From the NCBI RefSeq assembly GCF_023703795.1, contig NZ_CP098518.1, positions 1,736,001 to 1,800,000 on the forward strand: 64,000 bases of DNA, given 5' to 3'. Shown in pieces: positions 1 to 64,000 of the stretch; the stretch's first letter is position 1; each line of letters begins with the position of its first letter. This DNA comes from Haloplanus sp. HW8-1 (GTDB taxonomy: Archaea; Halobacteriota; Halobacteria; Halobacteriales; Haloferacaceae). The position numbers and the translations under genes were made by a program. A model generated the notes under the pieces. It had not been told where the DNA came from and made no database searches. It worked only from the letters and a program-made list of their open reading frames with translations.

Positions 1-2
1 GC

Positions 3-305
3 GACGCCAGCGGCGCCGGACGATCGACCGCCGAGCGCCTGGTGACGACCGAGCCGCGAATCGTCCTCCGGGACGGCAACCTCTCCGACGTCGCCGACGA
101 GGTCCTCTTCGAGGCCGACGTCCCCGTCACCCCCGCCGACGACGTGACCATTCAGGAGATCGACGAACTCGCGGTCGCCCGCGAGAGCGAAGTCGAGGCG
201 GCCATCGAGGACTGGGAGCGTCGTGCAGACCAGCGATCCAAGGAGCGAAAGTCGGAGATGGTCGACCAGATCATCAGCGAACACCGCGCCGAGAGCGGGG
301 ACTGA
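3..305 (+). CDS. C-terminal part of a DUF460-like protein (5' truncated)
   Basis: The frame is open from the first bases of the window, so the gene starts upstream and only about 100 C-terminal residues are seen. The segment contains a short Gly/Ala stretch (DASGAGRST), a valine-rich strand region and a long charged terminal helix rich in Arg, Lys and Glu. From memory this resembles the C-terminus of haloarchaeal DUF460 proteins, which carry an RNase H/RuvC-like fold and are often called predicted nucleases. The visible part holds no catalytic motif, so the family is an inference and the function is open. The ATG/GTG codons inside the window are internal. Confidence 0.5.
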   Translation, partial: DASGAGRSTAERLVTTEPRIVLRDGNLSDVADEVLFEADVPVTPADDVTIQEIDELAVARESEVEAAIEDWERRADQRSKERKSEMVDQIISEHRAESGD

Positions 306-425
306 CCGGCCCGTTCGGCCGTCCGAACCGCCGTCTCCGTGCCGCCCGCACCGCCGAAGCCCAGCCCTCGTGTGAGCGACGATCGTGTCGCAACTCCTAT
401 ACCCGTGCCGATAGTATTGCACGGT

Positions 426-824
426 GTGTCCTATACACTGAACAAGCAGGTGGACGGGGAGTTCGACGCCGTCGTCGCCACGACGGTCGACGCACTCGAA
501 GCGGAGGGATTCGGTGTCCTCTGTGATATCGACGTGCAGGGGACGTTCGCGGCGAAGCTCGACGAGGATTTCCGACGGTACCGTATCCTCGGCGCCTGCA
601 ACCCGCGATTGGCACGGGAGGCGTTGGGCGCGGAGCCCGAGTTGGGGGCGCTGCTCCCCTGTAACGTCGTTGTCGACGAGACGGACGAGAGGACCGTCAC
701 CGTGCGTGCCGTCGATCCGGAACGGCTGCTTGCGGTGGCCGAGAATCCGGCGCTCGACGACGTCGCCGCCGACGTTCGAGAGCGATTCGAGCGTGTGCTG
801 ACAACCGTTGCCGAGACGGGCTGA
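426..824 (+). CDS. DUF302 family protein
   Basis: Small soluble protein of 132 residues. It matches the DUF302 pattern: a FGVLCDID strand-turn, a basic YRILGACNP segment, and the LLPCNVVV motif near the middle. The start is placed at the GTG at 426 because family similarity begins right there (SYTLNK); the longer frame from 339 adds a Pro-rich stretch that does not look coding. An AT-rich element (cctatacccg) lies about 30 nt upstream. DUF302 proteins have no settled biochemical role; several are suspected to bind small ligands or metals. It stands alone between the DUF460-like gene and the membrane protein. Confidence 0.75.
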   Translation: MSYTLNKQVDGEFDAVVATTVDALEAEGFGVLCDIDVQGTFAAKLDEDFRRYRILGACNPRLAREALGAEPELGALLPCNVVVDETDERTVTVRAVDPERLLAVAENPALDDVAADVRERFERVLTTVAETG

Positions 825-883
825 CCGATCGCCAGCCCTCCCGACCCCCCACGGCTTTCATCCTCCGTCGAGACGTAGGTGAC

Positions 884-1474
884 ATGAGCGGGAACACCTC
901 CGGGACGGGGCCCGAAGACGACGATCCGACGGACATGGGTGACCTCTTCGACGAACTCGAGGAACTGGAGGACCTCGTGGACACGCCGGCGGCCCGCGAA
1001 CAGGTCCGGGAGACGATGCGCGTGGCCATGTCGGCGAGCGCGAGTGCCGCAGCGAGCCCCTTCGGCCGCGTGATTCGAGGGTACGATCGTGCCGACCTCG
1101 CGGAGGCGTTCCTCGGGAGCTTCCTGTTTGGCGTCCCGATGGCCGTCGAGGGCGGAACCCAGGAGGTCGGTGAGTTTCTCGTCTCCCGCCCGTTCCACCT
1201 CGGCGGGACGATCCTGTTCGGCATCGGCCTCGCCGTCGGTATCATCTACGTCGCCGACTTTCAGGACGTCCGCGTCCACAAGCCGATATTCGGGCTGATC
1301 CCGCGACGCCTCGTCGGCGTGACCGGCGTCTCCCTCGTGATGGCGGTCGTCCTGCTGACAGGGTGGGGGCGGGTCGACTGGGCGGACCCGACGCTCGCCT
1401 TTGCCAACGTCGTCGTGGCGTTCGTCCCGATGAGCGTCGGCGCGGCGCTCGGTGACATCTTGCCCGGCTCGTAA
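884..1474 (+). CDS. DUF2391-like integral membrane protein
   Basis: A 196-residue protein with an acidic, Glu-rich soluble N-terminus (about residues 1-45). It is followed by hydrophobic segments near residues 75-90, 103-123, 135-160 and 168-190, consistent with four membrane helices. The layout and the short loop DFQDVRVHKP fit the haloarchaeal DUF2391 membrane family as I remember it, which has no known function. The gene lies 38 nt upstream of tyrS on the same strand, but tyrS seems to have its own AT-rich element (tcatattttcc) in the gap, so a joint operon is uncertain. Confidence 0.6.
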   Translation: MSGNTSGTGPEDDDPTDMGDLFDELEELEDLVDTPAAREQVRETMRVAMSASASAAASPFGRVIRGYDRADLAEAFLGSFLFGVPMAVEGGTQEVGEFLVSRPFHLGGTILFGIGLAVGIIYVADFQDVRVHKPIFGLIPRRLVGVTGVSLVMAVVLLTGWGRVDWADPTLAFANVVVAFVPMSVGAALGDILPGS

Positions 1475-1512
1475 GGGGAAGTCATATTTTCCCGCTCCCG
1501 CTCGTATCCGAT

Positions 1513-2514
1513 ATGGACGTCTACGAGCGGATCACCCGGAACGCGACCGAGGTGGTCACCGAAGCCGAGGGGCAGGCGCTGGCCGAAGCGCCCGAGGGCA
1601 AACGCGCGTACGTCGGGTACGAGCCATCGGGCGTGTTGCACATCGGTCACATGCTCACCGCGACGAAGCTGATGGACCTGCAGGACGCCGGCTTCGAGGT
1701 CACCGTCCTGCTCGCGGACGTCCACGCCTACCTCAACGACAAGGGCACCTTCGAGGAGATTCGGGAGACGGCCGAGCGCATGAAAGCCCAGTTTCTCGCC
1801 TACGGCCTCGACGAGGAGCGGACGGAGTTCGTCTACGGTTCCGAGTTCCAGTTCGACCGCGAGTACGTACTGGACCTCCACGCCTTGGAACTGGAGACGA
1901 CCATCTCGCGGGCCGAACGGGCGATGGCCGAGATCAAAAGCGGCGACGCCGTGACGGTGTCCCAGGCCGTCTACCCCCTGATGCAGGCGCTCGACATCGT
2001 CTATCTCGACGTCGACCTCGCAATCGGGGGGATGGAACAGCGCAAGGTCCACATGCTCGCGCGGGACACCTTGCCGAAGATCGGCGAGGCGTCGCCTACC
2101 TGCCTCCACACGCCGCTGATCGCCGACCTCGAAACCGGCGTGGGGAAGATGTCCGCGAGCGAGGGCGTCTCCATCTCGATGGAGGACGCACCCGAAGACA
2201 TCGAGGCGAAGGTCAACGACGCGTTCTGTCCACCCACCCGGGATCCGGCCCCCGACGCCGAGGGGCGCGAGCGCGAGAATCCCGTCCTGCAGATCTTCGA
2301 GTACCACGTCTTTCCGCGGTACGAGACGGTGGTGGTCGAGCGGCCGGAGCAGTACGGCGGCGACCTGGAGTACGACGACTACGAGTCGCTGGCGGCGGAC
2401 CTGGAGTCGGGGGACCTCCACCCTGCGGACGCGAAGGGGGCGCTGGCGACGTACCTCGACGAACTCATCGCGCCCGGGCGGCGCCAACTGCAGGACGCCG
2501 CGTCGGACGCCTGA
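1513..2514 (+). CDS. tyrS: Tyrosyl-tRNA synthetase
   Basis: Class I aminoacyl-tRNA synthetase that activates tyrosine with ATP and charges tRNA-Tyr. The protein is 333 residues, the compact archaeal size, lacking the bacterial C-terminal S4 domain. The ATP-binding signature HIGH is at residues 43-46 and the second signature KMSAS at 212-216. The sequence between carries the tyrosine-pocket type motif YPLMQALD and the GGMEQRK segment typical of archaeal TyrRS. The ATG at 1513 gives the expected N-terminus. An AT-rich tract (catattttcc) about 25 nt upstream is a plausible promoter. Nothing appears broken or missing. Confidence 0.97.
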   Translation: MDVYERITRNATEVVTEAEGQALAEAPEGKRAYVGYEPSGVLHIGHMLTATKLMDLQDAGFEVTVLLADVHAYLNDKGTFEEIRETAERMKAQFLAYGLDEERTEFVYGSEFQFDREYVLDLHALELETTISRAERAMAEIKSGDAVTVSQAVYPLMQALDIVYLDVDLAIGGMEQRKVHMLARDTLPKIGEASPTCLHTPLIADLETGVGKMSASEGVSISMEDAPEDIEAKVNDAFCPPTRDPAPDAEGRERENPVLQIFEYHVFPRYETVVVERPEQYGGDLEYDDYESLAADLESGDLHPADAKGALATYLDELIAPGRRQLQDAASDA

Positions 2515-2552
2515 TCGGCGGCTAGCGGCCGGGTCGACGATACGTCGGCGGG

Positions 2553-2558
2553 TTTAAC
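2553..2558 (+). promoter_or_regulatory. TATA-like box of eif1A
   Basis: The sequence TTTAAC lies 25-30 nt before the ATG at 2583, as expected for a haloarchaeal leaderless promoter. No Shine-Dalgarno sequence is visible before the ATG. Confidence 0.5.
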
Positions 2559-2582
2559 ACTCGCCGCCGTGAATTGCCGCGC

Positions 2583-2873
2583 ATGAGCGAGAACGAAAAC
2601 GGCGGGCGCAAGGACCTTCGAATGCCCGACGACGACGAGGTGTTCGCCGTCGTAACGAACATGCTCGGGGCCAACCGGGTGAAGGTACGCTGTGCGGACG
2701 GGGTGGAGCGAACGGCCCGCATCCCCGGCCGGATGCAAAAGCGCATCTGGATCCGCGAGGACGACGTCGTACTCGTCGAACCGTGGGACTGGCAAGACGA
2801 GAAGGCCGACATCTCGTGGCGCTACGAGAAGTCGGAGGCGGACCAGTTGCGGCGCGAAGGGCACATCGAGTAG
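2583..2873 (+). CDS. eif1A: Translation initiation factor aIF1A
   Basis: A 96-residue S1/OB-fold protein that binds the small ribosomal subunit A site and assists initiator tRNA placement and scanning or start selection, as eukaryotic eIF1A does. Recognisable features are the basic N-terminal tail, the [14 protein letters not shown] strand pair, [16 protein letters not shown], and the aromatic [10 protein letters not shown] segment. The ATG at 2583 is preferred over an in-frame TTG three codons upstream because it gives the family N-terminus and fits the promoter spacing. It is followed by rio1 after 37 nt, a conserved archaeal neighbourhood linking initiation with small-subunit maturation. 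Confidence 0.95.
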
Positions 2874-2910
2874 CGGAGACTTTTACGGCGTGACGACGTA
2901 CGTCGGGTGA

Positions 2911-3780
2911 ATGAGTGACCGCGAGGAGTACGGCTTGCTCGCCCCCGAGGAGGGCGAGGGCGAGGACTTCGGCGACGAGTGGGAGGAGATCGACGTCTCC
3001 GACACCGAGGCGGACCGCATCGCCAGAAAGCGGGACCGCGAGTTCGCCGAGTTCCGTAAGCGGCTGAAAGACGCCGACCAGTTCAAGGTGGAACAGTCGG
3101 TGTTCGACGACGCCACCTTCGCGGCCATCTACAAACTCGTCCAGGACGGCCACATCGCGGCGTTCGGTGGCCCCATCTCGACGGGCAAGGAGGCAAACGT
3201 CTACGAGGCGCTCGGCGGAAACGATATCGACGTGGCGGTGAAGATCTACCGGATCAACGCCTCGAACTTCCAAGAGATGCGGGCGTATCTCGAGGGCGAC
3301 CCGCGCTTCGAGGGTATCGGCTCCGACAAGAAGAAGGTCGTCCTCGCGTGGACGAAAAAAGAGTTCGCGAACCTGCGCCGGGCCAGGGCGGCCGGGGTGC
3401 GAGTGCCCGACCCCATCGCGGTCGAGCGCAACGTGTTGGTGATGGAACTGGTGGGGCTGGTCGAGGACCGCGCCCGGCGACTGGCCGAGGTGGACGTCGA
3501 GAACCCCGAGACGGCGTTCGAAGTGGTCCGGGAGTACATGCGACGGCTCCACGGCGCCGGCCTCGTCCACGGCGACCTCTCGGAGTACAACCTCATCATC
3601 CACGACGGCGAGTTGGTCGTCATCGATCTCGGGCAGGCCGTGACGGTTCACCATCCGAACGCCGAGGATTTTCTCGCCCGGGACTGCCGGAACGTGGCAT
3701 CGTTTTTCACTCGACAGGGGATCGACGTCGATCCCGCGGCCCTCCACGAGTTCGTCACCGAGGCCGAACCGGAGCCGTAA
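2911..3780 (+). CDS. rio1: RIO1-type serine/threonine protein kinase
   Basis: Atypical protein kinase/ATPase of 289 residues that acts in late maturation of the small ribosomal subunit. The N-terminus is highly acidic. The RIO-type flexible P-loop STGKEANVYEA is at about residues 90-100, the catalytic loop HGDLSEYN at about 220-227 (catalytic Asp and metal-binding Asn), and the metal-binding IDLGQA at about 237-242. These are the RIO1 versions of the motifs, so the enzyme should be active. A TTTTAC element lies 25-30 nt before the ATG. It sits between eif1A and the KH-domain gene, the standard archaeal ribosome-biogenesis group. Confidence 0.96.
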   Translation: MSDREEYGLLAPEEGEGEDFGDEWEEIDVSDTEADRIARKRDREFAEFRKRLKDADQFKVEQSVFDDATFAAIYKLVQDGHIAAFGGPISTGKEANVYEALGGNDIDVAVKIYRINASNFQEMRAYLEGDPRFEGIGSDKKKVVLAWTKKEFANLRRARAAGVRVPDPIAVERNVLVMELVGLVEDRARRLAEVDVENPETAFEVVREYMRRLHGAGLVHGDLSEYNLIIHDGELVVIDLGQAVTVHHPNAEDFLARDCRNVASFFTRQGIDVDPAALHEFVTEAEPEP

Positions 3781-3796
3781 TTCCCGAGCGAGAACG

Positions 3797-3803
3797 CTTA
3801 AAC
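3797..3803 (+). promoter_or_regulatory. TATA-like box of the KH-domain gene
   Basis: CTTAAAC is located about 24-30 nt before the ATG at 3827, so the KH gene can be transcribed independently of rio1 as a leaderless mRNA. Confidence 0.45.
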
Positions 3804-3826
3804 GGCTCCGTCCGGTATCGGGCGAC

Positions 3827-4357
3827 ATGCAACACGTAAAGGTCCCGCAGGACCGCCTCGGCGTCCTCATCGGCGAAGGCGGCGAGACCATGCGCGAGAT
3901 CGAGGACCGCGCCGAGGTCCGCCTCGACATCGACTCCGAGAGCGGGAGCGTCGCCATCGACGCCACCGGCGACCCCGTCACGGCCATGGTCGCACCCGAC
4001 ATCGTCCGGGCCATCGGTCGCGGATTCAAGCCCGACGCGGCGCTGTCTCTCCTCGACGACGAGATGCGGATGTTCGATCTGATCGACATCGAAGAGGCCA
4101 CGCGGAACAAGAACGACCTCCAGCGACAGAAGGGACGGCTCATCGGCGAGAACGGGCGCACGCGGGAGTTGATGGAGGAACTCACCGGCGCCGAGGTGGT
4201 CATCTACGGCACTACCCTCGGCATCATCGGTCAACCCGAGGAGGTCCAGGCCGTCCGCCGGGCCGCCGAGATGCTGCTCGACGGTGCCCCCCACGGTGCG
4301 GTCTACGGCTACCTCGAACGCAAGCACAACGAACTCACCCGCGGCGTCGAACTGTAG
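3827..4357 (+). CDS. KH-domain RNA-binding protein, Dim2/Pno1-like
   Basis: A 176-residue protein with two KH-type RNA-binding units. The first, at the N-terminus, has the signature LIGEGGETMREIE; the second, near residues 100-150, has LIGENGRTRELMEELT. This two-KH layout and the position directly after rio1 match the archaeal Dim2/Pno1 proteins that bind the 3' region of 16S rRNA during small-subunit assembly; in eukaryotes Pno1 works with Nob1 and Rio kinases. Function is inferred from family and context. The ATG gives a short MQHVKVP start typical of the family. Confidence 0.9.
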   Translation: MQHVKVPQDRLGVLIGEGGETMREIEDRAEVRLDIDSESGSVAIDATGDPVTAMVAPDIVRAIGRGFKPDAALSLLDDEMRMFDLIDIEEATRNKNDLQRQKGRLIGENGRTRELMEELTGAEVVIYGTTLGIIGQPEEVQAVRRAAEMLLDGAPHGAVYGYLERKHNELTRGVEL

Positions 4358-4491
4358 CCGACGACGCCGGTCGCCCCGTTCGTCGTCGACTCCCCGATCC
4401 ACGGTAACGTGTAACGATATTCCCCCACCCTCTCGCGACCGGTCGATTCCGATAATCACGTGACTGCGACACGGTGTGGCACACGACGGAT

Positions 4492-4506
4492 CGAAACTAT
4501 TTTATA
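4492..4506 (+). promoter_or_regulatory. Strong BRE/TATA promoter of the thermosome gene
   Basis: CGAAAC (BRE-like) is directly followed by TATTTTATA, the best TATA box in the window, ending 26 nt before the ATG at 4533. The whole 4490-4535 stretch is unusually AT-rich for this genome. Haloarchaeal cct genes are heat-shock induced in other species, so a strong promoter is expected here; the induction itself is not shown by the sequence. Confidence 0.7.
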
Positions 4507-4532
4507 GAATCACAATCAATCAAAGGTTGATT

Positions 4533-6224
4533 ATGTCTCAGCGAATGCAGCAAGGACAGCCGATGATCATTCTCGGCGAGGATTCCCAGCGCACCCAGGG
4601 GAAGGACGCTCAGTCGATGAACATCACGGCCGGCAAGGCCGTCGCGGAGTCCGTACGGACCACACTCGGTCCGAAAGGGATGGACAAGATGCTCGTCGAC
4701 TCCGGCGGGAGCGTCGTCGTCACGAACGACGGCGTCACGATCCTGAAGGAGATGGACATCGACCACCCCGCCGCGAACATGATCGTCGAGGTCTCCGAAA
4801 CTCAGGAGGACGAGGTCGGCGACGGCACCACGACGGCAGTCGTCATCGCGGGCGAACTCCTCGACGAGGCCGAGGAGCTCATCGACCAGGACATCCACCC
4901 GACGACGCTGGCCCAGGGGTACCGCCGGGCCGCGGAGAAGGCAAAGGAGATCCTCGAAGAGAACGCCATCGACGTCTCGGCTGACGACCGCGAGACGCTC
5001 GTCAAGATCGCCTCCACGGCGATGACGGGCAAGGGCGCCGAGAGCGCGAAAGACCAGCTCGCGGACTTGGTGGTCGACGCCGTCCTCGCCGTTCGCGACG
5101 ACGACGGGGTCGACACCGACAACGTCTCCGTCGAGAAGGTCGTCGGCGGCGCCATCGGCAACTCCGAGCTCATCGAGGGCGTCATCGTCGACAAGGAACG
5201 CGTCAGCGACAGCATGCCCTACGCCGTCGAGGACGCCGACGTCGCGCTGGTCGACGGCGACCTCGAAGTCAAGGAGACCGAGATCGACGCCGAGGTCAAC
5301 GTCACCGACCCTGACCAGCTCCAGCAGTTCCTCGACCAAGAGGAGAAACAGCTGCGCGAGATGGTCGACCACCTGAAGGAAGTCGGCGCCGACGCCGTCT
5401 TCGTCGGCAGCGGCATCGACGACATGGCCCAGCACTACCTGGCCCAGGAGGGCATCCTCGCCGTCCGTCGCGCGAAGGACAGCGACCTCTCCAGTCTCGC
5501 CCGCTCGACCGGCGGCACGGTCGTCGGCTCCGTCGACGACCTGACCGAGGACGACCTCGGCTTCGCCGGGTCGGTCGCCCAGAAGGACATCGGCGGCGAC
5601 GAGCGCATCTTCGTCGAGGACACTCCCGACGCCAAGTCCGTCACGCTCGTCCTCCGCGGCGGCACCGAACACGTCGTCGACGAGGTCGAGCGTGCGGTCG
5701 AGGACTCGCTCGGCGTCGTCCGCACGACCCTGGAGGAGGGCAAGGTCCTGCCCGGGGGCGGTGCGCCCGAGGCGGAACTCGCCCTCGGCCTCCGTGACCA
5801 CGCCGACTCCGTGGGTGGCCGCGAACAGCTCGCCGTCGAGGCCTTCGCCGAGGCGCTCGACGTCATCCCGCGCACCCTCGCCGAGAACGCCGGTCTCGAC
5901 CCCATCGACTCGCTGGTCGATCTTCGGGCCCAGCACGACGGTGGCGACCTCTCGGCCGGTCTGGACGCCTACACGGGCGACATCATCGACATGGAGGAGG
6001 AGGGCGTCGTCGAACCCCTCCGCGTCAAAACCCAGGCCATCGAGTCCGCCACCGAGGCGGCCGTCATGATCCTCCGCATCGACGACGTCATCGCGGCCGG
6101 CGACCTCAAGGGCGGCGGCAGCGACGACGACGGCGACGACGCCCCCGGCGGCCCCGGCGGCGGCGGCATGGGCGGCGGCATGGGCGGCATGGGCGGCATG
6201 GGTGGCATGGGCGGCGCGATGTGA
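4533..6224 (+). CDS. ths: Thermosome (group II chaperonin) subunit
   Basis: ATP-driven folding chamber subunit of 563 residues, cytoplasmic. The equatorial ATPase motifs are present: [10 protein letters not shown] near residues 44-53, and GDGTTT at about 95-100, including the catalytic-site Asp. The second half has LPGGGAPE, also typical. The C-terminus ends in about 25 Gly/Met residues (repeated GGMGG), the usual disordered chamber-facing tail. The ATG at 4533 is chosen over an upstream GTG because it lies 26 nt from a strong TATA box and gives the normal MSQRMQQG start. Haloarchaea usually have two or three paralogues that form mixed rings; only one is here. Confidence 0.97.
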
Positions 6225-6359
6225 GGTAGGCGCGCGCCCCATCCACTCCGGCCCACCGCTGCACCGCACCGTCCGACGGCTCGACCCCCACTTTCTTTCG
6301 ACGCTATCGCGTAGCTAGCGGCTCGAACGTGGTGACGTCGCGGAAAAACCGAGGCTGCG

Positions 6360-7637
6360 TCACGCGAACAGGTCGCGAGCCTCGGCGACGGCCTCGACCA
6401 GCCGATCGATCTCCTCGCGGGTGTTGTAGACGTAGAAGGAGGCCCGCGCGGAGGCGGCGATACCGAGTTTGTCGTGGAGGGGCTGGGTGCAGTGGTCGCC
6501 GGCCCGGATCGCCACGCCGTAGTCGTTGACGATGCTGGAGAGGTCGTGGGCGTGGACACCGTCGACGTTGAACGCGACGAGGCCGCCGCGGTCGTCGCCG
6601 GGCGGGCCGTAGATTTCCACGTCGTCGAACTCGGTCAGGCGGTCGTAGGCGTACTCGGCCAGCAGTTCCTCGTGGGCCTGGACCGCCTCCATCCCGATAT
6701 CCTCGAGATAGTCGACGGCGGCCGCGAAGGCGACGCCCTGTGCGATGGAGGGGGTGCCCGCCTCGAACTTCCAGGGCAGGTCCTCCCACGTCGCGTCCTC
6801 GTAGGTCACCCGGCGGATCATGTCGCCGCCGTAGAGGTATGGTTGCATCTCCTCCAGAATCGACTCCTTGCCGTAGAGCGCGCCGATGCCGGTCGGGCCA
6901 CACATCTTGTGGCCGGAGAAGGCGAAGAAGTCGGCGTCCATCGCCTTCACGTCGACCGGTCGGGTGGGCGCCGACTGGGCGCCGTCGACGAAGATCAGCG
7001 CGTCGTGGTCGTGGGCCACGTCCGCCAGTTCAGCCACGGGGACGACCGTCCCGAGCGTGTTCGAGACGTGGACGACCGACACCATCTCCGTGGTGTCGTC
7101 GATCAGGTCCGCGGCGTGGTCCATATCCAGATAGCCGTCGTCGTCGACGCGGACGTACCGCACCTCCGCGCCCGTTCGCTTGGCAATCTGTTGCCACGTC
7201 ACCAGCGACGCGTGGTGTTCCATCTCCGAGAGGACCACGGAGTCCCCGGGGCCGAGTTCGGCCAGTCCCCACGCGTAGGCGACGAGGTTCTCCGCCTCGG
7301 TCGTGTTCTTCGTGAAGACGATCTCCTCGCGGCCGTCGGCACCGACGAAGTCGGCCACCGTGTCGTGGGCCTCCTCGTAGGCCACGCTGGCCTCCTGACT
7401 CAACTGGTGGATCCCTCGGTGGACGTTGGCGTTGTAGCCGCGGTAGTAGTCGGCGATGGTGTCGACCACCTGATCCGGCGTCTGACTCGTCGCGGCGTTG
7501 TCGAGATAGTACAGCGGCGTGTCGTCGTCGGGTCCCTCGCCGGGCGTCTCCACGTCGCCCCCGACGGACCGGTCGAGGATCGGGAAATCGGCCCGGATGG
7601 CTTCCACGTCGATCGGATACGATTCCTGGACTCCCAT
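6360..7637 (-). CDS. sufS: Cysteine desulfurase, SufS type
   Basis: PLP enzyme of 425 residues that takes sulfur from cysteine as an enzyme persulfide for Fe-S cluster assembly. The PLP-binding lysine is in the SGHKMCGP motif (K244), and the catalytic cysteine is in GDHCTQPL (C383), the SufS-type active-site loop. The N-terminal DNAATSQTP segment is also typical. The ATG at 7637 is chosen because an upstream extension has a different character and the family starts with a similar Ile/Asp-rich helix. No sufU, sufB or sufD partner is adjacent, so it acts with genes elsewhere. Confidence 0.93.
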   Translation of the reverse strand: MGVQESYPIDVEAIRADFPILDRSVGGDVETPGEGPDDDTPLYYLDNAATSQTPDQVVDTIADYYRGYNANVHRGIHQLSQEASVAYEEAHDTVADFVGADGREEIVFTKNTTEAENLVAYAWGLAELGPGDSVVLSEMEHHASLVTWQQIAKRTGAEVRYVRVDDDGYLDMDHAADLIDDTTEMVSVVHVSNTLGTVVPVAELADVAHDHDALIFVDGAQSAPTRPVDVKAMDADFFAFSGHKMCGPTGIGALYGKESILEEMQPYLYGGDMIRRVTYEDATWEDLPWKFEAGTPSIAQGVAFAAAVDYLEDIGMEAVQAHEELLAEYAYDRLTEFDDVEIYGPPGDDRGGLVAFNVDGVHAHDLSSIVNDYGVAIRAGDHCTQPLHDKLGIAASARASFYVYNTREEIDRLVEAVAEARDLFA

Positions 7638-7759
7638 CGACCGGGCGTACGATCCGGAGGGATAACACCCCTTCGGTGTCTCACATCCGGTGCAACCACG
7701 ACCGGTTACCACCGCGCGCCCAACACTTTCTTGACGTCGCCGGACGCTTACTCACACCC

Positions 7760-8434
7760 ATGGAACGTCGACGGGTCTTGACGATGTGCGGCGCGCTCGC
7801 AACGGGGATCCTCGCGGGATGCAGCGGCGACGGTGACGGGGGCGCGCCCACGGGGACGGCGACGGAGACGGTCGAACCGACGGCGACGCCGACGGCCGAA
7901 CCGACGGCCGAACCGACGGCGACGCCGACGGCCGAACCGACGGCGACGGCCGAATCCGGCCCCGGGGGACCGACACACGAACTCGACGAGTCGTTCGTCG
8001 TCGGCACCGGGAGCGATCGGATCGGCTACCGCATCATCGACTTCTACCGCGCCGACCGCATCGGCAGCAGCGCCAACTACGACACGGCCGACGGCGTCTT
8101 CCTGATCGTCTTCCTGGAGCTCAGCAACCCGCAGGACACCGACACCTCCTTTCCGCAGAACGCCTTTCTCGCCACCAACGAGGAACAGATCCGGTACATC
8201 GACGAGGGGGCGACGCCGAAGATCGCCGACGACGACCGGGTGGATACCCAGGCGCTCGGCTCGGCGACGCTCCTCAGCGGGAGTTCGAAGACGGGTGCCG
8301 TGGTGTTCGACCTCGATCCCGACCAGTCCTACTGGCTCGAACTCAGACCGACCGGCGACGCCGGGGACACCCACTACGTCGAGATCGGCACGATCTCCGA
8401 GATTCAGGCTCTCGAGAGTTCGATGGTCGGCTAG
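7760..8434 (+). CDS. DUF4352-like lipoprotein
   Basis: Predicted exported lipoprotein of 224 residues. A twin-arginine-like start (ERRRVLTM) is followed by a lipobox LAGC with the lipid-acceptor Cys at residue 21. The next 40 residues are a low-complexity linker built from Thr-Ala-Glu-Pro repeats, likely a cell-wall spacer. The globular part from about residue 70 resembles DUF4352, an immunoglobulin-like beta domain; its strand FLIVFLELSN is typical. Role unknown, probably extracellular binding. Its last 4 nt overlap the end of the DUF424 gene on the other strand. Confidence 0.75.
   Translation: MERRRVLTMCGALATGILAGCSGDGDGGAPTGTATETVEPTATPTAEPTAEPTATPTAEPTATAESGPGGPTHELDESFVVGTGSDRIGYRIIDFYRADRIGSSANYDTADGVFLIVFLELSNPQDTDTSFPQNAFLATNEEQIRYIDEGATPKIADDDRVDTQALGSATLLSGSSKTGAVVFDLDPDQSYWLELRPTGDAGDTHYVEIGTISEIQALESSMVG
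7861..7958 (+). repeat. Tandem repeat coding the Thr-Pro-Glu linker
   Basis: A run of closely related 12-24 bp units (ccgacggcgacgccg, gccgaaccgacg) codes the repeated TPTAEPTA linker of the lipoprotein. Such in-frame repeats can change in number by slippage, altering linker length only. Confidence 0.6.
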
Positions 8435-8721
8435 AGCCAGAGCAACTGGGCGTGGAGCGCGCCGTCCAGATCGAGGACGCGCTCCTCGTCGACGAGGCCG
8501 GCGTCGATGGCGACCGACACGCAGCGCTCGCCGACGAGGTTGGCGACCGACGCCCGCGTCAGCGCGTCCACCACGTCGTCCGCGTCGCCCTCGTCGCCGC
8601 CGTAGAACTCGTCGGTCACCGTGAGCGACACCCCGTCGCCGTCGTAGGTCTCGCCGAGACACTCCTCGTCACAGACGGCGACGAGCAGTCCCTCGGGCGT
8701 GTCCCGTTCGCGGATCAGCAT
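8431..8721 (-). CDS. DUF424 family protein
   Basis: A 96-residue protein matching DUF424: the N-terminal strand LLVAVCDEECLGE and the C-terminal part with SVAIDAGLV and an Asp/Leu-rich end are characteristic. DUF424 proteins are small, archaeal and without an established function. The start codon directly abuts the stop of the upstream TPR-protein gene, so the two genes are very likely one transcript and translationally coupled. The 3' end meets the DUF4352 lipoprotein gene tail to tail. Confidence 0.85.
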   Translation of the reverse strand: MLIRERDTPEGLLVAVCDEECLGETYDGDGVSLTVTDEFYGGDEGDADDVVDALTRASVANLVGERCVSVAIDAGLVDEERVLDLDGALHAQLLWL

Positions 8722-9453
8722 CTATCGGTCCTCGACCAGTTCGCGCTCGGCCTCCTCGCGGAGTTCGGCCGCCTGCTCCTGGACGCGCTCTGCCTCCTCG
8801 TTCTCGCCGAGTTCCTCCAGCGCCCTCGCTTTCTCCTCTAGCACCGAGGCGTTGCGCATCCCCAGACGGATGGCGTTGTCGAAGCAGTCGACCGCGTTCT
8901 CGTGGAGGCCACGCTCGGCGAGGAAGAAGCCGCGATTGTACCACGCCTGCGCGAACCTGGGATCGACCTCGACGGCGCGTTCGGCGTGGTTGAGCGCCTG
9001 TTCGGTTCGCCCCCACTCCCAGAGCGTGTAGGCGAGGTTCGTATGCGCCGAGGCGGCGTGTTCGGAGTCCTCGTCGATCGAGAGGGCCTCCTCGTAGGCG
9101 CCGACGGCCTCGTCGTACTCCTCCAGTTGTGCGTGGGCCGCTCCCTTGTTCACCCACGCCTCCTGGGCTACGAGTTCGTCGTCGGCGAAACTCGCCGCCC
9201 GCTCGAAGGTTTCGGTCGCCTCTTCGAATCGGTTGATGCCCATATACGAGAGCCCCACGTCGACCAACTGTTCGGCGTCGACCTGGTCGCTGGCGACGTT
9301 TCGTTCGTCGAGCATGTCCGTCAGCACCCGCGAGTCGACCGGGTCGACCTCCGACGGATCCACCGATAGCTCCGGGGGGTCGAGCGAGAACTCCTCGTAC
9401 TCCTCGTCGAACCCCTGCCCCTCCGAGAAGCGATGGGGTCGCTCGTCGTCCAT
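8722..9453 (-). CDS. TPR-repeat protein
   Basis: A 243-residue soluble protein. After an acidic N-terminal 60 residues it shows four to five tetratricopeptide repeats (about residues 65-215), with the alternating helix pattern and conserved A/G and P positions (for example EEATETFERAASF, DEAVGAYEEALSI, EQALNHAERAVEV, NAVDCFDNAIRLG). The C-terminal 35 residues form a charged helix. TPRs scaffold protein-protein contacts; the partner is unknown. The stop codon touches the start of the DUF424 gene, implying an operon. The start is the ATG at 9453, 79 nt from the divergent thpR gene. Confidence 0.88.
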   Translation of the reverse strand: MDDERPHRFSEGQGFDEEYEEFSLDPPELSVDPSEVDPVDSRVLTDMLDERNVASDQVDAEQLVDVGLSYMGINRFEEATETFERAASFADDELVAQEAWVNKGAAHAQLEEYDEAVGAYEEALSIDEDSEHAASAHTNLAYTLWEWGRTEQALNHAERAVEVDPRFAQAWYNRGFFLAERGLHENAVDCFDNAIRLGMRNASVLEEKARALEELGENEEAERVQEQAAELREEAERELVEDR

Positions 9454-9531
9454 GCCCTCCGCTTGTGTGCCGGGTCGGTTAAGGCCTGCGTCACGGGCCA
9501 GAACTTAGGTCCTCGCGCGCCGAGGACCGCC

Positions 9532-10083
9532 ATGCGACTGTTCGTCAGCGTCGACGTCGACACGCTGGCCGACGCCATCGCGGACGCACAGGACCGACTC
9601 CCGGACGCCGAGAGCCTCCGCCGCGTCGATCCGACCGACGCCCACGTCACCCTCAAGTTCCTCGGCGACGTCGATCCCGACCGTCTGGACGCCCTCGACG
9701 CCGCGCTTTCGACTGCCGTCGCCGACGCCGGCGTCGATCCCTTCACCCTGACACTCGGTGGCTACGGCGTCTTCCCCTCCCTCGAGTACATCAGCGTCGT
9801 CTGGGCCGGCGTCAGCGAGGGAGATTCGGAACTCACCCGCCTCCACGAGGCGATCGAGCGGGAGACGACGGGCCGTGGATTCGACCCCGTGGACCACGCG
9901 TTCACGCCACACGTCACCCTCGCTCGCATGGACGACGCTCGGGGCAAGGCGGCCGTCCAGCGGCTCGTCGGCGGGGAGGACCCGACCGTGGGCAGCGTCG
10001 TCGTTCGCGAGATTCGCCTCGAAGAGAGTACGCTCACCGACGGGGGGCCGACGTACGAAACGGTCGAGCGGTACCCCCTGTAG
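9532..10083 (+). CDS. thpR: RNA 2',3'-cyclic phosphodiesterase
   Basis: 2H-phosphoesterase of 183 residues that opens 2',3'-cyclic phosphates to 2'-phosphates and can ligate some tRNA halves in vitro. Both catalytic motifs are visible: HVTLKFLGD at about residues 36-44 and HVTLARMD at about 124-131, each providing the His and Thr of the HxT pair. The start at 9532 is preferred because the MRLFVSVDV strand is the family N-terminus; the open frame upstream is non-family sequence. The gene diverges from the TPR/DUF424 pair. Confidence 0.92.
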   Translation: MRLFVSVDVDTLADAIADAQDRLPDAESLRRVDPTDAHVTLKFLGDVDPDRLDALDAALSTAVADAGVDPFTLTLGGYGVFPSLEYISVVWAGVSEGDSELTRLHEAIERETTGRGFDPVDHAFTPHVTLARMDDARGKAAVQRLVGGEDPTVGSVVVREIRLEESTLTDGGPTYETVERYPL

Positions 10084-10147
10084 CGATCCCTCGGTTCCGC
10101 GAGTGCCGCTCGGCGCGCGTCCCCGACGGCCCGGCGTCGCGGGCCGG

Positions 10148-10948
10148 TCACTCCATCGTACCGCCGTCCTCCAACCGCCAGGTGAAGATCGCCCGCAGTA
10201 CGACGACGAGGCTGTTCGTCTCGCCGGCGCCCCAGATCGCGGTCTCGAACCGCGGCTCCGTGGGGGCTGGGTCCTCGTCGCCGACGAGGACGCTCACGAG
10301 CGTCTGCGTTTCGTCGACCATCATGAGCCGTCCCGCGGGCGTGTCCGACCAGACCCACAGCGACTCGAATAGCTCCGCGCCGGGAACGTCGTCCCGGATC
10401 CGCTCTTGAACGTCCGGGGACACGCCACCGAGGCTGATCGTCACGCCCCGCTCCGCGGCGGCACGTAACCCGTCCACGACGTCCTCGGTGAGTAGGTCCT
10501 CGACGGTCATGTAGACGATTTCGTCCGTCGCGCCGTCCACGAACTCCAGTACGCGGTCCGTGACCGCCGCTTGGCCCTCGACCGTCCAGACGCCCTGTTG
10601 CTCCTCGATGTGCTGAGCCGGTTCGAGTTCGTTCAGTGCCGTCGTCAGGACTCCCGTTCGGTGGGTCATCTCCCGTTCGAACTTCCGGCCGGCCGTTTCG
10701 GCCGATATCGCCCAGAACTCCTTTGGCGACGACTGCTGGATGTCGACCATGCCCCGTGCGCGCAACTCGTCGACCGCGTCGTAGACGCGAGTCCGCGGCA
10801 CGTCGGCGGTCCGACTCACGTCCTTGGCGGTGCCCGGCCCGAGACCCACGAGCGCCACGAACGTCCGTGCGGCGTAGGTGCTGAGCCCGAACTGTTCGAG
10901 TTGCTCGATGGCTGCAGCACGCGGATCGTCGACGGGATCGAAATCCAT
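10148..10948 (-). CDS. TrmB family transcriptional regulator (first of a pair)
   Basis: A 266-residue regulator. Residues 10-80 form a winged helix with the TrmB signature PRTRVYDAVDELRARGMV. A coiled segment follows, and the C-terminal half is the TrmB effector/phospholipase-D-like region (GVWTVEGQAAV, YMTVEDLLTED). Known haloarchaeal TrmB proteins sense sugars or metabolites and control transport or glycolytic genes; no such target lies next to this gene. It is divergent from, and paralogous to, the gene at 11338, with an AT-rich 389 nt gap between them. Confidence 0.88.
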   Translation of the reverse strand: MDFDPVDDPRAAAIEQLEQFGLSTYAARTFVALVGLGPGTAKDVSRTADVPRTRVYDAVDELRARGMVDIQQSSPKEFWAISAETAGRKFEREMTHRTGVLTTALNELEPAQHIEEQQGVWTVEGQAAVTDRVLEFVDGATDEIVYMTVEDLLTEDVVDGLRAAAERGVTISLGGVSPDVQERIRDDVPGAELFESLWVWSDTPAGRLMMVDETQTLVSVLVGDEDPAPTEPRFETAIWGAGETNSLVVVLRAIFTWRLEDGGTME

Positions 10949-11337
10949 AGATCAGGTCCTCTGTACTGTGAAATCCCGCCCACGAAGGTGGCCGGGACCG
11001 GCACGCATCGGATCGTGGTTGGGACACAGTTCCGAGTCGCGCGCCGGAGCGTACCTCATGTCCCGACGATGATAATACTTTTGTGATTAACCGAGTTAAC
11101 TCTAGAAATTGACCGGGGAGCGATCGTCGACGGATACTATTTCGGCCGACAACAATGTAACCCTGCGCATCACAACGACTTACCGAGCGATGAACGACGA
11201 TCGTACTGCTTCAGCGCCGGGTGTGATTCGGCCACCGAACGCCGCCCGGCTGTACACTCGCCAGTGACAATGCCTATCTACCTGGCGCTCCGATCTTGTT
11301 GGAGTCCCGGGATTCTCCGGGTCGTGAGTTGGGACAC
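10949..11337 (+). promoter_or_regulatory. Divergent control region between the two TrmB genes
   Basis: A 389 nt non-coding stretch, clearly more AT-rich than the average. It holds a perfect 10-bp palindrome GAGTTAACTC at 11093-11102 directly followed by TCTAGA, and an AT-rich patch (gataatacttttgtgatt) at about 11071-11088 that could hold promoter elements. Both flanking genes encode DNA-binding proteins, so auto- or cross-regulation through this palindrome is plausible but inferred. No ORF in the region looks real. Confidence 0.5.
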
Positions 11338-12141
11338 ATGAGCACGGACGAAACAGTACACGAAGCAGTCGAAGCACTCCAGCAACTCGGACTGAAGGAG
11401 TACGAGGCACGGTGTTTCGTTGGCCTGTCACAGGTCGAGGCGGGAACGGCAAAGAAACTCAGCGAGATGACCGAAGTGCCCCGGACGCGAGTGTACGACG
11501 CGATCCGGGTGCTGGAAGCACAGGGATTGGTCGAAATACAGCATTCGAGCCCACAGCAGTTTCGCGCGGTTCCGCTGGACGAAGCGACCGAGACGCTGCG
11601 CGACCAGTACGAGGCCCGCGTCGAGCGTCTCCACGACGCCCTCGATACGGTCGAGATCGTCAAAGACGGCGACGAAGAGCCAGTCCAGCAGGTGTGGGCG
11701 ATGACCGGGAACGACGGGATCGAAAACCGGACGGAAGAACTCATCCAGACGGCAACCGAGGAGGTCGTCCTCGTCATCGGCGACGAGTCGCTGCTGACCG
11801 AGGATCTCATTGCCACACTCAACGAGGTCGGCGACGGCGTCAGGTTGCTTGTCGGCGCCCTGACCGAGTCGCTGCAGGAACGGATTCAGACCGCGGTGCC
11901 CGATGCCACGACGTTCATCTCGGGCCTGGAGTGGTTACACGGCGAGGCCGCCGCCGAAGACGAGACCGCGATCGGCCGTCTGTTGCTGGTCGACCGCTCG
12001 ACGATCCTCGTGAGTTCCATCATGCCGGGGACGAAAGTGGAGCAGGCGATCTTCGGCGGGGGATTCGGGAACGGTCTCGTCGTGATCGCCCGCCGACTCA
12101 TGGCACAGGGACTACTGACCGAGCGTGACCCCGCTCCGTGA
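11338..12141 (+). CDS. TrmB family transcriptional regulator (second of a pair)
   Basis: A 267-residue TrmB-type regulator. The winged helix at residues 10-80 has the signature EVPRTRVYDAIRVLEAQGLVEIQ, differing only in detail from its divergent neighbour at 10148. A central helix (about 85-115) leads into the effector domain, with VWAMTGNDGIENR and VVLVIGDESLLTED. The ATG at 11338 is chosen because the helix that begins the domain starts there; the upstream in-frame TTG adds an unrelated extension. Effector and targets are unknown. Confidence 0.88.
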   Translation: MSTDETVHEAVEALQQLGLKEYEARCFVGLSQVEAGTAKKLSEMTEVPRTRVYDAIRVLEAQGLVEIQHSSPQQFRAVPLDEATETLRDQYEARVERLHDALDTVEIVKDGDEEPVQQVWAMTGNDGIENRTEELIQTATEEVVLVIGDESLLTEDLIATLNEVGDGVRLLVGALTESLQERIQTAVPDATTFISGLEWLHGEAAAEDETAIGRLLLVDRSTILVSSIMPGTKVEQAIFGGGFGNGLVVIARRLMAQGLLTERDPAP

Positions 12142-12236
12142 CACTTCGGCCACAGGTTCCTGACGCCTTCGGCGCCGTGCGGGACGTCCGACCGAGACGG
12201 CCGCCAGTGTGACGCCTCGGCGGTCGCCGGGTCCCA

Positions 12237-12539
12237 TCACTGGGCGCCGCTGTCGACGACGTCGGGACCGCTTTCGTCGCTGATTCGGGGATCTATCGGG
12301 CGGAGCGTGAGGTACTCGCCGTTATCGACCGTGACCCAGCACTTGCTGTAGACGAACGTGAGACGGCCACCCGGTCGAGCGGTGACGTCGTGTCGCGAAC
12401 CGAACAAGGTATCCAGCGCGTCGGGATCGAGTACGTCCGTGAGCGGCCGCAGCGACCGTGGCTCACGGCCTTCGACAGCGCTCACTGCACACACCACGGC
12501 CGTACTTACTGATTCGTTCGCTCCAATCTCGTACTCCAC
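12237..12539 (-). CDS. HalOD1 output-domain protein
   Basis: A 100-residue protein that is essentially one halobacterial output domain 1 (HalOD1). It shows the expected VSTAVVCAVSAVEG helix, the LRPLTDVLDPDALDTLF core, and the following GGRLTFVYSKCWVTV beta hairpin. HalOD1 is found alone or after response-regulator domains in haloarchaea; its biochemical action is not known, and it is presumed to be a signalling output. It sits between the TrmB pair and the DisA_N gene in the variable island. A TATA-like TTTTGATAATA on the minus strand lies upstream near 12590-12600. Confidence 0.85.
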   Translation of the reverse strand: MEYEIGANESVSTAVVCAVSAVEGREPRSLRPLTDVLDPDALDTLFGSRHDVTARPGGRLTFVYSKCWVTVDNGEYLTLRPIDPRISDESGPDVVDSGAQ

Positions 12540-12642
12540 ACTCTAATGTCGTGGTAGATGCTGAAAATGTGCCCGGTTTTCACCCGTATTATCAAAACAA
12601 AGTTGAAGTCCGTCGGCAGCGGTCGTCTCACCCCGGACGCCG

Positions 12643-13185
12643 CTAGAACTCCTCGAACGTGCCGTCGGTGAAGACCGTCACCCGGCCGTCCTCTTCGCTG
12701 AGTGTGATCGCTGCGAACACCTCCTCGCGGGTCGAGGTTTCCAGCGCACTCATGTGTCGGGCACCCATCCACCCGGCGTAGGGAAGACCGTCGTTTCGTC
12801 GGCAGTCGGCCGGAGCGAGTTGCTTGGCCCGACCCATCGCCTCCTCGATCGTACCGTCGCTGCGGACGACGACTGCTCCATCGCAGGACAACGAAATGCT
12901 CTGTGCAGTCTCGAGAAATGTGCCAGTCTCAGCAAAGACGGTCGCACAGTCCTCGACCGGCCAGCGGTTCGTCCCCATTGGAGTCGCGAAGTCAGCCGCG
13001 GAATCCCGCTTGACGACGAAATAGAGTCCGGGTCCACGGGCGTAGGGCTCGTCCCATCGCTCGAATCCGAGGCTGATGTCATTGGCGCATCGCTCGATCC
13101 GCTCGAGTACTGCCTCGATATCTGAATCATCGGGCTTCGGCTCCGGCGTCGCGGAACTATAGATGGGATCGGTCGTTCCGTTCAT
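12643..13185 (-). CDS. DisA_N-domain protein, candidate diadenylate cyclase
   Basis: A 180-residue protein whose C-terminal half matches the DisA_N (diadenylate cyclase) fold: the DGA motif at residues 102-104 and the later ARHMSAL segment (R143-H144-M145) followed by LSEEDGRVTVF. In characterised cyclases the motifs are DGA and RHR; here the last Arg is Met. If active it would make c-di-AMP from two ATP, a signal shown to be essential in Haloferax through DacZ. This protein looks shorter than DacZ as I remember it, so it may be a second, divergent or inactive relative. The first 95 residues are unrecognised. Confidence 0.7.
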   Translation of the reverse strand: MNGTTDPIYSSATPEPKPDDSDIEAVLERIERCANDISLGFERWDEPYARGPGLYFVVKRDSAADFATPMGTNRWPVEDCATVFAETGTFLETAQSISLSCDGAVVVRSDGTIEEAMGRAKQLAPADCRRNDGLPYAGWMGARHMSALETSTREEVFAAITLSEEDGRVTVFTDGTFEEF

Positions 13186-13333
13186 GCCGAATACGGCCGC
13201 TGAGAGTTTAGTAGCCCCGAATTTCCGAACGAGACGCTGTCAGGAGCATTCGGGTGAATCGCCGCCGACCGAACGGAATCCCCCGGTCACGCAAAAACAG
13301 GATCGGAGTGAATACGCTGTGAGGTACGTATAG

Positions 13334-13437
13334 CTACATCCCACCCCGCGCTGTGGTCTCGATATCGGCACCGTTCATCAGGACTCCCGTCCCCAGTCGC
13401 CGCAACCACTCCCCGTCGGCCGCGAGATCCGTCCTGA
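13334..13437 (-). pseudogene. Possible 3' gene fragment next to an IS605-type end
   Basis: On the minus strand one frame runs about 34 codons to a TAG at 13336-13334 with strong G/C in third positions and a protein-like composition (DLAADGEWLRRLGTGVL, then MNGADIE). It has no start codon and begins exactly at the IS200/IS605-type hairpin end (13444-13463). I read it as the tail of an unidentified gene truncated by a lost insertion. The short length makes this tentative. Confidence 0.3.
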
Positions 13438-13550
13438 CATCCTCCCACGGCTAAAGCCGTGGGGTTCCCGACCACAGGCCGGGCAGTCCACGGCGGGAGG
13501 TTCCCCACTCGTACGCGGTGGGGTTGTGGGCCGTGCCAGTACGGCCCCCG
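13434..13550 (-). mobile_element. IS200/IS605-type right-end relic with three serial hairpins
   Basis: A perfect hairpin CCCACGGC-TAAA-GCCGTGGG (13444-13463) preceded by tgacatcctc is the typical right end of haloarchaeal IS605/TnpB elements, read on the minus strand. It is followed by CCCCAC...GTGGGG (13503-13523) and GGGCCGT...ACGGCCC (13528-13547). No tnpA or tnpB coding sequence lies beside it, so only the end, or the 3' guide-RNA-like segment, remains. The family call rests on hairpin form and flanking motif recognised from memory. Confidence 0.6.
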
Positions 13551-13657
13551 ACCGAGATAGCGGGCTTCATCTACCCCCGCGAAGGGTGCGTATCCTTACC
13601 TCGGACTCGGCGCCACGACCGACGAGCGCCGACATAATCAACGTTTCGCCGGCTGTC

Positions 13658-13700
13658 GGCTTCATCCCACCCCTGAAGGGGAGGGGGCTTTCGCCTCGAA
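13658..13700 (-). mobile_element. Second IS200/IS605-type end relic
   Basis: The motif ggcttcatcccacccctgaa followed by an almost complementary G-run (13666-13685, one A-A mismatch) and ggctttcgcctc is another common haloarchaeal TnpB-element right end. A weaker similar motif (ggcttcatctaccccc) lies near 13563-13585. The flanking sequence on either side encodes no transposase. Together with the hairpins at 13434-13550 this marks a site hit by such elements more than once, or an internally deleted element. Confidence 0.55.
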
Positions 13701-13907
13701 ATGCTGTAAATTCGGCGGCAGTATGGGGCAGTCGAAGAAGCGTCCGACAGACGAGAGCAAAGCGTCCGTGGGTGGGGGCTCGGTAGGAAGGGCCCACGAC
13801 GGACAAACCGCCCTCCACGTCCGTCCGCCCGGATCGTGCGCCGACTCACCACCGCCGACTGGACGTCTCGTGCGAACCTTGATTCACTTGGCCGCCGTCT
13901 TAGAAGC

Positions 13908-14336
13908 ATGGTCGAGTTTCCAGACGAGCGACAGATCGTACTAGAGGCACGGTCCCAGTTAGACCAGTGGACGAAGAGTGCCCGGAGAGAGGCGTACGCT
14001 GATCTGTTCGACAGCGAGGATTCCGTACTCTCCCCTGAAGAGGTGCGACTCCTCGATGCGCTCGACTCCGAACTGGAGCGAGGGGGCGGCGACGGTGTTT
14101 GGGGAACCGATCAGTACGGCATCCACACGGCGGGGACTTCGGGTTCGGATACCTCACTCGGCGTCGTCTGTGTCTATCATCCACAGATCACCGTGGATTC
14201 GGTCCTCCGGGGAGCCGACAACCTCGACGACGAGACCGAAGAACGACTCAATGCGGCACTCTGGCAATACAGCGAACGTGTCGCGACACTCATCGAAGCC
14301 GAACTCGACGAGTTCGTCAACCAACCCCAGCGGTAA
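13908..14336 (+). CDS. Conserved haloarchaeal hypothetical protein
   Basis: A 142-residue acidic, soluble protein. It is mainly helical at both ends (residues 5-60 and 108-138), with a central Gly-rich segment GVWGTDQYGIHTAG and a short strand LGVVCVYHPQITVD. The start at 13908 is preferred because coding character (GC-rich third positions, acidic composition) begins there. I recognise it only as a lineage-conserved hypothetical, with no catalytic motif or membrane segment. It lies just beyond the IS605-type relics, and no operon partner follows. Confidence 0.6.
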   Translation: MVEFPDERQIVLEARSQLDQWTKSARREAYADLFDSEDSVLSPEEVRLLDALDSELERGGGDGVWGTDQYGIHTAGTSGSDTSLGVVCVYHPQITVDSVLRGADNLDDETEERLNAALWQYSERVATLIEAELDEFVNQPQR

Positions 14337-14786
14337 ATCCGTCCAGTCGGACGCTCGCTCTCGCCTCGGCGGAGAGAATCCACCGATGGCGCGGAGGCTG
14401 TCACACGCTGGTGGCCGTTTTGATATGTGGGTGACGGTAAGCCGAGCCTCGACGAGATTCTACGCCGCGTTTCGGGCCGATCAGCTATGGGGGGCCGGTC
14501 TCACGCCTGCACGCGACGTTCTGTATCGCGGTATACGGTTTATTTTGGGTGAGTCGGGCGACGAGGTCAGTCCCGCCCGCGCCGAGGCCGACCTCGGCAT
14601 CGCCCCAGTCCGGATCCTCCGGGCACGCGGCGGACCAGAGTCATTCCCCCTCGGTGAGCCCTGTCGAGCCCCCCATCCGGGTGAGTAAACTCCATGACGC
14701 GATATAGAACGACTCGTGCCCTGCCCGGATTCGGCGACGCCCGAAAGAACAAGATTTTATGCGGCGACGGGGTAGACAAGGCCACT
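14337..14786. other. Non-coding stretch with GC-rich hairpins
   Basis: No convincing ORF in 450 nt. It holds an AT patch (tatacggtttattttggg, about 14530-14547) that resembles a promoter. About 40 nt downstream are a perfect hairpin CCGAGG-CCGA-CCTCGG and then CCGGA-TCC-TCCGG, within about 14580-14625. This arrangement could be a small structured RNA, but I could not match it to RNase P RNA, SRP RNA or a tRNA. The end of the stretch (gattttatgcgg, about 14753-14764) holds the promoter of rpl39e. Confidence 0.4.
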
Positions 14787-14939
14787 ATGGGTAAGAAATC
14801 GAAGGCGAAAAAGAAGCGACTCGCCAAACTGGAGCGACAGAACAGTCGTGTCCCCGCGTGGGTCATGCTCAAGACGGATCGACAGGTCACCCGCAACCCG
14901 AAGCGTCGCAACTGGCGCCGGAACGACACGGACGAATAG
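14787..14939 (+). CDS. rpl39e: 50S ribosomal protein L39e
   Basis: A 50-residue, strongly basic ribosomal protein of the exit tunnel region, shared by archaea and eukaryotes. The sequence shows the family pattern: [14 protein letters not shown] at the N-terminus, VPAWVMLKT in the middle and [10 protein letters not shown] at the end. The ATG at 14787 lies 23-30 nt after a GATTTTATG promoter element; upstream in-frame codons are not family-like. It is the first gene of the operon with rpl31e, eif6, rpl20a, pfdA and ftsY. Confidence 0.97.
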
Positions 14940-15218
14940 ATGAGCGCCAACGACTTCGAGGAGCGTGTCGTCACCGTCCCGCTCCGCGACGCGCGGGCGG
15001 CCCCGTCCAACGAGCGCGCCGACAAGGCGATGACGCTGGTTCGGGAACACCTCGCCCAGCATTTCAAGGTCGACGAGAGCGAGGTGCGCCTCGATACGGC
15101 TATCAACGAGGCGGTGTGGAAGCAGGGTCGAAACAATCCGCCCAGCAAGCTTCGGGTTCGTGCCGCTCGCTTCGTCGAGGACGGCGAACCGATCGTCGAA
15201 GCAGAGCCCGCCGAATAA
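14940..15218 (+). CDS. rpl31e: 50S ribosomal protein L31e
   Basis: A 92-residue large-subunit protein located near the tunnel exit, a docking area for factors such as SRP. The family motifs [10 protein letters not shown] and a central [18 protein letters not shown] are present, followed by the [13 protein letters not shown] segment. It is much more acidic at the C-terminus than non-halophilic relatives. Its ATG immediately follows the rpl39e stop without any spacer, so translation is likely coupled. Confidence 0.96.
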
Positions 15219-15219
15219 C

Positions 15220-15891
15220 GTGTTACGCGCCTCCTTCGCCGGATCGTCGTACGTCGGGGTGTTCGCCCGGGCGACGAACGACTGCCTGCTCGTGCGTTCC
15301 GACGCCGACGAGGACACCGTCGCCGACATGGCGGCGGAACTCGACGTCGAGCCAGTCCCGACTACGGTGGGCGGCTCCGGCACCGTCGGCGCCCTCACGG
15401 TCGGCAACGAGCATGGACTGCTCGTTTCCAGCCGGGCGACCGACCGCGAAATCACGGCCATCGAGGAGGCAACCGGGCTCTCGGTGACGGAACTGCCCGG
15501 GCGGATCAACGCCGCGGGCAACGTCGTTCTCGTGAACGACTACGGCGCCTACGTTCATCCGGACCTGAGTCGGGAGGCGGTCCGGACGGTCAGGTCGGCG
15601 CTCGACGTGCCCGTCGAACGCGGCGATCTGGCCGACGTGCGGACCGTCGGCACTGCCGCCGTCGCGACCAACGAGGGCGTCCTCTGTCACCCGAAGTCCC
15701 GCGAACCGGAACTGGAGGCGATCGAGGACTGTCTCGACGTGCGGGCCGACATCGGCACCGTCAACTACGGCGCGCCGCTGGTCGGCTCCGGACTCGTCGC
15801 CACCGAATCGGGCTACGTCGTCGGCACGGATACGACCGGGCCGGAACTCGGCCGCATCGAGGAGACGCTCGGCTACATCGAGCGGCAGTAG
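15220..15891 (+). CDS. eif6: Translation initiation factor aIF6
   Basis: Ribosome anti-association factor of 223 residues that binds the large subunit and prevents joining, as eIF6 does in eukaryotes. The protein shows the five-fold pseudo-repeat of the pentein fold, with repeated NxxG-type turns such as [24 protein letters not shown] and ESGYVVG. The GTG at 15220, one base after the rpl31e stop, is the start: it gives MLRASFAGS, while an upstream ATG would overlap rpl31e with unrelated sequence. Its place between ribosomal genes fits its role. Confidence 0.94.
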
Positions 15892-15927
15892 GAAGATACT
15901 TCCCGCTTCCTCACGACCCTTCTGTAC

Positions 15928-16104
15928 ATGAGTGAGTTCGTCGTCAGCGGACGCTTTCAGGACCGAACCGGCTACCGCGCGTTCGAGAAGGATATCGACG
16001 CCCCCAATCGGAACGTCGCGCAGGAACACACGCTCGCACAACTCGGGAGCGAGCACGGGCTCAAGCGGACGCAGATCGAGATCGAGGGGGTGACCGCGGC
16101 ATGA
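15928..16104 (+). CDS. rpl20a: 50S ribosomal protein L20a (L18Ae/LX)
   Basis: A 58-residue ribosomal protein. The sequence begins MSEFVVSGRFQ, continues with a FEKDI-DAPN stretch and ends with the TQIEIEGV strand followed by two Ala residues, matching archaeal LX. It is small and easily missed. The stop TGA (16102-16104) overlaps the ATG of pfdA in an ATGATG arrangement, pointing to translational coupling. The conserved order eif6 - rpl20a - pfdA - ftsY supports the call. Confidence 0.93.
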   Translation: MSEFVVSGRFQDRTGYRAFEKDIDAPNRNVAQEHTLAQLGSEHGLKRTQIEIEGVTAA

Positions 16105-16559
16105 TGGGTGGCGGTCAGCAGCAACTCCAGCAGCTCTCCCAGGAACTCGAAGCCATCGACGAAGAGATCGCGGAACTCGAAGCCGAGATCGGGAACCTCC
16201 GCACCCGGCAGACCGAGATCGACGAGGCTATCGAGGCCATCGAGACGCTCGACTCCGGCTCGACGGTTCAGGTCCCGCTCGGCGGCGGCGCGTACCTCCG
16301 GGCCGAAGTGCAGGACATCGACGAAGTGATCGTCGACCTCGGCGGCGGCTACGCGGCCGAACAGCAGCAGGGCGACGCCATCGACGCGCTCGAACGCAAG
16401 CAGGACGTCCTCGACGACCGCATCGACGACGTCGAGGCGGAGATCTCCGAACTCGAGTCCGAGAGCGACGAGATCGAACAGCAGGCCCAGCAGATGCAAC
16501 AGCAGATGCAACAACAGCAGATGCAGCAGATGCAACAACAGCAGGCCGACGACGAGTAG
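16101..16559 (+). CDS. pfdA: Prefoldin alpha subunit
   Basis: A 152-residue subunit of the hexameric jellyfish-shaped chaperone that hands unfolded chains to the thermosome. The N-terminal helix (about 8-55) and C-terminal helix (about 95-150) are coiled-coil forming, with a beta hairpin region between them (VQVPLGGGAYLRAEV). The last 35 residues are almost only Gln and Met (repeated QQMQ), longer and more repetitive than usual, and coded by a CAG/CAA-rich repeat. The ATG overlaps the rpl20a stop. Confidence 0.93.
   Translation: MMGGGQQQLQQLSQELEAIDEEIAELEAEIGNLRTRQTEIDEAIEAIETLDSGSTVQVPLGGGAYLRAEVQDIDEVIVDLGGGYAAEQQQGDAIDALERKQDVLDDRIDDVEAEISELESESDEIEQQAQQMQQQMQQQQMQQMQQQQADDE
16480..16548 (+). 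repeat. CAG/CAA/ATG triplet repeat in pfdA
   Basis: A run of cag, caa and atg codons yields the Gln/Met-rich tail of prefoldin alpha. The repeated triplets could vary in number by slippage without shifting the frame. Confidence 0.7.
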
Positions 16560-16566
16560 CGGGTCG

Positions 16567-17634
16567 ATGTTCGACGGACTGAAAGACAAACTGGACGACT
16601 TCCGCAGCGACGTCGAGGAGAGCGCCGAACCCGACACCGCACCCGGCTCCGGAGCGGACGGGGACGGGAAAACGGAGACGGCACCCGACGACGCGAACGT
16701 GCACGCGGAGGACGCCGCCGAGTCCGAGGACGCGGGCGACGCCGACTCGCCGAGTCGCCTCCAGCGAGCCAAGGCCTTGGCTACCGGCAAGGTCGTCCTC
16801 GAGGAGGAGGATCTGGAGGAGCCCCTCTGGAACCTGGAGATGGCGCTGCTGGAAAGCGACGTGGAGATGGGCGTCGCGGAGGCCATCCTCGACCAGATCC
16901 GCTCGAACTTGGTCGGCGAGACCAAATCCCAGATGGCGAGCACGGGCGACCTCGTCGAGGACGCCCTGCGCGACGCCCTGCTTGAGGTCATCAGCGTCGG
17001 TCAGTTCGACTTCGACGAACGCATCGCGACCGCCGAGAAGCCGGTGACGATCGTCTTCACCGGCGTCAACGGCGTCGGCAAGACCACCACCATCGCCAAA
17101 CTCGCCCGCTACTTGGAAGAGCGGGGCTACTCTTCGGTGCTCGCCAACGGCGACACCTACCGCGCGGGAGCGAACGAACAGATCCGGGAGCACGCCGAGG
17201 CGCTCGGCAAGCGCCTGATCGCCCACGAACAGGGCGGCGACCCCGCGGCCGTCATCTACGACGGCGTGGAGTACGCCGAGGCCAACGACGTGGACGTCGT
17301 CCTCGGCGACACCGCCGGACGCCTCCACACCTCCAGCGACCTGATGGCCCAACTGGAGAAGATAGACCGCGTCGTCGATCCCGACCTCACGCTGTTCGTC
17401 GACGAGGCGGTCGCCGGCCAGGACGCCGTCGAGCGCGCCCAGCAGTTCGACGATGCCGCCGCGATCGACGGCGCCGTCCTGACGAAAGCGGACGCCGACT
17501 CGCAGGGCGGTGCCGCGATCTCCGTCGCCTACGTGACCGGCAAGCCCGTCCTCTTTCTCGGCACGGGACAGGGGTACGCCGATCTCGACCGGTTCGATCC
17601 CGAATCACTGGTCGACGACCTCCTCGGCGCGTAA
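16567..17634 (+). CDS. ftsY: Signal recognition particle receptor FtsY
   Basis: SRP GTPase of 355 residues that docks SRP-ribosome complexes to the membrane. The first 70 residues form an acidic A domain, followed by the helical N domain (about 75-150) and the G domain. Nucleotide motifs: GVNGVGKT at about 166-173, DTAGR at about 248-252, and TKAD late in the chain, followed by the GQGYADLDRF closing segment. All are intact. It is the last gene of the rpl39e operon, an arrangement that ties nascent-chain factors to ribosomal proteins. Confidence 0.96.
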   Translation: MFDGLKDKLDDFRSDVEESAEPDTAPGSGADGDGKTETAPDDANVHAEDAAESEDAGDADSPSRLQRAKALATGKVVLEEEDLEEPLWNLEMALLESDVEMGVAEAILDQIRSNLVGETKSQMASTGDLVEDALRDALLEVISVGQFDFDERIATAEKPVTIVFTGVNGVGKTTTIAKLARYLEERGYSSVLANGDTYRAGANEQIREHAEALGKRLIAHEQGGDPAAVIYDGVEYAEANDVDVVLGDTAGRLHTSSDLMAQLEKIDRVVDPDLTLFVDEAVAGQDAVERAQQFDDAAAIDGAVLTKADADSQGGAAISVAYVTGKPVLFLGTGQGYADLDRFDPESLVDDLLGA

Positions 17635-17679
17635 GCCCGGAGCGACACGCCTACCCCGCTCCGTCGCCTACGCGCCCCC

Positions 17680-18240
17680 ATGAGTACCGTCGTCGGCGTC
17701 GCCTGCGCGGGCGGCGTCGTCCTCGTCGGCGACCGTCTCGTCACGGCCGACGGCCGCGTCCGGAGCCGGTCCCGCGAACACGTCCTCGACCTCGGGAGCG
17801 TCGGCGCAGCCGTCGTCTGTGCCGACGTCGCAGGGTTCGTCGACCGACTCGACGCGGCGGTTCGGTCCTACCGGACGGAGCGCGGACGGCTCCGCATCGG
17901 CCCGTTCGCCCGTCTCGTCGGCGACGTAGCGACCGAGTTCGACGCGTCCGTCCTCGCGGCCGCCCGCGACGACGAGGAGCGTCCCCGCCTCCGCTCGGTC
18001 GATCCCGAGGGGGGCGTCACCGACGAATCGCTCGCGGCGGTGGGAAGCGGTGCGGCCGTCGCCCTCGGTGGACTCGAAGCCGGCCACGACCCCGAATCGA
18101 CCCTGGACGCCACCGAGACGCTCGCCCGCGACGCCGTCGGGGCCGCTGCGGAACGCGACGCGGGCACCGGCGCCGACGTCGACGTCTATCGCCTCCCGGC
18201 CGAGTCTAGCTCTCCAGCACCGACAGATAGCGGTCGATGA
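17680..18240 (+). CDS. Proteasome beta-subunit-like protein with altered catalytic positions
   Basis: A 186-residue protein with the proteasome/Ntn-hydrolase fold pattern: the start STVVGVACAGGVVLVGDR aligns with active beta subunits (TTxVGIxxxDGVVLAxDR), and the second half has the ALGGLEAG turn and AAAERDAGTGADVDVYRL ending. The position of the nucleophile Thr1 is Ser (residue 2), Asp17 is kept (GDR), and the Lys33 position appears to be His. No propeptide precedes the Ser. It may be a regulatory or non-canonical Ntn protein rather than a 20S peptidase. Its 3' end overlaps a broken small frame on the other strand. Confidence 0.7.
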   Translation: MSTVVGVACAGGVVLVGDRLVTADGRVRSRSREHVLDLGSVGAAVVCADVAGFVDRLDAAVRSYRTERGRLRIGPFARLVGDVATEFDASVLAAARDDEERPRLRSVDPEGGVTDESLAAVGSGAAVALGGLEAGHDPESTLDATETLARDAVGAAAERDAGTGADVDVYRLPAESSSPAPTDSGR

Positions 18241-18338
18241 TGTCGCTCTTGTGGTGGGTGTCGTGTAAGTGCTCGCACAGGTGATTTCGGGTCCTGCACC
18301 CGTGGGTCGCGGATCGGACAGACGTACGGTTCGGCCAT
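18206..18338 (-). pseudogene. Possible frameshifted small zinc-finger-like gene
   Basis: On the minus strand an ATG at 18338 starts a protein-like sequence (MAEPYVCPIRDPRV). About 16 codons later the natural-looking continuation moves to another frame (HLCEHLHDTHHKSDIIDRYL) and ends at a TAG (18208-18206). Joined, the parts look like a C2H2-type finger: Cys, then CEHLHDTHH. A one-base change near 18277-18290 would restore one frame. It overlaps the end of the proteasome-like gene. The reading is tentative. Confidence 0.3.
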
Positions 18339-18420
18339 GCCGAACGTATCCGGGGCGCGAGCAAAAGGCTCCCGCCGAACGGCCACCAGAGCTATGCGCG
18401 CCGACGGCCACCTTCCACGC

Positions 18421-19023
18421 ATGGGTTCGGGGGAGAGACATCCGTTCGAGTCGATCGACGACGCGGACGGTGGGGACGACGCGAACGAGTCCGGCGAGTC
18501 GTCACCGGACGGGACCTGGGGCCGACGCGAACTCGCACTCGCCGCCCTGGCTGTCGTAGTGATCGCCGGCGCGGCCACGCTGTTGGTCGGGTCGCTCGGC
18601 GGCACGACCGCGGGGGGCGGCGATGCCGGCACGAACGGTGCCACCGCCACAGCCACGCCGACCCCGGAGACGACCGGGACCGCGGCGTCGACGCCGGCGG
18701 TCACCATGCGCGTCCGCTCGATCGAAACCTGCGGGACGCGCTGTCGGACGGTCACGATCGCGCTGTCGAACGACGGGGACGACGCCGCTCGCTCGGTTCG
18801 CGTCACCACCGAGATCACGACCGGCGGGAGCCTGATCTGGGAGGGGAAATCCGACGTCGGTCGGCTCCCCGCGGGCGAGACCGTCACCCGGACGCGGACG
18901 ATCCGGGTCGGCTACGTCGACGCCGCGCGCATCGAATCCAACGACGGCCGGATTCGGGTTGAGACGACCGTCCGCACGGCCAGCGGCACCCGCGTGTTCA
19001 CCGAACATCGGACCGTCTCCTGA
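18421..19023 (+). CDS. Membrane-anchored exported protein, unknown function
   Basis: A 200-residue protein: an acidic cytoplasmic N-terminus (1-35), one membrane helix (about 37-60, LALAALAVVVIAGAATLLVG), a Thr/Pro-rich linker (about 65-95), and an extracellular beta-rich domain with paired cysteines (ETCGTRCRTV) and alternating strands (SVRVTTEITT, RIRVETTVRT). The domain looks like a CARDB/immunoglobulin-like adhesion or scaffold module seen in many haloarchaeal surface proteins. The ATG at 18421 is chosen for its position before a charged start; an ATG at 18394 is possible. No partner gene is adjacent. Confidence 0.65.
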   Translation: MGSGERHPFESIDDADGGDDANESGESSPDGTWGRRELALAALAVVVIAGAATLLVGSLGGTTAGGGDAGTNGATATATPTPETTGTAASTPAVTMRVRSIETCGTRCRTVTIALSNDGDDAARSVRVTTEITTGGSLIWEGKSDVGRLPAGETVTRTRTIRVGYVDAARIESNDGRIRVETTVRTASGTRVFTEHRTVS

Positions 19024-19105
19024 TCGGCCGCGCCCCGTCCTCGGTTCGCGGGTCGCTGCCGTGTTTCGAAATCCTTTTGCCGATTATCCACCTCGACGGA
19101 ACTGC

Positions 19106-19179
19106 GCCGCCTTAGCTCAGACTGGGAGAGCACTCGACTGAAGATCGAGCTGTCCCCCGTTCAAATCGGGGAGGCGGCA
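19106..19179 (+). tRNA. tRNA-Phe (GAA)
   Basis: A complete cloverleaf: acceptor stem GCCGCC/GGCGGC with discriminator A, D-arm AGCTCAGACTGGGAGAGC, anticodon stem CTCGA/TCGAG with loop CTGAAGA (anticodon GAA), and T-arm CCCCG-TTCAAAT-CGGGG. There is no intron and no encoded CCA. An AT-rich element (atccttttgcc) about 30 nt upstream may be the promoter. Confidence 0.97.
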
Positions 19180-19605
19180 TTTTCCTGCGAACCGACGAGG
19201 GAGCGGAGCGACCGAGCTCGTGAGCAGTGAAAATGCTCCCGACCCGATTTGAGCAGACGAGTCGCACGCCCGCGCAGCGCCGTAGGCGCGAGCAGGAACG
19301 TCTCGGCGAGTTCAAATCGGGGACGGCATTCCACTTTTTGCTGCGTCGGGTGTCCTCGCTCGCTTCGCTCGCTGCGGGCACCGCTCCTTGCAAAAACGTG
19401 GGGAAAAACCCCTGCTGGCTCACTTCGTTCGCCAGCAGTGAAACTGCGCCTCGCTGCGCTCGGCGCGGTACGCGGAGCCGACACGGATCACTTCGAAGGT
19501 CGAGCCGTCTCCCTCTCGCAGGCGAAACGGGGCCCGTCTCGGTCGCCGCGACGACGGCCGACGAGCCCGCCGTGGGTGGCCGGGAGTGTGACGCTCCGGC
19601 CGGCG
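19180..19605. repeat. tRNA-adjacent region with partial tRNA copies and inverted repeats
   Basis: No gene in 426 nt. At 19310-19330 the tRNA-Phe 3' end is copied with two bases missing (gttcaaatcgggga-cggcatt); at 19241-19254 a partial inverted copy appears (gacccgatttgagc). Several short inverted repeats with cttcg or gcttcg loops follow (cgctcgcttcgctcg near 19357; ctggctcacttcgttcgccag near 19413-19436; cgcctcgctgcgctcggcgcg near 19446-19470). Copies of a tRNA end suggest past integration at this site. Confidence 0.6.
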
Positions 19606-20856
19606 TCACCGGGCGTCGTACAGCTCCTGCAGGTCGTCCCGGAGGTAGACGATGTCGTCGTACCGGTCCTCTTTCTCCGTGGCGAGCGCGGTGAGCAGGA
19701 CGTCGTCCAGCGCCTCGGGCACGTCGGCCACCGCGCTCGGCGGCGCCGGCCGGTCGTCGAGGATGGCGCGCATCACCCGCGTGGAGTCGCCCTCGAAGGG
19801 TGGGCGGCCGGTGAACAGGTCGTAGAGGACGGTGCCCAACTGGTAGATGTCCGTCCGGTCGTCGGCCGGCCCGTAGTCGGCGTCGAACTGTTCCGGGGCC
19901 GCGTAGTGCGGTGACAGCCCCTCGACGCTCTGGGAGTGATCGAGGAGGTGCTTCGAGAGGCCCCAGTCGGCGACCTTCGGGACGTCCCACGCGCCGTCGA
20001 CGCTCCGGAAGAGCACGTTCTCCGGCTTCAGGTCGAGGTGGGCGACGCCGCGTCGGTGGGCGTGACGGACCCCCTTCGTGACCGCGAGGGCGGTCCAGAG
20101 TGCCTGCGGCGTCGACAGCCGTCCCGACCGCTCGGAGAGGTCGCCGGCGTCCATATACTCCATGGCGATCCAGGGAAGCGGCTCGGCGCCGTAGCCCACG
20201 ACGCCGACCACGTGGTCGTGATCGTCGAGTTTGTCCCAGGTTTCGGCCTCTCCGAGCAGTCGCTCGACCGCGTCCGCGTGCAGAGTTCCGGAGAGTCGCG
20301 GCCGCTTGACCGCCAGCGACACGTCGCCTCCGGGGGTCGAGAGCGTCGCCTTCGTCACGTCGGCGTTGCCGCCGCCGCCGATCGGTTCCTCGTCGGTGAG
20401 GTCGGCGTGGGTGACGGCCACCTCCGGCGCGCGCGGGATGCGACTCGGCTGGCCGGTCGCACCGCCGGGTGTCGACCGTCCGTCGGGTGATGGCGCGTCG
20501 CCCGCGGTCGGTGCCGGGGTCACTGGCGTCGACGCCGACACCGCGTCCGTCTCCGTCCTCGTCCCTGCCTGTGTCTTCGTTCTCGTCTCTGACTGTGCCT
20601 TCGTCCTCGTCTTCGGTGCTGTCCCGGGATCAGCCCCCGCCCGTCGCGCCCGGAAGACGCCGATCCCGGCTCCGAGAACGAGTCCCACGACGGCCGCCAC
20701 GACGCCGTAGAGGACGACGGTTTGGGGATCGGGCCCGACTCGCGCCACCTGGAGCGGGGTCGGGAGCGTCGACACGCCCGCCGACCTCCCGATCCACGCT
20801 GCGATCCCCGCGCCGACGGCGTCGGCGCCGCTCGACCCGACGCCCGCGTCACGCAT
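19606..20856 (-). CDS. Membrane-anchored Ser/Thr protein kinase
   Basis: A Hanks-type kinase of 416 residues. It has a membrane helix near residues 46-70 (VVLYGVVAAVVGLVLGAGIGV), a Thr/Lys/Arg-rich linker (about 75-140) and a cytoplasmic kinase domain (about 145-415). Motifs: AVKRPRL with the ATP lysine, HLDLKPEN catalytic loop near residue 275 (HRD replaced by HLD, with the Asp kept), ADWGLSKHLL as the DFG equivalent, and a YAAPEQF activation-segment end. The start is the ATG at 20856, which overlaps the stop of the preceding 45-residue membrane protein (ATGCGTGA); a GTG at 20865 is an alternative. Substrates unknown. Confidence 0.9.
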   Translation of the reverse strand: MRDAGVGSSGADAVGAGIAAWIGRSAGVSTLPTPLQVARVGPDPQTVVLYGVVAAVVGLVLGAGIGVFRARRAGADPGTAPKTRTKAQSETRTKTQAGTRTETDAVSASTPVTPAPTAGDAPSPDGRSTPGGATGQPSRIPRAPEVAVTHADLTDEEPIGGGGNADVTKATLSTPGGDVSLAVKRPRLSGTLHADAVERLLGEAETWDKLDDHDHVVGVVGYGAEPLPWIAMEYMDAGDLSERSGRLSTPQALWTALAVTKGVRHAHRRGVAHLDLKPENVLFRSVDGAWDVPKVADWGLSKHLLDHSQSVEGLSPHYAAPEQFDADYGPADDRTDIYQLGTVLYDLFTGRPPFEGDSTRVMRAILDDRPAPPSAVADVPEALDDVLLTALATEKEDRYDDIVYLRDDLQELYDAR

Positions 20857-20986
20857 CGCGACCACCTCCGTATCTGCGGCCCAGCAGATAGCCCACGAGC
20901 AGTCCTATCCCGCCAGCCAGCCCCCAGATCGTGACCGCGAGGGACGTGGCCACGCCGACGGTTCCCTGTAACACGGCTTCGACCAT
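20849..20986 (-). CDS. Small membrane protein coupled to the kinase gene
   Basis: A 45-residue protein starting MVEAVLQGTVGVATSL, with one or two hydrophobic stretches separated by a short Gly-rich turn and a basic end (GRRYGGGRDA). It would sit in the membrane with the basic tail inside. Its stop TGA lies inside the first codons of the kinase gene (ATGCGTGA), so the two are likely translated in a coupled way. No known family is recognised. The tight overlap and strong coding character argue that it is real; it could be a subunit, anchor or inhibitor of the kinase. Confidence 0.6.
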   Translation of the reverse strand: MVEAVLQGTVGVATSLAVTIWGLAGGIGLLVGYLLGRRYGGGRDA

Positions 20987-21094
20987 CGTCTTGCTGTGGC
21001 GGGGGTCGATTCATAAATGTGGGCTCGGCGGAGCGATCGCCGAGTCGGGTCCCCTCTCGGCGTGGTCGCGGACGCCGAGCACCGACTCCTCGGC

Positions 21095-21463
21095 GTTACG
21101 TGCGCTCGGTCCAGTCGCCGGTCGGACTCGAATCGCTCGTCGACCGAACAAACCGCTCCCTCGGGGACGACCACGTCGACGGGATCGAGCGATCGCCCGC
21201 GCGGCGGTCCGCGGGTGCAGTATCCGTCGTTGCAGTCGAAGCGGGCACCGTGTTCGTGACCGACGAGTTGGTCACCGTCGACGAGCGAACCGATCCCCCC
21301 GATCGAGTTTCGCCACCGGCTGGTGGGGACAGGCGTTCCGGTTGGCGGCGACTGTCTCTCCGTTGCGGTGCAGAGTCACCCGGTTTGTCTTCGTCCACTC
21401 TCCTCGAACCGGGGTCTTCCCCGTCCTGGACGTCCGAGATCGGCGTGATGCGTCGTCGGTCAC
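21095..21463 (-). pseudogene. Rieske [2Fe-2S] protein pseudogene
   Basis: On the minus strand, fragments of a Rieske-type protein appear in different frames: ITPISDVQDG near 21435, then RNACPHQPVAKLDRG near 21294-21340, then, after a frame change, VDGDQLVGHEHGARFDC and GYCTRGPPRG (about 21180-21285). The break lies in a run of six G (21295-21300 as C on the plus strand), where five would keep the frame. The second cluster motif should be CxxH but reads GHEH, so one iron ligand is lost too. At least two frameshifts and a ligand loss mean it is decayed. The 5' and 3' limits are approximate. Confidence 0.65.
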
Positions 21464-21706
21464 GATCACCTCTCGGACCCGGCACCGAAACGATCCGTCG
21501 AGACTGAAATACGCATCTGAGCCTCTGATAGATTTATGTTCCGTCCGCCGGTATCCCCGGTTGCCGACGCCGCCCGGACGTTCCCCGTGTGCCGGTGGCG
21601 TCGGTCCCCGCAACGCGTCTCCCCGACCCGACCGGCGTTTCGCGCCGGCCCTCCCCGAGTTCCCCGACCGGGGATCGGCCGGCCTACCACTCTTTGGTTG
21701 GTCACT
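21464..21706. other. Intergenic stretch without recognised gene
   Basis: This 243 nt stretch lies between the Rieske relic and the PfkB kinase gene. It holds an AT-rich element (gatagatttatgtt, about 21527-21540), the most AT-rich spot nearby, which may be the old promoter of the relic read on the minus strand. I see no coding frame with plausible composition. Confidence 0.35.
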
Positions 21707-22648
21707 TCATCTCCGGTCGTCCCGGATCGCCTCGACGTCAGCGGGCGATCCGACGACGACGTCCCCCACGATAGTGCGCGTGAGCGCCGCAGCCGCTGCC
21801 CCCTGTGTCAGCGCGCCCTCGACATCCTCACCTTGGTGGCGCCCGGCGAGGAAGCCCCCGACGAACGCGTCGTGGGCGCCGGCGGGGTCGCGCGTCTCCG
21901 TCTCGAACGCCGACACCTCGTAGATCTCCTCGCCGTGGAGTCCGATCGTCGGATGAGCGTACCGATCGCGCGTGAGCACCACCGTCTCACACCCGTATCG
22001 CGTCCTGAGGCTGTGGGCCGCGGGCACCGGATCGCCGTCGAGGCCGAACACCGCCTCCGCGTCCCCTTCGTCGACGATCAGGACCTCTACGTCGCCGAGG
22101 AGGTGATCGTACAGGTCGGCGGCCCGGTCGGGATCGAGCCCCGTCGCGTCGAACCGCGTGTCGAACGCACGCGTCGTGTCCGCCTCGCCCGCGACCGAGA
22201 GGAGCGTCGCGGTCGTCTCCAGGAGCGTCTCCGACCGTGCGGGCGTCGCACCGCTGACGAACAGCGTCTCGGCGTCGCGAACCACCCCGAGGGGCAGGTC
22301 GTCTGCCGTCGTCGTCGCGACTGCCGCCTCCCCCCGGTCCGGGACGGTCCGTGTCCCCGCCGTCCCGCCGCGTTCGACGAACGCCGTCGACGTCCGCCCC
22401 GTCCCGGCCCAGACGACGCCGGTCCGGACGCCGTGGCGACGGAGTTCGCCGACGACGCGTCGACCCAGCGGCGTGTCGGGGAGTTTCGACAGCCACGCGG
22501 CGTCGAGGTCGAGCGTCGCCGCCGCGACGGCGACGTTACTCTCCGGTCCGCCGACGTGCGCGGCGAACCCGGTCGCCGTTTCGATGCGTTCGCCCTGCGG
22601 CGGCGAGAACCGAAGGGTCGCGTCACCGACGGTCACCAGATCCGTCAC
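21707..22648 (-). CDS. PfkB-family carbohydrate kinase (KDG-kinase-like)
   Basis: Ribokinase-fold sugar kinase of 313 residues. The N-terminal GDATLRFSPP and GGPESNVAVAAATL motifs and the C-terminal anion-hole motif DPAGAHDAFVGGFLAG are present; the usual GAGD is GAHD, with the catalytic Asp retained. Among family members it resembles 2-keto-3-deoxygluconate kinases of haloarchaea, which feed the semi-phosphorylative Entner-Doudoroff route, but the substrate cannot be settled here. The GTG at 22648, preceded at once by GGGAGG, is preferred as the start because the family N-terminus begins there. It follows mutL after 61 nt on the same strand. Confidence 0.85.
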   Translation of the reverse strand: MTDLVTVGDATLRFSPPQGERIETATGFAAHVGGPESNVAVAAATLDLDAAWLSKLPDTPLGRRVVGELRRHGVRTGVVWAGTGRTSTAFVERGGTAGTRTVPDRGEAAVATTTADDLPLGVVRDAETLFVSGATPARSETLLETTATLLSVAGEADTTRAFDTRFDATGLDPDRAADLYDHLLGDVEVLIVDEGDAEAVFGLDGDPVPAAHSLRTRYGCETVVLTRDRYAHPTIGLHGEEIYEVSAFETETRDPAGAHDAFVGGFLAGRHQGEDVEGALTQGAAAAALTRTIVGDVVVGSPADVEAIRDDRR

Positions 22649-22709
22649 GACCTCCCTTCGGTCGACCGACGCAAAAAGTGTGCTCCCCGTCGCTCGGTCT
22701 CTACCGGAG

Positions 22710-24890
22710 TCACTCCGCCCGTCGACCGCCGTGTCCGGGGTAATCGCGTTCGAATCGGTCGGTGATCTCGTCGCGGTCGATCGAGACGACGACCGGCCGC
22801 CCGTGCGGACAGGCGAAGGGGTTCTCACAGTCGTCGAGCGCCGCCAACAGGTCGACGACCGACCCCTCGGTCAGCGACGTGTTCCCCGTGATCGAGGGGT
22901 AACACGCCAGGTCGGCGAGCAGGGCGTCGGCGACGGCGTCGACGGTTTCGCCCGCCGACTCCGCGGCGAAGCCGGTCAGCGCGTCCCGGAGGTGCGACGG
23001 ATCGAGCGCCGCGTCGAACACCGTCGGCACGGTCCGTACCTCGACGGTCCGGTCGTCGGTCCGATCGGCGTGAAACCCCAGTTCCGCCAGCGCGTCGCGG
23101 TAGGTGTCGAACAGCGCCGCCTCCCGCGCCGTGAGTTCGAGGTCGACCGGCTCGGCCAGCGCCTGCGTCGGCGTCTGCCCCGCCATCTCGGCGCGCAGGC
23201 GCTCGTAGTTGATCCGCTCGTCGGCCGCGTGCTGGTCGATCAGCGCCAGTCCGTCGGGCGTCTCCGCGACGAGGTACGTGTCGTCGTACTGTCCGAGGAC
23301 CCGCATCGCTGGCAGGCGGTCGAACTCGCGGTCCGGCGCCGCCCGCTCCCCGTCGAGTGTCCGCTGCTCGTTCGGCGGCCTGACGCCGCCCGTCGACCAT
23401 TTCCCGTTCCCGTCGCCGTCGGCGCCCCCCACGCCAGCGGACGAGGACTCGCCGCCGTTTGCCGTCCCGGTTGTCCCCGTCGGCGCCTCCGCCTCGTCGG
23501 CCGGCGTCGATCCTCCAGCAGCTGTGCCCGACGCCTCGGCGGCCGCCTCGCCCGACGACTCTCCCGCCACTTCGTCGAGGGTCGGTGATCGCGTCGTCCG
23601 GTCGGTCTCCTCCGGTCCGAGTGCCGTTCCGGCGGCCGACTCCTCTCTCTCCTCGTTGCCTTGCCCGACGCCCGCGCCCGCAGTCGCCGCCGATCCGTCC
23701 CCCGTCCCGCCGCTCTCGCTCCGGTCGAGGTCACCACCCACACCGTCGGCCTCGCCGTCCGGGCCGTCCCCGGCCGCGTCTTCGGGTGCCGCCTCGCCGC
23801 CGGCCACCTCCCGCGTCGGCGACGCCGGCGAAATCTCGGTCTCCGCGGGCGCCGACCGGCCACGAGGTGCCGACGAGCGGACCAGTCCCTCGTCGAGCAA
23901 CGCCTCGCTGACGGCCGTCCGCACGGCGTCGGCCACGGCGTCCTCGTCGTCGAACCGAACCTCCATCTTGCGGGGGTGGACGTTCACGTCGACGGCCCCG
24001 TTCGGCACCTCGACGAAGAGGACGGCGAAGGGGTAGCGATCGGTCGCGAGTTGGCCGTCGTAGGCGTCGAGGACGGCCTCGCGGAGCGTCCCCGCGGTGA
24101 CGTAGCGGCCGTTGACGAACGTCGAGAGGTACTCTCGGCCGGCGCGGGTCGTCTCGGGATGGCTCACCAGCCCGGACACCGACTCGACGGGGTCGGCCGG
24201 GTCGGCCGATACGGCCACCATCGAGGATGCAACCTCCCGGCCGTAGACGGCGAGGATCGTCGATTCGAGGTCGCCGCTCCCCTCGGTGGCGAACACCTCC
24301 CGCCCGTCGTGTTCGAGCGTCGTCGCCACGTCGGGGTTGGCGAGGGCGTACTGCGTGACGACGCGGTTGACGTGGTCGAACTCCGTCGCCTCCGTCTTCA
24401 GGAACTTCCGCCGGGCCGGCGTGTTGTAGAACAGGTCGTCGACCTCGACGACGGTGCCGGGCGGACAGCCCGAGGGGGTGACCCCACCCACCTCGCCCCC
24501 CTCGACGGTCAGTTCGTGCCCGCGCCCGCCCTCGCGGGCGCGCGAGCGGATCGTCAGCCGCGACACCGCGCCGATGGTGTGCAGCGCCTCGCCCCGGAAG
24601 CCGAGGGTGCCGACCCGATCCAGGTCCGCGCCCGAACTGATCTTGCTCGTCGTATGTTCCTCGACCGCGCGTTCGAGGTCCGTCGCGGTCATGCCGACCC
24701 CGTCGTCACGGACCCGGATCCCCTCGACGCCGCCGCCTTCGACGGCGACGGTCACGCGCGAGGCGTCCGCGTCCAGGCTGTTCTCGAACAGTTCCTTCAC
24801 GACGCTGGCCGGCCGCTCGACCACCTCGCCGGCGGCGATGCGGCGAACCGTCGCGTCGTCCAGTGCGTGGATGGTCGGCGTGTCGCTCAC
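22710..24890 (-). CDS. mutL: DNA mismatch repair protein MutL
   Basis: A 726-residue GHKL ATPase with C-terminal dimer/endonuclease domain. N-terminal motifs: ELFENSLDADA (about 34-44), DDGVGM and GFRGEAL. A disordered, Glu/Gly/Ala-rich linker spans about 345-515. The C-terminal domain has the endonuclease motif DQHAADERINYE from residue 552, fitting DQHA(x)2E(x)4E, and CPHGRP at 694-699. It should therefore be a nicking-type MutL, unlike E. coli MutL. It lies on the same strand as mutS, about 3 kb away with four unrelated genes between. Confidence 0.97.
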   Translation of the reverse strand: MSDTPTIHALDDATVRRIAAGEVVERPASVVKELFENSLDADASRVTVAVEGGGVEGIRVRDDGVGMTATDLERAVEEHTTSKISSGADLDRVGTLGFRGEALHTIGAVSRLTIRSRAREGGRGHELTVEGGEVGGVTPSGCPPGTVVEVDDLFYNTPARRKFLKTEATEFDHVNRVVTQYALANPDVATTLEHDGREVFATEGSGDLESTILAVYGREVASSMVAVSADPADPVESVSGLVSHPETTRAGREYLSTFVNGRYVTAGTLREAVLDAYDGQLATDRYPFAVLFVEVPNGAVDVNVHPRKMEVRFDDEDAVADAVRTAVSEALLDEGLVRSSAPRGRSAPAETEISPASPTREVAGGEAAPEDAAGDGPDGEADGVGGDLDRSESGGTGDGSAATAGAGVGQGNEEREESAAGTALGPEETDRTTRSPTLDEVAGESSGEAAAEASGTAAGGSTPADEAEAPTGTTGTANGGESSSAGVGGADGDGNGKWSTGGVRPPNEQRTLDGERAAPDREFDRLPAMRVLGQYDDTYLVAETPDGLALIDQHAADERINYERLRAEMAGQTPTQALAEPVDLELTAREAALFDTYRDALAELGFHADRTDDRTVEVRTVPTVFDAALDPSHLRDALTGFAAESAGETVDAVADALLADLACYPSITGNTSLTEGSVVDLLAALDDCENPFACPHGRPVVVSIDRDEITDRFERDYPGHGGRRAE

Positions 24891-24954
24891 GACCCGTACC
24901 CTCGGGTGGAAGGATCATCAACGCCACGGTGGGGCGGTGCCCCGAAGTCCGTCG

Positions 24955-25422
24955 CTACTCGACGTCCAGGACGTCGATTTCGAACGTCAGCGTTTCGCCC
25001 GCCAGCGGATGTTCGAAGTCGACCTGAACGGCGTCCTCGTCGACGCCGACGACGGTACCGACCGCGCCGCCCTGTGCGCGAACCTGCAGGCCCTCCGCGG
25101 GTTCCTGGCCGACCATCCCTTCGAACTGCTGGGGTTCGAATTCGCGGACGTTGTCGCCGTCTGCCTCGCCGTATGCCTCCGCCGGGGGGACCGTGATCGT
25201 CTCGGAGTCGCCCGCCTCCAGTCCCACCAGTCCCTCCTCCATCCCCTCGATGAGGTTGCCCGCGCCGACTTCGACGGTGAGGGGTTCGAACTCGCGGTCG
25301 GGCTGTTCGTCGAGGAGGCCGGCCTCCTCGGCGACCGATTCGTCGGTGGTGTCGAAGACCGTCCCGTCGTCGAGGCGACCAGTGTACGCGATGGTGACCG
25401 AGTCGCCGGTAGAAATCGTCAT
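24955..25422 (-). CDS. FKBP-type peptidyl-prolyl cis-trans isomerase (SlyD-like)
   Basis: A 155-residue isomerase/chaperone. The FKBP domain is split by an IF (insert-in-flap) chaperone domain as in SlyD: DSVTIAYTGRLDDGTVFD at the N-terminus, the NLIEGMEEGLVGLEAGD segment, then the inserted part around residues 85-130, and HPLAGETLTFEIDVLDVE at the end. The His-rich tail of bacterial SlyD is absent. The start at 25422 gives MTISTGD; the longer open frame upstream overlaps the neighbouring gene and is not family-like. Cytoplasmic folding aid. Confidence 0.93.
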   Translation of the reverse strand: MTISTGDSVTIAYTGRLDDGTVFDTTDESVAEEAGLLDEQPDREFEPLTVEVGAGNLIEGMEEGLVGLEAGDSETITVPPAEAYGEADGDNVREFEPQQFEGMVGQEPAEGLQVRAQGGAVGTVVGVDEDAVQVDFEHPLAGETLTFEIDVLDVE

Positions 25423-25460
25423 GCCCAACCCAGTGCCGTGGGACGCATAAGGGCTTGGTA

Positions 25461-25814
25461 TCACTCCGCGGGCTCGTATCCCTCGTAGATGCGGTCCATC
25501 CGTGCGGCCATCACGAAGTCGGTCTTGTGGAGACCGTCGATCTTGTGGGTCCACATGTCCACCTCCACTTCCCCCCACGCCAGCGCGATGTCGGGGTGGT
25601 GCCACTCCTCCTCGGCGAGTTCGCCGATCTCGTAGGTGAACTCCAGGGCGTCCCTGAAGTCCTCGAAGACGTACTCCGCGTGGAGGTGGTGATCGTCGAC
25701 GACCTCCCACACGTCCGTCCGGAGGTCGTCGAGGTACTGCCCGTACTCCTCGCCGGTCAGGGGGTCGTCGTCGCTGGTGCAGGCTTCACAGGGTTCGTCT
25801 GCCAGTGAGGACAT
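25461..25814 (-). CDS. 4a-hydroxytetrahydrobiopterin dehydratase (PCD/DCoH)
   Basis: A 117-residue pterin-4a-carbinolamine dehydratase. The family motif is visible as [19 protein letters not shown], with paired His and Pro of the active site, followed by [19 protein letters not shown] Cys-containing N-terminal stretch (CEACTS) is also present. It recycles pterin cofactor used by aromatic amino acid hydroxylases or related enzymes, or acts in molybdopterin-linked chemistry. It lies 38 nt upstream of the FKBP gene on the same strand and may be cotranscribed. Confidence 0.9.
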
Positions 25815-25875
25815 GGATCCCCGTATGGGTGCCGACGGTTTGTACGTTCGGCCCCGTTTCGACCGTCTGGCTCAG

Positions 25876-26041
25876 GCCTCGTCGACCATCCCGCCGAACG
25901 CCTCGCTCGGGGCGACCGAGGCGTTCTGGAACGACCCCTACGCCTCGTCGACCATCCCGCCGAACGCCTCGCTCGGGGCGACCGAGGCGTTCTGGGACGA
26001 CCCCTACGCCTCGTCGACCATCCCGCCGAACGCCTCGCTCG
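25876..26041 (-). repeat. 66-bp tandem repeat duplicating the 3' end of the oxidoreductase gene
   Basis: Two full 66-bp units (25876-25941 and 25942-26007) differ at one base and are followed by a 34-bp partial third unit (26008-26041) that is the real gene end. Each full unit repeats the last 11 codons of the gene plus its stop codon and a 10-codon spacer, all in the same frame. Copies at this identity indicate recent slippage or unequal exchange. Read through, each would add a segment like ASVAPSEAFGGMVDEA. Confidence 0.9.
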
Positions 26042-26591
26042 CGTCCGCCGGCACGTCGAAGTCGTGGTAATGCTCGCCTTTCTCCTTGCTCAGGATGTTC
26101 AGCGCCGCCGCCGCGCCGTCGCCCGCCGCGATGACGGCCTGCCACTCCTCGGCCCGGACCATCGCGCCCGTGGCGTAGGCGTCCGTCACGCTCGTCTCCA
26201 TCTCCACGCCCACCTCGACGACGCCGCCGCCGTCGGTCGCACACCCGAGGTCCTCGGCGAGGCTCCGGTCGGCGCCCGTCGCCAGGATCAGGTAGTCGGC
26301 CTCGTGTTCGCCGCCGTCGGTCGTCACGGCGAACCCGTCGCCGCTCTCCGCGAGCCCCGTCACTTCCTCGCCCTGCCGGCGGTCGACGCCGAAGTCGTCG
26401 ACCTGTTGTCGCGTCACGCCCATGAACTCCGATCCCCCGATCGAGCCGATCCCGGGGTAGTTGAACAGGTGGGCCTTGTGCATCCACGTCTCGTCGGTGT
26501 CGAACACCGTCGTGTCGAGGCCGTTTTTCGCCGTGAACAGTGCCGAGCTCAGGCCGGCGGGACCGCCGCCGACGACGATGACTGACGCCAT
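26004..26591 (-). CDS. FAD-dependent NAD(P)-disulfide-type oxidoreductase, short
   Basis: A 195-residue flavoprotein of the thioredoxin-reductase superfamily. The dinucleotide-binding motif VVGGGPAGLSSALF is at residues 6-19, the YLILATGADRS segment at about 101, and the C-terminal AYATGAMVRAEEWQAVIAAGDGAAAALNI gives the typical second FAD contact. The central NAD(P)-binding domain with CxxC of full thioredoxin reductases is missing, so it is a single-domain, FAD-only form known in haloarchaea. The gene ends in a 66-bp unit repeated downstream. Electron partner unknown. Confidence 0.8.
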   Translation of the reverse strand: MASVIVVGGGPAGLSSALFTAKNGLDTTVFDTDETWMHKAHLFNYPGIGSIGGSEFMGVTRQQVDDFGVDRRQGEEVTGLAESGDGFAVTTDGGEHEADYLILATGADRSLAEDLGCATDGGGVVEVGVEMETSVTDAYATGAMVRAEEWQAVIAAGDGAAAALNILSKEKGEHYHDFDVPADASEAFGGMVDEA

Positions 26592-26669
26592 ACACCCATG
26601 TCACTGCCCCGACTGAAATAGGTGTCTCAACCGGAACCGGACTCGGGTTCGGTCGCCGACGCCAGCGCG

Positions 26670-27620
26670 CTACATCCCGTCGTCCATCGTCCCGTGTGGC
26701 GTCAGCGTCACGCGCACCACGTCGCTCGCCGCGGGGTACTCGTGGCCGTCGTCCACGTCGTCGAGGCGGCGCACGACTCCGCCCTCGTCGTCGCCCTGGT
26801 CCGGACGCTCCTGGGCGGGTGCCTGATCCGCTCCCCGTCCCGGGGGCTGGTTGGGTTCGGTCCCCGCGTCCCAGAGGTCGACGCCGGCGGTCACGTCGCC
26901 CTCGACCGGGTCGCCGTCCGCGGGCCACAGCGTGATGCCCGACGCGCCCGGCGCGACGAACACGTCGTTCGACGGAACGAACATGCTCGCCAGGGAGAGT
27001 CGGTGGCCGGGCCGCGCCTCGACGTCGAACTCGAAGGCACCGCCGGGGGCGATGGGCGACGCCCCGGGCACCTCGCCGGTCGGGTCGTTCGGGTCCGCGA
27101 CGGTCCGCTCCGGCGTGTACGCCCCCGCGGCGACGACGCCCATGCTCCCCGTCCGCTCCCGGAGTTCGCCGACGAGTCCGGTCTCGCCCTCGAACCCGGT
27201 CGGCGGCCCGGCCTCGGCCAGCGCTTCGAGGCCGACCGACGCCCGTTCACCCGGAGTGAAGATGGGGTTCTCGCCCGTGTGGACCGCGAACGCCCCCGGC
27301 GTGAGCCAGACGGCCCCGCCCGTCGGCGTCTCCGCGCCGTAGACGTCCATCGGTGCGACGTTCTCCATCCGGACGGTGACGGTGACCGACTCCATCCCTT
27401 CGTCCATGGACTCGGTCGCCTCGCCGTCCATTGATTCGGTCGTTTCGTCGTCCATGGACTCGGTGCCGGTCGTTCCGTCGCCCATGGATTCGGTCGGTTC
27501 GCCGCCCATGGCGTCGGTCTCGGTACCTCCCTCGCCGCCGCCGCTACACCCCGCGAGCGCCGCGATGGTCGTGCTTCCCGCGACTGCGAGGAATCGCCGC
27601 CGTGACGTGTCGTTCGACAT
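26670..27620 (-). CDS. Spondin-domain-like Tat lipoprotein
   Basis: An exported lipoprotein of 316 residues. Signal: SRRRFLAVAG (twin arginine) and lipobox ALAGC with the lipid-acceptor Cys at residue 25. A linker of repeated ESMD units (about 35-85) follows. The main domain contains VTVTVRMENVAPMDVYG, GAFAVHTGENPIFTPG and the RLSLASMFVPSNDVF stretch that I recognise from bacterial and archaeal spondin_N-type domains. The ATG at 27620 gives the Tat signal; an earlier ATG adds four residues. Function probably cell-surface binding. Confidence 0.75.
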   Translation of the reverse strand: MSNDTSRRRFLAVAGSTTIAALAGCSGGGEGGTETDAMGGEPTESMGDGTTGTESMDDETTESMDGEATESMDEGMESVTVTVRMENVAPMDVYGAETPTGGAVWLTPGAFAVHTGENPIFTPGERASVGLEALAEAGPPTGFEGETGLVGELRERTGSMGVVAAGAYTPERTVADPNDPTGEVPGASPIAPGGAFEFDVEARPGHRLSLASMFVPSNDVFVAPGASGITLWPADGDPVEGDVTAGVDLWDAGTEPNQPPGRGADQAPAQERPDQGDDEGGVVRRLDDVDDGHEYPAASDVVRVTLTPHGTMDDGM

Positions 27621-27762
27621 CACGTCCGGCACGCCGTCCGGGGGCCGAAAGTAGATTTTTCAAGATCCATCGGGGATGAATCCAAAGGCCGTCTAGAATC
27701 CGTCGCAACTGGACGGGACGAGGGTCGCGGCGACCGTCACGGTCGGCGGTCGCTCCGGGCCG

Positions 27763-30393
27763 TCAGCCCTCGTCGTCGAGACGGTCCTGCCACTCGCGGA
27801 CCCGCGTCATGAGGTCGACCGGCGACGTCTCCGCGACGCTCGTCTCCCGCAGTTCCGCGAGGACCGACTCCGTCGTCGGATCGAGCGTCCCGTCGTCCTC
27901 GTCGTCCGTCCCGTCGGTCCGGAAGTCGCCCGCCCCGAGGTCGAAGACGGCCTGCGTGGTTCCCCCGTCGCCCGCCCCGGCCCCGCGGGCCTCGATGGCT
28001 CGGTCCTCGCGCAGGCGGTCGAGCACCTCCCGCGACCGGCCGACGACCGGTTCGGGGACCCCCGCGAGGTCGGCGACGTGGACGCCGTAACTCCGGTCGG
28101 TCGGCCCCTCCTCGACGGTTCGAAGAAACGTGATGTCCCCGTCGCCGCCGTCGTCGCCCGCGACGGCGACGTGGACGTTCTCGACCCGTGGCAGGTGATC
28201 GGCGAGCGCCGTCAGTTCGTGGTAGTGGGTGGCGAAGAGACATTTACACCCCACCTCGTTGTGGACGTACTCCGTCGTCGCCCACGCGATGGAGATGCCG
28301 TCGTACGTCGCCGTCCCGCGGCCCACCTCGTCGAGGACGACCAGCGACTCCTCGGTCGCCGAGTGGAGGATGTTGCTCAACTCCTGCATCTCGACCATGA
28401 ACGTCGACCGCCCGCCCGCGAGTTCGTCGAGAGCGCCGACACGCGTGTAGATGCCGTCGACGACGCCGACCGTCGCCGCCCGCGCGGGGACGAAACTCCC
28501 CGCCTGTGCCAGCAGGACGATCAGGGCGGCCTGTCGCATGTACGTCGACTTGCCGCTCATGTTCGGCCCGGTGACCAGGAGGAAGCCGCGGTCCTCGTCC
28601 AGGTGCAGGTCGTTGGGGACGAAGTCGGTCGTCGTCTCGACGACCGGGTGGCGCCCCGCTTCGACGACCAGCGGCCCCGGATCGACCACCTCGGGCCGCG
28701 TCCAGTCCTGGCTCGCGGCGTGGGTCGCGAGCGAGGCCAGGGCGTCCACCGTCGCCAGCGTCCGCCCCACGTCCTGCAGGAGTTCGGCCCGGGCGGCGAC
28801 CCGGTCGCGCAGGTCACGGAAGAGGTCGTACTCCAGGTCGCCGCGGGCCTCCTCTAGCCGTAACACCTCGCGTTCGCGCTCTTCGAGTTCGTCGGTGGTG
28901 TACCGCCGGGAGTTTTTCAGCGTCTTGATCTCCCGGTAGTCGTCGGGGACGGCGTCGGTCTCCGAGTTCCCCACCTGGATGTAGTAGCCGTCGGTCCTGT
29001 TGCGGTCGACCTGGAGGTGGGTGATGCCAGTCCGGTCCTTCTGCCGGGTGGCGAGGCCGTCGAGCCAGCCCTTCGCCTCCTCGTACCGGTCGATCAGGGC
29101 GTCGAGTTCGTCGTCGTAGCCGCGGCGAAAGAGGCCGCCCTCGGTGATCGTTCCCGGGGGATCCTCGACGAGGGCGGCGTCGAGGTCCGCCCGCAGATTC
29201 GCCGCAGCCTCCCGGTCCGGCCGGTCGACGATGGCCGGGAGCGGGGAGTCCGCGAGGCGGGTGTCGGCCACCGCCTCCACGAGCGCCGGAAGGACCTCGA
29301 GGGTGTCCCGGACCGCGAGCAGGTCGCCCGCGTCCGCACTTCCGCCCGTCGCCCGCGCGGCCAGGCGTTCGAGGTCGTAGGCGTCGCCGAGGATCTCTCG
29401 GACCCGGTCGCGGGCTAGCGCCGCCTCGGTGAGTGCCGCGACGCTGTCGAGGCGGCGATCGATCACGTCCCGGTCGCGACGGGGGCGCGTGAGCCACTCC
29501 CGGAGGCGGCGCCGCCCGGCGCTCGTGACCGTGTGATCCACCGTCGCCAGCAGCGACCCCTCGCGCTCGCCGTGCATCGTCTCCGTGAGTTCGAGGTTGC
29601 GCTGTGTCGTCGCGTCGAGGTCGAGATGATCGCCAGCGTCGTAGGTCCCCAATCGCGTCAGTGCGTCGAGGACGCCGACCCCCGTCTCCTCGACGTACGC
29701 GAGGACCGCGCCGGCGGCGGCGACGCCAGCCCGGTCGTCGAGCCCGACGCTGTCGAGGAGGCCGTCGCCGAAGTGATCGCGCAGTCGACGCTCGGCCCGC
29801 CCCGGCGCGAACGCCGCGTCGTCGTGTTCGGTCACCGGCGCGTCGGTCCGTTCCTGGATCCGAGCCCGCAGGTCATCGTCGGCCCGGACCGTCGGTCCCG
29901 GCAGCACCTCCGCGGGGGCGAACCGGTGGAGTTCGGCGACGACTTCGGCGCCGTCGTCGGTCGTCGTCACGAGGAACTTCCCGGTCGTCACGTCCGCGAG
30001 TGCGAGGCCGTAGCGCCCGTCGACGCCGACGACCGTCGCCAGGAACTGCGCCGTCGGGTCAGTCGTCTCCAGCAGGGTACCGGGGGTGACGACCCGCGTG
30101 ATCTCGCGGGCGTGGCCGTCCTCGGTTTCGTACTGGTCCGCGACGGCGACACGGTAGCCCCGCTCGACGAGCGCCTTCAGGTACGGCGTCAGGTCGTCGA
30201 CCGGGACTCCGGCCATCGGATACGTCGATCCGTGGGATGACTTCTCCGACACCTTCAGGTCGAGTTCGTCGCCGACGAACTCGGCGTCTTCCGCGAAGAA
30301 CTCGTAGAAATCGCCACACTGCATCGCCAGCAGATCGGCGTCGGTCTCCGCTTTCAGAGCGAGAAACTCCCCGACGATGCCGTCCGCAGTCAT
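27763..30393 (-). CDS. mutS: DNA mismatch repair protein MutS
   Basis: Full-length MutS of about 876 residues that recognises mismatches and recruits MutL. Mismatch-contact motif FYEFF (Phe-x-Glu) at about residues 29-33. The core and clamp regions follow, with an ATPase at the C-terminus: Walker A GPNMSGKST near 608-616, Walker B VVLDEVGRGT, and the ATHYHEL signature. The C-terminal 90 residues are variable and acidic. The start is ATG 30393 or the GTG two codons before. Together with mutL this gives a complete MutS/MutL pathway. Confidence 0.97.
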   Translation of the reverse strand: MTADGIVGEFLALKAETDADLLAMQCGDFYEFFAEDAEFVGDELDLKVSEKSSHGSTYPMAGVPVDDLTPYLKALVERGYRVAVADQYETEDGHAREITRVVTPGTLLETTDPTAQFLATVVGVDGRYGLALADVTTGKFLVTTTDDGAEVVAELHRFAPAEVLPGPTVRADDDLRARIQERTDAPVTEHDDAAFAPGRAERRLRDHFGDGLLDSVGLDDRAGVAAAGAVLAYVEETGVGVLDALTRLGTYDAGDHLDLDATTQRNLELTETMHGEREGSLLATVDHTVTSAGRRRLREWLTRPRRDRDVIDRRLDSVAALTEAALARDRVREILGDAYDLERLAARATGGSADAGDLLAVRDTLEVLPALVEAVADTRLADSPLPAIVDRPDREAAANLRADLDAALVEDPPGTITEGGLFRRGYDDELDALIDRYEEAKGWLDGLATRQKDRTGITHLQVDRNRTDGYYIQVGNSETDAVPDDYREIKTLKNSRRYTTDELEEREREVLRLEEARGDLEYDLFRDLRDRVAARAELLQDVGRTLATVDALASLATHAASQDWTRPEVVDPGPLVVEAGRHPVVETTTDFVPNDLHLDEDRGFLLVTGPNMSGKSTYMRQAALIVLLAQAGSFVPARAATVGVVDGIYTRVGALDELAGGRSTFMVEMQELSNILHSATEESLVVLDEVGRGTATYDGISIAWATTEYVHNEVGCKCLFATHYHELTALADHLPRVENVHVAVAGDDGGDGDITFLRTVEEGPTDRSYGVHVADLAGVPEPVVGRSREVLDRLREDRAIEARGAGAGDGGTTQAVFDLGAGDFRTDGTDDEDDGTLDPTTESVLAELRETSVAETSPVDLMTRVREWQDRLDDEG

Positions 30394-30437
30394 ACTCACA
30401 CCCGAGCCGCCGTCGGATAAAACGCTGTGGGTCTCGG

Positions 30438-31817
30438 CTACGACTCGGCGGCGTCGAGCAGCGTGAACACCCGCTCGCCCAGCGCCGCCGGCGTCTCGGC
30501 GACGAGTTTGATGATCGCCTCCTTGCCCACGTCGCCCCGGTCGAGGACGGCGACGGGCGTCGGGTCACCCGCATCGACGGCTCCGAACGCTTGCCGTGCG
30601 CCCCAGCCCATCGTTCCGCTCGCGTCCGCGGGTTCGGCGTCGCGGTCGTACTCGGCGACGGGGCCGTCGAGCGCCGCGGTCGCCGCCTCCGTCCCGTCGT
30701 CGAACCGGCAGTTGACGGCAAAGCGGAGGTCGGGGTCGAACTCCCGGGCCGCGAGCAGGAAGCGGGCGACGTGCGAGGAGGCGCCAAGGCGGACGCCGCG
30801 ATTGGGGGCGACCCCCGAGAACGTGCGGGTGATGCGCCCCTCGACGGCGGCCGTCTCGCCGACCGCCTCGGCGTACTCGGTGGCGCCGACGACGTTCATC
30901 CCCACCTCGGGGACGAGTCGGGAGACGTCGCGGTCGACGAACGCCGCGACCACCTCGGCGACGTCGGTCATCGTCCGGTGTCGGTCGGCCGCCTCACGGA
31001 GCGCGGCGAGGTGGTGGACCGCGCCCGGCCCCTCGCCGACGTCGAGGCCGTACCGCACTGCCCGCTCCATGAACGCTGTCGCCGCCTCGACGGCGTAGCC
31101 GAGCGTCTCCCCGTGGGCTATGTGGGCGGCGATGGCACTCGACAGCGTACAGCCGGAGCCGTGGGTGGCGTCTGTGTCGATCCGAGGGTGTTCGAACGTC
31201 CGCACCGTCGGCTCCCCGTCGGGGAGCGCACTGACCAGCGTGTCGGTTACCGTCTCGCCACCGTTCACGTGGCCGCCTTTGACCAGCGCGGCGTCGGCAC
31301 CCATTTCGACGAGCGCCTCGCCGGCCGCCTGGGCACTCTCGCGGTCCGTGGGCTCGATGCCCGTCAGGACTGCGGCCTCGTCGGCGTTCGGCGTGACGAG
31401 TCGCGCCTCGGCGATCAGCGACTCGTAAGCCGCCTCGGCCGCCGCGTCGAGCAGGCGGTCGCCGCTCGCGGCGACCATCACCGGATCGACGACGACGGGT
31501 GCCGTGGCGTCGGCTGCTCGGTCGGCCACCAGATCGATCACCGGTTCGGTCGCGAGCATCCCTGTCTTCACCGCCCCGAGGTCGAGGTCCGTCGCGACGG
31601 CCTCGTACTGCGCCGCGATCTCCTCGACCGGCAGGACGTGCGTACTCTCGACCCCGACGGTGTTCTGGGCCGTGACCGCGGTGACGACCGAAGTCCCGAA
31701 GACGCCGTGGGCCTCCATGGTCTTCAGATCCGCTTGGATCCCCGCCCCGCCGCCGGAGTCGCTCCCGGCGACGGTGAGCGCGACCGGCGGCGAGACTGGC
31801 GCCCGAGCGCGAGTCAT
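30438..31817 (-). CDS. thiD: HMP kinase/HMP-phosphate kinase fused to thiamine-phosphate synthase (ThiD-ThiN)
   Basis: A bifunctional 459-residue enzyme of thiamine synthesis. Residues 1-265 are ThiD (ribokinase fold): [19 protein letters not shown] at the N-terminus, [11 protein letters not shown], and the anion-hole [11 protein letters not shown]. Residues about 285-455 are ThiN, archaeal thiamine-phosphate synthase, with [16 protein letters not shown] and [12 protein letters not shown]. The fusion is common in Euryarchaeota. It does not need ThiE. I see no TPP riboswitch upstream; the 181 nt upstream gap instead has an AT-rich promoter region shared with the divergent membrane gene. Confidence 0.95.
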
Positions 31818-31998
31818 GCCACGTTCACCCCGGACGCTTCGATCCGACCCAGTCGACGGTCACGACACGGTGCCGCGTCGCATGACGTTGCCATGCAACC
31901 GACTATTACGAGCTGATATTTATCGGTGATGGAGGCGTCGCTGTTCGACCGAAGCGACAAGACCTATCTACGATCGGGGAAAACGCAGGGGCACGTAG
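31818..31998. promoter_or_regulatory. Divergent promoter region thiD / DUF7345-like gene
   Basis: A 181 nt gap with the AT-rich core at about 31900-31925 (ctattacgagctgatattta). Elements can be read both ways. No riboswitch-like conserved THI box is recognised. Confidence 0.35.
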
Positions 31999-33156
31999 AT
32001 GTGGGATCGCTCGTCCAGTCGCCTCGTTGCCGTCGCAGTCGCAGTCGCGGTGGTACTGGTGTCGGCTGTCGTTCCGGTGATCGGGGCCGTTGCGCCGGCA
32101 GGGACGTCGTCGCCCCAGATCGCATCGGGACCGACGTTCCAACAGGGCGTCGACACCGACTCCGTTCGGCTGATCGTCTCCGTCGATCGGAACGGCTCGG
32201 CCGCCTGGACCGTCCAGTACTGGACGCGTCTCGACGACGAGAACACCACCACGGCGTTCGAGTCGTTGCAGGCCGACATCGAGGCGACTCCGTCGAACTT
32301 CTCCGACCGGTTCGCCTCGCGGATGCGCTCGACGGTTTCCACGGCGGAGAACGCGACCGGACGGGAGATGAACGCGACGGACTTCGGCGTGAGCGCAGAG
32401 ACGCGGACGCCACCCCAGTACGGCGTCGTCAGTTACACCTTCCGGTGGAACGGCTTCGCCGTCGTGGAGGGCGATACCATCCGGATCGGGGATGCAATCG
32501 AGGGACTCTTCCTCGACGACCGGACACGGCTCGTCGTGGAGTGGCCGTCCGACTACGCGCCCACCCGAACGGCTCCGGAGCCCGACGAGCGCCGTAGCGG
32601 GGCCGTCGTCTGGCGCGGCGCGGAAACGAGTTTCGTCTCAGGGGAACCGCTGATCGTCATCGAGCCCGCGCCGACCGCCACCACGACCGCTCCGGCCGGG
32701 GGAGACGGGAGCGGCGGCGAGGGCGGCCCGCCCGCCTCGCCCGACGGCGGCGGCGGGTCGTCTCTCCTGCCGATGGTCGCGCTCGGCCTCCTGTTTGCCC
32801 TCGCCGGTGTGGGCGCGTGGCGCTATCGCGACCGACTCGGCGGCGACGGGGCGGCCCAGGCGCCGAGTGCGGACGCGGATTCGGACGCGAACGGCGACGA
32901 CCCGGACGCCGCCGCGGTCGTCGACGAGTCGGACGCGGCCGACGCGGAGCGCGAGGACCTCCTGAGCAACGAGGAACGCGTGCTCCAGTTCGTCCGGGAA
33001 CAGGGTGGGCGGGTCAAACAGCAGGAGATCGTCGAGGCGTTCGACTGGACCGAGGCCAGGACGAGCCAGATCGTCCGCGACCTCCGGGACGACGGCTCGC
33101 TCGAGGGCTTCCGTCTCGGTCGCGAGAACGTTCTGAAACTTCCGGACGAGGAGTGA
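31999..33156 (+). CDS. Membrane-anchored wHTH protein (DUF7345/DUF7343-like)
   Basis: A 385-residue protein: a signal/anchor helix (about 10-32), an extracellular domain rich in NxT/S sequons with LIVSVDRNGSAAWTVQYW (about 50-225), a Gly-rich linker, a second membrane helix near 255-275 (LPMVALGLLFALAGVGAW), an acidic linker, and a cytoplasmic winged helix at 325-385 (NEERVLQFVREQGGRVKQQ, WTEARTSQIVRDLRDDG). This is a one-protein sensor-regulator: outside signal, inside DNA binding. The domain labels follow haloarchaeal families I recall; ligand and targets are unknown. Confidence 0.78.
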   Translation: MWDRSSSRLVAVAVAVAVVLVSAVVPVIGAVAPAGTSSPQIASGPTFQQGVDTDSVRLIVSVDRNGSAAWTVQYWTRLDDENTTTAFESLQADIEATPSNFSDRFASRMRSTVSTAENATGREMNATDFGVSAETRTPPQYGVVSYTFRWNGFAVVEGDTIRIGDAIEGLFLDDRTRLVVEWPSDYAPTRTAPEPDERRSGAVVWRGAETSFVSGEPLIVIEPAPTATTTAPAGGDGSGGEGGPPASPDGGGGSSLLPMVALGLLFALAGVGAWRYRDRLGGDGAAQAPSADADSDANGDDPDAAAVVDESDAADAEREDLLSNEERVLQFVREQGGRVKQQEIVEAFDWTEARTSQIVRDLRDDGSLEGFRLGRENVLKLPDEE

Positions 33157-33283
33157 CGACCCCGATCACCACAATCGACGGACAGCGGCGATTCAGGCTC
33201 GGCCTACACGCCGTTTAATCCGGGTTAACCGTCCTTCAGGTTCGTGGCGATTTATCGTCCGTACTCCCGTAGCGGGGACCAAG

Positions 33284-34384
33284 ATGAGCCCGGACGTTCC
33301 GAACGTCGTCGTGTTCGCGATCGCCGTCGTCGTCGTCGCCGGCGCGGTGGCGGTGCCGGCGTCGGCGCTGGGGTCGCCGTCCACGCCGACCGCCGCCGAC
33401 ACGACGACCGACGAGGTGTTGCCACAGACGACAGACAACGGCTCCGCGAGCGCCAACGAATCCGTCGCTCCGGGACAACAGCTCGCCGGTGTGGTGGGCG
33501 TCCAGGGTGCCGAGATCGACGGCGAGATCGGGGAGCGCTCGCTGTCGACGCAGCTCTCGCGAGCGGAGTCGAACGCCTCGAAGGCGGCGGTGGTCGCGAC
33601 GGATCTCAACCGGATCCGCGAGCGACTCGTCACCCTTCGCGAACGGCAGGAACGACTCCGGCAGGCACACCGGTCCGGCGAACTCTCGACCGGCGAGTTC
33701 CGCGCCCGGATGGCGGTGACGAGCGCGGAAGTTCGTTCGGTTCAGACCCAACTCGAGGCGAACTCGCAGGTGACCCGTGACCTCCCCGACGAGGCGCTGG
33801 GATCCTCCGGCGTCGACCGCTCCGAACTCGATCGGCTGCGGGAGGACGCGGACGAACTCCAAGGTCCGGAGGTGGCCGAGATCGCCAGACAGATCGCGGG
33901 TGAAAACCCCGGCCGGGAACTCGATCCCGAACGCGGGCCGGGCGAACTCCCCGAACCAGCGCAGGGCGACGAACGCGAGGACGAGACCGAGGGCCCCCCT
34001 GACGACCGGACCCCCGGTCCGCCGGAGGACCCGGGGGGCGGCTCGGACGCGAACAACGAAACCGCGACGACCGGCCCGCCGGAGGAGGCCGGAGACGGCT
34101 CCGGTAACGAGGGCGACAGAGGGAATGCCGAAAACGGTGAGGATCCGGGAAACGGGAACGGTGACGGTGAGGACGCCGGAAACGGTGAGGATCCGGGAAA
34201 CGGGAACGGTGACGGCGAGGGCGCCGGAAACGGGAACGGGAACGGTGACGGCGAGGGCGCCGGAAACGGTGAGGATCCGGGAAACGGGAACGGTGACGGC
34301 GAGGGCGCCGGAAACGGGAACGGGAACGGTGGTGACCCGGGGAACGGTAACGCCGGCGGTGACAACGGGGGTGGGAACCGATGA
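33284..34384 (+). CDS. Exported repeat-tailed protein (DUF7096-like)
   Basis: A 366-residue exported protein. A signal peptide (1-30, ending VPASA) is followed by an Asn/Thr-rich stretch with several N-glycosylation sequons, then a helical core (about 80-200; LRERQERLRQAHRSGELSTGEF) with coiled-coil character. The last 150 residues are almost only Gly, Asn, Asp, Glu and Pro, in repeats like EDPGNGNGDGEGAGNG, likely disordered and possibly cation-binding. Its stop overlaps the ATG of the HalX response regulator (ATGA), so the two are coupled. It sits just after the membrane wHTH gene. Confidence 0.7.
   Translation: MSPDVPNVVVFAIAVVVVAGAVAVPASALGSPSTPTAADTTTDEVLPQTTDNGSASANESVAPGQQLAGVVGVQGAEIDGEIGERSLSTQLSRAESNASKAAVVATDLNRIRERLVTLRERQERLRQAHRSGELSTGEFRARMAVTSAEVRSVQTQLEANSQVTRDLPDEALGSSGVDRSELDRLREDADELQGPEVAEIARQIAGENPGRELDPERGPGELPEPAQGDEREDETEGPPDDRTPGPPEDPGGGSDANNETATTGPPEEAGDGSGNEGDRGNAENGEDPGNGNGDGEDAGNGEDPGNGNGDGEGAGNGNGNGDGEGAGNGEDPGNGNGDGEGAGNGNGNGGDPGNGNAGGDNGGGNR
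34133..34350 (+). repeat. GC-rich tandem repeats coding the Gly/Asn/Asp tail
   Basis: The unit beginning aacggtgaggatccggga recurs at 34133, 34181 and 34265, spacings of 48 and 84 bp, interspersed with aacgggaacggtgacggcga units. All spacings are multiples of three, so copy number can vary while keeping the frame into the overlapping response regulator gene. Confidence 0.75.
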
Positions 34385-34977
34385 CCGCCACACCGCGCGT
34401 TCTGGTCGCCGATGACGAACTCGCACTGCTCGACCTCTATGCCACTTGGCTCGACGACGTCGATGTCGACCTCGTCCGGGCGCACTGTGGCGCTGAGGCC
34501 CTGTCCTACTGCGAGGACGGCGAGGTCGACGTGGCGATCCTCGACCGTCACATGCCGCGGGTGTCCGGCGACGAGGTCCTGGACTCCCTGCGCGAGTGTC
34601 CGGCCGGCCCCCGGGTGGCGTTCGTGACGGCCGCGACGCCGGACGTCCGCATCGTCGATCTCGATATCGACGCCTACCTCACGAAGCCGGTCGAGCGCGC
34701 GAAGTTCGTCGACCTCGTCCACTCGCTGGTCCATCGTGAGACGCTCCCCGAGACGGTGGATCGGTACGTCGAGAAGCTCTCGAAACGGGCGGCACTGCTC
34801 GAATCCGAGTCGCAGTCGGTGCTGCGGGCTGACCCGGTTTACTCCCGTCTCGAATCGGAGCTGTCACGCCTGGCCTCGCGGATCGACGACTACTGCCTCG
34901 AGGACCCGTACCTCTGCCGGACGCTCACGGACGGCGACGGAGCCGGCATCGGCGCGACGTTCGACCCGTTGGCCTGA
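34381..34977 (+). CDS. Response regulator with HalX domain
   Basis: A 198-residue regulator. The receiver domain (1-120) has the acidic pair DDE near residues 11-13, the phospho-acceptor Asp in AILDRHMPRVSG (about residue 56), Thr in FVTAAT and Lys in LTKPVE. The C-terminal HalX domain (about 125-195) shows RYVEKLSKRAALLESE and a helical end; HalX is specific to haloarchaea and has no proven output. No histidine kinase is adjacent. The ATG lies inside the stop of the preceding gene. Confidence 0.9.
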   Translation: MTATPRVLVADDELALLDLYATWLDDVDVDLVRAHCGAEALSYCEDGEVDVAILDRHMPRVSGDEVLDSLRECPAGPRVAFVTAATPDVRIVDLDIDAYLTKPVERAKFVDLVHSLVHRETLPETVDRYVEKLSKRAALLESESQSVLRADPVYSRLESELSRLASRIDDYCLEDPYLCRTLTDGDGAGIGATFDPLA

Positions 34978-35057
34978 TCTCCGGATACGGGCGTCGTTCG
35001 GTCGGCCGTGACGGCGAACGTCGCACCTTTTTCCGTTCGCTCCCCGATTCGAGGGCT

Positions 35058-36113
35058 ATGTCCTACGACATCGCGCTCGTTCCCGGAGACGGGATCGGAC
35101 CGACGGTGGTGGACGCGGCCCTGCCGCTTCTCGACGCCGCCGCGGCGGCACACGGTTTCGACATCGAGACGACGCGCTACGACTGGGGAACCGAACGCTA
35201 CCTCGAGGAGGGCGCGATGATGCCGGAGGACGGGCTGGATCGGCTGGCCGACGACGACGCCCTCCTCTTGGGCTCGGTCGGTCATCCCGACGTCCCCGAT
35301 CACGTCACGCTCAACGGACTCCTCCTGCCGATCCGCAAGGGCTTCGATCAGTCCATCTGCAAGCGCCCGGCGGTGCTGTTCGAGGGCGTTCGGAGCCCGC
35401 TCCGGGGCTACGAGGGCGGCGACATCGACATCCTCGTCTTCCGCGAGAACACGGAGGGCGAGTACGCGGACGTGGGTGGGCGCGAACACCGCGGCTTCGA
35501 GAACGAGGTGGCGGTCCAGAGCGCCGTCTACACCCGACGCAGCACCGAACGCATCGTCCGCGCGGCGTTCGAGGCGGCGACGGAGCGCTCGGGAAAGCTC
35601 ACAAACGTCACGAAGTCGAACGCCCAGGCCCACGGGATGGTGTTCTGGGACGACGTCGTCGACGAGGTGAGCGAGGAGTATCCCGCGGTCGACGTCGAGC
35701 GTCTGCTGGTCGACGCCGCGAGCATGGACTTCGTGCGCCGCCCCGACGAGTTCGACGTGGTGGTCGCATCGAACCTCTTCGGGGACATCCTCACCGACGT
35801 CGGTGCCATCGTCACCGGCAGCATGGGTCTGGCGCCGTCGGCGAACGTCGATCCCGACCGGACTCATCCGTCGATGTTCGAACCCGTCCACGGCAGCGCC
35901 TTCGACATCGCCGGCGAGGGTGTCGCAAACCCGCTCGCGACGGTGCTCTCGGGGTCGCTCATGTTCGATCACTTGGGCGAGACGGCGGCCGCGGCGGCGC
36001 TGTGGGACGCCGTCGCCGCACAGCTGGCCGACCCGTCGGCCCCGCGGACGCCCGACCTCGGCGGATCCGCGACGACCGACGCCGTGGCGGCCGACCTTCG
36101 CGAGCGTCTCTGA
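35058..36113 (+). CDS. D-malate/tartrate dehydrogenase-type decarboxylating dehydrogenase (LeuB family)
   Basis: NAD-dependent beta-decarboxylating dehydrogenase of 351 residues. Start motif VPGDGIGPTVV; the catalytic Tyr appears in RENTEGEYADVGG, Lys in VTKSNAQ, and metal-binding Asp residues in NLFGDILTD. The segments GSVGHPDVPDHVTLNGLL and SNAQAHGMVFWDD, and HGSAFDIAGEGVANP near the end, resemble tartrate/D-malate dehydrogenases more than LeuB as I recall them. No leuC/leuD genes are nearby; an MFS carrier follows. Substrate remains an inference. Confidence 0.75.
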   Translation: MSYDIALVPGDGIGPTVVDAALPLLDAAAAAHGFDIETTRYDWGTERYLEEGAMMPEDGLDRLADDDALLLGSVGHPDVPDHVTLNGLLLPIRKGFDQSICKRPAVLFEGVRSPLRGYEGGDIDILVFRENTEGEYADVGGREHRGFENEVAVQSAVYTRRSTERIVRAAFEAATERSGKLTNVTKSNAQAHGMVFWDDVVDEVSEEYPAVDVERLLVDAASMDFVRRPDEFDVVVASNLFGDILTDVGAIVTGSMGLAPSANVDPDRTHPSMFEPVHGSAFDIAGEGVANPLATVLSGSLMFDHLGETAAAAALWDAVAAQLADPSAPRTPDLGGSATTDAVAADLRERL

Positions 36114-36175
36114 CTCCCCCGGCTCGATTTCCGGGATTCGACCGTTGAAGTGCGGTGGCGTCGTTCGACGACACC

Positions 36176-37372
36176 ATGACCGACTCCCACCTCGGGACGC
36201 CGTCGGACGCCGAGGAGCGACTCGTGCGTGGCTACGGGGGACGTCTCCTCCTTCTGGTGTCGCTCGGATGGCTCACGATCCAGGGCGGCCGGCTCGTCCT
36301 CTCGCCGCTACTCCCCTCGATCATCGACGACCTCGGGATCACGCCGTTCCGCGCCGGGCTCGCCCTCTCGACGCTGTGGGGGCTGTACGCCCTCGGCCAG
36401 TTCCCGAGCGGTCGGCTCTCCGATCGGCTCAGCCGCAAGACGCTCCTCGTCTCGGGGTTGGCCCTCGCGACGACCGGCTTCGCCGTCCTCTCGGCCGCCG
36501 TCTCCTTCCCCCTGTTTCTGGTCGGCGCGGCGGTCGTCGGCGTTGGTGCCGGGCTGTATCCCACCGCGGCCCGGGCGCTTCTTTCCGATCACTTCGAGGC
36601 GAAACGCGGGGGCGCGTTCGGCCTCCACACCGCCTCCGGCGACCTCGGCGGCGGGGCCGCGGCCGGCCTCGCCGTCGCCGCCCTCGCCGTCGCGACCTGG
36701 CGGGGTGCCTTCCTCCCGGTCGTCGGCCTCCTCGCCCCGGTCGCGGTCGTGCTCCACCTGACGAGCCGCGAGTCCTACCGGATCGAGGCCGTCGGGCTCG
36801 ACGTCCGCGGGACGGGAGCGCGGCTCTTCGCCACCGGCCGGATCCGACGGCTCGTCGTCGCGTACTGTCTGTTCGCGTTCGCGTGGCAGGGCACTGCGGG
36901 CTTCCTCCCGACGCTCCTGCAGGCCGAGAAGGACTTCACCCCCGAACTGGCGAGCGCTGGATTCGCGGCCCTGTTCGTCGTCGGCGCGCTGGTCAAGCCG
37001 ACCGCCGGCCGTCTCGCCGACCGGGTCCGCCGGGGACCAGTCGCCGCCGGGACGCTCGGCCTCGGTGCCGCCGCGCTCGGCGGCCTACTCGTCGCCGAGA
37101 CTGCCCTCCTCGTCGGCGCCGCGACCGTCGTCTACGCCGTCGGGCTCATGGCCTTCCCCCCGGTGATGCAGTCGTACTTGATGGACGTGTTTCCGACGGA
37201 CAGCATGGGCGCCGATCTGGGGCTCGCACGGACGACGTACATCGGCTTCGGCGCGCTCGGTCCCTCGGTCATCGGATTCGTGGCCGGCCGGACCGACTAC
37301 GTGACGGCGTTCGTCGCGCTCGTCGCCGCGCTGGTGGCCGCGGCGCTGATTCTCGCCGTCGAGGTGCGCTAG
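36176..37372 (+). CDS. MFS transporter
   Basis: A 398-residue major facilitator with 12 predicted membrane helices, in two halves joined by a central loop (about residues 195-220). The motif between helices 2 and 3 reads GRLSDRLSRKTLL, and the equivalent in the second half is GRLADRVRRGP, both typical of MFS. The substrate is unknown; placed after the D-malate/tartrate-type dehydrogenase it could carry an organic acid. The ATG at 36176 is preferred. Its stop overlaps the stop of the DICT gene on the other strand by 3 bases. Confidence 0.88.
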   Translation: MTDSHLGTPSDAEERLVRGYGGRLLLLVSLGWLTIQGGRLVLSPLLPSIIDDLGITPFRAGLALSTLWGLYALGQFPSGRLSDRLSRKTLLVSGLALATTGFAVLSAAVSFPLFLVGAAVVGVGAGLYPTAARALLSDHFEAKRGGAFGLHTASGDLGGGAAAGLAVAALAVATWRGAFLPVVGLLAPVAVVLHLTSRESYRIEAVGLDVRGTGARLFATGRIRRLVVAYCLFAFAWQGTAGFLPTLLQAEKDFTPELASAGFAALFVVGALVKPTAGRLADRVRRGPVAAGTLGLGAAALGGLLVAETALLVGAATVVYAVGLMAFPPVMQSYLMDVFPTDSMGADLGLARTTYIGFGALGPSVIGFVAGRTDYVTAFVALVAALVAAALILAVEVR

Positions 37373-38124
37373 GTCCCGCCACAGCCGCCGTCGGCCGCGG
37401 TGCCGTCGGCTTCGGGGGCGGCGTATGTGGTCCGGAGGTGGTCGAGCACGTCATCGACGGTGTCGGGATCGTACGTCCAGAATCCGTAGAACGATCCCGG
37501 CCGTCGCTCCTCAGCCAGCAGCGCGCATTTCATCGCGTCGACGCCGCCGCCGTCGTAGGCGACGAACCACGAGTCGTGGATCTCGGTCGCCGTCGAGAGG
37601 TGTAGCGTCGCCTTCGTGGGGCCGTCGAGTTCCTCGCGGCCGTCCGGATGCGCGTAGACGTAGATGTCGAGGTCGCCGCGGTCGGCCAGGTGTTCGTACA
37701 CGGAGGCCTGGGACGCAAAGCGGGCACAGGTCTGGAACCCGGCGTGGAGTTCGCCGGCCGCCCCCCGCCAGGCGCGGTCCTCGATCTCCTTCGAGGCGGC
37801 GACCATCCGCTCGGTGTCGTAGGAGGTAAACAGCGTCTCGTCGAGTTCGTCGAGGACCGTCTCGTAGGTCTCGGGTGTGAAGTCCGGTGTGACGCCCTGT
37901 GTCGGTTCGAGCACGTCGCTCACGTCGATGGCAGCGAGGAAGTCGTCGCCGCGGCTCAACACCGCGTAGTTTCGGGGGCCGGCGTCGCTTTCGGTCCGCT
38001 CGATGGTGAGGTTGCGGTCGGCGAAGTGTTCCCGGAGCGCCGTCGCCACGCCGGCCTCCGGGTTGAACACGGTCAGAGTCTTTTCCTCCGCGTCGACCGC
38101 GGCGATGAGTTCGAACAGCCCCAT
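37369..38124 (-). CDS. DICT sensory domain protein
   Basis: A 251-residue cytoplasmic protein that is nearly all DICT domain, a module named from diguanylate cyclases and two-component systems. Its features are RNYAVLSRGDDFLAAIDVSDVL, DTERMVAASKEIEDRAW, the FQTCARFASQASVYEHLAD helix and DIYVYAHPDG. The C-terminus ends in a Cys/Gly-rich CGG tail. The start is the ATG at 38124, giving MGLFELI; the longer frame upstream covers antisense of nucS. It may transmit light or redox signals; its partner is unknown. Confidence 0.8.
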   Translation of the reverse strand: MGLFELIAAVDAEEKTLTVFNPEAGVATALREHFADRNLTIERTESDAGPRNYAVLSRGDDFLAAIDVSDVLEPTQGVTPDFTPETYETVLDELDETLFTSYDTERMVAASKEIEDRAWRGAAGELHAGFQTCARFASQASVYEHLADRGDLDIYVYAHPDGREELDGPTKATLHLSTATEIHDSWFVAYDGGGVDAMKCALLAEERRPGSFYGFWTYDPDTVDDVLDHLRTTYAAPEADGTAADGGCGGT

Positions 38125-38241
38125 TCGCTCGTGTAGAGGGGCGGCCGCTATTTGTGCTTTTATCTCGGAACGACGACGATACCACCGGTTCGGGCGACGC
38201 GTCCCTTTTGTACGGCGGCGGCCTACGTCCCGCGACGACCG

Positions 38242-38991
38242 ATGACGGTCACCACGCTCCACCGCCCCGCCCACCGAGACGCGCTCGTTCATCTCGAAGA
38301 TGCCTTCCGGCGCGGCGATCTGGTCACCGTCTTCGGGCAGTGTGCCGTCGAGTACGAGGGTCGAGCGTCGAGCAGCCTCGGCCCCGGTGACCGCCTCCTC
38401 CTCCTCAAACCCGACGGATCGGCGCTCGTTCACACCGACGAGGGTCGCACGCCGGTGAACTGGCAACCCCCCGGCTGTGATCACTTCGCCAGCGTCCGCG
38501 AGGGCAGTCTGCGGGTGCGGAGCGTCCGGCGGTCGCCCGCGGAACTCCTCGACGTGCGCTTCGACCGCGTCCACCACCTCGCCGCCTACGACGTGACCGA
38601 CCCCGACGACCTGGACTTGCGGGGGAGCGAGGCGGACCTCAAGGAACACGTCGTGACCCACCCCGAGCGGATCGAACCCGGGTTCGAGCCGCTGGCGACG
38701 GAACGTGAGACGGCAGCCGGCCCGATGGACGTGTTCGGCGAGGACGCCGCGGGACGGCCGGTGGCCGTCGAGTTGAAGCGCCGGCGGGTGGGGCCGGACG
38801 CCGTCGGGCAACTTCGCCGCTACGTCGACGCGCTCGAACGCGAACTCGGTGACGACGAGACCGTACGGGGCGTCCTCGTCGCCCCCTCCGTCACCGATCG
38901 CGCGGCGGCGCTGTTGGACCGTGACGGTCTGGAGTTCGTCGCGCTGGATCCGACGACGGGTCGGCCGCCGGCACACGAGGACGACGCCTGA
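38242..38991 (+). CDS. nucS: Endonuclease NucS (EndoMS)
   Basis: A mismatch-specific endonuclease (DUF91) of 249 residues. The N-terminal DNA-binding/dimer domain (1-120) has AVEYEGRASSSLGPGDRLLLL. The C-terminal RecB-like nuclease domain shows D163 in MDVFGED, then VELKRRR with E177 and K179, followed by QLRRYVDAL. These are the catalytic positions of the family. NucS cuts both strands at mismatches and in other archaea stands in for MutS/MutL; here both systems are present. It is read by its own promoter, divergent from the DICT gene. Confidence 0.93.
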   Translation: MTVTTLHRPAHRDALVHLEDAFRRGDLVTVFGQCAVEYEGRASSSLGPGDRLLLLKPDGSALVHTDEGRTPVNWQPPGCDHFASVREGSLRVRSVRRSPAELLDVRFDRVHHLAAYDVTDPDDLDLRGSEADLKEHVVTHPERIEPGFEPLATERETAAGPMDVFGEDAAGRPVAVELKRRRVGPDAVGQLRRYVDALERELGDDETVRGVLVAPSVTDRAAALLDRDGLEFVALDPTTGRPPAHEDDA

Positions 38992-39041
38992 TCGCGCGAC
39001 TGCGAGGCGGCGCCGCGGGCGCCGACCCCCTCATCCCGGCG

Positions 39042-39047
39042 TTTAAC
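39042..39047 (+). promoter_or_regulatory. TATA-like box of ppc
   Basis: TTTAAC followed by atgtgtgg lies 26-31 nt before the ATG at 39074, the same spacing as for other leaderless genes in the window. Confidence 0.45.
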
Positions 39048-39073
39048 ATGTGTGGTCTCAATAGGCACGGACA

Positions 39074-41767
39074 ATGGATCTCCACCACCGCACCGTCCGC
39101 CAGGACGTCCGGGAGCTAGGGGAACTCCTCGGCGACGTACTCGAGGCACAGTCGTCCACGCAGGCGTTCGAGGCGGTCGAGGACCTCCGTACGGCGGCCA
39201 TCGACTACCGCGACGGCAGTCTGCCCTCGCGCGAACCGTTGCGAACAACCCTCGGCACGCTCGATTCCGATCTGGAGGGAGCAGCCGCGCGGGCCTTCAC
39301 CGCCTACTTCGAACTCATCAACCTCGCCGAGGAACGCGAGCGGGTGCGTGCCATCCGTCGGAGTTCCCAGGCGGGAACGCTGGCGGACAGTCCACGCGCG
39401 ACGGTCGCCTCGCTCGTCGAGGGGGACGCGGACGCCGAGACGGTCCAGCGGGTGCTCGACGACGTACTCATCCAGCCAACATTCACCGCTCACCCGACCG
39501 AGGCCCACCGGAAGACGGTCAAGGCGAAACTCCGGACCATCACGACACTCCTCGAAGGGCTGGACGAGCGCCGGCTGACCGACGCCGAGCGCCGGCAGTC
39601 CTGGGACCAACTGGAGGCGGAGGTGACGAGCCTGTGGCAGACCCCACAGGTCAGGGACCGTGCGCCCGAACCCGAAGACGAGGCACGCAACGTGCAGTGG
39701 TATCTGGAGAACACGCTCTTCGACGTGGTCGGCGACACGTACGCCGAACTGGAGGAGGTGCTCGCCGACTCCTATCCCGAGGTCGACGTGCCCAAACTCT
39801 TCGAGTTTCGGTCGTGGGCGGGCAGCGACCGCGACGGCAACCCCTCCGTGACCGTCGACGTGACCAGCGAGACGCTCGACCGGCAGCGGTCGGTCGTCCT
39901 CTCGAAGTACCGCGACGAACTGAAGCGGCTCTCGGGCATCCTCAGCCAGGACGCCGCCTGGATCACGCCGGGCGAGCGCTTCGAGGCGTCGCTCGTCGAC
40001 GACCGCGAGCGGCTTCCGGAGGTGGCACGCGACGCCGAGAGGCGATATCCACACGAGTTCTACCGCCAGAAACTCAAGCTGATGCGCGAGCGGCTGGAAC
40101 GGGTAAACGACGTACGTCCCGGTGGCTACACCGACGCCGAGGAGCTTGTCGACGACCTCGAAGCCATCGACGAGAGCCTGCGTCTGAACGACGCCGAATC
40201 GATCGCGGACGCCTACGTCGAACCGCTGCTCCGTAAGGTCGACACGTTCGGGTTCGCCCTCGCGAGTCTCGACCTGCGCGATCACCAGCAGAACCACACC
40301 GAGACGGTCGGGGAGTTGCTCGAAGGACGGGGCGTCGACTACCGCGACCGCGACGAGGCGGGTCGGATCGACGTGTTGACCGACGCGATCATGCAGGACG
40401 CCGACGTGGTCGACCTCGCGGACCCAGGTGACGTGAGCGAGACGGCCGAGCGGGTCTGCGAACGCTTCGAGGCACTCCGGGAGTGGCAACGGGAGTACGG
40501 CACCGACGCCATCGACACCTACTGCATCAGCATGACCGAAGAGCCGAGTCACGTCCTCGAAGTGCTCTTTTTGGCCGACCAGGCCGGCGTCGTCGACCTG
40601 CCCGAGTACAGCGGCCTCGACGTGGTGCCGCTGCTGGAGACCGAGAGCGCCCTCGACGGCGCCCGACGGATCATGGGGACACTCTTCGAGAACGAGGCGT
40701 ACGCGACGGCGCTCGACTGCCGAGGCGACACCCAGGAGATCATGCTGGGATACTCGGACTCGAACAAGGAGAACGGCTTCCTGGCGGCCAACTGGGATCT
40801 CTACCGGAACCAGCGGCGCCTCGCCCGCATCACCGACGAGTTCGACGTGTCGATGCGCCTGTTCCACGGGCGCGGCGGCTCCATCTCCCGGGGTGGCGGC
40901 CCGATGCACGAGGCGATGCTGGCACTGCCCGTCGAGACGGTCTCCGGCGAGATCAAGTTCACCGAACAGGGTGAGGCCATCGCGGAGAAGTACGGCAACC
41001 CGCGGATCGCCGAACGCAACCTCGAACGGATGCTCGACGCGCAGATCCGGGCGCGACGCGAGTCGCTCGCCGGCCCGGGCGAACCGACGCCCGACGCCTG
41101 GAGCGAGGCGATGGGGACCATGGCCGGGGCCGCCAGGGACGCGTACCAGGACCTCCTCGACACCGAGGGGTTCATCCCCTACTTCGAGACGGCGACGCCG
41201 ATCACGGTCATCGAGGACCTCAACCTCGGGTCGCGCCCGGCGTCGCGCTCCGGCGAGCGTACCGTCGAGGACCTCCGGGCCATCCCGTGGGTGTTCTCGT
41301 GGACGCAGTCCCGGTGTATCATCCCGGGGTGGTACGGGCTGGCCACCGGGGTCGACGCCTACCTCGACGACGGCGGCTCGATGGAGACCCTGCGGAAGAT
41401 GTACGAGCACTGGCCCTTCTTCAGAACAACCCTCGACAACGCCGCGCAGTCGATGGCGCGCACGGATATGGAGATCGCCGAGGTGTACGCGGGACTCGCC
41501 CCCGCCGAGTTGCGCGACCGCTTTTTCCCACGGATCCGCGACGAGTACGAACGCGCCGCCGACCTCGCACTCGCGATCACCGACCGCGACGACCTGGTGC
41601 GACAGGACTGGTTCCGGGAGAGTCTCGACCGGCGCAACCCCTACGTCGACCCGCTGAACCTGCTCCAGACGCGGCTGCTGGCCCGCGACGAACGGACACC
41701 CGCCGAGGAGCGGACCCTCCGCCTGACGGTCAAGGGGATCGCGGCGGGGATGAAGAGTACGGGCTGA
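39074..41767 (+). CDS. ppc: Phosphoenolpyruvate carboxylase
   Basis: A bacterial-type PEP carboxylase of 897 residues that makes oxaloacetate from PEP and bicarbonate, feeding the TCA cycle. Catalytic motifs: TAHPTEA at about 139-145, FHGRGGSISRGGGP at about 597-610, and the GYSDSNKENG segment. The conserved C-terminal end is GMKSTG (usually QNTG or RNTG). No small archaeal-type PEPC is involved. A TTTAAC element is 25-31 nt before the ATG. It ends 4 nt before the acetyltransferase. Confidence 0.96.
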   Translation: MDLHHRTVRQDVRELGELLGDVLEAQSSTQAFEAVEDLRTAAIDYRDGSLPSREPLRTTLGTLDSDLEGAAARAFTAYFELINLAEERERVRAIRRSSQAGTLADSPRATVASLVEGDADAETVQRVLDDVLIQPTFTAHPTEAHRKTVKAKLRTITTLLEGLDERRLTDAERRQSWDQLEAEVTSLWQTPQVRDRAPEPEDEARNVQWYLENTLFDVVGDTYAELEEVLADSYPEVDVPKLFEFRSWAGSDRDGNPSVTVDVTSETLDRQRSVVLSKYRDELKRLSGILSQDAAWITPGERFEASLVDDRERLPEVARDAERRYPHEFYRQKLKLMRERLERVNDVRPGGYTDAEELVDDLEAIDESLRLNDAESIADAYVEPLLRKVDTFGFALASLDLRDHQQNHTETVGELLEGRGVDYRDRDEAGRIDVLTDAIMQDADVVDLADPGDVSETAERVCERFEALREWQREYGTDAIDTYCISMTEEPSHVLEVLFLADQAGVVDLPEYSGLDVVPLLETESALDGARRIMGTLFENEAYATALDCRGDTQEIMLGYSDSNKENGFLAANWDLYRNQRRLARITDEFDVSMRLFHGRGGSISRGGGPMHEAMLALPVETVSGEIKFTEQGEAIAEKYGNPRIAERNLERMLDAQIRARRESLAGPGEPTPDAWSEAMGTMAGAARDAYQDLLDTEGFIPYFETATPITVIEDLNLGSRPASRSGERTVEDLRAIPWVFSWTQSRCIIPGWYGLATGVDAYLDDGGSMETLRKMYEHWPFFRTTLDNAAQSMARTDMEIAEVYAGLAPAELRDRFFPRIRDEYERAADLALAITDRDDLVRQDWFRESLDRRNPYVDPLNLLQTRLLARDERTPAEERTLRLTVKGIAAGMKSTG

Positions 41768-41771
41768 CCTA

Positions 41772-42209
41772 ATGACGCCCTCGGTCACGCTCCACCCCGG
41801 GACGGCGGCGCCCGACTACGTCGAGACCCTCCTCGACCGAAACGGCCTCCCCGTACGGGACGTCAGAGCCCATCCGGAGGCGTTCCACTACGCGACGGTC
41901 GAGGGCGAACGGATCGGGGTCGGCGGCCTCGAACGCTACGACGACGTCGGGCTTCTCCGGTCGGTCGCCGTCGAGGCCGGGAAACGGGGGTACGGCTACG
42001 GGAGCGAACTCTGCGAGGCCCTGGAGTCGAAGGCTCGGGCGACCGGCGTCGAGACGCTCTACCTCCTCACGACGACGGCGTCGGCGTTCTTCGCGGCACA
42101 GGGGTACGCCCCGATCGAGCGGACGACCGTCCCGGACGCCATCCGGAAAACGACGGAGTTCGCGGAGCTCTGTCCGGCGACGGCGACCTGCATGCGAAAG
42201 TCGTTGTAG
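41772..42209 (+). CDS. GNAT N-acetyltransferase, ArsN2-like
   Basis: A 145-residue GNAT acyltransferase. The acetyl-CoA loop appears in AVEAGKRGYGYGSELC, followed by the helix and the TLYLLTTTASAFFAAQGYAP strand-helix pair. The C-terminal FAELCPATATCMRKSL is the ending seen in ArsN2-type proteins associated with arsenic resistance operons. No ars genes are close, so substrate is unproven. It starts 4 nt after ppc and is probably cotranscribed. Confidence 0.78.
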   Translation: MTPSVTLHPGTAAPDYVETLLDRNGLPVRDVRAHPEAFHYATVEGERIGVGGLERYDDVGLLRSVAVEAGKRGYGYGSELCEALESKARATGVETLYLLTTTASAFFAAQGYAPIERTTVPDAIRKTTEFAELCPATATCMRKSL

Positions 42210-42281
42210 CCGCCCGCTGCCGCCGTCGCCCGGCATCGAAGGCTTTATTCGCCGCCTCGGCCTCGGCTACGACAAGTAACC

Positions 42282-42812
42282 ATGTCGGACAAACCCGCCT
42301 CCATGTACCGGGAGATCAGCAAACGCCCGTACACGCGACGCGAGTACATCACGGGCATCCCGGGCTCCAAGATCGCACAGCACAACATGGGCAACCTCCA
42401 GACCGGTCCCGATGACTACCCGGTCCACATCAGCCTCGAAGTCGAGGAGGAGTGTCAGATCCGCCACGGTGCGCTCGAAGCCTCGCGCCTGTCGGCCAAC
42501 CGACGCCTCCTGAAGGAGGTCGGCCAGGAGAACTACAAGATGGTCCTCCGGAAGTTCCCCCACCACGTCATCCGCGAGAACAAGCAGGCGACGGGTGCGG
42601 GCGCGGACCGCGTCTCCGACGGGATGCGACAGGCGTTCGGCAAGCCGGTCGGCACCGCCGCCCGCGTCAACGCCAACGAGACGATCTTTACCTGTTACTG
42701 CAACCCCGAGGACGCCGCCACGGTCAAGGACGCCTTCCGACGGTCGTACAACAAGATCTCGCCACCGTGTCGCATCGTCGTCGAACAGGGCGAACAGCTG
42801 CTCGTCGCCTGA
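42282..42812 (+). CDS. rpl10e: 50S ribosomal protein L10e (uL16)
   Basis: A 176-residue large-subunit protein near the peptidyl-transferase centre and A-site tRNA (universal uL16). Family features: [18 protein letters not shown], GVPxSKI-like [30 protein letters not shown] and the RKF-PHH loop. Its promoter element (ggctttattcg, about 42241-42251) is 31-41 nt before the ATG. A T6 run follows the stop. Confidence 0.97.
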
Positions 42813-42824
42813 CGACCCGCGGAC

Positions 42825-42830
42825 TTTTTT
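42825..42830 (+). terminator. T-run after rpl10e
   Basis: Six Ts starting 13 nt after the rpl10e stop fit an archaeal U-rich terminator. The same run lies 23-28 nt before the next ATG (42853) and could also serve as that gene's TATA-like element, so the assignment is ambiguous. Confidence 0.35.
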
Positions 42831-42852
42831 CCACCCCGCCGTCAGTGGGGGT

Positions 42853-43716
42853 ATGCTTCGTCTCGCGGTGACCACCCGGGCCGAGACCTTCGACCGTCTG
42901 CGTGACCCCCTCGCGGATCGGGGCATCGAGGTCGCCCACCTCGCGGCCGAGGGCCGATCCATCGACCTCTCGACGCCCCCCGCCGAGCGGTTCGACGTCG
43001 GCCTCGTCTTCCCCTCGTGTACGCAGGCGGGGGCGGCCCTGTCGGCGCTTCACGACTTGTCGTGGGTGAACGGCCGCGAGACGGTGCTGACCTCGCGCAA
43101 CAAGGGCGGCGTCCTCGCGACGCTCGGGGCGGCGGACCTCCCGGTCCCCGAGACGACGATGATCGCCAGCCCCGTCGACGAGGACGCCCTCGCCGCCGCC
43201 GTCGCCGACTTCTCGTGGCCGGTCGTGATCAAGCCCAACTCCACGACCCGCGGGACGGGGGTGGCGAAAGCGACGGATCTCGACTCCCTACTGGGGATCG
43301 CCGACTACCTCGATCTGATCCACGACTACCGCGCCACCGGCGACAAGACGTTCCTCTTACAGGAGTATCTGCCCGACGCCCGCGACTACCGGGTGATGGT
43401 CGTCGACGGGGCGTACGCGGGTGCGGTGGAGCGACACCTCCCCGAGGCCGACCGGGCGTCGGGCCGCTGGAAACACAACGTCCACCGTGGCGCCGCGGCG
43501 ACCGGCGTCGACCTGTCGCCGGAGCTCCGGGACCTCGCCGAGCGGGCGGCCGCGGCGCTCGACGCGCCGTATCTCGGGGTGGACCTGCTGGTGACCGACG
43601 AGCGTGTGGTCGTCGCGGAGACGAACGCGCGGCCGACGGTCGACGCCGCGACCAAGTACGTCCCGGACTTCTACGACCGGCTGGCGTCGCTGATCCGGAC
43701 CACGGCCGACGCGTAA
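42853..43716 (+). CDS. ATP-grasp enzyme (RimK-like)
   Basis: A 287-residue ATP-grasp ligase. Features: the N-terminal Rossmann-like part, then the ATP-binding WPVVIKPNSTTRGTG loop, LLQEYLPDARDYRVMVVDG (lid and metal site) and the C-terminal VVVAETNARPTVDAATK with the metal-binding Glu and Asn. It belongs to the RimK/LysX type that joins a carboxylate to an amine. The acceptor is not evident; no peptide or carrier gene lies next to it. The ATG at 42853 is preferred; the long frame extending upstream antedates the real start. Confidence 0.85.
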   Translation: MLRLAVTTRAETFDRLRDPLADRGIEVAHLAAEGRSIDLSTPPAERFDVGLVFPSCTQAGAALSALHDLSWVNGRETVLTSRNKGGVLATLGAADLPVPETTMIASPVDEDALAAAVADFSWPVVIKPNSTTRGTGVAKATDLDSLLGIADYLDLIHDYRATGDKTFLLQEYLPDARDYRVMVVDGAYAGAVERHLPEADRASGRWKHNVHRGAAATGVDLSPELRDLAERAAAALDAPYLGVDLLVTDERVVVAETNARPTVDAATKYVPDFYDRLASLIRTTADA

Positions 43717-43722
43717 TCAGGA

Positions 43723-44094
43723 CTACTCCACGTCGATGGCGGCGGAGTCGCCGAGTTTGTCGACGGTGACCTGGAGGACGCCGTTGTTGAACGTGGCCGA
43801 CGCGGAGTGTTCGTCGACTCGGGTGGGGAGGCGGACGCGTTCGTCGTACTCGCGGTGGGGGGAGGCGGCGCTGATCGTGAGGGTTTCGCCGTCACATTTC
43901 AGTTCGATCCCCTCCTTTTCGACGCCCGGGAGGTCGGCGACGAGTCGGATCCGTTCCGCTTCCTCGTAGACGTCGACGTGGGTCTCGGAGGCGAAGCCGG
44001 AGCCGTCGCCGGCGGTGCCCGTCATCTCGTTCATCATCCGTTCGATCTCGTCGAAAATGTCGTCGAACGGGTCGTCGCGGTCGTCGCCTCTCAT
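43723..44094 (-). CDS. Hsp20-type small heat shock protein
   Basis: A 123-residue alpha-crystallin-domain chaperone (domain about 38-120). It shows the strand VDVYEEAERIRLVADLPGVE and the C-terminal half with ATFNNGVLQVTVDK, the typical A-x-x-x-N-G-V-L motif. The N-terminal region is acidic and Met-rich (IERMMNEM). There is no I-x-I tail, so oligomerisation may be limited. It is convergent with the ATP-grasp gene (6 nt apart). Confidence 0.9.
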   Translation of the reverse strand: MRGDDRDDPFDDIFDEIERMMNEMTGTAGDGSGFASETHVDVYEEAERIRLVADLPGVEKEGIELKCDGETLTISAASPHREYDERVRLPTRVDEHSASATFNNGVLQVTVDKLGDSAAIDVE

Positions 44095-44221
44095 GGCCTA
44101 CCGTAGGCCGCTCCCGGTCAAAAACTTTCTGTCGTCGCTCCCCACGGTAGCGGGTCGCATGCTCGTTCGCCCGGAATCGCCCGTTTGAAATACTCGTCCC
44201 GCCATCGGACGGACGAGGCTC

Positions 44222-45442
44222 ATGTTCAAGACGCTCGACGACATCGGGTCCGGGAACCGCGTCCTCGTCCGACTGGATCTCAACTCGCCGGTCGAGGACG
44301 GCATCGTCAGGGACAATCGACGGTTCGAACGCCACGCCCGGACCGTTCGGGAACTCGTCGAGACCGGGAACCGCGTCGTCGTCATGGCTCACCAGGGACG
44401 GCCGGGCCGGGACTCCTTCATCTCGCTCGATCAGCACGCGGACCTCCTGGCGGAGTACGTCGAGACCCCCGTCGCGTTCGTCGACGACGTCCACGGCGAG
44501 GCGGCCATCGAGGCCATCCGTTCGCTCGGCGCTGGCGAGGTACTCCTGCTCGAGAACGTCCGGATGTGCGACGACGAACTCCCGGAGAAGACGCCCGCGG
44601 AACACGCCGAGAGCGCGTTCGTCCGCGCGCTCGCCCCCGAGTTCGACTGTTACGTGAACGACGCCTACTCGGCGGCCCACCGCGCGCACGCCTCGCTCGT
44701 GGGCTTTCCGCTCGTGCTCCCCGCCTACGCCGGCCGGGTCATGGAGGCGGAGTACGAGGCCAACACCAGCATCGCTAGCCGGGAGTTCGACGGCCCCGTG
44801 ACGATGGTCCTCGGCGGTGCGAAGGCCACCGACGTCATCGACGTGATGTCGGCCCTCGACGAGGCCATCGATCATTACCTCCTCGGCGGCATCGTCGGCG
44901 AACTCTTCCTCCGGGCGGCGGGATACGACGTGGGGTACGACGTCGGCGACACCGAACTGTACGACCACCAGTGGGCGGACAACGAGGCGCGGATCCGGGA
45001 ACTCCTCGCGGAGCGCGGCGACCGCATCCATCTCCCCTTCGATCTGGCGTACGAACGCGACGACGCGCGGGCGGAAGTCCCCGTGGCGGACGTAAAGAAA
45101 GATCAGCCGTTGCTCGACGTGGGATCGCTCACCGTCGGTCGCTACGGGAACGTCATCGAAGACTCGGCGGCCGTGTTCGTCAAAGGTGCTCTCGGGGTCT
45201 TCGAGGACGAACGCTTCGCCGACGGGACGGTCGGCATCCTCGAATCCATCGCCTCGACGGACTGCTTTTCGGTCATCGGAGGAGGGGACACCTCTCGCGC
45301 CATCGAACTCTACGGCCTCGACGAGGAGTACTTCTCGCACGTCTCCATCGCCGGCGGCGCCTACGTCCGGGCGCTCACCGGCCAGTCGCTTCCCGCCGTC
45401 GACGCGCTGCGGGACTCCGAGTGCGATGCGTCCGGGGTCTGA
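44222..45442 (+). CDS. pgk: Phosphoglycerate kinase
   Basis: A glycolytic/gluconeogenic kinase of 406 residues that converts 1,3-bisphosphoglycerate and ADP to 3-phosphoglycerate and ATP. N-domain motifs: LVRLDLNSPV (about 14-23) and MAHQGRPGRD; the nucleotide domain has VLGGAKATDVIDVM, GTVGILESIAS and the GGGDTSRAIE loop. The catalytic Arg and Asp positions are kept. It is convergent with gap, the stops being 3 nt apart, so the two adjacent steps of lower glycolysis face each other. Confidence 0.96.
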   Translation: MFKTLDDIGSGNRVLVRLDLNSPVEDGIVRDNRRFERHARTVRELVETGNRVVVMAHQGRPGRDSFISLDQHADLLAEYVETPVAFVDDVHGEAAIEAIRSLGAGEVLLLENVRMCDDELPEKTPAEHAESAFVRALAPEFDCYVNDAYSAAHRAHASLVGFPLVLPAYAGRVMEAEYEANTSIASREFDGPVTMVLGGAKATDVIDVMSALDEAIDHYLLGGIVGELFLRAAGYDVGYDVGDTELYDHQWADNEARIRELLAERGDRIHLPFDLAYERDDARAEVPVADVKKDQPLLDVGSLTVGRYGNVIEDSAAVFVKGALGVFEDERFADGTVGILESIASTDCFSVIGGGDTSRAIELYGLDEEYFSHVSIAGGAYVRALTGQSLPAVDALRDSECDASGV

Positions 45443-45445
45443 CGC

Positions 45446-46471
45446 CTACCGACCGTAGTCGATGCCGACGCCCATCGCGTCCTCGGTCGTCGCCCGGCTC
45501 TCGGCCGCGTCGGCGTCGCCGGTGAGCGCCCTGATCGCGTCCACGTTCTCGGGCACCACGTCACTCTCCTGGTGGATCGCCTGGAAGAGGTAGAGGTCGC
45601 GGTCCTCGACGGTGATCGACTCCGACCAGATGCAGTTCTCCCAGAGGTCGCCCCGGGGGCGGCCGGCGTCGTTGGCGAACTCCTTGAGTTTCCCCGCGCC
45701 GTCGATGTCCGCGGTAGCCGGGATCTGGAACAGTCGTGTCTCGTCCGCGAACAGGTCACGCACGTCGTCGGCGTCCGGCGACGACTCCAGGGTCACGTTG
45801 ACACTGTGGGTGTGCATCAGCGTCGCCGGCACCTTCAGCCCGAGCGTGTCGATGTCGATATCGGGCAGGATCGTGTTCACGTCGGGGCCGTGATGCGAGG
45901 GGAGGGTCACCGGATCCGGGAGAATGTCGTCGATGGGTCCGCGGTCGGTCTGGCCGAGGTCGCCGCCGCGCCGAACGAGCGTGACGCGGGCCTTCTCGAC
46001 GCCGTAGGTCTCGTCGAGGGGTGCGAGGATCCGCGCGAGCCCCGTGGTGTTACAGGAGACGACTCGCGCGGAGTCGGCGCCGACGGCGTCGGCGTAGTTG
46101 GCGCGTGCGTTGAAGCTCACGTCGGCCACGTCCGCGTCCTCGCCGCCCTGGAAGATGGCGGGGGTGTCGTGGGCCTCGTAGCGGGCAGCGTTCTCGGCAC
46201 CGATTCCGGAGGGCGTACAGTCGACCACGACGTCCGCCGCGACCACCAACTCCTCGACCTCGCCCGCGAGTTCGAGCCCCGCCTCGGCGAAGCGGTCGGC
46301 GCGTTCGGCGACGGCCGCATAGAGCGGGTAGCCGTTTCGCACCGCCGCCTCGGCCTCGAAGTTCGGACGGGTCTTGGCGACGCCGACCAGCTCCATGTCC
46401 GGCTGTGCCTCGACCGCGTCAGCGACGCGTTTTCCGATGGTTCCGTAGCCGTTGACGCCGACCTTCGTCAT
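45446..46471 (-). CDS. gap: Type II glyceraldehyde-3-phosphate dehydrogenase
   Basis: Archaeal-type, NAD(P)-dependent phosphorylating GAPDH of 341 residues. The Rossmann start [17 protein letters not shown], the GGEDAD and DCTPSG segments, and the catalytic Cys in SCNTTG at residue 140 are all present, with the later HSVNVTLES catalytic-His region. Haloarchaea often have type I and type II enzymes, with type II working in gluconeogenesis. Its 3' end faces pgk with a 3-nt gap, leaving no room for separate terminators. Confidence 0.96.
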
Positions 46472-46523
46472 ACGCGGACTCGACGACCAACGGGCATAAT
46501 CGTTTCGAGCCGCGTCGTACGCC

Positions 46524-47273
46524 CTACTGGTACGCCATCGCCTGTGCCACCTTCTGGCCCCGGTAGTACCCCGGGGCTGTCGCGACGGTCGCGGTCTTGA
46601 TCTCTCCGTCGACGGTCCGGAGGCGGAACTCCGTCTGTGGCAGCGGCGTACCCTCCTCCATGAGTCGCTCGAACCGCTCGGCCGCCCGCGTCCTGTCGTC
46701 CGGATGGAGGAATTCGACGAAGTACCACCCTTCCAGTTCCGCGTGTGAGTCGGCGTGTAGGAAGTCGACGGCGGCGTCGTTCGAGTAGACCATCTCGCCG
46801 CTCCGGTCGAAGACGATGATCGGGATGGGTGCGGTATCGACGAGGTTGTGGTAGCGCTCCTCGGTCCGCGTCACCGCCGTCTCCGCACGGAACACGCGGA
46901 CGCTGTTGGCGATGCGGTTGGCGAGTAGTGCGTACTGGTCCGTCCCGGTCTCCTTCTGGAGGTACTCGGTGACGCCGGCCGAGATGGCTTTGCTCGCTAT
47001 CTCCTCGGAGCCCCGCCCCGTGAACAGGATGAACGGGAACTTCGAATTCGCCTCGCGGACGCGTTCGAGGAACTCGATGCCGGTCCGGCCGGGCATGTCG
47101 TGATCGGAGACGATACAGTCCACGTCGGTCGCGCCGAACCGCTCCAACCCCTCCTCGACGCTCGTCGCCGTCACGACGTCGAATCTGTCGTCCGCGCGTT
47201 CGAGAAAGGTGGCCGCCATTTCCACGAAATCGGGGTCGTCGTCCACGTGGAGAACGCGGATCCGGGTTCCCAT
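46524..47273 (-). CDS. Response regulator with PAS domain
   Basis: A 249-residue two-domain protein. The receiver (5-122) has DDD near residues 11-13, the phospho-acceptor Asp in [13 protein letters not shown] (about 55-57), Thr in LFTGRG and Lys in LQKETG. A linker helix leads to a PAS domain (about 140-245) with [23 protein letters not shown]. No kinase or output domain follows. Such RR-PAS proteins in haloarchaea usually relay to histidine kinases elsewhere. The start ATG 47273 gives [12 protein letters not shown]. Confidence 0.88.
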
Positions 47274-47431
47274 ACGCGAGGATACGTCCCGGCGGAGATA
47301 GTGTTTGTGATCCTCGTTATCACACAGCACGGTCCTCGACGGGTCGTTTCCCGTCCCGGAACGGGCCGAGCAGGGCGGTCCCGCCGCGACGGAGGGCAAG
47401 GGATAACCGACACGCGGCCGTCCGTTCGACC

Positions 47432-48391
47432 ATGTCCAGTCCACTCTTCGAGGCCGCCGAAACCGCGATCCACCAGTGCATGGCGCTCGAGGCCGACGAG
47501 TCCTGTGCCGTCGTCACCGACGACGAGCGACTCCCCATCGGCGAGGCGCTCTACGACGTCGCGAGCGACGTGACCGACGACGCCGTCCTCCTGCGGTACC
47601 CGCCGGGGGCGCAACACGGAACCGAACCCCCGGCGCCGGTCGCGGCGGCGATGGCCGACGCCGACGTGGTGCTCGCGCCGACGACCAAGAGCCTGAGTCA
47701 CACTCGCGCACGCAAGCACGCGACCGACGCCGGGGCTCGCGCCGCGACGCTCCCGGGTGTCACGGAGGACGTGATGATCGCGGGGCTGGACGCCGACTAC
47801 GAGACCATCGCCCGCCACTGCAGCGAGGTACTGGCACAGGTCGCCGACGCCGACGAGGTCCGAATCACCACGGACGCGGGCACCGACCTCACGGTGGTCC
47901 CCGGCGACCGGGAGTGGATTCCCGACACCGGGATCGTTCACGAACTAGGAGACTTCTCGAATCTCCCGGCCGGCGAGGTGTTCGTCAGCCCCGAAACGGC
48001 GGACGGAACCTACGTCGTCGACGGGACGATGATGCCTCACGGGCTGGTCGACGAGTCGCTCCGGTTCGAGGTCGAGGACGGCTTCGTCACCCACATCTCC
48101 GACGACGCGGTCCGCGAGCAGGTGGAGACGGCACGCGAGGCGGTCGGCGAAGACGCTGCGAACCTCGCTGAACTCGGCATCGGGACCAACGTCGGCGTGA
48201 CGGAACTCGTCGGTTCCGTCCTACTGGACGAGAAGGCCGCGGGCACCGTCCACGTCGCCATCGGCGACGACGCGAGCATCGGCGGCGACGTCGAGGCGCC
48301 CCTTCACCTCGACGGAATCATCCGCGAGCCGACGGTGTACGCCGACGGGGAGGTCGTGACACTCCCGACGACCGACCGGCGAGAAGAGTGA
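47432..48391 (+). CDS. Aminopeptidase, M29-like
   Basis: A 319-residue predicted metallo-aminopeptidase of the M29 (thermophilic aminopeptidase) type. The C-terminal half shows GDFSNLPAGEVFVSPETADGT, ELGIGTNVGVTELVGSVLLDEKAAGTVHVAIGDD and the final HLDGIIREPTVYADG with His and Asp metal-ligand candidates. These match the M29 pattern as I recall it. The N-terminal half is more variable. It is a cytoplasmic peptide-degrading enzyme. It is divergent from the PAS response regulator. Confidence 0.82.
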   Translation: MSSPLFEAAETAIHQCMALEADESCAVVTDDERLPIGEALYDVASDVTDDAVLLRYPPGAQHGTEPPAPVAAAMADADVVLAPTTKSLSHTRARKHATDAGARAATLPGVTEDVMIAGLDADYETIARHCSEVLAQVADADEVRITTDAGTDLTVVPGDREWIPDTGIVHELGDFSNLPAGEVFVSPETADGTYVVDGTMMPHGLVDESLRFEVEDGFVTHISDDAVREQVETAREAVGEDAANLAELGIGTNVGVTELVGSVLLDEKAAGTVHVAIGDDASIGGDVEAPLHLDGIIREPTVYADGEVVTLPTTDRREE

Positions 48392-48444
48392 GACTGCGGC
48401 GGTCACCGCCCTCTTGGCGACCGATCGGGTGAGCGGCGTGGTAG

Positions 48445-48936
48445 CTATCCGGACGACCCGTCCTCGTCGACTTCATCGTCGAGGAACCCGTGGTACGGAC
48501 AGACGTACTCGTCGCGGATGATCTGCTCGTCGACGATGTCCAGACCGAGCTCGTCCAGTTCCTCGGCGATCCGATTGAGGTCGTCGTGGTCCCGTCCGAT
48601 GGCGTTCACGTACACGTTCCGCTTCCCGGTCATGATCTCTCGTACCGCCGTGACGCCGTGCACCTCCCGCGCCCGGTTCGCCAGCGAGTCCCGTTCGGTG
48701 ACCGGTGCCGTGCAGATGATCTTCGTGTATAGCGGGTAGCCCGCCAGATCGTAGTCGATGTCGATGTGGTACCCGCGGACGATACCGCTCTCTTCGAGTT
48801 TGTTGAGCCGTGTCCGGACGGTGCTCGACGACAACCCGAGTTGCTCCGCGATGTCGCTCGACGACGTCCGGCGGGCGTCCTGCTGGAGGTAGTAGAGGAT
48901 GGATCTGTCGATCGAATCCAGCTCGCCGTCTTTCAT
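48445..48936 (-). CDS. Lrp/AsnC family transcriptional regulator
   Basis: A 163-residue regulator. The N-terminal HTH (8-60) has IDRSILYYLQQDARRTSSSD and LGLSSSTVRTRLNKLEESG, and the C-terminal RAM ligand-binding domain (65-150) has YPLYTKIICTAP and AVREIMTGKRNVYVNAIGRD. Proteins of this class sense amino acids. It is divergent from a TrkA-N/APC transporter pair, the likely target. The ATG at 48936 is used. Confidence 0.9.
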   Translation of the reverse strand: MKDGELDSIDRSILYYLQQDARRTSSSDIAEQLGLSSSTVRTRLNKLEESGIVRGYHIDIDYDLAGYPLYTKIICTAPVTERDSLANRAREVHGVTAVREIMTGKRNVYVNAIGRDHDDLNRIAEELDELGLDIVDEQIIRDEYVCPYHGFLDDEVDEDGSSG

Positions 48937-49152
48937 GACTGCGGGGTTTCGTCGCCCCCCGTTTGAGGTTTGTGCCCCGACGTCGGGTTCGACCGAGACG
49001 GCGAGTCGTCTCCGCACGCTTCTTTGATAACGGGAGTCGTGTAAAATGCGATCTGAAAAGACGATCTGTCAAAATAATCGGTCAATTTATGCTACTGCGT
49101 CATATAGTGGGTGGTGACGGGAGCCTCCGACGGCTCCGTCGCCTCACCAGCC
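48937..49152. promoter_or_regulatory. Divergent control region Lrp / transporter
   Basis: A 216 nt AT-rich gap containing gtcaaaataatcggtcaattta (about 49067-49088) with two copies of the half-site GTCAA separated by 10-11 nt, a plausible Lrp-type operator next to the promoter. The reading is inferential. Confidence 0.4.
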
Positions 49153-49611
49153 ATGAGATTACGCTCGAACCTTCACCAGAAGGCGGAAACGTCCGCCGAG
49201 GGAGTGGACACGGACTACTACGTCCTCGGCGATAGCCACCTCGGTACCGAAATCGCCAGCCGACTGGACGCGCTAGGGCACGCTGTCTCCGTCGTCCGCC
49301 TCGACCCCGACGTCGACGACGCCCCGTCGCTGGAGGGCGATCCGCCCCTCGCCGACGTACTGTTCGATGCCGGCGTGACGGAGACGTCGACAGTCGTCGT
49401 GGCGACTCCGGACGACGGCCGAAACCTGCTCGTCGCACAACTCGTCAGAACCCGCTTCGACGTCACCAGCGTCTTCATCGTGGTCCATACGCCGGAGCGC
49501 TCCGACCTCGTCGCCGATGCGGGTCACGAACCGATCTGTGCGACGACGCTGTTAGCCGACGGCGTCGTGGCCGACGTCCGCTCGCATCTCCGCGAGGTCG
49601 ACACGGCATGA
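49153..49611 (+). CDS. TrkA-N (RCK) nucleotide-binding protein
   Basis: A 152-residue Rossmann protein with an acidic N-terminal 18 residues, then DYYVLGDSHLGTEIASRLDALG (degenerate dinucleotide-binding loop), DVLFDAGVTETSTVVVATPDDGRNLLVAQ and a C-terminal region VADAGHEPICATTLLADGV. TrkA-N domains bind NAD(H) or ATP and gate K+ or other transporters. It overlaps the ATG of the APC permease (ATGA), so it likely regulates that transporter. The ATG at 49153 is chosen. Confidence 0.82.
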   Translation: MRLRSNLHQKAETSAEGVDTDYYVLGDSHLGTEIASRLDALGHAVSVVRLDPDVDDAPSLEGDPPLADVLFDAGVTETSTVVVATPDDGRNLLVAQLVRTRFDVTSVFIVVHTPERSDLVADAGHEPICATTLLADGVVADVRSHLREVDTA

Positions 49612-51782
49612 AAGGGCTGGAACGGGACCTCGGCCTGCCGTCCGTCCTCGCCATCAGTATCGGGGCGATGATCGGGAGTGGTATCTTTATCCTCCCGGCG
49701 CTCGCCCTCGAAATCGCGGGCCCGGCCGTCGTCCTCGCCTACCTCCTCGCCGGCGTCCTCGTGGTGCCCGCCGCCCTCTCCAAATCGGAGATGGCCACGG
49801 CGATGCCGGAGGCCGGAGGGACCTACATCTACATCGAACGTGGCATGGGCCCCCTCCTCGGCACCGTCGCCGGCGTCGGTACGTGGTTCTCGCTCTCGTT
49901 CAAGGGTGCGCTCGCGCTCGTCGGTGGCGTGCCCTACCTGCTCTTGTTGTTCGACCTCCCGCTCCAACCGGTCGCGCTGGGACTCGCGACGCTTCTGATC
50001 CTGGTGAACGTCGTCGGCGCGAAACAGACCGGGCGGCTCCAACTCGGCATCGTCGTCGTCATGCTGGCGGCGCTGGGATGGTTCGCCGCGGGGAGCGCCC
50101 CGAGTGTCCAGTCGGCCAACTACGCCGGCTTCTTCGATGCGGGCGTCGGTGGCCTGTTCGCCGCCACGGGGTTGGTGTTTGTCTCCTACGCCGGCGTGAC
50201 CAAGGTGGCGAGCGTCGCCGAGGAAATCGAGGATCCGGGCCGCAACATCCCGCTCGGCATCCTCGGTTCGCTCGTGTTCACGACGGTCCTGTACGTTGCC
50301 ATCGTCGCCGTCCTCGTCGGTATCACCGATCCCGGGAGCGTCGCCGGGTCGTTGACGCCCGTCGCCGTCGCCGCCCGGGTGACGCTCGGTCAGGCCGGCG
50401 TGATCGCCGTCATCCTCGCGGCCATCCTCGCGCTCGTTTCGACCGCCAACGCGGGCATCCTCTCCTCGTCGCGCTACCCGTTCGCGATGAGTCGGGACAA
50501 ACTGGCACCGCCGTCGCTCTCGACGGTCAGCGAGCGGTTCGGGACGCCCGTCACGTCGATCACGCTCACGGGCGCCGTGTTGCTGGCGCTCATCGCGTTC
50601 GTCCCGATCCTCGAAATCGCGAAGCTCGCGAGCGCCTTCCAGATCATCGTCTTTGCCCTCATCAACGTCGCGGTCGTCGCCTTCCGCGAGGGGAACGCCG
50701 ACTACGCCCCCGAGTTCACGTCCCCGCTGTACCCCTGGATGCAGATCTTCGGCGCCATCACCGGCGTGCTCCTGTTGACCCAGATGGGAACCGTGGCGCT
50801 CCTCGGCGCCCTCGTGATCACCGTCGGGAGCGTCGTCTGGTATCTGGTCTACGTCCGTCCCCGGGTGCGCCGGGAGGGCGTCGCCACGGACGCGATCAGG
50901 CGACAGGTGGGTCGGGACGCGCTGGCCGACGTCGAGTCCGCCGCGACGGACGACACCCACCAGGTGCTCGTCGCCCTCACGAAGGCCGTCGGGAGGGAGC
51001 GGGAACGGTCCCTCGTCGCGCTCGCGGCGGACGTCGTCCGGCCCCACGACGGGCGCGTGGTCGTCGTTCGATTCGAGGAGATCCCCGATCAGGCGCCGCT
51101 CACCGAAGGCGCCACCGTCCAGTCGCCGGCCGACCGCTCCTTCGAGACGCGGGTCGAGGCGCTCGCCGCGGAACTCGACGTCGCGATCGAGGCCGACGAG
51201 GTCGTCAGCCACGACACCAAACACGCCATCGTCAACTTCGCCGACCACCACGACATGGACGCGATCATCGCCGAGCACGAACCTCTCCGCCTTCGCTCGC
51301 GGCTGCTCGGCGACCCCGTCGACTGGGTCGTCCGACACGCTCCCTGCGAGGTGCTTCTCGTGGATAACGTGGGCTACGACGCCCCGACGAACGTCGCCCT
51401 CTCGGGGGCCGGCGGTCCGTACGAGTCCCGTACCGTGGCGCTGGCCGACGCCATCGCCACGGCCAACGACGGCCGGATCTCGCTCTGGTATCCCGAGGAT
51501 GAGGAGACGGCCAAGCACAGCCGTACCATCGACGACTATCAGTCCGCGCTCTCGTCGCTACTCTCGGCTCCCGTCCGCTCCGAGGTCGCCCGAACCGACG
51601 GCGGTAACCACACTCACCCCGACCTGCTCGTGCGGGCCGGCGCCGATCACCGGCTCCGGAACGTCCTGTTCGAGGACCGGCCGGCGGTCCCGAATCCGGG
51701 CTGTACGACCGTCACGGTCTACCCGGAGGTAGCTCGCCGGCCGCCGCTCCCCAGGCGGCTGCTCGAACGGGTCGTCTTCTGA
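49608..51782 (+). CDS. APC family amino-acid permease with C-terminal UspA domains
   Basis: A 724-residue transporter: residues 1-420 form about 12 membrane helices of the APC superfamily, beginning LPSVLAISIGAMIGSGIFIL (helix 1 with the typical GSGIF turn), and EIEDPGRNIPLGILGS. The cytoplasmic C-terminus (about 445-724) contains two universal stress protein-like units, with VLVALTKAVGRERERSLVAL and AIIAEHEPLRLRSRLLGDPVDWVVRHAPCEVLLV. UspA domains often bind ATP, allowing energy- or stress-dependent gating. Substrate is not determined. Confidence 0.9.
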   Translation: MKGLERDLGLPSVLAISIGAMIGSGIFILPALALEIAGPAVVLAYLLAGVLVVPAALSKSEMATAMPEAGGTYIYIERGMGPLLGTVAGVGTWFSLSFKGALALVGGVPYLLLLFDLPLQPVALGLATLLILVNVVGAKQTGRLQLGIVVVMLAALGWFAAGSAPSVQSANYAGFFDAGVGGLFAATGLVFVSYAGVTKVASVAEEIEDPGRNIPLGILGSLVFTTVLYVAIVAVLVGITDPGSVAGSLTPVAVAARVTLGQAGVIAVILAAILALVSTANAGILSSSRYPFAMSRDKLAPPSLSTVSERFGTPVTSITLTGAVLLALIAFVPILEIAKLASAFQIIVFALINVAVVAFREGNADYAPEFTSPLYPWMQIFGAITGVLLLTQMGTVALLGALVITVGSVVWYLVYVRPRVRREGVATDAIRRQVGRDALADVESAATDDTHQVLVALTKAVGRERERSLVALAADVVRPHDGRVVVVRFEEIPDQAPLTEGATVQSPADRSFETRVEALAAELDVAIEADEVVSHDTKHAIVNFADHHDMDAIIAEHEPLRLRSRLLGDPVDWVVRHAPCEVLLVDNVGYDAPTNVALSGAGGPYESRTVALADAIATANDGRISLWYPEDEETAKHSRTIDDYQSALSSLLSAPVRSEVARTDGGNHTHPDLLVRAGADHRLRNVLFEDRPAVPNPGCTTVTVYPEVARRPPLPRRLLERVVF

Positions 51783-51988
51783 CGCCGTTTCCTGTCCCCG
51801 TTTCGAGACACTCGCGACCCCGAGGCGGCCGAGCGTCTCGACTGACGTCCGACCGGCGGTGTGAGCCGACCCTACGGTCTGCACGCACGTGTCGCCGGTC
51901 GCCGCCCTCGACTGCCGTCACGTGCCGTGCCCCCACCGTCCGTCGTCGGAAGGGCGGATTTTTACCGCCTGACCGGCTACGACCAGCC
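51783..51988. other. Intergenic region without recognised feature
   Basis: A 206 nt gap between the transporter and the zinc-finger gene. Only the promoter element TTTTTACC at its right end is apparent. Confidence 0.4.
51959..51966 (+). promoter_or_regulatory. TATA-like box of the zinc-finger gene
   Basis: TTTTTACC lies 23-30 nt before the ATG at 51989. Confidence 0.45.
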
Positions 51989-52651
51989 ATGACCCATCCC
52001 GGACCCGACGCGGGCGACCGCGTCGCACTCGCCTGTCCCTCCTGTTCGACGACGGACCCGACCGTCCACGAGGTGTTGAAACCCGGCGGACAGGTCACTG
52101 TCCGCTGTACGGCCTGCGATCACGTCCACAAGGAACGGTACGACCCGCCCCGCGAGGTCGAACTCGACGTGATCGTCTCGCAGGACGACGAGTCGCTGTC
52201 GACGACCGTCGACGCGCCCGCCGAAGAGACGGTCGAAGTCGGCGACGAGTTCGTCGTCGACGCGCCCGAGGCGCTCATGCAGGTGCGGATCACCGCCATC
52301 GAAGTCGCCGCCGACACGCGCGTCGAGGAGGCGACCGTCGAGGACGTCGGGACGCTCTGGACCCGCGCCGTCGACAACGTCCGCGTCAACGTGACTGTCC
52401 ACCCGAACGACGGGCGGGCGGACGCCTCACGGAGCATCGCCGTCTCGGTTCCCGGTGACCACGAGTTCGTCGTGGGTGAGACGGTCGCGTTCGGCGACGA
52501 GGAGTTCGAGATCACCGGGGTCCAGGTGCGTGACGACGCCCCCGAGTATCGCTTCGAGAAACTCGACCACGACGGCGACGCCGTGTTCGCGAAAGACGCC
52601 AAGCGGGTGTACGGGCGCGACGCGACGTCCGCCGCGTGGTCGGCGTGGTGA
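51989..52651 (+). CDS. Zinc-finger protein of the HVO_0476 type
   Basis: A 220-residue acidic protein. The N-terminus (15-48) is a zinc ribbon with two Cys pairs, CPSC and CTAC, spaced 26 residues apart. The rest is beta-rich with repeated hydrophobic strands (VELDVIVSQDDESLSTTV, EEFEITGVQVRDD), lacking catalytic residues. This layout matches the haloarchaeal HVO_0476-like family as I recall it, whose role is unknown; RNA or protein binding is a guess. The gene is followed by pcm after 13 nt and may be cotranscribed. Confidence 0.75.
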   Translation: MTHPGPDAGDRVALACPSCSTTDPTVHEVLKPGGQVTVRCTACDHVHKERYDPPREVELDVIVSQDDESLSTTVDAPAEETVEVGDEFVVDAPEALMQVRITAIEVAADTRVEEATVEDVGTLWTRAVDNVRVNVTVHPNDGRADASRSIAVSVPGDHEFVVGETVAFGDEEFEITGVQVRDDAPEYRFEKLDHDGDAVFAKDAKRVYGRDATSAAWSAW

Positions 52652-52664
52652 TCGGGGCCGGACG

Positions 52665-53309
52665 ATGGACTTCGACCGCGCTCGCAACGACCTCGTCGAC
52701 CGCCTGATCGAGGCCGGCCGGATCGACCGTCCCGCGACGGCGCGAGCGATGCGCGCCGTCCCCCGCCACGAGTTCGTCCCCGCGGAGCGCCGCGAGGCGG
52801 CGTATCACGACCGACCCCTCCCCATCGGCGGGGGACAGACGATCAGCGCCCCGCACATGGTGGCGACGATGACCGATCTGCTGGCGCCCGACCCCGGCCA
52901 CGAGGTACTGGAGATCGGGACCGGCTGTGGCTACCACGCCGCGGTGACGAGCGAAGCCCTCGGCGACGGGACCGTCTACAGCGTCGAGTACGAATCCAGT
53001 CTCGCCCACGAGGCGCGCGACCGACTCGACCGCCTGGGGTACGGCGACGGCGTTCGCGTCCGCGTGGGCGACGGCCACGAGGGGTGGCCGGAACACGCCC
53101 CCTACGACGGGGCGTATCTCACGTGTGCGCCCGTGTCGATCCCCGAACCCGTCGTCGAGCAGGTGCGTCCCGGCGGCCGGATCGTCGGCCCGGTCGGTCG
53201 TGGCCGACAGGTACTCGTCAGTCTGACCCGGCGGGCCGACGGCGGCGTCGACCGCGAGACCCACGGCGGCGTTCGGTTCGTGTCGATGCGATCCGCGGAG
53301 GACGCCTGA
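52665..53309 (+). CDS. pcm: Protein-L-isoaspartate O-methyltransferase
   Basis: A 214-residue SAM-dependent methyltransferase that repairs isoaspartyl damage. Features: AVPRHEFVPAERREAAYHDRP (substrate region), GGGQTISAPHMVATM, and motif I VLEIGTGCGYHAAVTS (about 84-99) with the SAM-binding Gly-rich loop. VRPGGRIVGPVG is motif III. It is the canonical enzyme compared with the second, divergent copy at 54966. The ATG at 52665 is preferred over the long upstream frame. The neighbouring soluble transducer shares the strand. Confidence 0.93.
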   Translation: MDFDRARNDLVDRLIEAGRIDRPATARAMRAVPRHEFVPAERREAAYHDRPLPIGGGQTISAPHMVATMTDLLAPDPGHEVLEIGTGCGYHAAVTSEALGDGTVYSVEYESSLAHEARDRLDRLGYGDGVRVRVGDGHEGWPEHAPYDGAYLTCAPVSIPEPVVEQVRPGGRIVGPVGRGRQVLVSLTRRADGGVDRETHGGVRFVSMRSAEDA

Positions 53310-53416
53310 GTCACGGCGACCGCCCGCGAACCACGCCGGCAGGCGGTGACGTGATTCCTATCGGACGAGAATCGCGACCCGCCTTTTATCAACGCTCCGT
53401 TGTAGTCGACGGAGGG

Positions 53417-54886
53417 ATGAGTGAGGCCACGACCCGCCAATCGACCGCCCAGGCGTTCGATCTGCAAACCGTACTCGAAACGCTCAACCTCCCCTCGTTC
53501 GCGCTCGACGCGTCGGGGACGGTCGTCGCGTGGGACCGACAGATCGCCGACCTGCTCGGCGTCCCCGCGGACGACATCGTCGGCGAACGCGAACTCGGGA
53601 GCCAGGTCTACGCGGACGAGACGAAAATGACGCTAGCCGAAAAGGTCCTCCAAGCGCCGGCCGAGACACACGTCGCGTACGAGGACGTCGAACTGGCCGA
53701 CGAGGAGTACGCGCTACTCAGTAGCGAGACCGGTAACGTCTACGAGGACAAGAGTACGCTTCGCGGACGAGACATCTGGTTCATCGCCGCACCCATCTTC
53801 GCGGACGAGGGCGACGACCTGACCGGCGTCATCGAGATCGTTCAGGACGTCTCCGAGTCCGCCCGCCACCAGCGCGAGCTAGCGGAGTTGTTCGACGCGC
53901 TCATCGAGACGATGGGTGCCTACGAGACGGGGACGTTCGACGCGACCGTCGAGTTCGACACCGAGGGGACGATCCTCGAAGACGACTTCCTCCGCATCAT
54001 CGACAACGTTGATCGGATGGGGGCACGGATCCAGACGTTGATCGAGGAGATCGAGATGGATATCGCGGAACTCGATCGTGCCGCGGACGACGTCGCGACC
54101 TCCGCCCAGCAGATCAACGATCTGACGAACGAACAGGCCGACGACATCACCCGCATCTCTTCGGAGGTGAGCAACCTGAGTGCGACCGTCGAGGAGGTTG
54201 CCTCGACGGCCGACCAGGTCGCGGAGACGAGCACTCGCGCCGAGCGACTCGCGGATCGCGGTAGCGACTCCGCACGAGAGGCGATGACTGTCATGGAGAC
54301 CGTCAGTGACTCGGCCGACGACGTGGCCGAGGACGTCGACGTCCTCCACGAACGGATGGCCGAGATCGACGAGATCGTCGAAGTCATCAACGACCTGGCC
54401 GAGCAGACGAACATCCTCGCGCTGAACGCCTCCATCGAGGCAGCGCGGGCCGGCGAAGCCGGCGAAGGGTTTGCCGTCGTCGCCGACGAGGTCAAGAGCC
54501 TCGCCGAACGCTCCCAGAACCACGCCGGCGAGATCGAGGAGATGGTGGCCGAGATCCGTTCCGAGACGGATCGCACCATGTCGAACCTCCAGGAGACGAC
54601 CGAGCGACTCGACGGTGGTGTCGACCAGGTCGAGGAGGCGATGGCCCGCTTCGAGGACATCGCGGAGGCGATCACCGAGGCGTCCGACGGCATCACCCAG
54701 GTCGCCGACGCGACCGACGAACAGGCCGCGAGCGCCGAGGAGATCGCGAGCATGGTCGATCAGGCTGCGAGCAAGGCCGACACCGTGTCGGACGCGGTCG
54801 AGGACATCGTCGCCAGCACCGAGGAGCAAGCCGCGATGGTCTCGGAGATCGACGGGAGCGTCTCCGAACTGACCAGCGACGGGTGA
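53417..54886 (+). CDS. Soluble methyl-accepting chemotaxis transducer with PAS domain
   Basis: A 489-residue cytoplasmic transducer with no membrane helix. A PAS domain (about 15-145; LPSFALDASGTVVAWDRQIADLLG) senses a soluble cue. A helical region with a HAMP-like signal relay (150-220) and the methyl-accepting coiled coil follow. The kinase-control tip is EVINDLAEQTNILALN (about 322-340), followed by SIEAARAGEAGEGFAVVADEV, the standard MCP hairpin. It would feed CheA/CheW and the archaellum. The TATA-like CTTTTATC is about 30 nt before the ATG. Confidence 0.93.
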   Translation: MSEATTRQSTAQAFDLQTVLETLNLPSFALDASGTVVAWDRQIADLLGVPADDIVGERELGSQVYADETKMTLAEKVLQAPAETHVAYEDVELADEEYALLSSETGNVYEDKSTLRGRDIWFIAAPIFADEGDDLTGVIEIVQDVSESARHQRELAELFDALIETMGAYETGTFDATVEFDTEGTILEDDFLRIIDNVDRMGARIQTLIEEIEMDIAELDRAADDVATSAQQINDLTNEQADDITRISSEVSNLSATVEEVASTADQVAETSTRAERLADRGSDSAREAMTVMETVSDSADDVAEDVDVLHERMAEIDEIVEVINDLAEQTNILALNASIEAARAGEAGEGFAVVADEVKSLAERSQNHAGEIEEMVAEIRSETDRTMSNLQETTERLDGGVDQVEEAMARFEDIAEAITEASDGITQVADATDEQAASAEEIASMVDQAASKADTVSDAVEDIVASTEEQAAMVSEIDGSVSELTSDG

Positions 54887-54965
54887 GCCCCCGACTGTCG
54901 GCCGTCCTCGTTCCGGTTGCCCCCGGTTTCAATAGATGCATAAGCACCCGTTCCGTTGGTCCGAC

Positions 54966-55739
54966 ATGGACCAAACGGTGTTGCGCGAGGACATGGTCGA
55001 CGGCCTCGACCACGCCCTCGGCGGCCTCGACGAGTCGCTCGGGGTCGCCATGCGATCGGTCCCCCGGCACGTGTTCGTCGAGGACCGCCCCTACGACGAC
55101 CGTCGCGGCGAACACGCCGGGACCGCGGTCCTCGCCCCACGAACCGTCGCCAGGCTCGTCGAGGCGCTCGCCCTCGAGGATGACGACACCGTCCTCGTCG
55201 TCGGCGCCGGCGTGGGCTACACGGCTGCTCTCCTCGCGGACCTCGTCGGCGAGCGACGCGTCCACGCGGTCGACATCGCCCGTCGACTCGTCATCGAAGC
55301 GCGACACAACCTCGGTCGCGCGGGCTACGAGGGCGTCCTCGTCGACCAGCGTGACGGCGCCGACGGCCTCCCCGAGTACGCCCCGTTCGACCGCGTACTC
55401 GTCGAGGCGGCGGCCGTCCGCCCGCCGCGCGCGCTGGTCGACCAGCTCACCCCGGACGGCCGCCTCGCGATGCCGATGGGGACGCCCGACCCGACGCTCG
55501 TCGCGGTCGAACCCGACGACTCCGCCGACGGGTACGCGGTCGTCGAGGAGTTCGGTCCCCTGGCGCTCGCACCGTTGCTCGTCGAGGGCGAACAGGCCGA
55601 CGGCGTCACCCGCAACCGCACCGAGCGCGAAGACCGCGAGTTCGCCGAACAGGGGTACTTCGCGCCGACGGGCTGGGAGCAGGAGTGGATCGACTGGGAC
55701 GAGCGACTCGACGGTGGGCGCGGCCATCATCGCCGCTGA
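54966..55739 (+). CDS. Pcm-like methyltransferase paralogue
   Basis: A 257-residue relative of protein-L-isoaspartate methyltransferase. SAM motif I is VLVVGAGVGYTAALLAD; the substrate-side sequence (RSVPRHVFVEDRPYDD) is divergent and the QTIS-type loop of canonical Pcm (GGGQTIS) is replaced by AGTAVLAPRT. It also has a longer C-terminus (about 190-257) ending in an Arg/Asp-rich stretch. The ATG at 54966 is taken; an ATG 10 codons upstream is possible. It is the second Pcm-type gene here, on the other side of the transducer. Confidence 0.8.
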   Translation: MDQTVLREDMVDGLDHALGGLDESLGVAMRSVPRHVFVEDRPYDDRRGEHAGTAVLAPRTVARLVEALALEDDDTVLVVGAGVGYTAALLADLVGERRVHAVDIARRLVIEARHNLGRAGYEGVLVDQRDGADGLPEYAPFDRVLVEAAAVRPPRALVDQLTPDGRLAMPMGTPDPTLVAVEPDDSADGYAVVEEFGPLALAPLLVEGEQADGVTRNRTEREDREFAEQGYFAPTGWEQEWIDWDERLDGGRGHHRR

Positions 55740-55745
55740 CCGGCG

Positions 55746-56189
55746 TCACCCGCGCACCACAAGCACCTTCGCGTTCCCTCGACGGTCGACGTAGCCGCTC
55801 CCGGCCGGCGGTTTCACCTCGATCAGCAGCGTGCCCTCGTCCTGATTCGACCGGAGGCTGGGCGCCGCCGAGACGGTCACCGTGCCGTCCTCGCCGGTCG
55901 TCGCCGTGCGCACCCCGTCGAGGTCCGCGCTCCCCGCCTTCACGATGACCGTCGCGTCGGCCACCGACGATCCGTCGGCACCGACCACGGTGAGTTCGAT
56001 GGACGTCTCGCCGGGACTCACAACCTCCGGTTCCGGGCGCACGTCGAGTTCCGTCGTCGATAGCCCCTGGATGCCCGTCAGCATGTTCATCATGACGCTC
56101 AGACTGGCGACGCCGATGACTAGGGCGATGACCAGTCTGATCGGCAGTCCCTCGATGGCTCGACGATCCGCGCGGAACGACTCGAACAT
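55746..56189 (-). CDS. Membrane-anchored carboxypeptidase-regulatory-like domain protein
   Basis: A 147-residue protein: a short cytoplasmic start, one membrane helix at about 14-40 (PIRLVIALVIGVASLSVMMNML), and an extracellular beta domain of about 95 residues with the DGSSVADATVIVKAGSADLDG and GEDGTVTVSAAP repeats typical of carboxypeptidase-regulatory-like (beta-sandwich) modules. It resembles type IV pilin-like exported proteins in layout but has no clear pilin cleavage motif. The ATG at 56189 is preferred. Function unknown, surface-associated. Confidence 0.7.
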   Translation of the reverse strand: MFESFRADRRAIEGLPIRLVIALVIGVASLSVMMNMLTGIQGLSTTELDVRPEPEVVSPGETSIELTVVGADGSSVADATVIVKAGSADLDGVRTATTGEDGTVTVSAAPSLRSNQDEGTLLIEVKPPAGSGYVDRRGNAKVLVVRG

Positions 56190-56237
56190 GGGCCGGCTTG
56201 CGCCCGGATTCGCATTTGAACCTCCGCCCGTAATTTC

Positions 56238-57385
56238 ATGTGTGGACGGGAGGTCACTCCCGCCGTGCACGTACTCGGACGCGACGACTCGGTGGGCCCG
56301 GCGGTACGCCTCGGTCGCTACCGTGCCGCCGACGGCAGCGACGGCGCGGCGGTCGGACTGGATCTGGACCGTCCACACGCCGCGCTGATCGTCGGCAAAC
56401 GGGGCTACGGGAAGTCACACACGCTCGGCGTCCTCGCGGAGGACGCGGCACGCGCGACTGGCGTCGCCCCCGTCGTCGTCGATCCGATGGGGGGGGGGGG
56501 TTCGACGGCCTCGCTGCGGGCGATGCCGTCCCGGCGACGGTCGTCGAGACGCCGCGGGTTCCCGCGGCGACTCTCCCGCCGTCGGCTTGGCCCGCGCTGT
56601 TCGACCTCCAGCCGACCGACGCCGTCGGGTCCCTGCTCTGGGAGGCCGCCGCGACGGCCGAAACCCTCCTCGGGATGCGCGCACACGTCGAGGCGGCGCC
56701 CGTCGGTGACGACGTCCGGCGCGCCGCGGAGAATCACCTCGCCCTCGCCGACGCGTGGGACGTCTTCGCGGCCGACGGTCTGGATTCCGACACACTCCTG
56801 TCGGGGGAGGCGACCGTCCTCGACTGCTCGAGGCTCGACGACCGGGCGGCCGGGGTGCTGGTCCGTGCTGTCGCACTCGGCCTCTACGACGTCTGTGTCG
56901 AGCGCCGCGCCGACCGCCTCCCGTGGCTCCTGATCGACGAGGCCCACGCCTTCCTCGACGGCGTCGCAGCCCCGGCACTGGAGACGGTACTGACACGCGG
57001 GCGAACCCCTGGCGTCTCGCTGGTCGCCGCTACACAGCGGCCGAGTGTCCTCCCGTCCGTCGCCGTCTCACAGGCGGATCTGCTGCTCGCCCACCGGGTC
57101 ACCGACGCCGCCGACGTGGACGCGCTGACCGCGGCGACGCCGACTTACCTCTCGGGGACTCTGCGCGAACGACTGCCGACCGATCCTGGCGACGCCGTCG
57201 TCGTCGACGACATCACCGAGTCCGTTCACGGCGTGCGGGTGCGCCGGCGCGAGACGCCCCACGGCGGCGCCGACCCGCGGGCGAGCGACCGCGGGGATCA
57301 GTCCGCCGCGTCGTCGAGGTCGGTTCCGCAGTCCGGACATTCGTCGTCGACGACGGGGACCGGCGCCGCACAGTCGGGACAGTAA
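56238..57385 (+). pseudogene. HerA/VirB4-like ATPase split by a 12-G tract
   Basis: The N-terminal part (56238-56488) has the P-loop GKRGYGKSHTLG (residues 53-64) and ends in VVVDPMG; the C-terminal part, in another frame, continues with FDGLAAGDAV and holds LLIDEAHAFL (Walker B) and GVSLVAATQRPSVLPSVAV (sensor). The two are separated by 12 consecutive G (56489-56500); 10 or 13 G would join them. It is either a frame-broken gene, a phase-variable one or a sequencing artefact. The last ~30 codons overlap the zinc-ribbon gene antisense. GTG 56265 is an alternative start. Confidence 0.7.
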
Positions 57386-57411
57386 TCGAGATAGCAGGCC
57401 GGATCGCCCAT
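57298..57411 (-). CDS. Small zinc-ribbon protein
   Basis: A 37-residue protein with two CxxC pairs: CPDC (residues 11-14) and CPDC (25-28), spaced 10 residues apart, plus an acidic tail (DLDDAAD) and an aromatic start (CYLDY). It has the classic form of tiny haloarchaeal zinc ribbons, which probably aid folding of protein- or nucleic-acid-binding partners. It overlaps antisense the 3' end of the ATPase frame. No stop interrupts it; coding composition is good. Confidence 0.7.
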   Translation of the reverse strand: MGDPACYLDYCPDCAAPVPVVDDECPDCGTDLDDAAD

Positions 57412-57546
57412 ACCCGATGCCGGGGTCCCACGGGCCTAAGGGTTCGGACGGTACACAGCACGGACAGATCACAAAGCCGATAACCGTTCGCGACCGCCCG
57501 CTCGTATGGCTCTCCCCCCGTCGGTTCCCGCGACGTCGTCCCGCTG

Positions 57547-57693
57547 TTGGGCGCGCTCGTCGCCGGCTTCGCGCTCTTTCTCGTCGTCGGCTACCTCACG
57601 CTGTTCGACGTGCTGATCGTCGACTCGGATCTGGTGTTGATCTCCGCCGTCGTCGTCGTCGGCTATCTCGCCGCCCGGCTGGCGGGTCGGTGA
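57547..57693 (+). CDS. Small two-helix membrane protein (start uncertain)
   Basis: A 48-residue hydrophobic sequence: ALVAGFALFLVVGYLTLF, then DVLIVDSDLVLISAVVVVGYLAARLAGR, giving two short membrane helices. In this frame only a TTG (57547) is available, while an ATG at 57506 leads into it only if the C-run at 57509-57514 (six C) is changed by one or two bases. It may be a real start at TTG, or a gene broken by a homopolymer change. Family not recognised. Confidence 0.4.
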   Translation: MGALVAGFALFLVVGYLTLFDVLIVDSDLVLISAVVVVGYLAARLAGR

Positions 57694-57793
57694 ACGTGCC
57701 TCGAAGGGCCGCGTGACCGGCTTCCGTCGACGACGGGTGGTTCGATCCCCTCGTCGCTACGCCCCTCGCTCGGCGGTTGGCCGTAACAGAAAG

Positions 57794-57866
57794 CGCCCGG
57801 AGCGGGATTTGAACCCGCGTCACGACCGTGACAGGGTCGTATGATGGGCCACTACACCATCCGGGC
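57794..57866 (-). tRNA. tRNA-Asp (GTC)
   Basis: Minus-strand cloverleaf: acceptor GCCCGGA/TCCGGGC with discriminator G73, D-arm from GTGTAGTGGCCCATCAT, anticodon stem CGACC with loop CTGTCAC giving anticodon GTC, and T-arm GCGGG-TTCAAAT-CCCGC. There is no intron and no encoded CCA. It lies upstream of rpoH, on the other strand. Confidence 0.95.
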
Positions 57867-58113
57867 CTTCGCATCTACACCAACCGGGGACTGGGAAATA
57901 AGACTTGCCATCTCCCGGCGCCGTGTGGTGGCGTGACGCGATTCTCGTCGGAACGGTTTTGTACTGGGGGAGCGTGTGGCAAGGCGTACCGAGCCTCGTC
58001 CGCCGGACGCTCCGGCGGGTCGAACAGCGTCGCCTCGCGCCTTTTGGAAAGCGTTAAATGGATGGCTCTACAAAGGCGCCGTAGTATCTCGTGATAACTT
58101 CTCCACCCAATCC
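57867..58113. promoter_or_regulatory. Control region upstream of the RNA polymerase cluster
   Basis: A 247 nt gap between tRNA-Asp and rpoH. It contains a perfect 8-bp stem hairpin (CCGCCGGA-CGC-TCCGGCGG, 58000-58018) and AT-rich patches (aaagcgttaaatgg, about 58047-58060, and gtagtatctcgtgataac, about 58081-58098). The latter, 16-33 nt before the ATG, is the best candidate for the promoter of rpoH. Confidence 0.45.
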
Positions 58114-58344
58114 ATGGTAGACGTAAGCCAACACAAGCTGGTTCCGGAGCACACAGTCCTCGACGACCCGGACCGGGTCGACGAGGTACTGGCGGAGTAC
58201 AACGTCAGCAAAACCAACCTGCCGAAGATCAAACTGAGCGATCCGGCCCTTCCCGACGAAGCCGAGCCGGGTGACGTGATCGAAATCGTCCGCGACTCGC
58301 GGACGACAGACCGAGCAACTGTGTATCGACTGGTGGTCGAATGA
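58114..58344 (+). CDS. rpoH: DNA-directed RNA polymerase subunit H (Rpo5)
   Basis: A 76-residue subunit, the archaeal counterpart of the C-terminal domain of eukaryotic RPB5. It has the conserved HKLVPEH start, the [18 protein letters not shown] loop and ends with [24 protein letters not shown]. It forms the lower jaw of RNA polymerase. The ATG at 58114 follows the AT-rich promoter region. Its stop overlaps the rpoB2 start (ATGA), so the cluster rpoH - rpoB2 - rpoB1 - rpoA1 is translated in series. Confidence 0.96.
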
Positions 58345-59900
58345 ACCGAGAGAGCCGACGCACTATCTCACGGGAGTATTTCTCGCAGGAACGCCTCGCC
58401 GAACACCACTTCCGCTCGTTCAACGCCTTCCTCGACCGTGGGATGCAGGAGGTCGTCGACGAGAAAGAGCGCATCGAGACGGACATCGGCGACAAGGAGG
58501 GTCAGGAGCCGGTGTTCGTCGAACTCGGCGACGTGCGCGTGGAGACGCCGCGGGTCCGGGAGGCCGACGGGAGCGAGGAACTCCTCTACCCCCAGGAGGC
58601 GCGCCTGCGGAACATCACGTACGCCGCGCCGGTGTTCATGGAGATGGCCATCGTCCGCGGCGGCGAGGAGGAGGAGGAAGTCGTCGTCGACTCCACCGAG
58701 ACGAAGGTAGGTCGCATGCCGATCATGGTCGGCTCCCACAAATGTAACATCGCGGATCTGACCCGCGAGGAGCTGATCGACATCGGTGAGGACCCGGTGG
58801 ACCCGGGCGGCTACTTCATCGTCAACGGTTCCGAGCGAGTGTTGATGACCAGCGAGGACCTCGCGCCGAACAAGATCCTCGCGGAGTACGACACGAAGTA
58901 CGGCGACGAGATCCAGGTCGCCAAGACCTTCTCTCAGCGCCGTGGCTACCGCGCGCTGGTCCTCTGTGAGCGCAACCGAGAGGGAATCCTTGAAGTCTCC
59001 TTCCCGTCGGTGTCCGGCAGCGTCGACTTCGTGACGCTGGTGCGGGCGCTCGGGCTAGAGTCCGACGAGGAGATCGTCCACCGCGTCAGCGACGACCCTG
59101 AGATCGTGAAGTTCATGCTGGAGAACCTAGAGATGGCCGAGGTCCAGAGCGAGGAGGAGGCCATCGAGACGCTGGGCAAGCGGGTCGCCGGCGGCCAAGG
59201 GAAGAACTACCAGCTGAAACGCGCCAACTACGTGATCGACCGGTATCTCTTGCCTCACCTCCACGAGGAGGGCGTCGAGGAGGAGGAGGTTCGGATCAAC
59301 AAGGCGTACTACCTCTGTCGGATGGCCGAGGCGTGTTTCGAACTCGCGCTGGAGCGTCGCGAGGCCGACGACAAGGACCACTACGCGAACAAGCGGCTGA
59401 AGGTGAGCGGTGACCTAATGCGGGACCTGTTCCGGACGGCTCTGAACAAGCTGGCCCGCGACGTGAAATACCAGCTCGAACGCGCGAACATGCGCAACCG
59501 GCAGCTGACGGTCAACACGGTCGTTCGGTCGGACGTGCTGACCGAGCGGCTGGAACACCCCATCGCGACGGGCAACTGGGTCGGCGGCCGCTCGGGCGTC
59601 TCCCAGCTCGTCGACCGAACGGACTACATGGGTGTCCTCTCCCACCTGCGGCGGCTCCGGTCGCCGCTCTCGCGGTCCCAGCCTCACTTCGAGGCGCGGG
59701 ACCTGCACGCGACCCAGTGGGGTCGCATCTGCCCCTCTGAGACGCCGGAGGGACCGAACTGCGGACTGGTGAAGAACTTCGCGCAGGCGATGGAGCTCTC
59801 CCAGAACGTGGAAGACGAACAGGGACTCAAGCGCGAACTGGCGTCGATGGGGGTCGAGGGTATCCCCGGAATCGAAGGCGTCGACTCGATGGCGGATTAA
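58341..59900 (+). CDS. rpoB2: DNA-directed RNA polymerase subunit B'' (Rpo2N)
   Basis: The N-terminal fragment of the second-largest subunit, 519 residues, as B is split in two in many euryarchaea. It starts [22 protein letters not shown], has KIPIMVGS-like [14 protein letters not shown] and VNGSERVLM of the lobe/protrusion, and ends in the fork-region with THFEARDLH-like [28 protein letters not shown]. The stop at 59900 is followed at once by the rpoB1 start. Works with Rpo2C. Confidence 0.96.
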
Positions 59901-59901
59901 C

Positions 59902-61728
59902 ATGGCTCAGGCACGCGAGGCGAAAGTATACGTCAACGGCAGTCTGGTCGGGACCCATCCCGACCCCGAACAGCTCGCAGACCAGATCCGCGAGGCGCGC
60001 CGGCGGGGCGACGTCAGCGACATGGTGAACGTCTCCATCAAGGAGCGCACCCGCGAGGTCATCATCAACGCGGACGCGGGACGAGCCCGCCGCCCGCTGA
60101 TCGTCGTCGAGGACGGCGAACCTCTCCTCTCGGACGATGAGATCGAGGCCGTCGAGAACGATGACCTCGACTTCGAACAGCTCGTCGAGCGCGGCTACGT
60201 CGAGTTCATCGACGCCGAGGAGGAGGAGGACATCTACGTCGCCGTCGACGAGGACGAACTGACGGAGAAACACACCCACCTGGAGATCGACCCGCAACTG
60301 ATCTTCGGAATCGGTGCCGGTATGATCCCCTACCCCGAGCACAACGCCTCGCCCCGGATCACGATGGGTGCGGGGATGATGAAGCAGTCGCTCGGGCTCC
60401 CGGCAGCGAACTACCGGATCCGGCCCGATACGCGCCAGCACCTGATGCATTACCCCCAGCTGGCGATGGTCAAAACCCAGACCACCGAACAGATCGGGTT
60501 CGACGAGCGGCCGGCGGCCCAGAACTTCGTCGTCGCCGTCATGTCCTACGAGGGGTTCAACATCGAGGACGCACTCGTCATGAACAAGGGGTCGGTCGAC
60601 CGCGCCTTGGCCCGTTCGCATTTCTTCCGGACCTACGAGGGGGAGGAGCGCCGGTACCCCGGTGGCCAGGAGGACCGCTTCGAGGTGCCCAGCCAGGACG
60701 TGCGTGGCGCCCGCGGCGAGGACGCCTACACCCACCTCGACGAGGACGGCCTCGTCAACCCCGAGACGAAGGTGGACGAAAACTCCGTCCTGCTCGGCAA
60801 GACCAGTCCGCCCCGATTCCTCGAGGAACCGGACGACATGGGCGGTCTGTCGCCCCAGAAGCGCCGCGAAACGAGCGTCACGATGCGCTCCGGCGAGGAC
60901 GGCGTCGTCGACACGGTGACGCTGATGGAGGGCGAGGACGGCTCGAAGCTCTCGAAGGTCTCGGTCCGGGACGAACGGATCCCCGAACTCGGTGACAAGT
61001 TCGCGTCCCGCCACGGCCAGAAGGGGGTCGTCGGCCACCTCGCACCCCAAGAGGACATGCCGTTCACGCAGGAGGGGGTTGTCCCCGACCTCGTCTTGAA
61101 CCCGCATGCGCTCCCGTCGCGGATGACGGTCGGCCACGTTCTGGAGATGCTCGGCGGCAAGGTCGGCTCCCTCGAGGGCCGCCGCGTCGACGGCACGGCC
61201 TTCCAGGGCGAGGACGAGGACGAACTCCGTGGCGCGCTCGAAGAACACGGCTTCGAGTCCTCCGGGAAGGAAGTCATGTACTCCGGGGTGACCGGCGAGA
61301 AGATCGAGGCCGAGATCTTCGTCGGGACCATCTTCTATCACAAGCTCTACCACATGGTGAGCAACAAACTGCACGCCCGCTCCCGCGGGCCGGTGCAGGT
61401 GCTCACCCGCCAGCCCACGGAGGGTCGAGCCCGCGAGGGCGGCCTGCGCGTGGGCGAGATGGAGCGCGAGGTGCTGATCGGTCACGGGGCGGCGATGGCG
61501 CTCAAGGAGCGCCTGCTCGACTCCTCGGACCGCGAGAGCGTCTACATCAGCGCCGAGACCGGCATGGTCGCCGTCGAGGACGTCGACCAGCGGCGGGTGT
61601 ACGACCCCGTCTCCGGCGACGAGGACGACATCCACGAACTCGAGGTGAGCTACGCGTTCAAGCTCCTCCTCGACGAGATGATCGCGCTGGGCATCCGGCC
61701 ACGGCTGGAACTCGAGGACGCAGTATAA
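59902..61728 (+). CDS. rpoB1: DNA-directed RNA polymerase subunit B' (Rpo2C)
   Basis: The C-terminal fragment of subunit B, 608 residues, including hybrid-binding and wall regions. Features: [42 protein letters not shown] (motif C area), the [14 protein letters not shown] switch and clamp region, [12 protein letters not shown] and the C-terminal [20 protein letters not shown]. Its N-terminal extension holds the acidic EEEEDI region. ATG at 59902 with one base between stop and start. A second long open frame on the opposite strand is a shadow. Confidence 0.96.
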
Positions 61729-61731
61729 ACA

Positions 61732-64000
61732 ATGTCAATGCAGACACCAAAGGAGATCGGCGGCATTCAGTTCGGGTTGATGGACCCGGAGACGTATCGA
61801 GACATGTCCGCGACGAAGGTCATCACGGCGGACACCTACGACGACGACGGCTACCCCATCGACATGGGGCTGATGGACCCGCGGCTGGGCGTCATCGACC
61901 CCGGGCTGGAGTGTCGGACCTGTGGCCAACACTCCGGGTCGTGTAACGGCCACTTCGGCCACATCGAACTCGCCGCGCCGGTCATCCACGTCGGCTTTAC
62001 GAAGCTCATCCGGCGGCTCCTGCGCTCGACCTGTCGAGAGTGTGGGCGGTTGGCGCTCACCGAAGAGGAACGCGAAGAGTACCAGGAGAAGTTGGTCCGT
62101 GCGGAAGAACTCGGCGACGATCCAAACGACGTGCTGAAGGCGGCGGTCCGCCAGGCACGCAAGCAGAGCTACTGCCCCCATCCGGACTGTGGCGGCGTGA
62201 TGCACGACATCAAACACGAGAAGCCGACCACCTACTACGAGGTGCAGGACGTGCTCGCGGGGGATTACTCGGAACGCATCGCGGAGGCGATGCAGCCCGA
62301 CCCCGACGACGAGGACGACGAGGGCACCAGCCCTCGTGACCTCGCCGAGGCGGTGGGCGTCGACCTCGATCGCATTAACGACATCATGGCGGGCGAGTTC
62401 CGCCCGAAAAGCGACACGCGAAAGAAGTTGGAGAAGGTCCTCGACGTAGATCTGACCGAGGAGGACATGAACAAGCTGATGCCCTCCGACATTCGCGACT
62501 GGTTCGAGGACATCCCCGACGAGGACATCGAGGTCATGGGTATCGATCCCGAGCGCTCGCGGCCGGAGTGGATGATCCTGACCGTCCTGCCGGTGCCCCC
62601 GGTGACGGCCCGTCCCTCGATCACCCTCGACAACGGTCAGCGCTCCGAGGACGACCTGACACACAAGTTGGTCGACATCATCCGCATCAACCAGCGGTTC
62701 ATGGAGAACCGTGAGGCCGGAGCCCCCCAACTCATCATCGAGGACCTCTGGGAACTACTCCAGTATCACGTCACCACGTTCATCGACAACGAAATCTCGG
62801 GGACTCCGCCGGCACGCCACCGCTCGGGCCGGCCGCTGAAGACGCTCTCACAGCGGTTGAAGGGAAAGGAAGGGCGCTTCCGCGGGAGTCTGTCGGGCAA
62901 GCGCGTCAACTTCTCGGCCCGGACGGTCATCAGTCCGGACCCCACGCTGTCGCTGAACGAAGTCGGGGTTCCGGAACGGGTCGCAAGCGAGATGACCCAG
63001 ACGCTGAACGTCACCGAGCGCAACGTCGAGGAGGCACGACAGTACGTCGCCAACGGGCCCGAGGGACATCCGGGCGCGAACTACGTCCGCCGACCGGACG
63101 GCCGACGGCTGAAGGTAACCGAGAAGAACTGCGAGGAACTCGCGACCAAAGTCGAGGAGGAGTGGGAGGTCAACCGTCACCTCGTCGACGGCGACATCGT
63201 GATCTTCAACCGGCAGCCGTCGCTGCACCGGATGTCGATCATGGCCCACGAGGTGGTCGTGATGCCGTACAAGACGTTCCGGCTGAACACCACCGTCTGC
63301 CCGCCGTATAACGCCGACTTCGACGGCGACGAGATGAACATGCACGCTCTCCAGAACGAGGAGGCGCGGGCGGAGGCACGCGTGTTGATGCGCGTCCAGG
63401 AGCAGATCCTCAGTCCCCGGTTCGGCGAGAACATCATCGGGGCCATTCAGGACCACATCAGCGGGACCTACCTGCTGACCCACGAGAACCCTCAGTTCAC
63501 CGAGACGCAGGCGCTCGACTTGCTCCGGGCGACGAGCGTCGACGAACTGCCCCCGGCCGACGGGGAGGAAGACGGCGCCCCCTACTGGACCGGGCGGACT
63601 GTCTTCTCCGAACTCCTGCCGGACGACCTGAACCTGGAGTTCACGTCCTCGGCGGGCGATACGGTCGAGATCGTCGACGGGCAACTCGTTTCGGGTACCA
63701 TCGACGAGGACGCGGTCGGTGCGTTCGGCGGCGAGATCGTCGACACGCTCACCAAGGTCTACTCCGAGACGCGCGCCCGCGTGTTCATCAACGAGGTGGC
63801 CGCGCTGGCGATGCGGGCGATCATGCACTTCGGGTTCTCGCTCGGGATCGACGACGAGTCCATCCCGCCGGCGGCCACCGAGCAAGTCGACGACGCCATC
63901 GGTAACGCCTACGAGCGCATCGAGGAGCTCATCCAGCGCTACGAGGCAGACGAACTCGAATCTCTGCCGGGCCGCACCATAGACGAGACGCTGGAGATGA
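61732..64000 (+). CDS. rpoA1: DNA-directed RNA polymerase subunit A' (Rpo1N), truncated at the window end
   Basis: The largest-subunit N-terminal fragment, first 756 residues in view. Zinc sites of the clamp are near the start (CRTCGQHSGSCNGHFGH, then CRECG and CPHPDCGG). The active-centre metal motif NADFDGD is at about residues 529-535, preceded by VIFNRQPSLHRMS. The frame remains open to position 64000. ATG at 61732 is used, with a second ATG two codons later (61738) possible. The gene would continue with rpoA2 (A'') next in the cluster. Confidence 0.96.
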   Translation, partial: MSMQTPKEIGGIQFGLMDPETYRDMSATKVITADTYDDDGYPIDMGLMDPRLGVIDPGLECRTCGQHSGSCNGHFGHIELAAPVIHVGFTKLIRRLLRSTCRECGRLALTEEEREEYQEKLVRAEELGDDPNDVLKAAVRQARKQSYCPHPDCGGVMHDIKHEKPTTYYEVQDVLAGDYSERIAEAMQPDPDDEDDEGTSPRDLAEAVGVDLDRINDIMAGEFRPKSDTRKKLEKVLDVDLTEEDMNKLMPSDIRDWFEDIPDEDIEVMGIDPERSRPEWMILTVLPVPPVTARPSITLDNGQRSEDDLTHKLVDIIRINQRFMENREAGAPQLIIEDLWELLQYHVTTFIDNEISGTPPARHRSGRPLKTLSQRLKGKEGRFRGSLSGKRVNFSARTVISPDPTLSLNEVGVPERVASEMTQTLNVTERNVEEARQYVANGPEGHPGANYVRRPDGRRLKVTEKNCEELATKVEEEWEVNRHLVDGDIVIFNRQPSLHRMSIMAHEVVVMPYKTFRLNTTVCPPYNADFDGDEMNMHALQNEEARAEARVLMRVQEQILSPRFGENIIGAIQDHISGTYLLTHENPQFTETQALDLLRATSVDELPPADGEEDGAPYWTGRTVFSELLPDDLNLEFTSSAGDTVEIVDGQLVSGTIDEDAVGAFGGEIVDTLTKVYSETRARVFINEVAALAMRAIMHFGFSLGIDDESIPPAATEQVDDAIGNAYERIEELIQRYEADELESLPGRTIDETLEM

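What the first reader, a model, noticed from the sequence alone, without database searches (positions are those of the whole stretch)
56238..57385. HerA/VirB4-like ATPase interrupted by a 12-base G tract
Seen: a P-loop part and a Walker-B/sensor part lie in two frames exactly either side of 12 G (56489-56500). A change to 10 or 13 G restores one continuous ATPase. Inference: this could be a phase-variable switch, an artefact of homopolymer sequencing, or a recent pseudogene. A long G homopolymer inside a gene is unusual here and the rest of the gene is well kept, which suggests it is recent or reversible.
Basis: partly seen in the sequence, partly recalled or inferred. Interest (0 to 1): 0.68.

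Follow-up and report, generated by a model that had tools for sequence, protein, structure and literature searches.

The report
ATPase gene split by twelve Gs
In a salt-loving archaeon (genus Haloplanus), a widely conserved DNA-pump-like ATPase gene is split by a run of 12 Gs, the only G/C run of ten or more in the genome; it looks like a recent, lineage-private slippage mutation or a mis-counted run rather than an evolved on/off switch, and only re-sequencing can decide.

Summary
Twelve Gs (56489-56500) sit exactly where a HerA-fold ATPase gene changes frame. 7, 10, 13 or 16 Gs would give one frame; 12 gives a 231-aa truncated product. It is the genome's only G/C run of 10 or more (22 G8, 2 G9, no G10-11). 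None of 79 distinct haloarchaeal orthologues has a long run there; close relatives read ATG-GGN-GGG-TTC. A T/C-to-G change would make G7, and slippage could take it to G12.

Both halves are still under purifying selection, with no other lesion. Other coding G8/G9 runs keep frame except one, in a multiply broken gene, and frameshifts are rare in a 400-kb sample, so the assembly is not generally indel-ridden. The gene is dispensable: two of 11 congeners lost it by IS insertion or deletion.

Against an evolved switch: the tract is private, and even in-frame G10 or G13 adds 1-2 glycines to a DPMGxF loop of invariant length. I favour a recent slippage knock-out, reversible in principle. The main rival is a mis-called length. 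A sister species' only long G tract splits a type IIG restriction gene, so a wider slippage phenomenon is not excluded.

The parts
56489..56500 (+). G12 homopolymer, frame-breaking
   Evidence: Sequence; the only G/C run of 10 or more in the genome
56238..56489 (+). 5' part of the ATPase gene, native frame (84 codons: N-terminal strands, Walker A, start of the DPM loop)
   Evidence: tblastn to orthologues, 83% identity over residues 1-84; DUF87 E=1.7e-4
56394..56417 (+). Walker A / P-loop GKRGYGKS
   Evidence: Direct reading; invariant G-K-R-G-x-G-K in 37 orthologues
56501..57385 (+). 3' part of the ATPase gene in the shifted frame, no internal stop
   Evidence: 79% identity to the G003 orthologue over its residues 75-343
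56927..56947 (+). Walker B LLIDEAH
   Evidence: Direct reading; D-E-x-H invariant in 37 orthologues
56238..56933 (+). Predicted truncated product at G12 (231 aa: native sequence to ...DPM, then tract-encoded glycines and out-of-frame residues)
   Evidence: ORF list and tract-length table
55746..56189 (-). Divergently transcribed DUF7382 protein, conserved neighbour of the ATPase gene
   Evidence: Pfam PF24107 E=1.3e-28; neighbour in 61 of 71 haloarchaeal loci

Best explanation
A recent, lineage-private replication-slippage allele. In this Haloplanus lineage a T/C-to-G change in a glycine codon of the conserved DPM-G-G-F loop merged the G stretches of ATG-GGN-GGG-TTC into a run of 7 (inferred). 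A run that long is slippage-prone and then grew by a net five to 12 (inferred), throwing the second half of the HerA-fold ATPase out of frame (shown). The gene as assembled is OFF and encodes a 231-aa fragment with Walker A but no Walker B. The state is probably unstable and could revert at slippage rates (inferred), but nothing indicates that selection built or keeps it as a switch. The intact protein is most likely a hexameric HerA-type DNA-translocating ATPase (inferred from fold and motifs).
For: Unique G12 in the genome, far off the run-length decline. Orthologue sites in congeners read ATGGGTGGGTTC, ATGGGCGGGTTC, ATGGGCGGCTTC or ATGGGCGAGTTC, and none of 79 distinct orthologues has a long run there. 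Everything downstream is in one open frame, 79-81% identical to the nearest congeners. dN/dS of G000 pairs with its nearest sisters is 0.27-0.29 after the tract against 0.22-0.24 among intact sisters, and 0.06-0.12 before it. The assembly is otherwise clean. The gene is dispensable: IS-disrupted in G007 and deleted to a remnant in G004, yet 133 of 145 good family genomes keep it. HerA fold.
Against: No read data: a real length of 10 or 13 would make the gene intact. Single-base differences in poly-C/G tracts of Halobacterium NRC-1 were put down to sequencing error by those who re-sequenced it (PMC11834397). A sister species' only long G tract also breaks a gene, which hints at a broader pattern rather than an isolated accident.
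Confidence: 0.5

Rival explanations
1. Local sequencing/assembly miscount: the expanded tract is real but its true or majority length is 10 or 13, so the ATPase is intact with one or two extra glycines.
For: Runs of 10 or more are the hardest to count. In Halobacterium NRC-1 three single-base losses in poly-C/G tracts were judged likely sequencing errors (PMC11834397). No second lesion and normal constraint fit an intact gene.
Against: Coding G8/G9 runs keep frame except one in a multiply broken gene; in 400 kb about 189 gene comparisons give only two genes with genuine frameshifts. In-frame lengths still alter a loop of invariant length.
Confidence: 0.3
2. Selected phase-variable switch: slippage among 10-13 G turns the ATPase on and off in subpopulations.
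For: Long intragenic G tract, frame-breaking, open frames preserved, genome outlier. G-tract length switches pglX in Streptomyces coelicolor (PMC4365076). In congener G002 the only long G tract splits a type IIG restriction-modification gene that is one frame of about 1,290 aa in some 18 relatives.
Against: Tract absent from all 79 distinct orthologues. It lies in an invariant-length motif, so even ON lengths change a conserved loop. The locus is a conserved chromosomal one beside DUF7382, not a surface or restriction gene. The haloarchaea studied so far are polyploid (PMC9997560), which would blunt a one-copy switch.
Confidence: 0.12
3. Fixed early pseudogene on its way out, as in G004 and G007, where the gene is already lost.
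For: Repeated loss in the genus. A divergent compact homologue on contig C2 (32% identity) might substitute. The estimated omega of the G000 branch is slightly raised (0.32 against 0.22-0.26, three-taxon arithmetic).
Against: No second inactivating change and near-normal dN/dS, so any death took up at most roughly a tenth of the terminal branch (inference). A G12 run is by nature unlikely to stay fixed.
Confidence: 0.06
4. Transcriptional or ribosomal slippage on G12 makes some full-length protein from the out-of-frame gene.
For: Long homopolymers are known substrates for polymerase slippage (general knowledge). Both frames stay open and constrained.
Against: No conserved tract or frameshift signal in any orthologue; intact orthologues need no recoding.
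Confidence: 0.02

Closest known systems
Homopolymer contingency loci, e.g. the pglX G tract of Streptomyces coelicolor (PMC4365076)
   Same: Intragenic G run in a G+C-rich genome; a change of one G changes the frame
   Different: pglX is a shown switch in a phage-defence gene (8 G to 7 G inactivates Pgl). Here there is no shown heterogeneity, no recurrence in relatives, and the tract is in a conserved catalytic-domain loop
Single-base losses in poly-C/G tracts of Halobacterium NRC-1 (PMC11834397)
   Same: Haloarchaeal poly-C/G tracts in a gene and pseudogenes with uncertain length
   Different: Those are single-base differences judged likely sequencing errors; here a new run of 12 interrupts an otherwise conserved gene
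HerA hexameric DNA translocase, Sulfolobus (PDB 4d2i)
   Same: Best fold match, TM 0.76 by query length, E 9e-16; Walker A, Walker B and HerA_C motif
   Different: 18% identity, shorter (about 345-380 aa), scores far below the NCBIfam HerA cut-offs
PADLOC mad8 (methylation-associated defence system protein)
   Same: Similar size; matched nearly end to end, E 4e-16
   Different: Standalone conserved gene; no such defence cassette seen among the neighbours examined; 53-83% identical across haloarchaea

Membership tests
Homopolymer phase-variable (contingency) locus | Unusually long homopolymer inside the coding frame | tested here: met
   G12, only G/C run of 10 or more in the genome
Homopolymer phase-variable (contingency) locus | Single-unit changes move the gene in and out of frame | tested here: met
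   Product table for 6-16 G
Homopolymer phase-variable (contingency) locus | Tract recurs at the locus in relatives with varying length | tested here: not met
   0 of 79 distinct orthologues; same-species strains were not available
Homopolymer phase-variable (contingency) locus | In-frame lengths give a normal protein | tested here: inconclusive
   G10/G13 insert 1-2 Gly in the DPMGxF loop, whose length is invariant in 37 orthologues
Homopolymer phase-variable (contingency) locus | Mixed lengths within a population, with a phenotype | not testable with these tools
   No reads or clones available
HerA/FtsK-superfamily ATPase | Walker A, Walker B with DEAH, HerA-type fold | tested here: met
   Motifs invariant; HerA_C above cut-off in the intact orthologue; AlphaFold pLDDT 91, Foldseek top hit HerA
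Bona fide HerA of the HerA-NurA repair pair | Equivalog score above the curated cut-off | tested here: not met
   NF040819 20 bits against 970; NF040937 18 against 800
Decayed pseudogene | Further inactivating lesions or relaxed selection | tested here: not met
   No stops; dN/dS against nearest sisters 0.27-0.29 after the tract and 0.06-0.12 before it

The most novel reading that the evidence does not exclude
Haloplanus (and perhaps other haloarchaea) uses long, lineage-specific poly-G tracts as reversible on/off switches, here for a HerA-fold ATPase and in a sister species (G002) for a type IIG restriction-modification enzyme. That would be homopolymer phase variation in haloarchaea.
Probability: 0.12. 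Interest if true: 0.65.

Novelty: new member of a known kind. Interest (0 to 1): 0.3.

Why it matters
As a mutation it is a clean case of how a silent codon change can create a hypermutable site and switch off a conserved archaeal ATPase. If lengths prove mixed in cultures, it would be a directly testable example of homopolymer phase variation in a haloarchaeon. The single paper in the searched library holding 'haloarchaea', 'phase variation' and 'homopolymer' together was about bacterial and eukaryotic repeat sequences, so no described case turned up, though that library is incomplete.

Tried and rejected
General assembly error was tested with the genome's G8/G9 sites and a 400-kb gene-by-gene comparison, and rejected as a general explanation. 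Most automatic frameshift calls in that comparison were over-long or antisense ORFs (negative coding scores or intergenic junctions). A survey of 34 long G tracts in the family with base-composition and codon statistics could not place most of them inside genes; the codon model was too strict to be a usable classifier, since it also failed on the two tracts placed in genes by homology. An attempt to name the strain through its plasmid failed. Six other orthologues in public assemblies have frameshifts or truncations (L120, L122, L123, L126, L127, L128), and G022 and G103 look frameshifted near residue 205; none of the six is at a long G run, and the last two were not examined.

Full report
Observation. 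The window holds twelve consecutive G at 56489-56500. The frame opened by ATG 56238 carries Walker A (56394-56417) and ends ...VVVDPM at the tract. The frame that continues after the tract (56501-57385) carries Walker B (56927-56947) and has no stop. Translating 6 to 16 G shows that 7, 10, 13 and 16 give one 380-383 aa protein, and that 12 gives 231 aa.

How unusual. Base composition alone would not make it striking within the window (9 of 100 shuffles give as many G9 matches). The real genome avoids such runs. This genome (3.84 Mb, 3 contigs, 99.9% complete) has 22 G8, 2 G9, none of 10 or 11, and this G12. The decline predicts 0.001-0.005 runs of 12 or more. In the family 79 of 170 genomes have at least one run of 10 or more, so such runs do occur, mostly not clearly inside genes.

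What the gene is. Intact orthologues are about 345-380 aa. Pfam HerA_C E=5e-7 and DUF87 near its cut-off; PADLOC mad8 nearly end to end, E=4e-16; PDB sequence matches to TdpA and HerA at about 1e-5 to 1e-4. AlphaFold of the Haloplanus ruber orthologue has pLDDT 91 and Foldseek's best hit is Sulfolobus HerA, TM 0.76 by query length. It is far below the curated scores for HerA proper, so I call it a compact HerA-fold ATPase, not HerA. 133 of 145 good genomes of the family have the gene. A DUF7382 gene lies next to it, divergently transcribed, in 61 of 71 loci.

Where the tract lies. It falls in a loop reading V-V-V-D-P-M-G-x-F in nearly all orthologues and of identical length in all 37 aligned, just after the strand that follows the P-loop helix in the model. 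Congeners read ATG-GGT-GGG-TTC, ATG-GGC-GGG-TTC, ATG-GGC-GGC-TTC, ATG-GGC-GAG-TTC and the like. None of 79 distinct orthologues (10 congeners and 69 others after removing two duplicates) has a long G run there, and the longest G or C run in or near those genes is 7. The simplest history, inferred, is one T/C-to-G change creating G7 with the protein unchanged, followed by slippage to G12. Only G7 restores the ancestral loop; G10 and G13 restore the frame but add one or two glycines.

Real or artefact. Of the genome's G8/G9 runs, those clearly inside genes keep frame (in L148, L149, L150, L154, L156, L159, L162, L163, L165, L167). The exception is a G9 in a dipeptide-epimerase-like gene with several frameshifts. 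Comparing 400 kb with the relative G003, about 189 ORF comparisons gave 14 automatic frameshift flags. On inspection only this gene and the epimerase-like gene look genuine. The assembly is therefore not generally indel-prone, but the exact count of one run of 12 remains unverified. Poly-C/G tract differences in Halobacterium NRC-1 were ascribed to likely sequencing error by those who re-sequenced it (PMC11834397).

Age and selection. Pairwise dN/dS of the window's gene against its nearest sisters (G003, G005, G008) is 0.27-0.29 after the tract and 0.06-0.12 before it. The same comparisons among those intact sisters give 0.22-0.24 and 0.06-0.16. Three-taxon arithmetic on those numbers gives about 0.32 for this branch against 0.22-0.26 for two sisters. 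The gene was under purifying selection until very recently, or still is. It is nonetheless dispensable: in G007 a transposase-bearing insertion splits it near residue 286, and in G004 only the last 37-39 codons remain.

Switch or accident. For a switch: the tract is long, intragenic, frame-breaking and in a gene whose frames are kept open; G-tract switching of pglX is established in Streptomyces (PMC4365076). In congener G002 the only long G tract (G12) splits a type IIG restriction-modification gene, which is one frame of about 1,290 aa in some 18 relatives without a tract at that place. Against: no recurrence at the locus, an intolerant-looking position, no typical contingency function, and polyploidy in the haloarchaea studied (PMC9997560). 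I therefore do not file it as a contingency locus. I favour an incidental, recent slippage allele (0.5), then a miscount (0.3), then a switch (0.12).

Limits. No reads, no conspecific strains, and no protein or RNA data were available. The slippage step, the T/C-to-G step and the instability of the tract are inferences. The orthologue survey used pattern-seeded searches and is not exhaustive.

Noticed in passing
L058 position 1501 (G002:C1:1110251-1110262): In a sister Haloplanus species the only G/C run of 10 or more, a G12, splits a type IIG restriction-modification gene out of frame; some 18 relatives have one intact frame of about 1,290 aa with no tract at that place.
   Followed up: partly
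L157 about 1497-1505 (own genome C1:1,940,299-1,940,307): A dipeptide-epimerase-like gene carries several frameshifts, one at a 9-base C/G run; probable pseudogene.
   Followed up: partly
55746-56189: A DUF7382 protein with a hydrophobic N-terminal segment is encoded divergently beside the ATPase gene in 61 of 71 haloarchaeal loci, suggesting a functional link.
   Followed up: partly
L014 about 380-1500 (G007): An insertion element splits the orthologue near residue 286; its own transposase appears to be in two frames around an A7 run (gtcgaaaaaaacggc), possibly a programmed frameshift (by eye).
   Followed up: no
L015 1501-1617 (G004): Only the last 37-39 codons of the orthologue remain, beside unrelated DNA with a TnpB-like ORF (by eye).
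   Followed up: no
G106, G148, G151, G155 (genus g21): A few genomes of one genus have tens to hundreds of G10 matches while most relatives have none to a few; not clear whether real or assembly artefact.
   Followed up: no
L029 1501-2310 (own genome C2:116443-117252): A divergent compact homologue (32% identity) on a 124-kb contig might compensate for loss of the chromosomal gene.
   Followed up: no
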